Shown here: in pieces, positions 1 to 34,372 of the stretch
Position numbering within the stretch: position 1 is the stretch's first letter
How the letters are laid out: every line of letters starts with the position of its first letter
Origin: Rhizobiaceae bacterium
GTDB taxonomy: Bacteria; Pseudomonadota; Alphaproteobacteria; Rhizobiales; Rhizobiaceae
DNA length: 34,372 bases
NCBI GenBank assembly: GCA_016742175.1
Contig: JACVCH010000028.1
Coordinates: 1-34,372 of the forward strand
Direction: 5' to 3'
Notes under the pieces: model-generated
Told to the model about the DNA's origin: nothing
Databases searched by the model: none
The model's input: the letters and a program-made list of their open reading frames with translations, nothing else
Program-made: the position numbers and the translations under genes

Positions 1-775
1 CGCTATAGGTGAGCTTGAAGCAGGGCAGCCGGCCGACCAGCGCATGGAGCCGGTCCATCAACGCCGCAGCCTGCGTGCCGCTGGTGAAATTCTGGCGGAT
101 CAGCGTCTGCAGTGCCTCGCTTTCGCCTGCGCGTGAGAATTCCGCCGGGCCCTCGGCCGTTCGGTCGAGAAGCACGATGGCGCCGATCTCCCGCGCTGTG
201 CCGCGCGGCGCGAGCGCGCCGCAATCGGCGTCGAGATAGAGATAGCGGCCGTCATCGACCGCCGCATTGTCGGCGACGAACCGCCGGAACGCAGCCATCG
301 CGGCCGCGGGCAACGGCAGGCGCAGCCGCGGCGCGATGCCGAGCGCGACACCGCTTCGATCGTCAGGCGACAGCGGCAGGATGTCGTCGCCGAGCACCGT
401 GTGCCCGGCCGCCGCCAGCCGGGCGACGAGCGTGCTCTTGCCGGCATGCGAGTGGCTTGGAAAGACGACGAGCCGGCCGGCAAACTCGACCGCCGCGCCA
501 TGAAGGCACAGCACCGACGGCGTTTCCGCGATCATCGCGTCGACCACGTCAACGAGGAGCCCACAAACCGCCTCCACCGCACTCGCCTCGACTGGCTCGC
601 GGCCGGGCGAATGGAGCACGTAGCGCTCGCCGCGCTTCGTCACGTGGCTGGCGGGCTCCGCCTGTGCCGTCTCGACGACTGCCCAGTCGAATGCGGCTGC
701 CCGAAGCGCCCTTGCGAATTCGGCATCCTCGGGAATGTCGACGACGACATTCGTGTCTTCGAAACGGAAAAACAT
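1..775 (-). CDS. HPr-kinase-like P-loop protein, C-terminus cut by window edge
   Basis: At least 258 residues are visible. Residues 91-95 (LHGAA), the P-loop SHSHAGKST at 107-115 and the following GDD at 129-131 are in the order seen in the HPr kinase/phosphorylase (HprK) fold. The first P-loop glycine is replaced by Ser107. The ATG at 775 has a strong Shine-Dalgarno (AAGGGGG) 4 nt upstream. HprK homologues that do not act on HPr are known as tailoring kinases in peptide clusters; lasso-peptide kinases such as PadeK phosphorylate a serine in the precursor. The gene directly upstream makes a serine-rich small peptide, so I infer that peptide as the substrate. The protein has no signal peptide and should be cytoplasmic. 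Alternatives are the uncharacterised HprK-related kinase A/B families. Family assignment is fairly safe, substrate is inference. Confidence 0.8.
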   Translation of the reverse strand, partial: MFFRFEDTNVVVDIPEDAEFARALRAAAFDWAVVETAQAEPASHVTKRGERYVLHSPGREPVEASAVEAVCGLLVDVVDAMIAETPSVLCLHGAAVEFAGRLVVFPSHSHAGKSTLVARLAAAGHTVLGDDILPLSPDDRSGVALGIAPRLRLPLPAAAMAAFRRFVADNAAVDDGRYLYLDADCGALAPRGTAREIGAIVLLDRTAEGPAEFSRAGESEALQTLIRQNFTSGTQAAALMDRLHALVGRLPCFKLTYS

Positions 776-790
776 GATCCCCCTTGAAGG

Positions 791-813
791 CGGGACCGGC
801 AGGGCCGGCCCCG
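791..813 (-). other. RNA stem-loop between peptide gene and kinase gene
   Basis: The arms 791-800 and 804-813 form a 10-bp stem around a 3-nt loop. In RNA copied from the minus strand all ten positions pair, one as a G-U wobble; in plus-strand RNA the same position would be an A-C mismatch. It begins 7 nt after the peptide stop codon and ends just before the kinase ribosome binding site, and no U-tract follows. It may lower kinase expression relative to the peptide or stabilise the upstream message. Confidence 0.5.
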
Positions 814-820
814 CAAGGCG

Positions 821-1042
821 CTATCTGCTGAAGGAGCGACGCGAGAAGCTGCGCCGCGAAAAGCTGCTCCGCTCGCCGCGGATCGGCCGGCGCCAGCCGT
901 CGCGACGCCTGCGCCCGCTGAAACTCGATGCCTTCGCCTCGCCGATCTGCAGCAGCACCGGCGCCGCGTAGATGGCGCCTGCGGCCAGTCCGAGCTTCGC
1001 CAGCATGGCGCGGCGTGAAATCTTGGTCTTCGTGTCGTCCAT
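821..1042 (-). CDS. Small Tat-exported peptide with SFSRR repeats
   Basis: The product has 73 residues and no family I recognise. Residues 9-17 (SRRAMLAKL) are a twin-arginine motif; a hydrophobic stretch follows and ends at AKA (36-38), a typical signal peptidase site. Cleavage there would release 35 residues containing 13 arginines and 10 serines, ending in SFSRRSFSRRSFSR. The ATG at 1042 has GAGGAG 6 nt upstream. The leader aligns without gaps to that of the protease encoded upstream (25 of 40 identical). It lies 84 nt downstream of the protease gene and 45 nt upstream of the kinase gene, all on one strand. I infer a precursor or substrate peptide for its neighbours. A basic surface-binding or antimicrobial peptide is another possibility. 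Confidence 0.75.
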   Translation of the reverse strand: MDDTKTKISRRAMLAKLGLAAGAIYAAPVLLQIGEAKASSFSGRRRRDGWRRPIRGERSSFSRRSFSRRSFSR

Positions 1043-1126
1043 GACGATCTCCTCGCGTCTCGTGTCCCTTCGACATGGGGAGAACGGGCCAGGTCGCAGC
1101 CTATTCCATGAAATCTTCGTCGGGCC

Positions 1127-2401
1127 CTATCCGCCGGTCGGCATCAGGCGCGCGGCATCCGCATTGCAGATGGCGGGCGCCTGAACGAGGCCCCAACCGA
1201 AGGTCGCGTCGCGGCCCGGCTCGCCGAGATCGACCACGCCTTCCGCCAGCGCCTCGATGAGGTCGCCGGACGGCGCATCGGGTGCCGATGCGCGCGCGGC
1301 CGCCAGTGCGGCCGAAACGAAAGGCGCGGCATAGGATGTGCCTGAGCGATAACGCCCGCCGCTGACAGAAGCGGCCGTCCAGAGCTGGACGCCGGGCGCG
1401 GAGAAGTCGACATGGTCGCCGGCATTGGCGCGGCGGTAGATGCGGCTCTGGCTGTCCACCGCCGTCACCGCGACCACGCCGTCATAGGCTGCGGGGAAGA
1501 GCGGATCGGCGTTCGGCCCGGCATTGCCGGCTGCCGCGACGAGGATCATGTCCTTGGCGAGCGCCGCATCGACGATGGTCTTCAGAACCGCATTGTCCGG
1601 GCCGGTGAAGCTCAGATTGACGACGCGAAGATCGCGCGCGACCATCGCGTCGAGCGCGCGTACGACGTCGAACGTGTCGGCCGCGTCATTGCCGCTCGCA
1701 TCCTTGTGGAAGGCTTCCGCCGCCACGATCCGCGCGCCCGAAAGCAGCCCCGGCGTTCGCGTGTCGGCCCGCCCCGCCATCAGGATGGCGACCGCCGTGC
1801 CGTGCACCGCGCCGCTCGGCTGACGGCCTTCGGCGATGACCGGGAAGGTCTCGATCGCGACGTCGGCAAGCGCGGCGTGGTCGCCGTTTACCGTCGTGTC
1901 GACCATGCCGATGACCGTATCGGCAGGGCAGCCATGGGCCGCGCTCTTCCAGCCGATCAGGTCGAAGGCGGCGCAGCTTTCCTCGCCGCACGCCATTTCC
2001 TCGGGCCGGTAGATCGCGTTGATGTCGAAGATCGCGGCCGGCACCAGGCCGGCGATCTGCGCCCGCGCCTCGTCGATCGTCAGGTTCGCCGGCACGACGA
2101 AGCGACCGAGTTCGGACGCGGTCGCGGCGATGCTCGCGCGCGACAGGAGTTCGTAGCCTTCGGCGCTGATCGCGTCGATCGCGGCCGCATCGGGCGCGCT
2201 GACGACGATTTCGGGGCGCGGCGGTGGCGGCGCAGCCCGCTGCACCGGCCTTGCCCGGCGCACCGGCCCGCTGAACGATACGGAGGATGCACGGGCAGCG
2301 CCGAGCGACATCAGCACGGGCGCCGCATAGACCGCGCCCGCCGCAAGGCCGAGCCGCATCAGCATGCGGCGGCGGATCGGGTCGAATTCAGTGTCGGACA
2401 T
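1127..2401 (-). CDS. Tat-exported S8 (subtilisin-like) serine protease
   Basis: The protein has 424 residues. A twin-arginine motif (IRRRMLMRL, 9-17) and hydrophobic segment end at ARA (36-38), so the enzyme should act outside the cytoplasm. A linker rich in Pro and Arg (about 45-63) precedes a short domain and then the S8 catalytic domain. The triad is visible: Asp168 (IGMVDTTVNG), His200 (VHGTAVA) and Ser356 (RSGTSYAAP), with the oxyanion Asn293 in AAAGNAGP. The ATG at 2401 follows a GGGAG. It is the first gene of the operon with the Tat peptide and the HprK-like gene. The near-identical leader suggests protease and peptide are sorted together, perhaps with the peptide as substrate or inhibitor. 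Enzyme class is certain, target is inference. Confidence 0.92.
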   Translation of the reverse strand: MSDTEFDPIRRRMLMRLGLAAGAVYAAPVLMSLGAARASSVSFSGPVRRARPVQRAAPPPPRPEIVVSAPDAAAIDAISAEGYELLSRASIAATASELGRFVVPANLTIDEARAQIAGLVPAAIFDINAIYRPEEMACGEESCAAFDLIGWKSAAHGCPADTVIGMVDTTVNGDHAALADVAIETFPVIAEGRQPSGAVHGTAVAILMAGRADTRTPGLLSGARIVAAEAFHKDASGNDAADTFDVVRALDAMVARDLRVVNLSFTGPDNAVLKTIVDAALAKDMILVAAAGNAGPNADPLFPAAYDGVVAVTAVDSQSRIYRRANAGDHVDFSAPGVQLWTAASVSGGRYRSGTSYAAPFVSAALAAARASAPDAPSGDLIEALAEGVVDLGEPGRDATFGWGLVQAPAICNADAARLMPTGG

Positions 2402-2435
2402 ATGCAGCGCTCCCGAGGTTCACGGCCCGAAAACG

Positions 2436-2464
2436 GATATAGCGCAGCTTTATTCCACCGTCAG
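2436..2464 (-). promoter_or_regulatory. Candidate promoter of protease-peptide-kinase operon
   Basis: On the minus strand CTGACG (2459-2464) and TATATC (2436-2441) are 17 bp apart, each matching 4 of 6 sigma-70 consensus bases. Transcription would start near 2429, giving a leader of about 28 nt before the protease ATG. It overlaps the last codon of paaX, so the operon can be expressed apart from the paa genes. Confidence 0.35.
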
Positions 2465-3363
2465 GACACGAGGTCTTGAGGGGCCGGCGACGCCGCTCCG
2501 CCCGAAAAGCGCTGCGGAGCGTGTGGCGACGGAAGCCCGGCATGGTCGAGCCAGTCCTCGCTCGCCTCGTGGAGCGAGTTGTAGAGCGTTCGCACGAGGC
2601 TGCGCGCCTCTTCGCCCGGCCAGTCGGCGGGAAGGAGGTCGATCGGCAGGCCGGGATCGCGCAGGACGATGCGCCGCCAGTTGTGGATCAGGAGGATGCG
2701 CGCCGCCATCGCGTCGAGGCCGGAAAGTCGCGCCCCGGCCTGGAGCGCCGATTGCAGCGGCGTCAGCGTCGCGATCAGGCCGCGATAGGCCTCCGCAATG
2801 TCCCGCGAGGGCCACAGTTCGTGAAAGGCTTCAGGGTGCTCGGCGCTTTCGCCATGGACGATCAGAGCACCGGCGAGCGCATCGTCGAGCCGGATCGCGC
2901 CCTCGGTCTCGGGCCGCAGATAGACGCCGCCATTGATGCGCACGAAGCCGAGCCCGGTCGCATCCGCGAGGATGTCGTTATCGCCATTGGGCGGCGCGAT
3001 CGCCACGGTCCACGCGCCGGTCCAGGCCGGCGGGCCTTCGGAATAGATGCGCCGCGTCGCAAGGTCGAAGGCGTGGCGGCCCTCCTCTGCGAGGCGGTAA
3101 TGCGAATTGCGCCCTTCGCGCGCGCGGATCACCCAATGATCGGAGGCAAGGCGCGACATCGCGGTGCGCAGCGCGCCGGCCTCGATCCTGAGGCGGCCCA
3201 TCACGTCCTGCAGCACGCCCAGCGGCACCTGCCCGCCGCGCGGCACGACCGCGTCGCCGAACATGGTGATGACGAGCGACCAGACGCGGATGCGCCCCTT
3301 GGCATGAAGCCGGTCGATCAGGCCGTCGAGCGCCTTTTGCGCGGGATTGTGATGCAGGGCCAT
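2461..3363 (-). CDS. paaX: PaaX-type transcriptional repressor of phenylacetate catabolism
   Basis: About 300 residues. The N-terminal part resembles the PaaX winged-helix (VWSLVITMFGDAVVPRGG, then a region with RTAMSRLASDHW and GRNSHYRLAEEG), and the C-terminal region has the PaaX-C features. PaaX proteins repress paa genes and release DNA on binding phenylacetyl-CoA. The reading frame stays open upstream to 3453; I chose the ATG at 3363 because the family similarity begins just after it. An ATG at 3384 is also possible. It is the last gene of paaI-paaK-tetR-paaX, 40 nt after the tetR stop. Two regulators of different families in one operon suggest dual control by phenylacetyl-CoA. Confidence 0.9.
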   Translation of the reverse strand: MALHHNPAQKALDGLIDRLHAKGRIRVWSLVITMFGDAVVPRGGQVPLGVLQDVMGRLRIEAGALRTAMSRLASDHWVIRAREGRNSHYRLAEEGRHAFDLATRRIYSEGPPAWTGAWTVAIAPPNGDNDILADATGLGFVRINGGVYLRPETEGAIRLDDALAGALIVHGESAEHPEAFHELWPSRDIAEAYRGLIATLTPLQSALQAGARLSGLDAMAARILLIHNWRRIVLRDPGLPIDLLPADWPGEEARSLVRTLYNSLHEASEDWLDHAGLPSPHAPQRFSGGAASPAPQDLVS

Positions 3364-3403
3364 TGTCCCGCATTCGCACGGCATGGCGCCGTTCGCAAGG
3401 ACT

Positions 3404-3997
3404 TCAGAGCGACTTGACGCCGCCGACGAGAATTTGCGTGGCAAGCCGGGCATAGTCAGCGCGACTGACCGGCCCGCCCTCGCGGAACCACATGTAGAAC
3501 CAGTTGAGCATGCCGAAGAGGCTCATCGTCACCGGCTTGATCAGCTTCTTGTCGGCGAAGACCGTCGGATGAAGCGCGCGGATCGCCTCGGCGAAGAGCG
3601 CGACGAGCTCGCGCTCGAGCGCCTTCAACCGCTCCTGGTCCTCGGGCGGCAAGAGCCGCAGCCCGGCGATCTGCACCTTGTGCTCGGCATCGGCGTCGCG
3701 ATAGGCCTCCAGCAGCGCGGCGACCAGCGCCTCCAGCCGCGCCTCGGGCGCAAGGCCGGCATCGTCCGCCTCGCCGACGGCGGCGACGAGATCCTGCAAA
3801 TGGCTCTCGATGATGTCGAAGAGCAGCGCCTCCTTGGATGCGTAGTAGTGATAGAGCAGCGCCTTCGAGACACCGCATTCGGTGGCAAGCTGCGCCATCG
3901 ACGCGCGGTCGTAGCCGTCGCGCGCAAAGACGGTCGCCGCCCGGTGAAGCATCGCCTCGCGCTTGTCGTCATAATCCTTGGCGCGGGTGCGGGCCAT
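3404..3997 (-). CDS. TetR-family regulator in paa operon (PaaR-like)
   Basis: 197 residues. The N-terminal helix-turn-helix (MAQLATECGVSKALLYHYYA, about 34-53) is typical of TetR; the remainder is a helical ligand-binding domain. Its ATG overlaps the paaK stop (TGATG), indicating translational coupling with the ligase that makes phenylacetyl-CoA, which is the likely inducer. The palindrome at 5790-5803 between paaI and the P450 gene fits the core of the PaaR operator known from Corynebacterium, so I infer this protein as its binder. Family certain, ligand and operator inferred. Confidence 0.88.
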   Translation of the reverse strand: MARTRAKDYDDKREAMLHRAATVFARDGYDRASMAQLATECGVSKALLYHYYASKEALLFDIIESHLQDLVAAVGEADDAGLAPEARLEALVAALLEAYRDADAEHKVQIAGLRLLPPEDQERLKALERELVALFAEAIRALHPTVFADKKLIKPVTMSLFGMLNWFYMWFREGGPVSRADYARLATQILVGGVKSL

Positions 3998-5307
3998 CAG
4001 CTCTTCGGCCGGTTGTCGACGATGCGCTGCGCCTTGCCCTGGCTGCGCGCGATCGTCTCCGGCGCGCCGACGTCGACGCGCACCGTCACGCCGACGATGT
4101 CCTTGATCAGGTCGCGCAGGCTGGAGGCGTTCGTCTTGCGCGCCGCGTCCGAGGCTTCTCCAGCCGTCGCCTCGACATGGACGACCATCTCGTCCATCCG
4201 CCCCTCGCGCACCAGCTCGACCTGGAAATGCGGGCTGAGGCCCGGAATCTTCAATATCTGCTCCTCGATCTGCGTCGGGAACACGTTGACGCCGCGCAGG
4301 ATCATCATGTCGTCGGAGCGGCCGGTGATCTTCTCCATCCGCCGCATCGACCGCGCCGTGCCCGGCAGGAGCCGCGTCAGGTCGCGGGTGCGGTAGCGGA
4401 TGATCGGGAAGGCTTCCTTGGTGAGCGAGGTGAAGACGAGTTCGCCCTTCTCGCCGTCGGCGACCGGCTGACCGGTCTCGGGGTTGATGATCTCAGGATA
4501 GAAATGATCCTCCCAGATGTGCAGCCCATCCTTGGTTTCCACGCACTCGTTAGCCACTCCCGGCCCCATCACCTCCGACAGCCCGTAGATGTCCACCGCG
4601 TGCATGTCGAACGCCTCCTCGATCTCCGAGCGCATCGCGTTGGTCCAAGGCTCGGCGCCGAAGATGCCGACCTGCAGCGGGCTCTCGCGCGGGTCGAGCC
4701 CCTGTGCCCGGTATTCGTCGAGGATCGAGAGCATGTAGGAGGGCGTGACCATGATCGTCGAGGCGCGAAAATCCTCGATCAGCGTCACCTGCCGCGCGGT
4801 CATGCCGCCCGACACCGGAACCACCGTGCAGCCGAGGCGTTCGGCGCCGTAGTGTGCCCCAAGCCCGCCGGTGAAGAGCCCGTAGCCATAGGCGATGTGG
4901 ACGATGTCGCCCGGCCGCGTGCCCGACGCGCGCATCGACCGCGCCACGCATTCGGCCCAGACCTCGATGTCGTTCTTCGTGTAGCCGACGACCGTCGGCT
5001 TGCCGGTCGTGCCCGACGAGGCGTGGATGCGCGCCACCTTCTCGCGCGGCACGGCGAACATGCCGAACGGGTAGTTCGCGCGCAGATCGGACTTCACCGT
5101 GAAGGGAAAGCGCGCGAGGTCCGAAAGGTCGTTCAGATCATACGGATGAACACCGGCGGCATCGAAACTCGTCCTGTAGAACGGCACATTGTCATAGGCG
5201 TGCTTCAGCGACCATTTCAGCCGATTGAGCTGCAGCGCCGCGATCTCGTCGCGCGAGGCGATCTCGATCGGGTCGAGATCCTCGCGGCGTGGCGTCAGGT
5301 CATTCAT
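3997..5307 (-). CDS. paaK: Phenylacetate-CoA ligase
   Basis: 436 residues, the usual PaaK length. It activates phenylacetate with ATP and CoA to phenylacetyl-CoA, the entry step of the aerobic hybrid pathway. Visible features are the AMP-binding loop HASSGTTGKPTVVGYT (near 95-110), the aromatic pocket region YGYGLFTGG, the adenylate motif DIYGLSEVMGPG, the YRTRDLTR motif and the C-terminal lysine region GKAQR. The start at 5307 is preceded by GAGGA and overlaps the paaI stop (ATGA), while its own stop overlaps the tetR start. The frame runs open upstream to 5697 but that part is out-of-frame paaI sequence. Confidence 0.97.
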   Translation of the reverse strand: MNDLTPRREDLDPIEIASRDEIAALQLNRLKWSLKHAYDNVPFYRTSFDAAGVHPYDLNDLSDLARFPFTVKSDLRANYPFGMFAVPREKVARIHASSGTTGKPTVVGYTKNDIEVWAECVARSMRASGTRPGDIVHIAYGYGLFTGGLGAHYGAERLGCTVVPVSGGMTARQVTLIEDFRASTIMVTPSYMLSILDEYRAQGLDPRESPLQVGIFGAEPWTNAMRSEIEEAFDMHAVDIYGLSEVMGPGVANECVETKDGLHIWEDHFYPEIINPETGQPVADGEKGELVFTSLTKEAFPIIRYRTRDLTRLLPGTARSMRRMEKITGRSDDMMILRGVNVFPTQIEEQILKIPGLSPHFQVELVREGRMDEMVVHVEATAGEASDAARKTNASSLRDLIKDIVGVTVRVDVGAPETIARSQGKAQRIVDNRPKS

Positions 5308-5744
5308 TGTCCGTCCTCCTCGAAATGCCGGCCCTCGATGGCGCGCGAGGCGCCGCGGAACTCGGCGATCACCTTGCCGGCCTCGTCGGTGACCCGAACG
5401 TCGTAGAGACCGCTGCGCCCCGACCGCGTCACCTCCCGCGCCTCCGCCGTCAGCCGCGAGCCGAGCTTGCCCGGCCGCAGGAAGCTGATCGTGTTGTGCT
5501 GCGCGACAACGAGCTGGTTGTAGGAATTGCAGGCAAAGGCGAAGGCGCTGTCGGCCAGCGTGAAGATGTAGCCGCCATGGCAGATGTCGTGGCCGTTGGT
5601 GTGATGCTGCTCGACCGTGAAGGAGGTCGTCGCCGTCCCCGGCCCGACCGCATCGAGGCTCATCCCGAGCCATTTGGACGCGTCGTCGCGCGCCCACATC
5701 GCTTCCGCGCTCTTCTTCGCGATCTCTTCAGGGCTCAGCGTCAT
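5304..5744 (-). CDS. paaI: Hydroxyphenylacetyl-CoA thioesterase PaaI
   Basis: 146 residues with a single hotdog domain. The motif HTNGHDICHGGYIFTLADSA carries the conserved HGG and the catalytic Asp of the PaaI group. The enzyme hydrolyses ring-hydroxylated phenylacetyl-CoA dead-end products and so frees trapped CoA. It is the first gene of the minus-strand paa operon, with a GGAGGAGAG ribosome binding site directly before its ATG, and overlaps paaK by 4 nt. It faces the P450 gene across 104 bp. Confidence 0.95.
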   Translation of the reverse strand: MTLSPEEIAKKSAEAMWARDDASKWLGMSLDAVGPGTATTSFTVEQHHTNGHDICHGGYIFTLADSAFAFACNSYNQLVVAQHNTISFLRPGKLGSRLTAEAREVTRSGRSGLYDVRVTDEAGKVIAEFRGASRAIEGRHFEEDGQ

Positions 5745-5781
5745 CTCTCCTCCCGGCCTCTCCCGCAGCCTGGACGAAAGC

Positions 5782-5810
5782 TTGCATAAACCGGCCGGAC
5801 GGTCAATAAT
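5782..5810 (+). promoter_or_regulatory. Promoter with embedded PaaR-like operator, upstream of the P450 gene
   Basis: TTGCAT (5782-5787) and AATAAT (5805-5810) are separated by exactly 17 bp. The spacer contains ACCGGCCGGACGGT (5790-5803), palindromic at 12 of 14 positions and matching the ACCGNNCGNNCGGT core described for the TetR-family PaaR of Corynebacterium. Repressor bound here would block RNA polymerase for the P450-paaZ direction and could also affect the opposite paaI promoter. The P450 start lies 38 bp downstream. Confidence 0.6.
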
Positions 5811-5848
5811 TCATCCGTCGATGCGGGAGGCGTCGCGAGGAGGATCGA

Positions 5849-7093
5849 TTGACAGTTGAGAATTCGCAAGCGCTCGCGCGCGACGCCGACCCAGCGCTCG
5901 CGCGCGATTTCGACATCGCAGCGGTGACGAAGGCCTTCGCCGACGACCCCTTCCCCACTTATCGCGCGCTTCTGGAGCACGCGCCCGTCAAGCGCTTTGC
6001 GGACGGCTCGGTCATGCTCTCGCGCTATGCCGATCTCGATCGGGTCTACCGCGACACCAAGGCGTTCTCCTCCGACAAGAAAGTCGAGTTCAAGCCGAAG
6101 TTCGGAGACACGCCGCTTTACGAGCACCACACGACGAGCCTCGTCTTCAACGATCCGCCGCTGCATACGCGCGTGCGCAAGATCATGATGGGCGCGCTGA
6201 CGCCGCGCGCCATCGCCGCGATGGAGCCCGGCCTGATCGCCCTCGTCGACGGCCTGCTCGACAAGATGGCTGAAAAGGGCTCGGTCGACCTGATCGAGGA
6301 TTTCGCCTCGGCCATACCCGTCGAGGTGATCGGTAATCTCTTCGTCATGCCGCATGAGGAACGGGGACCCCTGCGCGACTGGTCCCTGGCGATCCTCGGC
6401 GCGCTGGAGCCGACCTTGACGGCCGAGCAGAAGGACTGGGGCAACCGCTCCGTCACCGAGTTCAAGGCCTATCTCGCCGACCTCGCTGCCCGCCGCCGCG
6501 CAAAGCCGGGCGATCCCGCGACCGACGTTCTGACCCGCCTCATCGCCGGCAACGAGGGCGAGCAATTGTCGGACACGGAATTGCTGCAGAACTGCATCTT
6601 CATCCTAAATGCCGGCCATGAGACGACGACGAATCTGATTGGGAACGCGCTCTTCGAACTCCTCGAATGGCCCGCTGAAAAAGCGCGTCTCGAAGCCGAC
6701 CCGTCGATGATCGACACCGCTATCGACGAGTTCCTGCGCTTCCAATCGCCCAACCAGCTCGGCAACCGCGCAACGGTCGAGGATGTCGTCTTCGACGGCG
6801 AGGAAATCGCCGCCGGCACGCGCATTCACCTGTGCATCGGCGCCGCCAACCGCGACCCGCGCCAATACGACCGCCCCGACACGCTCGACCTGTCCCGCAA
6901 ACCCAACCGCCATCTCGCCTTCGCACAAGGCCCGCATCTCTGCGCCGGCTTCTCGCTTGCGCGGATGGAGGGGAGAATTGCGATTTCGCGCTTCTTGAAG
7001 CGGTTTCCGGGGTATCGGCTGGATGGCGAAGCGCGGCGAACAGGGCGTGTCCGGTTTCGCGGGTTTGCGACGCTACCGGCGCGGGTGATGTGA
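5849..7093 (+). CDS. Cytochrome P450
   Basis: 414 residues, bacterial soluble class. The I-helix motif AGHETT (255-260), the ExxR pair Glu294-Arg297 and the heme loop FAQGPHLCAG with Cys365 as axial ligand are all present. The start is a TTG at 5849, chosen for the AGGAGG 6 nt upstream and because no in-frame ATG fits the family N-terminus. It would hydroxylate or epoxidise an organic substrate with an external ferredoxin system, none of which is encoded here. Its position behind the putative PaaR operator, with paaZ downstream, suggests a role with phenylacetate or a related aromatic acid. The substrate cannot be read from sequence. Confidence 0.95.
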   Translation: MTVENSQALARDADPALARDFDIAAVTKAFADDPFPTYRALLEHAPVKRFADGSVMLSRYADLDRVYRDTKAFSSDKKVEFKPKFGDTPLYEHHTTSLVFNDPPLHTRVRKIMMGALTPRAIAAMEPGLIALVDGLLDKMAEKGSVDLIEDFASAIPVEVIGNLFVMPHEERGPLRDWSLAILGALEPTLTAEQKDWGNRSVTEFKAYLADLAARRRAKPGDPATDVLTRLIAGNEGEQLSDTELLQNCIFILNAGHETTTNLIGNALFELLEWPAEKARLEADPSMIDTAIDEFLRFQSPNQLGNRATVEDVVFDGEEIAAGTRIHLCIGAANRDPRQYDRPDTLDLSRKPNRHLAFAQGPHLCAGFSLARMEGRIAISRFLKRFPGYRLDGEARRTGRVRFRGFATLPARVM

Positions 7094-7126
7094 ATGCCGG
7101 TGTTTGAAATTTCAGCGCTCTACGTT

Positions 7127-7240
7127 GCCCCCCTCTGTCCTGCCGGACATCTCCCCCGCATGGGGGGAGATCATGCTCGCCATCGACACGGAGTGATCTC
7201 CCCCCTCGCGGGGGAGATGTCCGGCAGGACAGAGGGGGGC
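7127..7240 (+). repeat. GC-rich double-hairpin palindromic repeat, copy 1
   Basis: A 114-bp element between the P450 gene and paaZ. Perfect 31-nt outer inverted repeats flank a short variable centre. Each arm also folds on itself: a small GTCC-TGCC-GGAC hairpin and an ATCTCCCCC/GGGGGAGAT hairpin. The same design recurs at 9324, 17870 and, inverted, 34271. It resembles REP/BIME-type elements of the Hyphomicrobiales. It may act as transcript stabiliser or partial terminator between the two genes. Confidence 0.9.
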
Positions 7241-7281
7241 GCGACAGATCGCGATGGTCTCAAGAATATGGAGTCTCTCCC

Positions 7282-9309
7282 ATGACCCTCTCCCTCCAAT
7301 CCTTCGCCGCCGGCCAGTGGATCGCCCCCTCGGGCAAGATCGCGCACCTGAAAAGCGCCGTCACCGGCGAGACGATCGCCGAGATCGGCTCAGGCAATCT
7401 CGACTTCGCCGCCATGGCCCACCACGCCCGCACGGTCGGCGGACCCGCCTTGCGCGCGCTGACCTTCCACCAGCGCGCCCATCTCCTGAAGGCCGTCGCG
7501 CAATATCTGAACGAGCGCCGCGACGCCCTCTACGAACTCTCCTACGACACCGGCGCGACCAAGGCCGATTCGATGATCGACATCGACGGCGGCATCGCCA
7601 CCATGTTCGTCTATGCCTCGAAGGGCCGGCGCGAACTGCCTGACGATACGATCTATATCGACGGCGGCCTCGAACAGCTCTCGCGCGGCGGCAACTTCGT
7701 CGGCCAGCACGTCGCGACCTCGCTGCAGGGCGTCGCGCTCCACATCAACGCGTTCAACTTCCCCGTCTGGGGCATGCTGGAAAAGCTGGCGCCCACGCTG
7801 CTCGCCGGCGTTCCCGCAATCGTCAAGCCGGCCTCCTCGACCGCATGGCTGGCCGAAGCCGCCTTCCGCATGATCGTGGAGTCCGGCATCCTGCCGGACG
7901 GCTCGGTGCAGTTCATCGCCGGCTCGACGGGCGACCTGATCGATCGGCTGACCTGTCAGGACGTCGTTTCCTTCACCGGTTCGGCCGCCACCGCCTCGCT
8001 GCTGCGCGCCAATCCGAACCTGATGCGTAACTCCGTCCGCTTCGTCGCGGAGCAGGATTCGCTCAACGCCTCCATCCTCGGCCCCGACGCCGCGCCCGGC
8101 ACGCCGGAATTCGACGCCTTCATCAAGGAGGTGCATCGCGAGATGACGGCCAAGGCGGGCCAGAAATGCACCGCCATCCGCCGCATCATCGTGCCAGACG
8201 CGCACCGCCCGGCCGTCATCGACGCGCTGTCCGACCGCCTCGCCAAGACGACCGTTGGCAATCCGCGCGACGAGGCCACGCGCATGGGCGCGCTCGCGAG
8301 CCTCGCCCAGCGCGAGGACGTGCGCGAGAAGGCCGGCATGTTGGCGAAGGAAGCCAACCTCGTCTTCGGCGCGCTCGACCATGTCGAGGTCGCCAATGCG
8401 GACGCGAAGGCCGGCGCGTTCCTTTCGCCGCTGCTCTTCGACTGCGCCGACCCGGATCGCGCCACGACCGTCCATGAGGTCGAAGCCTTCGGCCCGGTCT
8501 CGACCGTGATGGGCTATCGCGACCTCCCCCACGCGCTCGCCATGGCCAATCGCGGCGCCGGCTCGCTTGTCGCGTCGGTCTTCACCCATGATGGCGCCGT
8601 CGCGCGCAAGGTCGTCGAGACGGCCGGCGCCTTCCACGGCCGGCTCTATTTCGCCAACCGCGACACCGGCAAGGAGGCGACCGGCCATGGCTCGCCGCTG
8701 CCCCACATGGTCCATGGCGGACCGGGACGCGCCGGCGGCGGCGAGGAAATGGGCGGCATCCGGGGCGTCATGCACTACATGCAGCGCACCGCCATCCAGG
8801 CGAACCCCGACCTGATGACCGCGATCACGAAAAACTGGACGGCCGGCTCGAAGACCCTCGAGAAGGACACCCATCCGTTCCGCATGAATTTCGGCGATCT
8901 CGATATCGGCCACACGATCTGGACCGAACCCCGCATCGTTTCGCTGGCCGACATCGAGCACTTCGCCGAATTCACCGGCGACACCTTCTACGCCCACATG
9001 GACGAGGAAGCTGCAAAGGCGAACCCGTTCTTTCCCGGCCGCGTCGCCCACGGCTATCTGATCCTGTCGTTTGCGGCCGGCCTCTTCGTCGAGCCGGCGC
9101 CCGGGCCGGTCCTCGCCAATTACGGCCTAGACAATCTGCGCTTCATGAAGCCGGTGTCGCCCGGCGACAGCCTGAAGGTGCGCCTGACGGCCAAGCAGAA
9201 GGCCCGCCGCAACGACGAATACGGCGAAGTGCGCTGGGGTGTCGGGGTGTACAACCAGGATGGGGATCAGGTCGCGGGGTATGAGCTTTTGACGATGAAC
9301 GCGATGTAA
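7282..9309 (+). CDS. paaZ: PaaZ bifunctional oxepin-CoA hydrolase / aldehyde dehydrogenase
   Basis: 675 residues, the full fused form. The N-terminal aldehyde dehydrogenase has Glu257 (FVAEQD) and nucleophile Cys296 (GQKCTA); the C-terminal MaoC-type hydratase carries Asp567 and His572 (TGDTFYAH), with the same spacing as the Asp561/His566 pair of the E. coli enzyme. It opens the oxepin ring of 2-oxepin-2(3H)-ylideneacetyl-CoA and oxidises the resulting semialdehyde. It lies in the same direction as the P450 gene but behind a palindromic repeat. The paaABCDE epoxidase and beta-oxidation genes of the pathway are not in this window. Confidence 0.97.
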
Positions 9310-9323
9310 AGGCAGCGCTCGGC

Positions 9324-9443
9324 GGCGCCCCCCTCTGGCCTGCCGGCCATCTCCCCCGCGAGGGGGGAGATTAGTCTCGTCATCGCCACCGCGTGATCTC
9401 CCCCCTTGCGGGGGAGATGGCCGGCAGGCCAGAGGGGGGCGCC
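9324..9443 (+). repeat. GC-rich double-hairpin palindromic repeat, copy 2
   Basis: A 120-bp copy in the space between the convergent genes paaZ and pcaB. Outer inverted repeats start GGCGCCCCCC. The small arm hairpin reads GGCC-TGCC-GGCC, a change from copy 1 that keeps pairing. Position between two converging transcripts suits a bidirectional terminator. Confidence 0.9.
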
Positions 9444-9464
9444 GCAGAACGCCTACATCAGCGA

Positions 9465-10529
9465 CTATCCGCCATGCGGCCGGAACTCGAGCCCATCCAA
9501 CAGCGCCCCCGCATGGCGCAGCGCCGCGCCGGTCGCCACTGCCATCTGCGGCAAAATCATCCATTCGAGCGTCCAGGCGGCGCCCGAGCGCTCGTTCTCA
9601 TGGACGAGCGCGTGGTGCATCCCCGCAACCAGCGTCGCATTGAACCGCGCGAGCGTGACCAGCACCTCCGCGCCGACCGGGTTCTGCTTGTGCGGCATCG
9701 CGGACGACCCGCCACCGCCGGCAAGCTTCACCTCGCCAACCTCGTTCTGCGCCATCAGCGCGATGTCCTGCCCCATTTTGCCGAGGCTGCCGGTGACGAG
9801 CGACAGCCAGTTGGCGAGCGCCGCCTGTCCGTCGCGCTCCGAGTGACGCGGATGATCGACGTCGCGAAGGCCGAGCGCTTCGGCCAGCCGTCCGCGCACC
9901 GCCGGCCCCTTTTCGCCGAGCTTTTCCAGCGTTCCCGCCGCCCCGCCGAAGGTGAGCACCGGCACGTCGCGGCGCACCGCTTCGAGCCGTTCGATGTGCC
10001 GTTCCAGCGGCAAGCGCCAGCTCGCGATCTTGCGCGCCGCCGTGACGGGGATCGCGGCCTGCATCCGCGTATGCGCCATGACCTCGACGCCGCCTTGCGC
10101 ATCTTCAAGGCCCTGCAGCGCCGCGACGATGCCTCGCAACCGCTCGTCCAGAACCGCCAGCACGTCGACCAGCCGCAGCGCGAGGCCCGTGTCGATCGCA
10201 TCCTGGCTGGTCGCGCCGAAATGCACCTTCTCGCCATGCGGTGTGCCGACCGCCCGGCGCATCGCCTTGACGAGCGCCGGGATCACCACGCCGTCCCGCG
10301 CGACGCCGTCGCGCAGGGCGGCCATGTCGGGCTCGAAACCGTCAAGCCCCCGCTCGATGGCGTCCGCGGCCTCGGCCCCGGTCAACCCCTCGACGGCCTG
10401 CACCCGCGCAAGTGCGATCTCGAACCGCACCATCGCGGCGATGTCGGCCTCCGCGCTAAAATGCGCTGAGATGTCCGCATCGCCCAGAAGACCGGACAAA
10501 AGCGGATGATCGAAGGGCGAAGCGGTCAA
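9465..10529 (-). CDS. pcaB: 3-carboxy-cis,cis-muconate cycloisomerase
   Basis: 354 residues, aspartase/fumarase superfamily. The signature GGSSAMPHKQNP is present, and HFGATSQDAIDTG corresponds to another conserved active-site region. It converts 3-carboxymuconate to 4-carboxymuconolactone after ring cleavage by PcaHG. The start is a TTG at 10529, 8 nt after the pcaG stop, with GAGG upstream; the N-terminus MTASPFDHPLLSGLLGD fits the family. It is shorter than pseudomonad homologues of about 450 residues, as is common in alphaproteobacteria. Last gene of the pob-pca operon. Confidence 0.95.
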   Translation of the reverse strand: MTASPFDHPLLSGLLGDADISAHFSAEADIAAMVRFEIALARVQAVEGLTGAEAADAIERGLDGFEPDMAALRDGVARDGVVIPALVKAMRRAVGTPHGEKVHFGATSQDAIDTGLALRLVDVLAVLDERLRGIVAALQGLEDAQGGVEVMAHTRMQAAIPVTAARKIASWRLPLERHIERLEAVRRDVPVLTFGGAAGTLEKLGEKGPAVRGRLAEALGLRDVDHPRHSERDGQAALANWLSLVTGSLGKMGQDIALMAQNEVGEVKLAGGGGSSAMPHKQNPVGAEVLVTLARFNATLVAGMHHALVHENERSGAAWTLEWMILPQMAVATGAALRHAGALLDGLEFRPHGG

Positions 10530-10537
10530 GGCAGGCC

Positions 10538-11152
10538 TCAGATGTCGAAGAAGATCGTTTCCTTCTCCCCCTGGAGATGGATGTCGAACCTGTAGGTCGA
10601 ACTCTCGCGCGGCGCAATCAGCGTCGCGACGCGCACGCGATGCTCGACGCGCGCCAGCACCGGATCTTCGCCGTTCGCCTTCTCTTCGTCGCTGAAATAC
10701 ATGCGCGTGTGTAGGCCGATATTGATGCCGCGCGCGACCACCCAGAACGTGACGTGCGGCGCCTGTTTGCGCCCGTCCTTGAACGGAACGCGGCCCGGCT
10801 TGATCGTCTCGAACCGGAACTCGCCAGTGTCCATGTCCGTCGGGCAGCGGCCCCAGCCGGTGAAATTGGCATCGGCCGAGCCGCGCATCTCCGACGGCGA
10901 ATTGTGGAGCCCGTCGGCATCCGCCTGCCAGATCTCGATCAGCGCATCCTTGAGCGGCGTGCCGGTACCGTCGAGAACGCGCCCGACAACGGTGATGCGC
11001 TCGCCCTTGGTCTTGTCGTTGACCATCGAGGTGCCGAGGTCTTGCTGATAGACGCCGCCAATTTCGGCGAAGTTCGGCGTCAGTCCGATATGCACGTAAG
11101 GCCCCGCCGTCTGCGACGCGCTTTCCTTGAGCTGGTTCAGTGGCTGGACCAT
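10538..11152 (-). CDS. pcaG: Protocatechuate 3,4-dioxygenase, alpha subunit
   Basis: 204 residues with the intradiol dioxygenase fold (TAGPYVHIGL, the stretch DALIEIWQADADG, and GLHTRMYF). The alpha subunit lacks the iron ligands and pairs with PcaH. The ATG at 11152 has an AGGAGG whose bases overlap the stop codon of the upstream toxin gene, so pcaG may now be translationally coupled to that toxin rather than to pcaH. In most genomes pcaG directly follows pcaH; here 546 nt containing a toxin-antitoxin pair separate them. Confidence 0.96.
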   Translation of the reverse strand: MVQPLNQLKESASQTAGPYVHIGLTPNFAEIGGVYQQDLGTSMVNDKTKGERITVVGRVLDGTGTPLKDALIEIWQADADGLHNSPSEMRGSADANFTGWGRCPTDMDTGEFRFETIKPGRVPFKDGRKQAPHVTFWVVARGINIGLHTRMYFSDEEKANGEDPVLARVEHRVRVATLIAPRESSTYRFDIHLQGEKETIFFDI

Positions 11153-11163
11153 GGGTGTTCCTC

Positions 11164-11430
11164 CTAGCGGTAGATCTCGCGGCGATGGCCGATTTCGATG
11201 ACTAGGACGACGACGCGATCGTCCTGAAGTTCGCAGATGAGGCGATAGTCGCCGACGCGGTAGCTCCAGCGCTCGTGAAGGACGCCTTGCAGCGGCTTGC
11301 CGAGGTGACGCGGATCGTCGAGCACGCTCAGCCGGTGATCGATGAACTTCGCGATCCGGCGCGCCGCCTCGCGGTCGAGCTTCCGCATGGATTTTTCAGC
11401 GGAAGTCGAGAATTCAATCGTCCAGGCCAA
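11164..11430 (-). CDS. RelE/ParE-family toxin
   Basis: 88 residues of the RelE fold: N-terminal WTIEFSTSAEKSMRKLD, central LGKPLQGVLHERWSYRVGDYRL, and terminal IEIGHRREIYR. Such toxins cleave mRNA on the ribosome or, in ParE, inhibit gyrase; the sequence leans to RelE. The start appears to be TTG at 11430, overlapping the antitoxin stop by 17 nt, a usual arrangement. It sits inside the pca operon between pcaH and pcaG. Confidence 0.88.
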   Translation of the reverse strand: MAWTIEFSTSAEKSMRKLDREAARRIAKFIDHRLSVLDDPRHLGKPLQGVLHERWSYRVGDYRLICELQDDRVVVLVIEIGHRREIYR

Positions 11431-11641
11431 GGTCGCGCCTTACGTCGGCCCATGGCCGCGTCGTTTCCTCGCCACGACGAATCCGCTCCGATATCTCCGC
11501 TGCGCGGTAATAATCCTCGAGGTCGTCGATCCCATCCTCGATCATCTGCCTCAGATAAAACGCCTTCGTCCGCCCCGTTCGGGCGGCAAGCGCGTCGAGA
11601 CGCGCTTCGATCTCAGGTCCAAGTCGAACGGAAGTCGGCAT
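11414..11641 (-). CDS. Ribbon-helix-helix antitoxin (RelB-like)
   Basis: 75 residues. The N-terminus MPTSVRLGPEIEARLDAL, followed by GRTKAFYLRQMIEDG, is a ribbon-helix-helix DNA-binding domain; the acidic C-terminal part would wrap the toxin. The frame is open further upstream to 11680, but the ATG at 11641 has AGGAGG 5 nt before it and matches the family start. The palindrome at 11654-11680 just upstream is a natural autoregulatory operator. Confidence 0.88.
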   Translation of the reverse strand: MPTSVRLGPEIEARLDALAARTGRTKAFYLRQMIEDGIDDLEDYYRAAEISERIRRGEETTRPWADVRRDLGLDD

Positions 11642-11653
11642 GGTAGCCTCCTG

Positions 11654-11680
11654 TTGAATACAAATAGTCACTGTATTCAA
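11654..11680 (-). promoter_or_regulatory. Palindromic operator of the pca-embedded toxin-antitoxin pair
   Basis: TTGAATAC and GTATTCAA form perfect 8-bp half-sites 11 bp apart, 12 bp upstream of the antitoxin ATG and within the 57-bp gap after pcaH. The AT-rich makeup differs from the surrounding GC-rich genes. I infer binding by the ribbon-helix-helix antitoxin. No convincing -35/-10 pair could be assigned. Confidence 0.6.
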
Positions 11681-11698
11681 TCGGCCTCGAAATGCAAA

Positions 11699-12454
11699 TC
11701 AATTCCCGTCCATGCGGTTCTCGAACAGCGTCGAGCGCCTGCCGCGCAGCACCATGTCGAACTTGTACGCCCGCGAATCCATCGGGATCGTCGCGTTCAT
11801 GTCGAGCGCGGCCGTCAGCCCTTCGATCGCAGCGCGGTCGTTGATCGTCTTGACGATCGGGCATTTCCAGATCAGCGGATCGCCTTCGAAATACATCTGC
11901 GTGATCAGTCGCTGCGCAAAGCCGTGGCCGAAGAGCGAGAAGTGGATATGCGCCGGGCGCCAGTCATTGACGCCGTTCGGCCAGGGATAGGGGCCGGGCT
12001 GGATCGTGCGGAAGGAGTAGTTGCCGTCCTCGTCGGTGATGGTGCGCCCGCAGCCACCGAAATTCGGATCGAGCGCAGCGACATAGCCTTCCTTGCGATG
12101 GCGGTAGCGCCCGCCGGCATTGGCCTGCCAGAATTCCAGCAGCGCGCCCGGCACGCCCTTGCCGCGCTCGTCGAGCACGCGTCCGTAGACGATGATGCGC
12201 GGGCCGATGGCCATCTCGCCCGGCTTAGCGAAATTGGTGATGAGGTCGTTGTCGCGCTCGCCGAGGATGTTGTGCCCGAAGACCGGCCCGGTGATCTCCG
12301 AAAGCGTGCCGTCGAGCGACAGCAGCGCCTTTTGCGGCGAGCGCAGGACCGACGTCTTGTACCAGGGCGTATAGGCCTGCGGATGCCAGTCGCGGTCGCG
12401 CTGGAAGAACGCGCCGGTCTCCGGCTTGCGGTTGGAAATGTGGCTGTCGCTCAC
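11699..12454 (-). CDS. pcaH: Protocatechuate 3,4-dioxygenase, beta subunit
   Basis: 251 residues. The non-heme Fe(III) ligands are all in place: Tyr117 (GGRYRHR), Tyr156 (GPYPW), His169 and His171 (RPAHIHF), with the 39/13/2 spacing of Tyr108, Tyr147, His160 and His162 of the Pseudomonas enzyme. The start is GTG at 12454, overlapping the pcaC stop as GTGA; the longer upstream frame is out-of-frame pcaC. With PcaG it cleaves protocatechuate to 3-carboxy-cis,cis-muconate. The partner gene pcaG is displaced by a toxin-antitoxin module. Confidence 0.96.
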
Positions 12455-12846
12455 GGCTTTTGCCCTCCGTCCATCTCGTCGAGTACCTGCTTGACGACCT
12501 TGATCGCATGATTGGCGCGCGGCACGCCGGCATAGATGGCGACGTGCAACATCGCCTCCATGATGTCGTCGCGCGAAGCGCCCGTATTGGCTGTGGCGCG
12601 CGTGTGCAGCGCCAGTTCCTCGAAATTGCCGAGCCCGGCGAGGAGCGCCAGCGTCATCATCGAGCGCTCGCGTTTGGTGATCGTATCGCGCGACCACACA
12701 TGGCCCCAGGCGGCTTCCGTGATCAGCGTCTGGAACGGCTCGTCATAGGTGCTCGCCTTGGCTGTGGCAGCATCGACATAGGATGCGCCGAGCACCGAGC
12801 GGCGCGTGGCCATGCCCTGGTCGTAGCGTTCGGATTTCTCGCTCAT
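12451..12846 (-). CDS. pcaC: 4-carboxymuconolactone decarboxylase
   Basis: 131 residues, the standalone PcaC length. The region [20 protein letters not shown] followed by [15 protein letters not shown] and the [15 protein letters not shown] motif are those of the AhpD-like CMD fold. It decarboxylates 4-carboxymuconolactone to beta-ketoadipate enol-lactone. GGAGGTGAA precedes the ATG. It follows pobA by 9 nt and overlaps pcaH. The next enzyme, enol-lactone hydrolase (PcaD), is not encoded in the operon or the window. Confidence 0.96.
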
Positions 12847-12855
12847 TTCACCTCC

Positions 12856-15005
<2,150 letters not shown>

Positions 15006-15011
15006 AAACGA

Positions 15012-15033
15012 AAGGGGCGGTCGCCCGCCCCTT
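15012..15033. terminator. Bidirectional terminator between pobR and ABC transporter operon
   Basis: AAGGGGCGG and CCGCCCCTT form a perfect 9-bp stem with loop TCGC, in the 51-bp space between two convergent genes. On the minus strand the stem is followed by TCGTTTTC, a weak U-tract, so it is better as a terminator for the transporter operon. Confidence 0.75.
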
Positions 15034-15056
15034 CCGAATGTCGAATGCGCGATCAC

Positions 15057-16052
15057 TTATTGAAGCTGGTCGGTGACGACCGTCGAGAAAGCGCCTTCCG
15101 GCTCCTTGGTGATGGCCGGGTTGTCGGGCGAGACGGCGGACAGAAGCGTCTGGACCGTCTGTTCGTAAGCAGCCGGATCGAGTGCGGCGCCGTCGCCGAC
15201 GAGATCGGCTGCGACTTCCACCTGCCAGACCTGGCTCTCCTCGGTCAGCGCGCCGGAGAGGTCGTTTTCGAGAACGATGCCGGCGGCTTCGTCGACATTC
15301 TCCTTGGCGTATTCCCAGCCGCGCATGGAGGCGCGCACGAACCGGACCATCTGGTCGACGAATTCCGGGTCATCCAGCTTGTCTTCCATGACGTAGAGGC
15401 CGTCCTCGAGCATGCCGACGCCCTCGTCGGCATAGTTGAAGACCTTGAGGCTGTCTTCGGGAACGCCGGCGTCGAGAAGCTGCTTGAACTCATTGTATTT
15501 CATCGTCGAGATGCAGTCGGCCTGGTTCTGCAAAAGCGGGTCGACGTTGAAGGCCTGGCGCAGGACTTCGACGCCCTCTTCGCCGCCTTCGGTCGGCAGG
15601 TCGAGCTTGGCCATCCAGGCGTAGAACGGATATTCGTTGCCGAAGAACCAGACGCCGAGCTTCTTGCCCTTGAAGTCGTCGGTCGACTCGACGCCGCTCT
15701 GTTCGGAGCAGACGAGCTGCAGCGCCTGGCTGGCGAAGGGCTGCGCGATGTTGACCAGCGGCACGCCGCGTTCGCGCGCGGCAAGGCCGGCCGCCATCCA
15801 GGTGGTGATGACGTCGGCGCCGCCGCCGGCGATCACCTGCTCGGGCGCGATGTCCGGCCCGCCGGGATTGATGGTCACGTCGAGACCTTCCTCCTCGTAG
15901 AAGCCCTTGTCCTTGGCGACGAGGTAGCCGGCGAACTGGCCCTGGTTGACCCATTTCAACTGGAAGGTGATCGGATCGAGATCCTGCGCCATGGCCGGCA
16001 ACGCGGCCATGGCGACGCTGGAGGCGAGCGCACCCATGATAAGCTTCTTCAT
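15057..16052 (-). CDS. ABC transporter substrate-binding protein, NMT1/ThiY-like
   Basis: 331 residues. A Sec signal peptide (MKKLIMGALASSVAMAALPAMA, split by cleavage after AMA) leads to a type-2 periplasmic binding domain whose start (ITFQLKWVNQGQFAGYLVAK followed by KGFYEEEGLDV) is typical of NMT1/THI5 proteins that bind pyrimidines such as thiamine precursors. The ATG at 16052 has AAGGGGAA upstream. It is the last gene of ATPase-permease-permease-binding protein. Adjacent pyrimidine catabolic genes make uracil, thymine or another pyrimidine a plausible ligand, but taurine- or nitrate-type substrates cannot be excluded. Confidence 0.9.
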   Translation of the reverse strand: MKKLIMGALASSVAMAALPAMAQDLDPITFQLKWVNQGQFAGYLVAKDKGFYEEEGLDVTINPGGPDIAPEQVIAGGGADVITTWMAAGLAARERGVPLVNIAQPFASQALQLVCSEQSGVESTDDFKGKKLGVWFFGNEYPFYAWMAKLDLPTEGGEEGVEVLRQAFNVDPLLQNQADCISTMKYNEFKQLLDAGVPEDSLKVFNYADEGVGMLEDGLYVMEDKLDDPEFVDQMVRFVRASMRGWEYAKENVDEAAGIVLENDLSGALTEESQVWQVEVAADLVGDGAALDPAAYEQTVQTLLSAVSPDNPAITKEPEGAFSTVVTDQLQ

Positions 16053-16075
16053 GTCAGTTCCCCTTTTTTTATAGT

Positions 16076-16939
16076 TCACGTCTTTCCACCACGGATCGAC
16101 GGATGCCAGAAGGTCACGCCGCGTTCCACGAGCGCGATGAGACCGTAGAAGACCGAGCCGGCAAGAGCGGCTACCGCGATTTCAGCCCAGACCATGTCGA
16201 CGTTCAAGCGCCCGATGGCCGACGAGATGCGAAATCCCATCCCCACCACCGGGGTGCCGAAGAATTCGGCGACGATCGCGCCGATCAGCGCCAGCGTCGA
16301 GTTGATCTTGAGCGCGTTGAAGATGAACGGCCAAGCGGCGGGCAGGCGCAGCTTGAAGAGCGTCGCCCAGTGCCCCGCCGCATAGGTGCGCATCAGGTCG
16401 CGCTCCATCTGGTTCGACGCGTTGAGGCCCGCGACCGCGTTCACCAGCATGGGAAAAAAGGTCATGACCACGACGACGGCGGCCTTGGACTGCCAGTCGA
16501 AGCCGAACCACATGACCATGATCGGCGCGATGCCGACGAGTGGCAGCGCCGAGACGAAATTGCCGACCGGCAACAGCCCGCGCTTCAGGAAGGGCGAGCG
16601 ATCGATGAGGATGGCGACGACAAGGCCGGCAAGGCAGCCGATCGCATAGCCGGGCAGCACCGAGCGGACGAAGGTTTGGTAGAAGTCGGCCCAGAGCGTC
16701 GGCACGGAGGAGACGATCCGCGCCCAGATGGCGCTCGGCGGCGGCAGGAGCACGGACGGCACGTCGAAGCCGCGCACCAGCCCTTCCCAAAGCACCATCA
16801 GCGCCGCGCCGAAAAGCAGCGGCACGACGAAGTTGATCGCCCGCGCGGCCGTCCCGCGCGCCCTGAGGCGCACCAGCCACTCGTTAATCGCCCAGGCGAT
16901 GAGCCAAAAGGCGACGGCTCCGAGCACGAGCGCGTTCAT
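16076..16939 (-). CDS. ABC transporter permease
   Basis: 287 residues with an N-terminal membrane anchor and about six further membrane segments. The cytoplasmic EAA-type loop is seen in NQMERDLMRTYAAGHWATLF followed by KLRLPAAWPFIFNALK. This is the SsuC/TauC-like BPD_transp_1 family. The ATG at 16939 overlaps the stop of the other permease (ATGA); the open frame further upstream is shadow. It probably forms a heterodimer with the upstream permease. Confidence 0.93.
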   Translation of the reverse strand: MNALVLGAVAFWLIAWAINEWLVRLRARGTAARAINFVVPLLFGAALMVLWEGLVRGFDVPSVLLPPPSAIWARIVSSVPTLWADFYQTFVRSVLPGYAIGCLAGLVVAILIDRSPFLKRGLLPVGNFVSALPLVGIAPIMVMWFGFDWQSKAAVVVVMTFFPMLVNAVAGLNASNQMERDLMRTYAAGHWATLFKLRLPAAWPFIFNALKINSTLALIGAIVAEFFGTPVVGMGFRISSAIGRLNVDMVWAEIAVAALAGSVFYGLIALVERGVTFWHPSIRGGKT

Positions 16940-17862
16940 GGCCGTGCTCCGGTGCGCGCAAGGACGATGCGCTGGACGGTTCCGATGGCGAGGATGAGCA
17001 TGGCGGAGAGCGCCGCCGCCATCAGGAGAGCGGACCAGATTTGCACCGTCTGCCCGTAATAGGAGCCGGCGAGAAGCCGCGAGCCGAGCCCGCCGGCCGC
17101 ACCCGTCGGCAGTTCGCCGACGATGGCGCCGACGAGGCTCGCCGCGACGCCCACCTTCATGGAGGTGAAGAGATAAGGCAGCGCCGATGGAAAGCGCAGC
17201 TTCCAGAAGGTCTGGCCCTGGCTCGCATGATAGGTGCGCATCAGGTCGAGCTGGATCGTGTCGGGACTGCGAAAGCCCTTCACCATGCCGACGACGACGG
17301 GGAAGAACGACAGATAGGTCGAGATCAGCGCCTTCGGCACCAGCCCCGTCATGCCGATCGAGGCGAGCACCACGACGACCATCGGCGCGATGGCGAGGAT
17401 GGGGATCGTCTGCGAAGCGATGATCCACGGCATCAGCGAGCGGTCCATCGCCCGGTTGTGCACGATCAGGACGGCGAGCAGGATGCCCAGCACCGTACCC
17501 ATGACGAAGCCGAGCAGCGTCGCCGACAGCGTGATCCAGGCATGGTAGACGAGGCTGCGCCGCGACGTGACGTTCTGCCCGACGACGGAGTTCCAGAGCT
17601 CCACCGCGACCTGATGCGGCGCCGGCAGAAGCGGCCGGTCCTGGCTCATCGTGCCGGCTAGGAAATCGACCCACGTCCAGTCGCCTTCGCCGCGTGCGAA
17701 GATTTGAAGCTGCCATGGCGCGTTCAGCCAGATTGCGGCCAGATACCACACGGCAAGGATGGCGAGGACGACGATCAGCACCGGCACGGCTGTGCCGCCG
17801 CTGGCACGCGCCCAGATGCCGGAGCGGCCGATCGCACCCCCGGGAACGGCAATCGCGCTCAT
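16936..17862 (-). CDS. ABC transporter permease
   Basis: 308 residues of the same family as its downstream neighbour. The EAA loop is visible in DTIQLDLMRTYHASQGQTFW followed by KLRFPSALPYLF, and several hydrophobic helices are clear. The start codon at 17862 lies a few bases from a palindromic repeat; the G-rich end of that repeat and the following GGGGG supply the only Shine-Dalgarno-like sequence. Thus translation of this permease depends on sequence at or beside the repeat. Confidence 0.93.
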   Translation of the reverse strand: MSAIAVPGGAIGRSGIWARASGGTAVPVLIVVLAILAVWYLAAIWLNAPWQLQIFARGEGDWTWVDFLAGTMSQDRPLLPAPHQVAVELWNSVVGQNVTSRRSLVYHAWITLSATLLGFVMGTVLGILLAVLIVHNRAMDRSLMPWIIASQTIPILAIAPMVVVVLASIGMTGLVPKALISTYLSFFPVVVGMVKGFRSPDTIQLDLMRTYHASQGQTFWKLRFPSALPYLFTSMKVGVAASLVGAIVGELPTGAAGGLGSRLLAGSYYGQTVQIWSALLMAAALSAMLILAIGTVQRIVLARTGARP

Positions 17863-17869
17863 AGGCCCC

Positions 17870-18057
17870 CACCCCCCTCTGCCCTGCCGGGCATCTCCCC
17901 CTCAAGGGGGGAGATCATTCTCTTCATCGCTCCACTCAAATTGGAACGACATTGGCGGCCACGATAACGCGCGTGATCTCCCCCCTTGAGGGGGGGCCGA
18001 AGGACGGGCCGAGACCCGTGGCTCGGGCCAGGGCGGCCGGCAGGCCAGAGGGGGGTG
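17870..18057 (+). repeat. GC-rich double-hairpin palindromic repeat, copy 3 (enlarged)
   Basis: About 188 bp, lying inside the transporter operon between the ATPase and first permease genes. The left arm hairpin is GCCC-TGCC-GGGC and the right arm GGCC-GGCA-GGCC. The centre is longer than in other copies, and the right arm carries some 40 extra bases (about 17995-18034) in place of the usual GAGAT. It may set different expression levels of ATPase and permeases. Confidence 0.85.
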
Positions 18058-18072
18058 AGCGCCGCCGTCAGA

Positions 18073-18867
18073 TCACTCATAACTATGCCCCGCCCGCAGC
18101 CCCTCGCGCACCCTTGCCGCAATCGCCAGGAACTCCGGCGTCTCGCGAATGTCGAGCGGGCGCTCGGCCGGCAGCGTGCTCTCGATCACGTCGGTCACGC
18201 GCCCCGGCCGCGGCGACATCACAACGATCTTGGTCGACAGGTAGACCGCCTCCGGGATCGAGTGCGTGACGAAGCAGATCGTCTTGTTCGTGCGCGCCCA
18301 AAGCCGCAGCAACTGCTCGTTCAGATGATCCCGCACGATCTCGTCGAGCGCGCCGAACGGCTCGTCCATCAACAGAAGATCGGCGTCGAAGGCGAGCGCG
18401 CGGGCGATCGAGGCGCGCTGCTGCATGCCGCCGGACAATTGCCACGGATACTTCTTCTCGAAGCCGGCAAGATTGACGAGGTCGAGCGTGCGGGCGATGC
18501 GCGCCTTCCGCTCCTCGCGCGAATAGCCCATGATCTCGAGCGGCAGCGCCACGTTGCGCTCGATCGTGCGCCAGGGATAGAGCGCCGCCGCCTGGAACAC
18601 ATAGCCATAGGCCCGGCTGCGCCGCGCCTCCTCCGGCGTCATCCCGTTGACCGAGATCGTGCCGAAAGTCGGCTGTTCGAGATCGGCGATGACCCGCAGG
18701 AACGTCGTCTTGCCGCAGCCCGACGGCCCGATGAACGACACGAACTCGCCCTTGCCGATCGCCAGGTCGACATCGGACAGCGCATGCACCGGCCCATCAT
18801 TGGTCTCGAAGGTGAGCCCGAGCCCGCTGGCGGAAATCACGGTGTCGGATATGGGTTTCATGAGCAT
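18073..18867 (-). CDS. ABC transporter ATP-binding protein
   Basis: About 264 residues, SsuB/TauB/NrtD-like. Walker A GPSGCGKT, the Q-loop VFQAAALYPW, signature LSGGMQQR, Walker B LLLMDEPFGALD and the H-loop VTHS are all present. It powers import by the two permeases and the NMT1-like binding protein. The frame is open upstream to 18999; the ATG at 18867 or that at 18861 is likely, neither with a strong Shine-Dalgarno. It starts the operon and is divergent from a cupin gene. Confidence 0.94.
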   Translation of the reverse strand: MLMKPISDTVISASGLGLTFETNDGPVHALSDVDLAIGKGEFVSFIGPSGCGKTTFLRVIADLEQPTFGTISVNGMTPEEARRSRAYGYVFQAAALYPWRTIERNVALPLEIMGYSREERKARIARTLDLVNLAGFEKKYPWQLSGGMQQRASIARALAFDADLLLMDEPFGALDEIVRDHLNEQLLRLWARTNKTICFVTHSIPEAVYLSTKIVVMSPRPGRVTDVIESTLPAERPLDIRETPEFLAIAARVREGLRAGHSYE

Positions 18868-18979
18868 GGATGACCGCTCTGTCGCGCGTCCGCCGGCCAT
18901 TGACGGCGCGCGTTCTGGAAGGAATGGATATGAAATTCGCATAGGCCATGCGCCGTGCCAAGAACAGCGAGGAGGAAGG

Positions 18980-19390
18980 ATGTCCCCATCATCCGCCAAG
19001 GCCTGCCGGCTCGTGCGCGCGACGGCGAACTTCGACGGCCGCCAGGGGCTGACCTATGCCGAGGGCATCACGGCCCAGAGCGTCGGCGCGACCGGCCTGT
19101 CGATGCACCTCGTCACCATCCCGCCCGGCGCACGCGCGAAGGCGCATCTGCACGAGAGCCATGAGACGGCGATCTTCGTGACGGCGGGAACGGCGCGCAC
19201 CTGGTTTGGCGAGCGGCTGGAGCACCATATCGACATGGGCGCCGGCGACATGCTCTACATTCCCGCCGGCCTGCCGCATCTGCCGGTGAACATCGGCGGC
19301 GACCCCTGCACGGCGGTCATCGCGCGCACCGACGCCAACGAGCAGGAAGCCGTCAGGCTTCTGCCCGAACTCGACGCACTCGTGCCCTGA
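18980..19390 (+). CDS. Cupin-domain protein
   Basis: 136 residues with one cupin_2 barrel: motif 1 around PPGARAKAHLHESHETAIFV and motif 2 GDMLYIPAGLPHLPVN, with His residues for a metal. The ATG at 18980 has an excellent AGGAGGAAGG. The open frame upstream to 18647 is only shadow of the ATPase gene. It is the only plus-strand gene in the pyrimidine block and is divergent from the transporter. Function unknown; a dioxygenase, isomerase or small-molecule sensor would all fit. Confidence 0.85.
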   Translation: MSPSSAKACRLVRATANFDGRQGLTYAEGITAQSVGATGLSMHLVTIPPGARAKAHLHESHETAIFVTAGTARTWFGERLEHHIDMGAGDMLYIPAGLPHLPVNIGGDPCTAVIARTDANEQEAVRLLPELDALVP

Positions 19391-19397
19391 GGTCCGA

Positions 19398-19415
19398 TGC
19401 CGGAAACGCCCGGCA
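19398..19415. terminator. Weak hairpin between convergent cupin and hydA genes
   Basis: TGCCGG and CCGGCA pair around the loop AAACGC in the 54-bp convergent space. There is no T-tract on either side, so intrinsic termination is doubtful. Confidence 0.3.
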
Positions 19416-19444
19416 CCGCAGATGGTCCGAGCCGATCCCATGGA

Positions 19445-20896
19445 TCAAACCCCGCTGACCGGAATGCCCGAACGCTCGATCTTGCGCGGTGCGACGACCT
19501 GCTTCCAGGTCGAGAGCGCCTGGCTGACGGATGTTTTCGGCTCGCGCGCCACGAACTTGCCGTGACCGGGCTTGGCTTTCACCTCGCCATTCTCGATCGC
19601 CACTTCGCCGCGTGTGAAGACGGTGCGCGGCAGGCCTTTCACCTCGATGCCCTCGAACACGTTGTAGTCGATCACCGATTGCTGGCTCGAGGCCGAGATC
19701 GTTTTCGTCTTCTCCGGGTCCCAGATGACGATGTCGGCATCGGCCCCTTCCACGATCGCGCCCTTCTTCGGATACATGCCGAAGATCTTGGCGGTGTTGG
19801 TCGAGGTCGCGGCGACGAACTCGTTCATCGTCAGGCGGCCGGTATTGACGCCGAAGGTCCACAGGACCGGCATCCGGTCTTCCAGCCCGCCCGTGCCGTT
19901 CGGGATCTTGGTGAAGTCGCCGACGCCCGTGCGCTTCTGTTCGGTCGTGAAGGCGCAGTGGTCCGTCGCGACCACTTGCAGCGAGCCGGCCGAAAGGCCT
20001 GCCCAGAGCGAATCCTGATGCTGCTTTGAGCGGAAGGGCGGGCTCATCACGCGCCGGGCGGCGTGATCCCAGTCCTTGTTGAAATATTCGGTCTCGTCGA
20101 GGACGAGATGCTGTACCAGCGGCTCGCCATAGACGCGCATGCCTTTCTGGCGCGCCCGCCGGATCGCCTCGTGGCTCTGCTCGCAGGAAACGTGCACCAC
20201 ATAGAGCGGCACGCCCGCCATGTCGGCGATCATTATGGCGCGGTTGGTCGCCTCGCCCTCCACTTCGGGCGGACGCGAATAGCCGTGCGCCTCGGGGCCG
20301 TTATTGCCGGCTGCGAGCAGCTTTTGCTGCAATTGCGCGACGACGTCGCCGTTCTCGGCATGGACCATCGGCAGCGCGCCGAGCTCGGCGCAGCGCTGGA
20401 ACGAGGAATACATCTCGTCGTCGTCCACCATCAGCGCGCCCTTGTAGGCCATGAAGTGCTTGAACGAGGTGATGCCCTTCTCGACCACGGCGGGCATCTC
20501 GTCGAACACCTTCTCGCCCCACCAGGTGATCGCCATGTGGAAGGAATAGTCGCACGCCGCCTTGGTCGACTTGTTGTCCCACATCTGCAGCGCTTCCATC
20601 AGCGACTGCTCAGGGCTCGGCAGGCAGAAATCGATCACCATCGTGGTGCCGCCGGCCAGCGCCGCGCGGGTGCCGCTCTCGAAATCGTCGGCCGAATAGG
20701 TGCCCATGAAGGGCATTTCCAGATGCGTGTGCGGGTCGATGCCGCCGGGCATGACATAGCAGCCCGACGCGTCGAAGGTTTCGTCCCCCGTCAGGTTCTG
20801 GCCGATGGCGGCGATCGTCTCGCCGTCGATCAGGATGTCCGCCCTGAACGTTCGGTCGGCGGTGACGATGGTTCCGTTCTTGATGACTTTCGTCAT
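19445..20896 (-). CDS. hydA: Dihydropyrimidinase / D-hydantoinase
   Basis: 483 residues of the cyclic amidohydrolase family. The metal ligands are visible: His56 and His58 (DPHTHLE), the lysine expected to be carboxylated (Lys152 in KHFMAYKG), His179 (VHAEN), His235 (VHVS) and Asp312 (ATDHCAF). It opens the dihydrouracil or dihydrothymine ring to the N-carbamoyl-beta-amino acid. The ATG at 20896 follows GGGGAA. It is the last gene of transaminase-cupin-pydC-hydA and uses the product of PreTA. Confidence 0.96.
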   Translation of the reverse strand: MTKVIKNGTIVTADRTFRADILIDGETIAAIGQNLTGDETFDASGCYVMPGGIDPHTHLEMPFMGTYSADDFESGTRAALAGGTTMVIDFCLPSPEQSLMEALQMWDNKSTKAACDYSFHMAITWWGEKVFDEMPAVVEKGITSFKHFMAYKGALMVDDDEMYSSFQRCAELGALPMVHAENGDVVAQLQQKLLAAGNNGPEAHGYSRPPEVEGEATNRAIMIADMAGVPLYVVHVSCEQSHEAIRRARQKGMRVYGEPLVQHLVLDETEYFNKDWDHAARRVMSPPFRSKQHQDSLWAGLSAGSLQVVATDHCAFTTEQKRTGVGDFTKIPNGTGGLEDRMPVLWTFGVNTGRLTMNEFVAATSTNTAKIFGMYPKKGAIVEGADADIVIWDPEKTKTISASSQQSVIDYNVFEGIEVKGLPRTVFTRGEVAIENGEVKAKPGHGKFVAREPKTSVSQALSTWKQVVAPRKIERSGIPVSGV

Positions 20897-20965
20897 TCTC
20901 GTTCCCCTTTTGATGAGCCGCTTCTTTGGCGAGCAGCTTCAAGGATTTCATTCAAGCGATTGCGT

Positions 20966-22216
20966 CTACTCCACGATCTCCGCCGTCTCGACCACCGCAT
21001 GGAAGAGCACGTCCGCTCCCGCGCGCGCCCAGTCCTTGGTGATCTCTTCCGCCTCATTGTGGCTGAGCCCGTCGACGCAGGGGCACATGACCATCGCCGT
21101 CGGCGCGACGCGGTTGATCCAGCAGGCGTCGTGGCCCGCGCCCGAGACGATGTTCCGATGCGAATAGCCGAGCCGTTCGGCCGCATCGCGAATGGCGCTC
21201 ACGCAGCCCTCGTCGAAGGCAACCGGATCGAAATGGCCGACCGCCTCGACGTCGCAGCCGATGTCGAGCGCCTCGCAGATCGTCGCCGCGCCGTCCTCGA
21301 TGCGCTCGCGCATCTGCGTCAGCGTGTCGAGGTCGGGCGAGCGGATGTCGACCGTGAAGACGACCTTGCCGGGAATGACGTTGCGCGAATTCGGATAGAC
21401 CTCGACATGGCCGATGGCGCCGACGGCGTCCGGCTGGAAGTCCATCGCGACTTCGTGGACGAGTTCGGTGATCCGCGCCATGCCGAGCCCGGCATTGCGG
21501 CGCTTGGGCATCGGCGTCGAGCCGGTGTGCGAATCCTTGCCCGTCAGCGTGAACTGCAGCCACCAGAGCCCCTGCCCGTGCGTGACGACGCCGATGTCGA
21601 TGCCTTCGTCTTCGAGGATCGGACCCTGCTCGATGTGGAGTTCGAAGAACGCCTTCATCTTGCGATGGCCGACTTGCTCCTCGCCCTTCCAGCCGATGCG
21701 CTCCAGCTCGTCGCCGAAGCGCTTGCCCTTGGCGTCCGTCCGGTCATAGGCCCAGTCGAGGTCGATCTCACCGGCAAATACGCCCGACGCGATCATCGCC
21801 GGCGCAAAGCGGGTGCCTTCCTCGTTCGTCCAGTTGGTGACGACGATCGGATGCTTGGTCCTGATGCCGAGATCGTTCATCGACCGGATAACCTCGAGCC
21901 CGCCGAGAACGCCGAGCACGCCGTCGAACTTGCCGCCGGTCGGCTGGGTGTCGAGATGGCTGCCGACATAGACCGGCAGCGCGTCCGGGTCGGTGCCTTC
22001 GCGGCGCGCGAACATCGTGCCCATTTGGTCGACGGCGACGCTCATGCCCGCATCTTCGCACCAGCGCTTGAAGAGATGCCGGCCTTCGCCGTCCTCGTCC
22101 GTCAGCGTCTGGCGGTTGTTGCCACCGGCAACGCCCGGGCCGATCTTCGCCATCTCCATCAGCGAATCCCACAAACGGTCTGGATTGATTCGCAGATTCT
22201 CGCCCGGCGCTGCCAT
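20966..22216 (-). CDS. pydC: Beta-ureidopropionase / N-carbamoyl amino acid amidohydrolase
   Basis: 416 residues, M20 metallopeptidase-like HyuC/AllC group. Zinc ligands are His87 (GSHLDTQPTGG), Asp98 (KFDG), Glu133 (NEEG) and His194 (FELHIEQGP), and a C-terminal His in GLSHNEAEE. It hydrolyses N-carbamoyl-beta-alanine or the beta-aminoisobutyrate equivalent to the amino acid, CO2 and ammonia. The ATG at 22216 follows AAGGGG. The bacterial group includes L-N-carbamoylases and allantoate hydrolases, but the neighbouring hydA and transaminase favour pyrimidine use. Confidence 0.93.
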   Translation of the reverse strand: MAAPGENLRINPDRLWDSLMEMAKIGPGVAGGNNRQTLTDEDGEGRHLFKRWCEDAGMSVAVDQMGTMFARREGTDPDALPVYVGSHLDTQPTGGKFDGVLGVLGGLEVIRSMNDLGIRTKHPIVVTNWTNEEGTRFAPAMIASGVFAGEIDLDWAYDRTDAKGKRFGDELERIGWKGEEQVGHRKMKAFFELHIEQGPILEDEGIDIGVVTHGQGLWWLQFTLTGKDSHTGSTPMPKRRNAGLGMARITELVHEVAMDFQPDAVGAIGHVEVYPNSRNVIPGKVVFTVDIRSPDLDTLTQMRERIEDGAATICEALDIGCDVEAVGHFDPVAFDEGCVSAIRDAAERLGYSHRNIVSGAGHDACWINRVAPTAMVMCPCVDGLSHNEAEEITKDWARAGADVLFHAVVETAEIVE

Positions 22217-22225
22217 GTGGTCCCC

Positions 22226-22516
22226 TTATGCTTTCAGTTCGATCTCGACGAAGGACATCGGCGCGTCGCCGTCATTGATGACGTTATGCTCGACGCCCTC
22301 GTTCTTGCGGTAGGCGTCGCCGGCCTTGAACTCGACCCGGCGGCTGGTGCCGCCGGGTTCCTCCAGAAGCATGTGGCAGGGCGTCAGCGTGGTGATGACG
22401 TAGTCCATGCCGTGCCGGTGCCAGCCGGTCTCGGCGCCGGGAGCGAACTCCCAGCGCGTGACGCGCACCTGCGCGTCGTCGACCAGAACCGCGTGCGTCG
22501 CCTGGGCCCGCGCCAT
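22226..22516 (-). CDS. Small cupin protein of pyrimidine operon
   Basis: 96 residues, single cupin. HRHGMDYVITTL and the later GDAYRKNEGVEHNVIN give the two histidine motifs. Its ATG overlaps the stop of the transaminase (TGATG), so translation is coupled, and its stop is 9 nt before pydC. The tight packing argues for a role in the beta-alanine/pyrimidine route, for instance handling malonate semialdehyde or acting as a sensor. I know no proven function. Confidence 0.85.
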   Translation of the reverse strand: MARAQATHAVLVDDAQVRVTRWEFAPGAETGWHRHGMDYVITTLTPCHMLLEEPGGTSRRVEFKAGDAYRKNEGVEHNVINDGDAPMSFVEIELKA

Positions 22517-23844
22517 CACGCCACCTCGTTCAGGACCGTGCGCACGCAATCGACGATCTCGTCGATCTGGCCCTTCTCGATGATGAGCGGCGGCGAGAGC
22601 GCGATGATGTCGCCGGTGGTGCGGATCAGCACGCCCTTCTCGAACGCCTTGACGAAGGCCGAGAACGCCCGCTTGGTCGGCTCGCCGGCGATCGGCTGCA
22701 ATTCGATCGCGCCGACGAGGCCGATATTGCGGATGTCGATGACGTTCGGCGCATCCTTCAGCGAGTGAAGCGCATCCTCCCAGTACGGCGCAAGCTCGGC
22801 GCCGCGGGTCAGCAGGCCCTCTTCCTTGTAGGTGTCGAGCGTCGCGATCGCCGCGGCCGACGCGATCGGATTGCCCGAATAGGTGTAGCCGTGGAAGAAC
22901 TCGATCATGTGCTCGGGACCGCTCATGAACGCGTCGTGGATTTCCGACGTCACGAACACCGCGCCCATCGGGATGACGCCGTTGGTCACCCCCTTGGCGG
23001 TGGTGATGATGTCGGGCATTACGCCGAAGTAATCGGCAGCGAAGGGCGTTCCGAGACGGCCGAAGCCGGTGATAACCTCGTCGAAGATCAACAGGATGCC
23101 GTGCTTGGTGCAGATGTCGCGCAGGCGCTTGAGATAGCCCTGCGGCGGGATGAGGACGCCTGTGGAGCCCGCGACCGGCTCGACGATCACCGCCGCGATG
23201 GTGGAGGCGTCGTGCAGCGTGACGATGCGCTCCAGTTCGTCGGCAAGGTCGCCGCCATGCTCGGGCTCGCCGCGCGTGAACGCGTTCTTTGCCGGCAGGT
23301 GCGTGTGCGGCATGTGGTCGACGCCGGTGAGCAACGTGCCGAACATCTTGCGGTTGGTGACGATGCCGCCGACCGAGATGCCGCCGAAATTGACGCCGTG
23401 GTAGCCGCGCTCGCGGCCGATGAGGCGGGTGCGCGCGCCCTGCCCCTTCACACGCTGGTAGGCGAGCGCGATCTTGAGCGCGGTGTCGACCGATTCCGAG
23501 CCGGAATTGGTGAAGAAGACGTGGTTCATGCCCTCGGGCGCGACGTCGACCAGTCGGTTGGCCAGTTCAAAGACGATCGGATGGCCCATCTGGAACGCCG
23601 GCGCATAGTCGAGCTCGGCGACCTGGCGCTGCACGGCCTCGGTGATCTTCGGCCGGCAGTGCCCGGCATTGACGCACCAGAGCCCTGCGGTGCCGTCGAG
23701 AATCTCGCGCCCGTCGGTCGTGCGGTAGTGCATGTCCTTGGCAGAGGCCAGCATACGCGGCGCCTGCTTGAACTGCCGGTTGGAGGTGAACGGCATCCAG
23801 AATGCGGACAGATCGTTCGGCGCGACGTTAAGCCGGTTCGACAT
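22516..23844 (-). CDS. Beta-alanine--pyruvate transaminase (class III)
   Basis: 442 residues, omega-amino acid:pyruvate aminotransferase family. The PLP region FDEVITGFGRLG (Asp255) and the PLP lysine Lys284 (TTAKGVTNG) are present, as are the NSGSESVDTALK cofactor phosphate loop and the N-terminal WMPFTSNRQFK typical of this group. It moves the amino group of beta-alanine onto pyruvate, giving malonate semialdehyde and alanine. The ATG at 23844 follows AAGGGAAG. It heads the operon, and a RutR-like box lies 75 bp upstream. Confidence 0.94.
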   Translation of the reverse strand: MSNRLNVAPNDLSAFWMPFTSNRQFKQAPRMLASAKDMHYRTTDGREILDGTAGLWCVNAGHCRPKITEAVQRQVAELDYAPAFQMGHPIVFELANRLVDVAPEGMNHVFFTNSGSESVDTALKIALAYQRVKGQGARTRLIGRERGYHGVNFGGISVGGIVTNRKMFGTLLTGVDHMPHTHLPAKNAFTRGEPEHGGDLADELERIVTLHDASTIAAVIVEPVAGSTGVLIPPQGYLKRLRDICTKHGILLIFDEVITGFGRLGTPFAADYFGVMPDIITTAKGVTNGVIPMGAVFVTSEIHDAFMSGPEHMIEFFHGYTYSGNPIASAAAIATLDTYKEEGLLTRGAELAPYWEDALHSLKDAPNVIDIRNIGLVGAIELQPIAGEPTKRAFSAFVKAFEKGVLIRTTGDIIALSPPLIIEKGQIDEIVDCVRTVLNEVA

Positions 23845-23918
23845 GACCAAGCTTCCCTTTTTTCGTGTTCCCTTTTCGGCCAACGCTTGGTGTGTCGGAC
23901 GCAGTCGTGCTACGCATT

Positions 23919-23936
23919 TTTGACCGATTGGACAAA
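23919..23936. promoter_or_regulatory. RutR-like operator upstream of the transaminase operon
   Basis: TTTGACCGATTGGACAAA is palindromic at its outer bases and fits the E. coli RutR consensus TTGACC-N4-GGTCAA with one change (GGACAA). It is in the divergent space between the transaminase operon and rutR. On the minus strand TTGTCC and TAGCAC at 17-bp spacing offer a weak promoter through it. The 14 bases TTTTTGACCGATTG recur before preT. Confidence 0.7.
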
Positions 23937-24017
23937 CGTTAGCACCGCCACCATGGCGGTCAAGGACATAGTAGGGGAAATGGCGCAGCATCCTCGCGCT
24001 CCACACGCGAAGAGCAA

Positions 24018-24039
24018 CTGGTCCAGTCAATTGGGCCAG
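24018..24039. promoter_or_regulatory. Inverted repeat before rutR
   Basis: CTGGTCCA and TGGGCCAG match at 7 of 8 positions with a 6-bp spacer, 13 bp before the rutR ATG. It includes TTGG and GGTCCA elements similar to RutR half-sites and may serve autoregulation. Confidence 0.35.
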
Positions 24040-24052
24040 CAAAGGTGCCGCC

Positions 24053-24691
24053 ATGGACGCTGAAACGCCCGTTCGCCGCCGCCGCACGCGCATCCAGACC
24101 GAGAAGCGCGAACTGATCCTGAACGCCGCGCTCGACGTCTTCTCCCAGCACGGCTTCCGCGGCGCCACGATCGACCAGATCGCCGAGGCCGCCGGCATGT
24201 CGAAGCCGAACCTCCTCTATTATTTCCGCTCGAAGGAGGCGATGTTCACGACGCTGATCGAGCGCCTGCTGCAGACATGGCTCGCCCCCTTGCGCGAACT
24301 CGACGACATCGGCGACCCGATCGGCGAGTTGCGCTCCTATATCCGCCGCAAGCTCGAAATGGCGCGCGACTACCCCCGCGAAAGCCGCCTCTTCGCCAAC
24401 GAGATCCTGCAGGGCGCACCCCGCATCCAGCACCTGATCGAAGGCGAGCTGAAGCCACTCGTCGACGAGAAGGCCGCCCTCATCAAGGGCTGGATGAAGG
24501 CCGGCAAGATCGCCCGAACCGACCCCTGGCACCTGATCTTCTCGATCTGGGCGACGACCCAGCACTATGCCGATTTCGACGTCCAGGTCCGCGCGGTGCT
24601 CGGTCCGGACCGCGGCGGCGACGGGCGGTTTGAAGACGCCGCGCGCTATCTGGAACAGTTGTTTTTGGAGGGGCTCAGGCCGAAGGCGTGA
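24053..24691 (+). CDS. rutR: TetR-family regulator RutR, pyrimidine-responsive
   Basis: 212 residues. The helix-turn-helix (IDQIAEAAGMSKPNLLYYFR, about 43-62) has the NLLYYF variant of RutR proteins, and the C-terminal domain (EILQGAPRIQHLIEGELKPL, then DPWHLIFSIWATTQHYADF) is of the RutR type that binds uracil or thymine. The ATG at 24053 has AAAGGTG upstream. RutR-like boxes lie before the transaminase operon and preT. It is divergent from the operon it probably controls. Confidence 0.92.
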   Translation: MDAETPVRRRRTRIQTEKRELILNAALDVFSQHGFRGATIDQIAEAAGMSKPNLLYYFRSKEAMFTTLIERLLQTWLAPLRELDDIGDPIGELRSYIRRKLEMARDYPRESRLFANEILQGAPRIQHLIEGELKPLVDEKAALIKGWMKAGKIARTDPWHLIFSIWATTQHYADFDVQVRAVLGPDRGGDGRFEDAARYLEQLFLEGLRPKA

Positions 24692-24700
24692 CCCGCGACC

Positions 24701-24991
24701 TCAGGCGGCGTGGGTGTCGAGCCTCTCGATGGCAGAGTAGTCCGCCTCGGCCAGAGCCTTCGAAAGATCGTAGCTGTCCTGCAGCCGCATCCAGAACACT
24801 GCCGACATGCCGAGCACCTTTTCCAGCCGGATGGCCGTGTCGGCTGTGATCGATCGCTGCCCCTTGACGATGCCCGTGATCCGATTGGCCGGCACGCCCA
24901 TCTGCCGTGCGAGCGCACGCGCCGAAAGGTGCATGGGCACGAGAAATTCCTCATTGAGCATTTCGCCGGGGTGCGTCGTGATGCGCGCCAT
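24701..24991 (-). CDS. higA: HigA-family antitoxin
   Basis: 96 residues beginning TTHPGEMLNEEFLVPMHLSA, the typical HigA/VapI start, with a Cro/CI helix-turn-helix (ALARQMGVPANRITGIVKGQ). The toxin gene precedes it, as usual in hig modules, with an 11-nt gap. GGAG lies upstream of the ATG. The gene ends 9 bp from the convergent rutR stop. Confidence 0.95.
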   Translation of the reverse strand: MARITTHPGEMLNEEFLVPMHLSARALARQMGVPANRITGIVKGQRSITADTAIRLEKVLGMSAVFWMRLQDSYDLSKALAEADYSAIERLDTHAA

Positions 24992-25002
24992 AACAAACTC
25001 CG

Positions 25003-25284
25003 TCAGTGATAGTCGACGATGCAGACGTCGAAGGCGTCTTCACCTTCCCATCGGAAACACAGGCGATACTGATCGTTGATCCTGATGCTCCATTGCCCTT
25101 CGCGGTCGCCTCGCAAGCGTTCCAATCGATTGCCCGGTGGCACCGCGAGGTCAGAGATGCCCGCGACGTTGTCGAGTTGATCGAGTTTGCGAAGGGCGAC
25201 CTTCTCGATCATTCGCCAATTCCGGTGGCAGATGCCTTCTTCGAACAACGCCTCGGTGTGCTTATCGGCGAAGCTCCTGATCAT
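25003..25284 (-). CDS. higB: HigB-family toxin
   Basis: 93 residues: MIRSFADKHTEALFEEG at the start, LVxVPP-type core (DLAVPPGNRLERLRGDREGQ) and the end WSIRINDQYRLCFRWE then VCIVDYH are those of the RelE-like HigB ribonuclease. The ATG at 25284 fits the family exactly. No Shine-Dalgarno is visible; a good promoter lies so close that the transcript should be nearly leaderless. Confidence 0.95.
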   Translation of the reverse strand: MIRSFADKHTEALFEEGICHRNWRMIEKVALRKLDQLDNVAGISDLAVPPGNRLERLRGDREGQWSIRINDQYRLCFRWEGEDAFDVCIVDYH

Positions 25285-25322
25285 GTTACGTCAAACATAA
25301 CAGCTCCAATCACCATCTTCAA
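25284..25322 (-). promoter_or_regulatory. higBA promoter and operator
   Basis: On the minus strand TTGAAG (25317-25322) and TATGTT (25294-25299) are exactly 17 bp apart. An inverted repeat (25284-25290 with 25296-25302, 6 of 7 matching) overlaps the -10 and the higB start codon and is the probable HigA operator. Predicted transcription start is about 3 nt before the ATG. Confidence 0.6.
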
Positions 25323-25325
25323 CCT

Positions 25326-26246
25326 TCAGCGATCCGGCGCCATCGCCAGCACCACCAGCGCCGCCATCGTCACCAACGCACCGGCCGCCACCGCGCCGCT
25401 GGCCCAGCCATGGCCGAGCAGGCCCTCGTAGACAATGATGAATGACGGCGTGAGATAGGTGTAGGCCATCACCTTCGCCGCCGGCAGGCGCATCGCGCCG
25501 AACTGGACGAGGAACGTCGTGCCGGCCGTGGTGAAGACGGCGAGATAGGCGACAGCAATCCAGACGATCGGCGGCAGTGTCGCCCAGTCGGTCTCGAAAA
25601 GTTCCGGCACGGAATAGAGCGCGATCCAGACGCCGGTGCCGAACAGCGTCCACAACGTGAACACCGGCAGCACCTCTCCCCGATTGAGCCGGCGCACCAG
25701 CGGCGCATAGGCCGCGTGGCAGGCGACGCCGATGAGGAAGATCAGTTCGCCGAGCCCGAGATCGAAGGCCAGCAACGCGCCGACATCGCCGCGAAAGATC
25801 ACCCAGACCGCCCCGCAGGCCGCGACGACGAGGCCGACGAGCACGATGGCGCGCGGCTTTTCGCCGAGGAAGAGCAGCCCGAACCCCGCCGCCATCAGCG
25901 GCATCAGCGTGAACACGGCGCCCGTCGCCACCGGCGTCGTCAGCCGCAGCGCGATGAACATGGTGATGAAGAACACCGCCATCAGGAAGCCGAGCACCGC
26001 ATAGCGCCAGACCTCGCGCGGCGCAGGGATGCGGCCCCGGTTCAAGAGCGCCACGGCCGTTGCCATCACGCAGATGCCGAAGACGAAGCGCACGGTGTTG
26101 ATCGCGCCCGGGCCGATATGCGAGGCGGCCATGGCGCCGATCGAATAGGAGCCGGAGACGAGCGCGGCAAAGCACAGCATCGCCAGGTGGCCGACGAGCT
26201 TGTCGCGGCCCTCGGCATGCGTGCGCTTGATCGAAATATCCGCCAC
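25326..26246 (-). CDS. EamA/DMT-superfamily transporter
   Basis: 306 residues with ten hydrophobic segments arranged as two EamA repeats; examples are the stretches around FAALVSGSYSIGAMA, GRYAVLGFLMAVFF-like helices and KVMAYTYLTPSFIIVYEGLL. I chose GTG at 26246 because GAGGAGG is 5 nt upstream; the frame is open to 26303. Such permeases export amino acids, nucleobases or other metabolites. Position behind preTA hints at a pyrimidine-related product but a terminator-like hairpin stands between. Confidence 0.88.
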   Translation of the reverse strand: MADISIKRTHAEGRDKLVGHLAMLCFAALVSGSYSIGAMAASHIGPGAINTVRFVFGICVMATAVALLNRGRIPAPREVWRYAVLGFLMAVFFITMFIALRLTTPVATGAVFTLMPLMAAGFGLLFLGEKPRAIVLVGLVVAACGAVWVIFRGDVGALLAFDLGLGELIFLIGVACHAAYAPLVRRLNRGEVLPVFTLWTLFGTGVWIALYSVPELFETDWATLPPIVWIAVAYLAVFTTAGTTFLVQFGAMRLPAAKVMAYTYLTPSFIIVYEGLLGHGWASGAVAAGALVTMAALVVLAMAPDR

Positions 26247-26268
26247 GCGGCCTCCTCGCCAATGCGAA

Positions 26269-26294
26269 ATCGGGCGCAGTCGCCCGCGCCCGAT
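26269..26294 (-). terminator. Hairpin between preA and EamA gene
   Basis: ATCGGGCGC and GCGCCCGAT form a perfect 9-bp stem with an 8-nt loop, 34 bp after the preA stop. On the minus strand it is followed by TTCGC only, so it may attenuate rather than fully end transcription into the exporter gene. Confidence 0.6.
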
Positions 26295-26327
26295 GCAATT
26301 CACATGAGAACCATCACGCCCGCAAGC

Positions 26328-27641
26328 CTACTCGGCCGCAACCTTTGCGGCAGGATTGTTCGGATGCGTGGTCCAGTTCGCATAGACCGGCGACACCGTC
26401 TTGTCGGTGCGCTGGTCGAGCGCGCCGACGGCCAGCGCCTCCATGGTGATGCAGCTTTCGACAGGGCAGACATTGACGCACAGATTGCAACCGACGCACT
26501 CCGCCTCGATCACCTCGAAGTGGCGCTTGCCGTCCACCATGTTGGTGATCGCCTGGTGCGAGGTGTCCTCGCAGGCGATGTGGCAGCGGCCGCACTTGAT
26601 GCACAGATCCTGGTCGATACGCGCCTTGGTGACGTAGTTGAGGTTGAGATACTGCCAGTCGGTCACGTTCGGCGTCGCGCGGCCGATAATGTCGTCGAGG
26701 TCGCGATGACCCTTCTCGTCCATCCATTCGGAAAGGCCGGTAATCATCTCCTCGACGATCTTGAAGCCATAGGTCATCGCCGCCGTGCAGACCTGCGCGT
26801 TGCCGGCCCCGAGCGCCAGGAATTCGGCCGCGTCGCGCCATGTGGTGATGCCGCCGATCGCCGAAATCGGCAGGCCGCGCGTTTCGGGATCACGCGCGAT
26901 CTCGGCCACCATGTTCATGGCGATCGGCTTGACCGCCGGGCCGCAATAGCCGCCATGCGTGCCCTTGCCGTCGATCGTCGGTTCCGGCGCGAAACTGTCG
27001 AGATTGACGCCCGTGATCGAGTTGATCGTGTTGATCAGCGAGACGGCGTCGGTCCCGCCTGCATGCGCGGCGCGTGCAGGTTTGCGGATGTCGGTGATGT
27101 TGGGCGTCAGCTTGGTGATCACCGGCATGCGGGTGTACTGCTTGCACCAGCGCACGACCATCTCGATGTATTCGGGCACTTGGCCGACGGCCGCGCCCAT
27201 GCCCCGTTCGCTCATGCCGTGCGGACAGCCGAAATTGAGCTCGATGCCGTCCGCGCCGGTTTCCTCGACCAGCGGCAGGATCGAGCGCCACGCGTTCTCC
27301 TCGCACGGAACCATGATCGAGACGACCATCGCCCGGTCGGGCCAGTCGCGCTTGACCTGCTTGATCTCGCGCAGGTTGGTTTGAAGGTCTCGGTCGGTGA
27401 TGAGCTCGATATTGTTCAAGCCCAGCAGCCGCCGGTCCGCGCCCCAGATCGCGCCGTAGCGCGGCCCGTTGACGTTGACGACGGGCGGGCCTTCCTCGCC
27501 CAGCGTCTTCCACACCACGCCGCCCCAGCCCGCCTTAAAGGCGCGCACGACGTTGTACGCCTTGTCGGTCGGCGGCGCGGAGGCGAGCCAGAACGGATTG
27601 GGCGACTTGATGCCGACGAAGTTCGAACGAATGTCTGCCAT
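26328..27641 (-). CDS. preA: NADH-dependent dihydropyrimidine dehydrogenase, subunit PreA
   Basis: About 437 residues: an FMN-binding dihydroorotate-dehydrogenase-like barrel (NPFWLASAPPTDKAYNVV at the start, FGCPHGMSERGMG near 140, IGGITTWRDAAEF later) then a two-[4Fe-4S] ferredoxin domain (CIKCGRCHIAC and CVGCNLCVNVCP). With PreT it reduces uracil and thymine to the dihydro forms. Two ATGs exist; that at 27641 has the better spacing from GGGAGG, that at 27647 overlaps the preT stop. The pig enzyme has a catalytic Cys in GLACGQ; here the loop reads GAAVGQ. Confidence 0.94.
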   Translation of the reverse strand: MADIRSNFVGIKSPNPFWLASAPPTDKAYNVVRAFKAGWGGVVWKTLGEEGPPVVNVNGPRYGAIWGADRRLLGLNNIELITDRDLQTNLREIKQVKRDWPDRAMVVSIMVPCEENAWRSILPLVEETGADGIELNFGCPHGMSERGMGAAVGQVPEYIEMVVRWCKQYTRMPVITKLTPNITDIRKPARAAHAGGTDAVSLINTINSITGVNLDSFAPEPTIDGKGTHGGYCGPAVKPIAMNMVAEIARDPETRGLPISAIGGITTWRDAAEFLALGAGNAQVCTAAMTYGFKIVEEMITGLSEWMDEKGHRDLDDIIGRATPNVTDWQYLNLNYVTKARIDQDLCIKCGRCHIACEDTSHQAITNMVDGKRHFEVIEAECVGCNLCVNVCPVESCITMEALAVGALDQRTDKTVSPVYANWTTHPNNPAAKVAAE

Positions 27642-27643
27642 GC

Positions 27644-29008
27644 TCATGCCCTCCCGTTGGAGTTGAGGGTGCGATGAATGCTCTCGGCCGCGTCGCGGCC
27701 TTGCGCGACGGCGGAGACCGTGAGGTCGTCGCCGCCGAGGACGCAGTCCCCGCCGGCCCAGATCTTCGGCGCGGAGGTGCGGCCTTCTTCATCGACCTTG
27801 ATGCGGCCAGCTTCCATCGCGATTGTCGAGCCGGAACCGTTCAGCGGCATGGCATCGAAGGTCTGGCCGATCGCCTTGAACACCTGGTCGGCATCGATCC
27901 GCACCGTCTCGCCGGTGCCGGCGACGCGGCCGTCGCGGATTTCGGTGTATTCGAGTTCGATGCCGCTCACCTTGCCGCCCTCGGCGAGAATGCGAACCGG
28001 CTTCAGCCAGTGGCGGATGGTGACGCCTTTCGAGGCCGCAAGGTCCTGCTCGAATTCGGAAGCGTTCATGCTTTCCTTTCCGCGGCGATAGGCGATCGTC
28101 ACCTGTTCGGCGCCAAGGAGCTTGGATTGGACCGCGGCATCGACCGCCGTCATGCCGCCGCCGATGACCACGACGCGCCGGCCGACCTGCAATTGCGACA
28201 GGTCCGGCGCCTGGCGCAGCGCGGCGATGAAGTCGACCGCATTCTCCACGCCCTCGAACTCCTCGCCTTCCGCCTGCAGCGCGTTGACGCCCGTCAGGCC
28301 CGCGCCTACGAAGACGGCGTCATAGGTCGCGGCCAGCTCGGAAAGCGCGAAGTCGCGCCCCATCATCTGGCCGTTCCTGACCTCGATGTTGCCGATGCCC
28401 AGCACGTAATCGACTTCCGCCTGCGCGAAGCCTTCGGGCGCCTTGTAAGCGGCGATGCCGTATTCGTTGAGCCCGCCCGGCTTCGGCCGCGCCTCGTAGA
28501 TGGTGACGTGGTGGCCGTGCATGGCGAGGCGGTGTGCGCAGGCGAGACCCGCCGGCCCGGCGCCCACCACCGCGACCTTGCGTCCGGTCGACGGAGCCGG
28601 CTCGTAGAACTGCACGTCGCGCGCCATCGCCGTGTCGGTCGCATAGCGCTGCAGCCGGCCGATCTGCACCGGCTTGCCCTCGGCGACCTCGCGCACGCAG
28701 ACCTCTTCGCACAGCGTCTCGGTCGGGCAGACGCGGGCGCACATGCCGCCGAGAATGTTCTGGTCGAAGATCGTCTTCGCCGAGCCCAGCGGATTGCCCG
28801 TCGAGATCTGCCGGATGAACATCGGGATGTCGATCGACGTCGGGCACGCCTGCATGCAGGGCGCGTCGTAGCAGAAATAGCACCGGTCGGATTCGACCAG
28901 CGCTTCATGCCGGTCGAGCGGCGGATGCAGGTCCGCGAAATTCTTCGGATACTGATCGGAGGGAAGCCGTTGTGCGGCAATCCCCTCCTTGTAGAGGCCG
29001 TCAGCCAT
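27644..29008 (-). CDS. preT: NADH-dependent dihydropyrimidine dehydrogenase, subunit PreT
   Basis: 454 residues. An N-terminal Cys-rich Fe-S region (CYFCYDAPCMQACP and CARVCPTETLCEEVC) precedes FAD- and NAD-binding Rossmann motifs (VVGAGPAGLACA near 146 and VVIGGGMTAVDAA later). It passes electrons from NAD(P)H to PreA. The ATG at 29008 follows GGGGAA. A RutR-like box lies 50 bp upstream. It is the first gene of preT-preA. The wider family includes the glutamate synthase small subunit, but the linked preA settles the assignment. Confidence 0.95.
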   Translation of the reverse strand: MADGLYKEGIAAQRLPSDQYPKNFADLHPPLDRHEALVESDRCYFCYDAPCMQACPTSIDIPMFIRQISTGNPLGSAKTIFDQNILGGMCARVCPTETLCEEVCVREVAEGKPVQIGRLQRYATDTAMARDVQFYEPAPSTGRKVAVVGAGPAGLACAHRLAMHGHHVTIYEARPKPGGLNEYGIAAYKAPEGFAQAEVDYVLGIGNIEVRNGQMMGRDFALSELAATYDAVFVGAGLTGVNALQAEGEEFEGVENAVDFIAALRQAPDLSQLQVGRRVVVIGGGMTAVDAAVQSKLLGAEQVTIAYRRGKESMNASEFEQDLAASKGVTIRHWLKPVRILAEGGKVSGIELEYTEIRDGRVAGTGETVRIDADQVFKAIGQTFDAMPLNGSGSTIAMEAGRIKVDEEGRTSAPKIWAGGDCVLGGDDLTVSAVAQGRDAAESIHRTLNSNGRA

Positions 29009-29057
29009 TCCAGTTCCCCATTATTGGTTTTCCCGGAAGGCTAGCACGATTTATTTT

Positions 29058-29073
29058 TTTATCAATCGGTCAA
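29058..29073 (-). promoter_or_regulatory. RutR-like operator upstream of preT
   Basis: Read on the minus strand the site is TTGACCGATTGATAAA. The left half and centre repeat the box before the transaminase operon; the right half is degraded. TTGACC could also be a -35 element. An AT-rich run follows. Confidence 0.6.
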
Positions 29074-29158
29074 AAATTGGCGCAACGCACACAAACCGCT
29101 GATTAATATGAGTATTTTTGTCCAGTTATTCGACCTTGGCGTGTGCCGTTTCCCGGGC

Positions 29159-29305
29159 TAGGGTGTGTTGAGATTCAGGGCTGTGCGTGCTGAAAATGAT
29201 GGGTTTCGAGAACCGGAGCGGAATGTACGTTCGGGTACATGAGCACCGGAAGCGAAGAAACCCGTCATTTGCAGGCCGCTCAGGCCTGAATATCAACACA
29301 CCCTA
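29159..29305. repeat. 147-bp palindromic MITE-like element
   Basis: Terminal inverted repeats starting TAGGGTGTGTTGA match at 20 of 21 positions (29159-29179 with 29285-29305). Inside are a second inverted repeat (29194-29207 with 29257-29270, 13 of 14) and a central ATGTAC/GTACAT hairpin. No ORF is within. It ends 10 bp before the FAH-family gene. TA at both ends may be a target duplication. Confidence 0.8.
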
Positions 29306-29315
29306 AGCAAAGCGC

Positions 29316-30011
29316 ATGACAGAATTCGCCATCGCCGCCCCCGCCCAGCCCTCGCTCGCCATCGCCGGCAGCCACCAGCGCTTTCCCATCCGCCGCGTCT
29401 TCTGCGTCGGCCGCAACTATGCGGCGCATGTGCGCGAGATGGGCAACGACGAGCGCGACCCGCCCTTCTTCTTCATGAAACCGGCGGATGCGGCCTTCGA
29501 CGCGGCCGGCGACATCCCCTACCCGCCGCTGACGGCAAACCTCCACCACGAGGTCGAACTCGTCGTCGCGATCGGCAAGGGCGGCCGCGACATCGCGCCC
29601 GAAAGCGCGCTCGATCATGTCTGGGGTTACGGCGTCGGCATCGACCTGACGCGCCGCGATCTTCAGGAAGAAGCGAAGAAGGCCGCCCGCCCCTGGGAAT
29701 GGGCGAAGGCCTTCGACCATTCCGCGCCGATGTCGCCGCTGGCGCCGTCGGACGGCATCGGCCATCCGACCTCCGGCCGGGTCTGGCTGTCGGTCAACGG
29801 CGCTCCCCGGCAGGAGGGCGACCTCGCCGAGCAGATCTGGCCCGTCCCCGACATCATCGCCATCGCCAGCCGCTCGGTCGAACTCCAGCCCGGCGACCTG
29901 ATCATGACCGGAACGCCGGCGGGCGTGGGAGCGCTCGCGCCGGGCGACCGGATCGATGCGGGAATCGACGGCATCGGCGCGATCAGCGTGACGATCACCG
30001 GCTATCCCTGA
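29316..30011 (+). CDS. Fumarylacetoacetate-hydrolase family protein, fumarylpyruvate-hydrolase-like
   Basis: 231 residues, a single FAH domain. Features are the FCVGRNYAAH start of the domain, FFFMKPADA, the metal ligand region HHEVELVV, GYGVGIDLTRRDLQ and the closing PGDLIMTGTPAGVG. The pattern is that of NagK/fumarylpyruvate hydrolases of the gentisate route, though no gentisate genes are present. The ATG is 10 bp after the palindromic element and no Shine-Dalgarno can be seen; the element may have replaced its original 5' region. Confidence 0.88.
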   Translation: MTEFAIAAPAQPSLAIAGSHQRFPIRRVFCVGRNYAAHVREMGNDERDPPFFFMKPADAAFDAAGDIPYPPLTANLHHEVELVVAIGKGGRDIAPESALDHVWGYGVGIDLTRRDLQEEAKKAARPWEWAKAFDHSAPMSPLAPSDGIGHPTSGRVWLSVNGAPRQEGDLAEQIWPVPDIIAIASRSVELQPGDLIMTGTPAGVGALAPGDRIDAGIDGIGAISVTITGYP

Positions 30012-30033
30012 CCTGCAGCAGGCGCCGCAGGTC
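30010..30033. terminator. Hairpin between convergent genes
   Basis: GACCTGC and GCAGGTC pair perfectly around a 10-nt loop in the 34-bp gap between the FAH-family gene and the coiled-coil gene. It overlaps the first gene's stop codon. No strong T-tract. Confidence 0.5.
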
Positions 30034-30045
30034 GTTAACACCCTT

Positions 30046-30597
30046 TCAGGCGCTGTCGCCGCCGACCACGTCGCGCATCTTCTGCGCCTTGATGATCGAG
30101 CGCGCATACTGCTCCCACGACGAGCGCAGGTGAAGCATCGTCGTCGTCAGGTTTTCGGCGACGGCCTCGAGTTCCTCGAGCGCCTTCAGGTTCTTGGAGA
30201 ACTGGCCGGCGAGGTCTTCGGAAATGTCGCCCGCCTTGGTGGTGGCGATCATCGCCTTCAGCGCCTTGCCGGTCTCCTGTGCCTGCGGCACGATCTTGGC
30301 CAGCGTCTCGTAGGCGGCGTCATACTGGATTTCGGCCGCTTCGAGCTGCGGGCGCTGCTGGTCGAGAACGCGCAACATGTTGCGCCAGTCGCGCATGCGC
30401 CGGTCGAGATCTTCGCTCAAGCCCGCGAAGCCGCCGGCGATTCGGCGCGGCGCGCGGGTCGTGTCGCCGAGGCCCGGCAGGTTCATCTCGCGGCGCGGAC
30501 GCGCCGGCTCGGTAGTCTTGGCGGCATCGGCCCGAAGTGCTTCGGTCAATCCCGCGTCAAGCGTCTTGATTGTGCTCTGTTCCACGGCGAACTCCAC
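30046..30597 (-). CDS. Hypothetical helical, probably coiled-coil protein
   Basis: 183 residues, no family recognised. From about residue 60 to 170 the sequence is rich in Glu, Lys, Arg, Gln and Leu/Ala in a heptad-like pattern (for example RMRDWRNMLRVLDQQRPQLE and LKALEELEAVAENLTTTML), with no signal peptide or membrane segment. The first 55 residues are low in structure and have PRRE and PRR stretches. A TTAA-N7-TTAA box 68 bp upstream suggests cell-cycle control by CtrA. It may be a structural or regulatory scaffold, which is inference. Confidence 0.75.
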   Translation of the reverse strand: MEFAVEQSTIKTLDAGLTEALRADAAKTTEPARPRREMNLPGLGDTTRAPRRIAGGFAGLSEDLDRRMRDWRNMLRVLDQQRPQLEAAEIQYDAAYETLAKIVPQAQETGKALKAMIATTKAGDISEDLAGQFSKNLKALEELEAVAENLTTTMLHLRSSWEQYARSIIKAQKMRDVVGGDSA

Positions 30598-30664
30598 TTG
30601 AATTAGAACTTGTCAACTCTCAACGCGAAACTGCACCGGGAAGTCCAAACGCGCAACTGTAACG

Positions 30665-30680
30665 TTAAAATCTGGTTAAC
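30665..30680 (-). promoter_or_regulatory. CtrA-type binding site
   Basis: TTAAAATCTGGTTAAC is an exact TTAA-N7-TTAAC, the CtrA consensus in alphaproteobacteria, 68 bp before the coiled-coil gene. A further TTAACCAT lies near 30827. The whole 30598-30855 gap is AT-rich for this window and has no supported gene. Confidence 0.55.
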
Positions 30681-30855
30681 ATGCTGATTTGGCGGCGCTT
30701 GTCGCGTTAAGTAAACGCGCCTCTCTTCTTGGGTCGGCCGGCCCCGCGCATCACGATTTTTTTGCCCTTTTTCCCCATCTTTATTCGCATTGGCAGGCGA
30801 CATCGGCCAAGACCTCCGATAGCGTTCGTTAACCATTCGGGGGAACGGGGTCGTC

Positions 30856-31050
30856 GTGAAACCATACGCGCATAACGTATTGAATTCGCTTGCAGATTTG
30901 CAGGAACAGGAAGCCGCAACCTGGGGCCGTCGCGCCAGCGACGCCGCACGCTGGGGCCTCTCCGACGATCACACCGAGGCCCGCCACCGCGCGCAGTCGC
31001 ACCGTGTAGAAGCTATAGCCCTTCGCGCCGGGATCGACGCTGGCGCCTGA
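30856..31050 (+). CDS. Small hypothetical protein
   Basis: 64 residues from a GTG at 30856 with a G-rich stretch (GGGGGAACGGGG) upstream. It begins MKPYAHNVLNSLADLQEQEA, is rich in Ala, Arg, Glu and His and has no membrane segment. It is the only plausible frame between the AT-rich gap and the convergent hydrolase gene, ending 11 bp before the latter. No homologue is known to me; it may be spurious. Confidence 0.4.
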   Translation: MKPYAHNVLNSLADLQEQEAATWGRRASDAARWGLSDDHTEARHRAQSHRVEAIALRAGIDAGA

Positions 31051-31061
31051 GGCCGAATTCC

Positions 31062-31763
31062 CTACATTCCGTCGAACAGCGCCCTGGCATTCGCGAAGGT
31101 GATGCGCAGCGGCACGGCGCCTTCCACCATCCACGCCTCGACCGTTTCGCCCTCCATCAGCGCCCGCGCCCGGGCCGTGTCCACGATCGCACCCCCATAG
31201 AGCCTGTTGGCGAGGTTGAGGATGCCGGTCACGTGCATGTCGGGCGTCGCGCTGCCGCAGGCGTCCTTCACCAGCACGACATGAAAGCCGAGCCGGATGG
31301 CGTCCTTCACGGTCGCGTCGACGCAGGCCTCGGTCCACACGCCGGCGACGAACAGCCAGTCAATGCCCCGCGCCTTCAAATCGTCGCCGAGCCCCGTGCC
31401 GAACGCGCTCGCCTCGCTCTTGACGACCAGCCGCTCCTCGCCCGCCGGCGCCACCTCCGCGCAGATTGCCGTCAGCGGATCGTCCTTGTCGCTGAACGCC
31501 GACCGGCCATCCGACGTGACGGGGTGGAACGGCCTCATCTGGGCGGTATCGACGGAATAGGCGAAATGACAGGCCGGAATGCCCGCCCCGCGGGCGGTCT
31601 CCAGAAGACGCGCGGCATTTGCGATCACCCGGTCATATCCCTCGACCAGATAGCGCGCGTCGTGGCGGTGCTCCTCCTGCAGGTCGATCAGCAGCAGGGC
31701 GGACGCCTCTGCCGGCACCGACAGCGGCCGCCGCATGGCCTTCGTGTCCGCCGTTCCCCTCAT
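31062..31763 (-). CDS. Isochorismatase-family cysteine hydrolase
   Basis: 233 residues. The catalytic triad of the family is visible: Asp27 (LLLIDLQEEH), Lys115 (VVKSEASAF) and Cys147 (GVWTEACVDATV). Members hydrolyse isochorismate, nicotinamide or N-carbamoylsarcosine. Its ATG overlaps the stop of the dimethylglycine/sarcosine dehydrogenase gene (ATGA). That coupling makes N-carbamoylsarcosine amidohydrolase, which yields sarcosine, an attractive guess, though the substrate is unproven. Confidence 0.88.
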   Translation of the reverse strand: MRGTADTKAMRRPLSVPAEASALLLIDLQEEHRHDARYLVEGYDRVIANAARLLETARGAGIPACHFAYSVDTAQMRPFHPVTSDGRSAFSDKDDPLTAICAEVAPAGEERLVVKSEASAFGTGLGDDLKARGIDWLFVAGVWTEACVDATVKDAIRLGFHVVLVKDACGSATPDMHVTGILNLANRLYGGAIVDTARARALMEGETVEAWMVEGAVPLRITFANARALFDGM

Positions 31764-34183
31764 CCACGCATCCGGGCGAAGTCCGGATCGAACAGGACCG
31801 CATCCAGCATCCGCGCCCGGTGCCGCCGCCCGAGGAACTCGATTTCGAAGCCATCCGACTCGCCGGCGATCTCCTTCGGCACATAGCCCATCGCGACCGA
31901 CGTGCCCGCATGGTGCGCATAGCCGCCGGACGTCACCCAGCCCTTGACCGCGCCCTCGTGCCAGATCGGCTCGTCGCCGATCACGTCGGCATCGACGGCC
32001 TCGACCGCGAAGCTGCGCAGCCGAAGCCTGCCGCCCGCCGCCTTTTCGGCCTGCGCCGCGCCCTTGCCGATGAAATCCGCGGGCTTGTCATAGGCGACGA
32101 AGCGGTCGAGCCCCGCTTCGATCGGCCCATAGATCGGCCGGTACTCACGCGCCCACGAGCCGTAGCCCTTTTCGAGCCGCAGCGCATTCAGCGCCCGCGC
32201 GCCGAAGAGCCCGATGCCGAACTCAGCGCCCGCGCCGAGCAGCGCGTCGAGCACATGCCGCTGATATTCCGGCGCCATCCAGAGCTCATAGCCGAGATCG
32301 CCCGTATAGCTCACCCGCCCGACGAGGCACGGCGCCATCGCGACGTCCATCTTTCTGATCGCCATGAACGGAAACGCCGCGTTCGAGACGTCGGCGCGCG
32401 AGACCTTCTCCAGAACCTGCCGCGCGTGCGGCCCCGCGATCGACAGCCCCACCTTGCCGAGCCCCAGCGCCTCGACCCGCACCGACCCGTCCACTGGGAG
32501 ATGCCGCTCGAACCAGCGCATGTGGAACTGCTCGGCGATGCCGGAGCCGAAGACCAGCCATTCGCCGTCGAGGTTCGCCACCGTGAAATCCCCGATCAGC
32601 CTGCCGTCCTCCTTCAGCATCGGCGCCAGCGTCATCCGCCCCGGCTTCGGCAGGCGGCAGGCAAGCATCCGGTCGAGAAAGACCTCCGCCCTCGCGCCCG
32701 TCACGCGATACTTCGCAAAGCTCGAGATTTCCGACAGCCCGACCCGTTCGCGCACCGTCGCGACCTCTTGGCCGACATGCTCGAAATCGGTCGAGCGCCG
32801 CCACGAGAACTCGTCTTTCACCCCCGCAGGCGCATACCAGAGCGGCACTTCGAGCCCATAGGCCGCGCCCCACTGCGCGCCCTTTTCCGAAAGCCGGTCA
32901 TAGATCGGCGTGGTGCGCAGCGGCCGGCCCGCCGGCAGTTCCTCGTTCGGAAACCGGATCGAGAAGCGCCGCGAATAGTTCTCGCGCACCTTGGCGTTGG
33001 TGTAGGCCATCGACGCCCAGTCGCCGTAGCGCGAAACGTCCATCGCCCAGATGTCGGCGCCCGGGTCGCCGTCGATCATCCAGTTGGCGATGGCGAGCCC
33101 CACCCCGCCGCCCTGGCTGAACCCGGCCATGACGCCGCACGCGACCCAGAAGCCCGGCAGACCGCGCACCGGCCCGACCAGCGGATTGCCGTCCGGCGCG
33201 AAGGTGAACGGCCCGTTGATGATCTGCTTGATGCCGGTTTTCTGGAAGGCGGGGAAATGCCGGAATCCGACTTCGAGCGACGGTGCGATGCGGTCGATGT
33301 CGGGCTCCAGCAGTTCGTGGCCGAAATTCCAAGGCGTCTCGGCCACCGACCAAGGTTTGCCGGCCTTCTCATACGTGCCCATCAGCATCCCGCCGCGCTC
33401 TTGGCGCAGGTACAGCTCGCCGTCGAAATCGACCGCATGGATGATTTCCTTGCCCGTCTTCGCGTTCCAGTCCGCGACCTCCGGCATGTCCTCGGTGATG
33501 AGGTACATATGCTCCATGGCGAGCACCGGCAGTTCGAGCCCCACCATGCGCCCGACCTCGCGCGCCCACAGCCCGCCGGCATTGACGACGTGCTCGCAGA
33601 CCACCTCGCCCTTGTTGGTGATGACGCGCCACATGCCGTCCTCGCGGCGCACGATGTCCTCGACCTTGTTGAAGCGCTCGACCGACGCGCCGAGCTTGCG
33701 CGCGGCCTTGGCATAGGCGTGCGTCACGCCGGACGGGTCGAGATGTCCGTCCTCCTTGTTCTTCACGGCGCCGACGAATTCCTTCGGATCGAGGAGCGGC
33801 ATGAGTTCACCGGCTTCCTTCGCGGAGATCTCCTCGAGGTCGATGCCCAGATACCGCCCCTTGGCGACGAGATTGCGCAGCCAGTCCATCCTCGCTTCGG
33901 TGGCCGCCAGAAGGACGCCGCCGGTCAGGTGCACGCCGGTCGCCTGGCCCGACAGTTCCTCGATCTCCTTGTAGAGCTCGATCGTGTATTTCTGCAGCTT
34001 GGCGACGTTCGGATCGCCATTGATGGTGTGCATCCCGCCGGCCGCGTGCCAGGTCGATCCGGACGTCAGCTCGTCGCGCTCCAGCAGCACCACATCCGTC
34101 CACCCCGCCCGCGCGAGATGATAGAGCACCGAACACCCCACCACCCCGCCCCCGATGACCACGACACGTGCATGCGATTTCAT
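31760..34183 (-). CDS. FAD-dependent dimethylglycine/sarcosine dehydrogenase with GcvT domain
   Basis: 807 residues. An N-terminal DAO domain (GGGVVGCSVLYHLARAGW, then STWHAAGG with His46 at the site of covalent FAD linkage in dimethylglycine dehydrogenase) is followed by an aminomethyltransferase (GcvT-like) domain from about residue 430 to the end. It would oxidatively demethylate dimethylglycine or sarcosine and pass the methylene unit to tetrahydrofolate. The ATG at 34183 follows AGGA. The frame upstream to 34306 is in the repeat. It is coupled to the isochorismatase-type gene. Confidence 0.92.
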   Translation of the reverse strand: MKSHARVVVIGGGVVGCSVLYHLARAGWTDVVLLERDELTSGSTWHAAGGMHTINGDPNVAKLQKYTIELYKEIEELSGQATGVHLTGGVLLAATEARMDWLRNLVAKGRYLGIDLEEISAKEAGELMPLLDPKEFVGAVKNKEDGHLDPSGVTHAYAKAARKLGASVERFNKVEDIVRREDGMWRVITNKGEVVCEHVVNAGGLWAREVGRMVGLELPVLAMEHMYLITEDMPEVADWNAKTGKEIIHAVDFDGELYLRQERGGMLMGTYEKAGKPWSVAETPWNFGHELLEPDIDRIAPSLEVGFRHFPAFQKTGIKQIINGPFTFAPDGNPLVGPVRGLPGFWVACGVMAGFSQGGGVGLAIANWMIDGDPGADIWAMDVSRYGDWASMAYTNAKVRENYSRRFSIRFPNEELPAGRPLRTTPIYDRLSEKGAQWGAAYGLEVPLWYAPAGVKDEFSWRRSTDFEHVGQEVATVRERVGLSEISSFAKYRVTGARAEVFLDRMLACRLPKPGRMTLAPMLKEDGRLIGDFTVANLDGEWLVFGSGIAEQFHMRWFERHLPVDGSVRVEALGLGKVGLSIAGPHARQVLEKVSRADVSNAAFPFMAIRKMDVAMAPCLVGRVSYTGDLGYELWMAPEYQRHVLDALLGAGAEFGIGLFGARALNALRLEKGYGSWAREYRPIYGPIEAGLDRFVAYDKPADFIGKGAAQAEKAAGGRLRLRSFAVEAVDADVIGDEPIWHEGAVKGWVTSGGYAHHAGTSVAMGYVPKEIAGESDGFEIEFLGRRHRARMLDAVLFDPDFARMRG

Positions 34184-34270
34184 GGATGTTCCTGTGAAGT
34201 CAGATGGTTGAGATGGTTTGTGGATTCGGGGTGGGAGATGAAGCCAGTCGCCAATGGCTGCGTTCCTTCG

Positions 34271-34372
34271 CGCCCCCCTCTGTCCTGCCGGACATCTCCC
34301 CCGCATGGGGGGAGATCACGCGGTGTCGGCGACGAGAATAATCTCCCCCCTCGCGGGGGAGATGTCCGGCAG
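34271..34372 (-). repeat. GC-rich double-hairpin palindromic repeat, copy 4, cut by window edge
   Basis: 102 bp are visible, upstream of the dehydrogenase gene. The arm hairpin is the GTCC-TGCC-GGAC form of copy 1. Its centre read in reverse matches that of copy 2 (CTCGTC, CCGACACCGCGTG), so this copy is inverted relative to copies 1-3. Confidence 0.88.

What the first reader, a model, noticed from the sequence alone, without database searches (positions are those of the whole stretch)
1..2401. Candidate new peptide system: S8 protease, Tat-exported SFSRR peptide and HprK-like kinase
Three co-directional genes combine a serine/arginine-rich 73-residue peptide, a P-loop kinase of the HPr-kinase fold and a subtilisin-like protease sent out by the same Tat leader type. 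HprK-type kinases phosphorylate serines in some lasso-peptide precursors (established for PadeK-like enzymes). Tat exports proteins after cytoplasmic modification, so phosphorylation in the cytoplasm, then export, then processing by the protease is a coherent but unproven route. The operon continues past the window edge.
Basis: partly seen in the sequence, partly recalled or inferred. Interest (0 to 1): 0.85.

Follow-up and report, generated by a model that had tools for sequence, protein, structure and literature searches.

The report
Tat-exported peptide with its own kinase
Inside a phenylacetate-degradation region, this bacterium carries a three-gene module in which a kinase with a built-in peptide-recognition domain probably modifies a small serine-rich peptide (and perhaps a protease) by gripping the same signal that later sends them out of the cell.

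Summary
The three genes are real: a Tat-leader S8 protease, a 73-aa Tat-leader Ser/Arg peptide and an HprK-like kinase cut by the contig end. The missing kinase end (contig C15 and relatives) encodes a PqqD/RRE domain, best matched by lasso and LPP RREs. The core unit is peptide plus kinase: 61 of 69 kinase loci have a Tat-leader ORF just upstream; an S8 gene was seen in 16 of 69. The Tat leaders carry the known RRE-binding motif YxxPx[L/F/M...] (59 of 61; 0 of 38 Tat-like ORFs from the flanks). Of 385 class genomes, 33 of 35 with the leader also have the kinase, sometimes on different contigs. Twelve of 16 S8 proteases carry the same leader, several with a Ser-rich tract like their own peptide's, so the protease may be a second substrate. 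Model: the RRE-kinase binds YxxP inside the Tat signal, phosphorylates serine in the cytoplasm, then the product leaves by Tat. Phosphorylation, binding and final function are inferred. Closest known: Bacillota LPPs (2026); this is a Tat-exported variant whose host genome shows no LPP-type NTase, archaeal-type signal peptidase or lasso B2 peptidase.

The parts
1127..2401 (-). Tat-leader S8 (subtilisin-like) protease, 424 aa
   Evidence: Pfam Peptidase_S8 E 9.6e-25; D168, H200, S356 invariant in 14 aligned sequences including this one
2312..2329 (-). YAAPVL (residues 25-30), RRE-type motif inside the Tat leader of the S8 protease
   Evidence: sequence; 12 of 16 S8-bearing loci carry Tat+YxxP on the protease
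821..1042 (-). 73-aa Tat-leader Ser/Arg-rich peptide (precursor)
   Evidence: purifying selection; conserved in G001, G002, G004
953..970 (-). YAAPVL (residues 25-30), RRE-type motif inside the Tat leader of the peptide
   Evidence: 59 of 61 upstream peptides carry YxxPx[LVIAFYM]; in an alignment of all 61, Y in 59 and P in 60
824..928 (-). Predicted exported part after AKA|SS (residues 39-73): 10 Ser and 13 Arg in 35 residues, with SFSRRSFSRRSFSR at the end
   Evidence: sequence; end unchanged in 4 species; cleavage site inferred from the AxA pattern
2..775 (-). HprK-like kinase, residues 1-258 of ~395; the rest, with the PqqD/RRE domain, is at contig C15:2-424
   Evidence: alignment A2; H92, K113, D131 in 57 of 57 and D130 in 56 of 57; C15 piece; AF2 model of the 87% identical relative
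428..460 (-). Kinase P-loop region (residues 106-116, ending AGKSTL)
   Evidence: A111, G112, K113, S114, T115, L116 invariant in 57 kinases

Best explanation
A RiPP-like, Tat-exported peptide system. The kinase is an HprK-type P-loop kinase joined to a PqqD/RRE domain. The RRE binds the YxxPx[L] motif that sits in the hydrophobic core of the Tat signal peptide, so one leader serves both as kinase-docking leader and as export signal. While bound, the kinase phosphorylates serine(s) of the Ser-rich tail in the cytoplasm, and binding would also hide the Tat signal until modification is done. Tat then exports the peptide and signal peptidase removes the leader at AxA, so no dedicated leader peptidase, transporter or nucleotidyltransferase is needed. 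In the S8 subset the protease carries the same leader, often with a Ser-rich tract, and is probably a second substrate that ends up beside the peptide in the envelope, where it may process it. Shown by computation: the genes, the RRE domain, the catalytic residues, the motif, its rarity in other Tat-like leaders and the co-occurrence. Inferred: RRE-leader binding, phosphorylation, order of events and role of the protease.
For: PqqD in 56 of 57 kinases. PDB profile search: TbiB1 5v1u E 5e-11, LppB 9x8z 3e-8, PbaB1 9x90 3e-7; HPr kinases 0.003-0.01. HKDD set: H, K and second D in 57 of 57, first D in 56 of 57. LppB residues that touch YxxP: N33-equivalent N in 44 of 56, D70-equivalent D in 51 of 56 (roles from PMC13381572 sections 8 and 10). 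Tat-leader ORF upstream in 61 of 69 loci, found without using the motif; motif in 59 of 61, Tyr at RR+15 in 51. In an alignment of all 61, not selected for the motif, Y stands in 59, P in 60, the -3 and -1 Ala in 60 each, one L in 58 and one G in 57. Controls: 0 of 38 Tat-like ORFs called in the flanks. The leader profile rings at 3 places in the host genome at E <= 1e-5 (19 of 57 first-look candidates scored): both peptides and this S8. Co-occurrence: kinase in 33 of 35 leader-positive and 11 of 350 leader-negative genomes, p 7e-36. Of 29 class loci scanned (one, L178, repeats L082), 17 have an upstream Tat peptide with ribosome site, all 17 with the motif. Tails pooled 21% Ser. AF2 pLDDT 93; Foldseek finds PEPCK, TbiB1 (TM 0.82 to target) and HprK/P. 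Precedents LppK and BsfK.
Against: No phosphorylation or binding data. Pfam Hpr_kinase_C is below its cut-off (13.5 vs 33.3); TIGR04352 scores 43-49 bits against 200. The best Foldseek hits are PEPCKs, which share the P-loop fold (recalled). LppK puts several phosphates on one Ser, not on repeats, and in BsfA the Y(-17)A change did not affect phosphorylation. Tails in a sister clade are short PSPC...C, not Ser-rich. The N33-equivalent is D in 11 and S in 1 of 56, including system B. Two genomes have leader peptides but no kinase at 1e-6; 11 of 44 kinase-positive genomes have no leader hit. 8 of 69 loci gave no peptide in the strict scan and 12 of 29 gave none. Leaders and kinases are homologous, so counts are not independent events; the leader profile A3 was built from leaders that carry the motif.
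Confidence: 0.7

Rival explanations
1. As in LPPs and BsfA, the kinase modifies a single serine near the leader-core junction (possibly with several phosphates); the Ser/Arg/Gly repeats are a structural tail and not the target.
For: LppK acts on S3 only and BsfK on Ser3. Many tails begin with Ser just after the predicted AxA site (30 of 61 have Ser at that position), and sister-clade tails keep one Ser/Thr before Pro-Cys.
Against: Ser is enriched throughout tails (21% pooled, at least 4 Ser in 60 of 61) while the other residues (Arg, Asp, Gly, Pro) vary between lineages; several S8 tracts resemble the repeats.
Confidence: 0.35
2. The module is an envelope signalling system: S8 protease and Ser-rich peptide sense damage, the protease cuts the anti-sigma factor, and the linked ECF sigma factor answers.
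For: ECF sigma in 13 and anti-sigma in 11 of 57 loci; 12 of the 13 ECF-linked loci also hold an S8 gene (S8 in 15 of 57). System B of the host has this layout.
Against: System A in the window has no sigma factor beside it; no S8 gene was seen in 53 of 69 kinase loci, 11 of the 69 being shorter than 6 kb; it does not explain the RRE-kinase.
Confidence: 0.12
3. Antimicrobial or lasso-type peptide: a bacteriocin-like RiPP made, exported and matured by the protease.
For: HprK-like kinase and RRE are typical of lasso tailoring.
Against: No lasso B2 peptidase (PF13471) or NTase (PF14907) match in the host genome; no transporter among nine flanking genes; in 12 of 16 Halomonadaceae loci the same proS-like gene (name recalled) lies in the flank, a fixed place unlike most bacteriocin clusters (recalled).
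Confidence: 0.08
4. The kinase acts on another cellular target and is only a neighbour of an ordinary Tat-exported low-complexity protein.
For: Function of HprK homologues in general (recalled); no biochemical data here.
Against: Leader and kinase co-occur even when 25-120 kb apart or on different contigs; YxxP motif plus matching RRE residues.
Confidence: 0.05

Closest known systems
Linear polyphosphorylated peptides (LPP; LppA/LppK/LppB/LppS/LppD/LppN), Bacillota, PMC13381572 (sections 6, 8, 10 and passages read)
   Same: HprK-like kinase, PqqD-type RRE, leader with YxxP motif, variable tail, linear product expected; LPPs and a sister clade of the present system both lie in polysaccharide clusters
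   Different: Here the leader is a Tat signal peptide, the RRE is fused to the kinase, no NTase or archaeal-type signal peptidase match exists in the genome, tails are Ser-rich repeats, and an S8 protease shares the leader; hosts are mainly Alphaproteobacteria, Halomonadaceae and Desulfovibrionaceae
Phosphorylated lasso peptides (PadeK, ThcoK; BsfK), PMC9266682 and PMC10368454 (passages read)
   Same: HprK-like Ser kinase with His-Lys-Asp-Asp set; the RRE BsfB1 speeds phosphorylation
   Different: No B2 leader peptidase (PF13471) match in the genome, no lasso-type core; macrolactam synthetase not searched for genome-wide, none among nine flanking genes
Bufferins (MNIO RiPPs with Sec signal peptides), PMC12452194 (passages read)
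   Same: Export signal takes the place of the leader; its authors ask how premature export is prevented
   Different: Sec not Tat, oxidative MNIO enzyme instead of kinase; no YxxP/RRE pair in the passages seen
HprK-related kinase A (NCBIfam TIGR04352)
   Same: nearest curated kinase model, 43-49 bits
   Different: far below the 200-bit cut-off; C-terminal PqqD fusion; Tat peptide partner

Membership tests
LPP | HprK-like kinase | tested here: met
   HKDD set conserved; HPr kinases found by profile
LPP | RRE (PqqD) and YxxP leader motif | tested here: met
   the RRE is fused rather than discrete
LPP | NTP transferase (PF14907) | tested here: not met
   0 matches in G000, G001, G002, G004; 5 of the 15 kinase-bearing genomes searched have one
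LPP | SipW-type (archaeal-type) leader peptidase | tested here: not met
   TIGR02228: 0 of 4 genomes of the genus, while control genomes such as B. subtilis ring
LPP | MsbA-like exporter in the cluster | tested here: not met
   none among nine genes flanking the trio in G001 and the thioesterase; ABC exporters elsewhere in the genome not examined
Lasso peptide | B2 peptidase (PF13471) | tested here: not met
   0 matches in the host genome; 2 of 15 genomes match
RiPP (general) | genetically encoded precursor with leader, plus dedicated modifying enzyme that recognises it | tested here: inconclusive
   anatomy fits; no modification shown
HprK/P (HPr kinase/phosphorylase) | curated Pfam/NCBIfam scores | tested here: not met
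   PF07475 13.5 bits vs 33.3; TIGR00679 13 vs 240, on the cut window copy
Cyanobactin PatA or QhpE maturation protease | curated score | tested here: not met
   TIGR03895 56 vs 421; NF049966 69 vs 165
Tat substrate | twin-arginine motif, h-region, AxA site | tested here: met
   present in the sequence; Ala at -3 and -1 in 60 of 61 relatives; Tat models score below cut-off (TIGR01409 11.3 vs 16.7); export itself not testable here

The most novel reading that the evidence does not exclude
A signal peptide that is at the same time an RRE leader: the kinase's RRE clamps YxxP in the Tat h-region and so works as a Tat proofreading chaperone, and the same leader plus Ser-rich tract is a portable 'phospho-tag' carried by both a small scaffold peptide and a subtilisin, co-sorting them to the cell envelope: a bacterial analogue of Ser/Arg-repeat proteins with a dedicated kinase, widespread in Proteobacteria.
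Probability: 0.3. Interest if true: 0.9.

Novelty: new variant of a known kind. Interest (0 to 1): 0.77.

Why it matters
It would answer a question put in print for signal-peptide RiPPs (how export is held back until modification is complete; PMC12452194, passages seen): the recognition motif lies inside the export signal. It extends HprK-type peptide phosphorylation from lasso and Bacillota LPP clusters to a Tat-exported system (leader and kinase together in 33 of 385 sampled class genomes), suggests a protease as co-substrate, and every step is testable with two or three small genes.

Tried and rejected
Lasso peptide, LPP proper, HprK/P, cyanobactin/QhpE protease: rejected by the tests above. 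Defence system: PADLOC gave nothing for kinase and peptide at 0.01, and two subtilase-type models (PDLC03014, PDLC02197) for the S8. The idea that the trio is the general unit was dropped. A control with PF10518 Tat proteins (seven genomes) gave 41 frames from 30 loci, antisense frames and orthologues included, 1 with the motif (L177), and that match lies after the signal. L063 was picked in a wrong frame; the right peptide has YSAPTF. L078 has a peptide (YTVPAF) that the strict filter missed. L065 lacks the Tyr. L048 has its peptide split over two frames. L039 and L119 are at contig ends, L041 is a broken kinase, L066 a remote relative; in L077 and L098 nothing was found. Of the 30 loci, L180 (own genome) was left out, so 29 were scanned; 12 of 29 gave no peptide by its rule. 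The S8/peptide repeat-sharing test (12 loci: own 0.157, other 0.073, 0 of 20,000 shuffles as high) does not correct for relatedness, and the four nearly identical system-A loci share little (0.02-0.03); the script also preferred S8 starts that give a Tat+YxxP leader. S8 counts differ by method: 15 of 57 by clustering, 16 of 69 by motif (where L122 is missed). Literature: no paper in the listings was recognised, from its title and abstract start, as describing this system; most listed papers were not opened, and only open-licence PMC papers are held.
Full report
What is there. At its left end three minus-strand genes follow each other: an S8 protease with a Tat leader (1127-2401), a 73-residue Tat-leader peptide ending SFSRRSFSRRSFSR (821-1042), and an HprK-like kinase (2-775) that runs off the contig. 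A piece encoding the rest of the kinase is at C15:2-424 of the same assembly, followed by a convergent PaaI-like gene and a paaA-like gene. In G001, G002 and G004 the kinase is whole (392-395 aa) and the trio sits between paaX and a thioesterase plus paaABCDE (Pfam of the flanking genes in G001). In G003 the collinear locus has paaX and paaA as neighbours, without the trio and without the thioesterase, and no kinase was found in that genome. So the module looks self-contained. The host genome also has a second, divergent set (C32) with an ECF sigma factor, an anti-sigma factor, an S8 protease with another type of signal, a Tat-leader Gly/Ser-rich peptide and a kinase.

The small ORF is a gene. 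Window versus G001: dS 0.38, dN 0.012; three other comparisons dS 0.51-0.78, dN 0.085-0.094. The SFSRRSFSRRSFSR end is unchanged in the four species.

The kinase. The full protein has a C-terminal PqqD domain (Pfam E 4.6e-12 for G001), found in 56 of 57 aligned kinases, the exception being the cut window copy. The PqqD half is closest, among solved structures, to lasso and LPP recognition elements: TbiB1 (5e-11), LppB (3e-8), PbaB1 (3e-7), TfuB1 (7e-6); the kinase half finds HPr kinases at 0.003-0.01. His, Lys and the second Asp of the HKDD set known from lasso kinases (PMC9266682, passages) are present in 57 of 57, the first Asp in 56 of 57 (which columns correspond to the published four is my assignment). 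The AlphaFold2 model of the 87% identical G001 kinase has mean pLDDT 93 and pTM 0.91; Foldseek lists PEPCKs first, then TbiB1 (TM 0.82 normalised to target) and HprK/P. In other genomes kinase and PqqD are separate adjacent genes (G096; several).

The leader. Lasso and LPP recognition elements bind [Y/W]xxPx[L/V/I/F/A] in the leader (PMC13381572, sections 6, 8 and 10 read). The Tat leaders here carry this motif inside the hydrophobic core. I collected 69 loci with the kinase, dropping repeats of the same place; some genomes give two loci. A scan that did not use the motif found a Tat-leader ORF next to the kinase in 61 of 69, and 59 of these 61 have YxxPx[LVIAFYM]; the Tyr is 15 residues after the twin arginine in 51. 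In an alignment of all 61, the best-kept positions outside the RR used for finding them are P (60), the -3 and -1 Ala (60 each), Y (59), one L (58) and one G (57). Controls: 0 of 38 Tat-like ORFs called in the flanks; Tat proteins of seven genomes, 1 of 41 frames and that one after the signal. In the host genome the leader profile (built from 35 motif-bearing leaders) rings three times at 1e-5, 19 of 57 first-look candidates being scored: this peptide, this S8 protease and the peptide of system B. LppB's N33 and D70, which hold the Pro and Tyr of YxxP, correspond to N in 44 of 56 and D in 51 of 56 of the kinases (system B has D at the first).

Co-occurrence. Two searches of 385 genomes drawn from the class (same handles, taken as the same draw): 44 have the kinase (E <= 1e-15), 35 the leader (E <= 1e-5), 33 both; Fisher p 7e-36. 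A re-search of the two leader-only genomes at 1e-6 found no kinase. Eleven kinase-positive genomes have no leader hit. In some of these genomes kinase and peptide are 25-120 kb apart or on different contigs, so neighbourhood alone does not explain the association. In 29 loci of the class search (one, L178, repeats L082), 17 had an upstream Tat peptide with a ribosome site and all 17 had the motif; 12 gave none. These counts are not corrected for relatedness.

The tails. After the leader the peptides have low-complexity tails, pooled 21% Ser, 21% Gly, 16% Arg, 7% Pro; 60 of 61 have at least four Ser (one tail taken in a wrong frame). The partner residue changes by lineage: SYSRP repeats in Halomonadaceae, SRP in Yoonia and Loktanella, Asp-rich in Shimia, RS repeats in G096. 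Where kinase and peptide are far apart the tails are mostly short with PSPC...C-like ends instead, which argues against Ser repeats as the only target.

The protease. S8 genes were seen in 16 of 69 loci, a lower bound because 11 of the 69 are shorter than 6 kb; 12 of the 16 proteases have a Tat leader with YxxP. D168, H200 and S356 are invariant in 14 aligned proteins. Right after the leader several carry a Ser-rich tract that resembles their own peptide (for example SFSAPSFSAPSFSAPS in Arsenicitalea, SRPSRPSRPSRP in a Loktanella MAG). Shared tripeptides over 12 loci: own pair 0.157, other pairs 0.073, 0 of 20,000 shuffles as high, relatedness not corrected, system-A loci contributing little. 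I read this as the protease being a second client of the kinase. ECF sigma and anti-sigma genes accompany this S8 subset (13 and 11 of 57 loci), not the window copy.

Mechanism. Best reading: the RRE half grips YxxP in the Tat signal, the kinase half phosphorylates Ser, release exposes the signal, Tat exports, signal peptidase I removes the leader. RRE help to an HprK-like peptide kinase has precedent (BsfB1/BsfK, PMC10368454, abstract and passages; there the Tyr-to-Ala change did not affect phosphorylation, a result against strict dependence). LppK modifies one Ser only, so single-site modification is the main rival. Masking of a signal peptide by the modifying complex was proposed for bufferins (PMC12452194, passages).

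Relation to the known. It does not meet the lasso test (no PF13471 match in the host genome) nor the full LPP set (no PF14907 match; no archaeal-type signal peptidase match in four genomes of the genus; no exporter among the scanned flanking genes). A sister clade links the two: in G480 the split kinase and PqqD genes lie near an ABC transporter, a HlyD-type adaptor, a PF14907 NTase, a calcineurin-like phosphatase and polysaccharide export genes, with the Tat/YxxP peptide about 40 kb away; gene families of this cluster recur in G537, G747 and in part G667. LPP clusters in Bacillota are also described in capsule loci. The window module looks like a stripped form that relies on Tat.

Limits. No biochemistry. 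The leader is a predicted Tat signal; the curated Tat model scores it below cut-off. The papers searched are open-licence PMC papers only; searches whose listings showed no description of this system are.

Noticed in passing
L240-L251 (G747, G537, G480, G667): Alphaproteobacterial LPP-like exopolysaccharide region: kinase and PqqD beside ABC/HlyD genes, polysaccharide export genes, and in G480 a PF14907 NTase and a calcineurin-like phosphatase (families recurring in G537 and G747), with Tat/YxxP peptides with PSPC-like tails about 26-41 kb away.
   Followed up: partly
L040:9021-10665 (G096): Tat-leader peptide with an Arg-Ser repeat domain (KSRSRSRSKSRS...), followed by separate HprK-like and PqqD genes: a bacterial look-alike of SR proteins with a kinase.
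   Followed up: partly
L048 (G002, system B): The peptide of system B appears split over two frames inside its Gly repeat; assembly error or true loss is not decided.
   Followed up: no
L036 (G001, system B): System B with sigma and anti-sigma genes, peptide and kinase but no S8 gene called between the dodecin-like gene and the ECF gene, unlike the other genomes of the genus.
   Followed up: no
G565 and G824 (L234): Leader peptides without a detectable kinase in near-complete genomes.
   Followed up: partly
L047:9854-11280 (G084): A PqqD-like domain in front of an HprK-like one in a single ORF, with an adjacent Tat-like 81-aa ORF that lacks YxxP, next to a nucleotidyltransferase-like gene (domain names by sequence reading).
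   Followed up: no
window 2461-34372: The rest of the window looks like a phenylacetate and related aromatic-degradation and uptake region (PaaX and TetR by Pfam; other names by sequence reading).
   Followed up: partly
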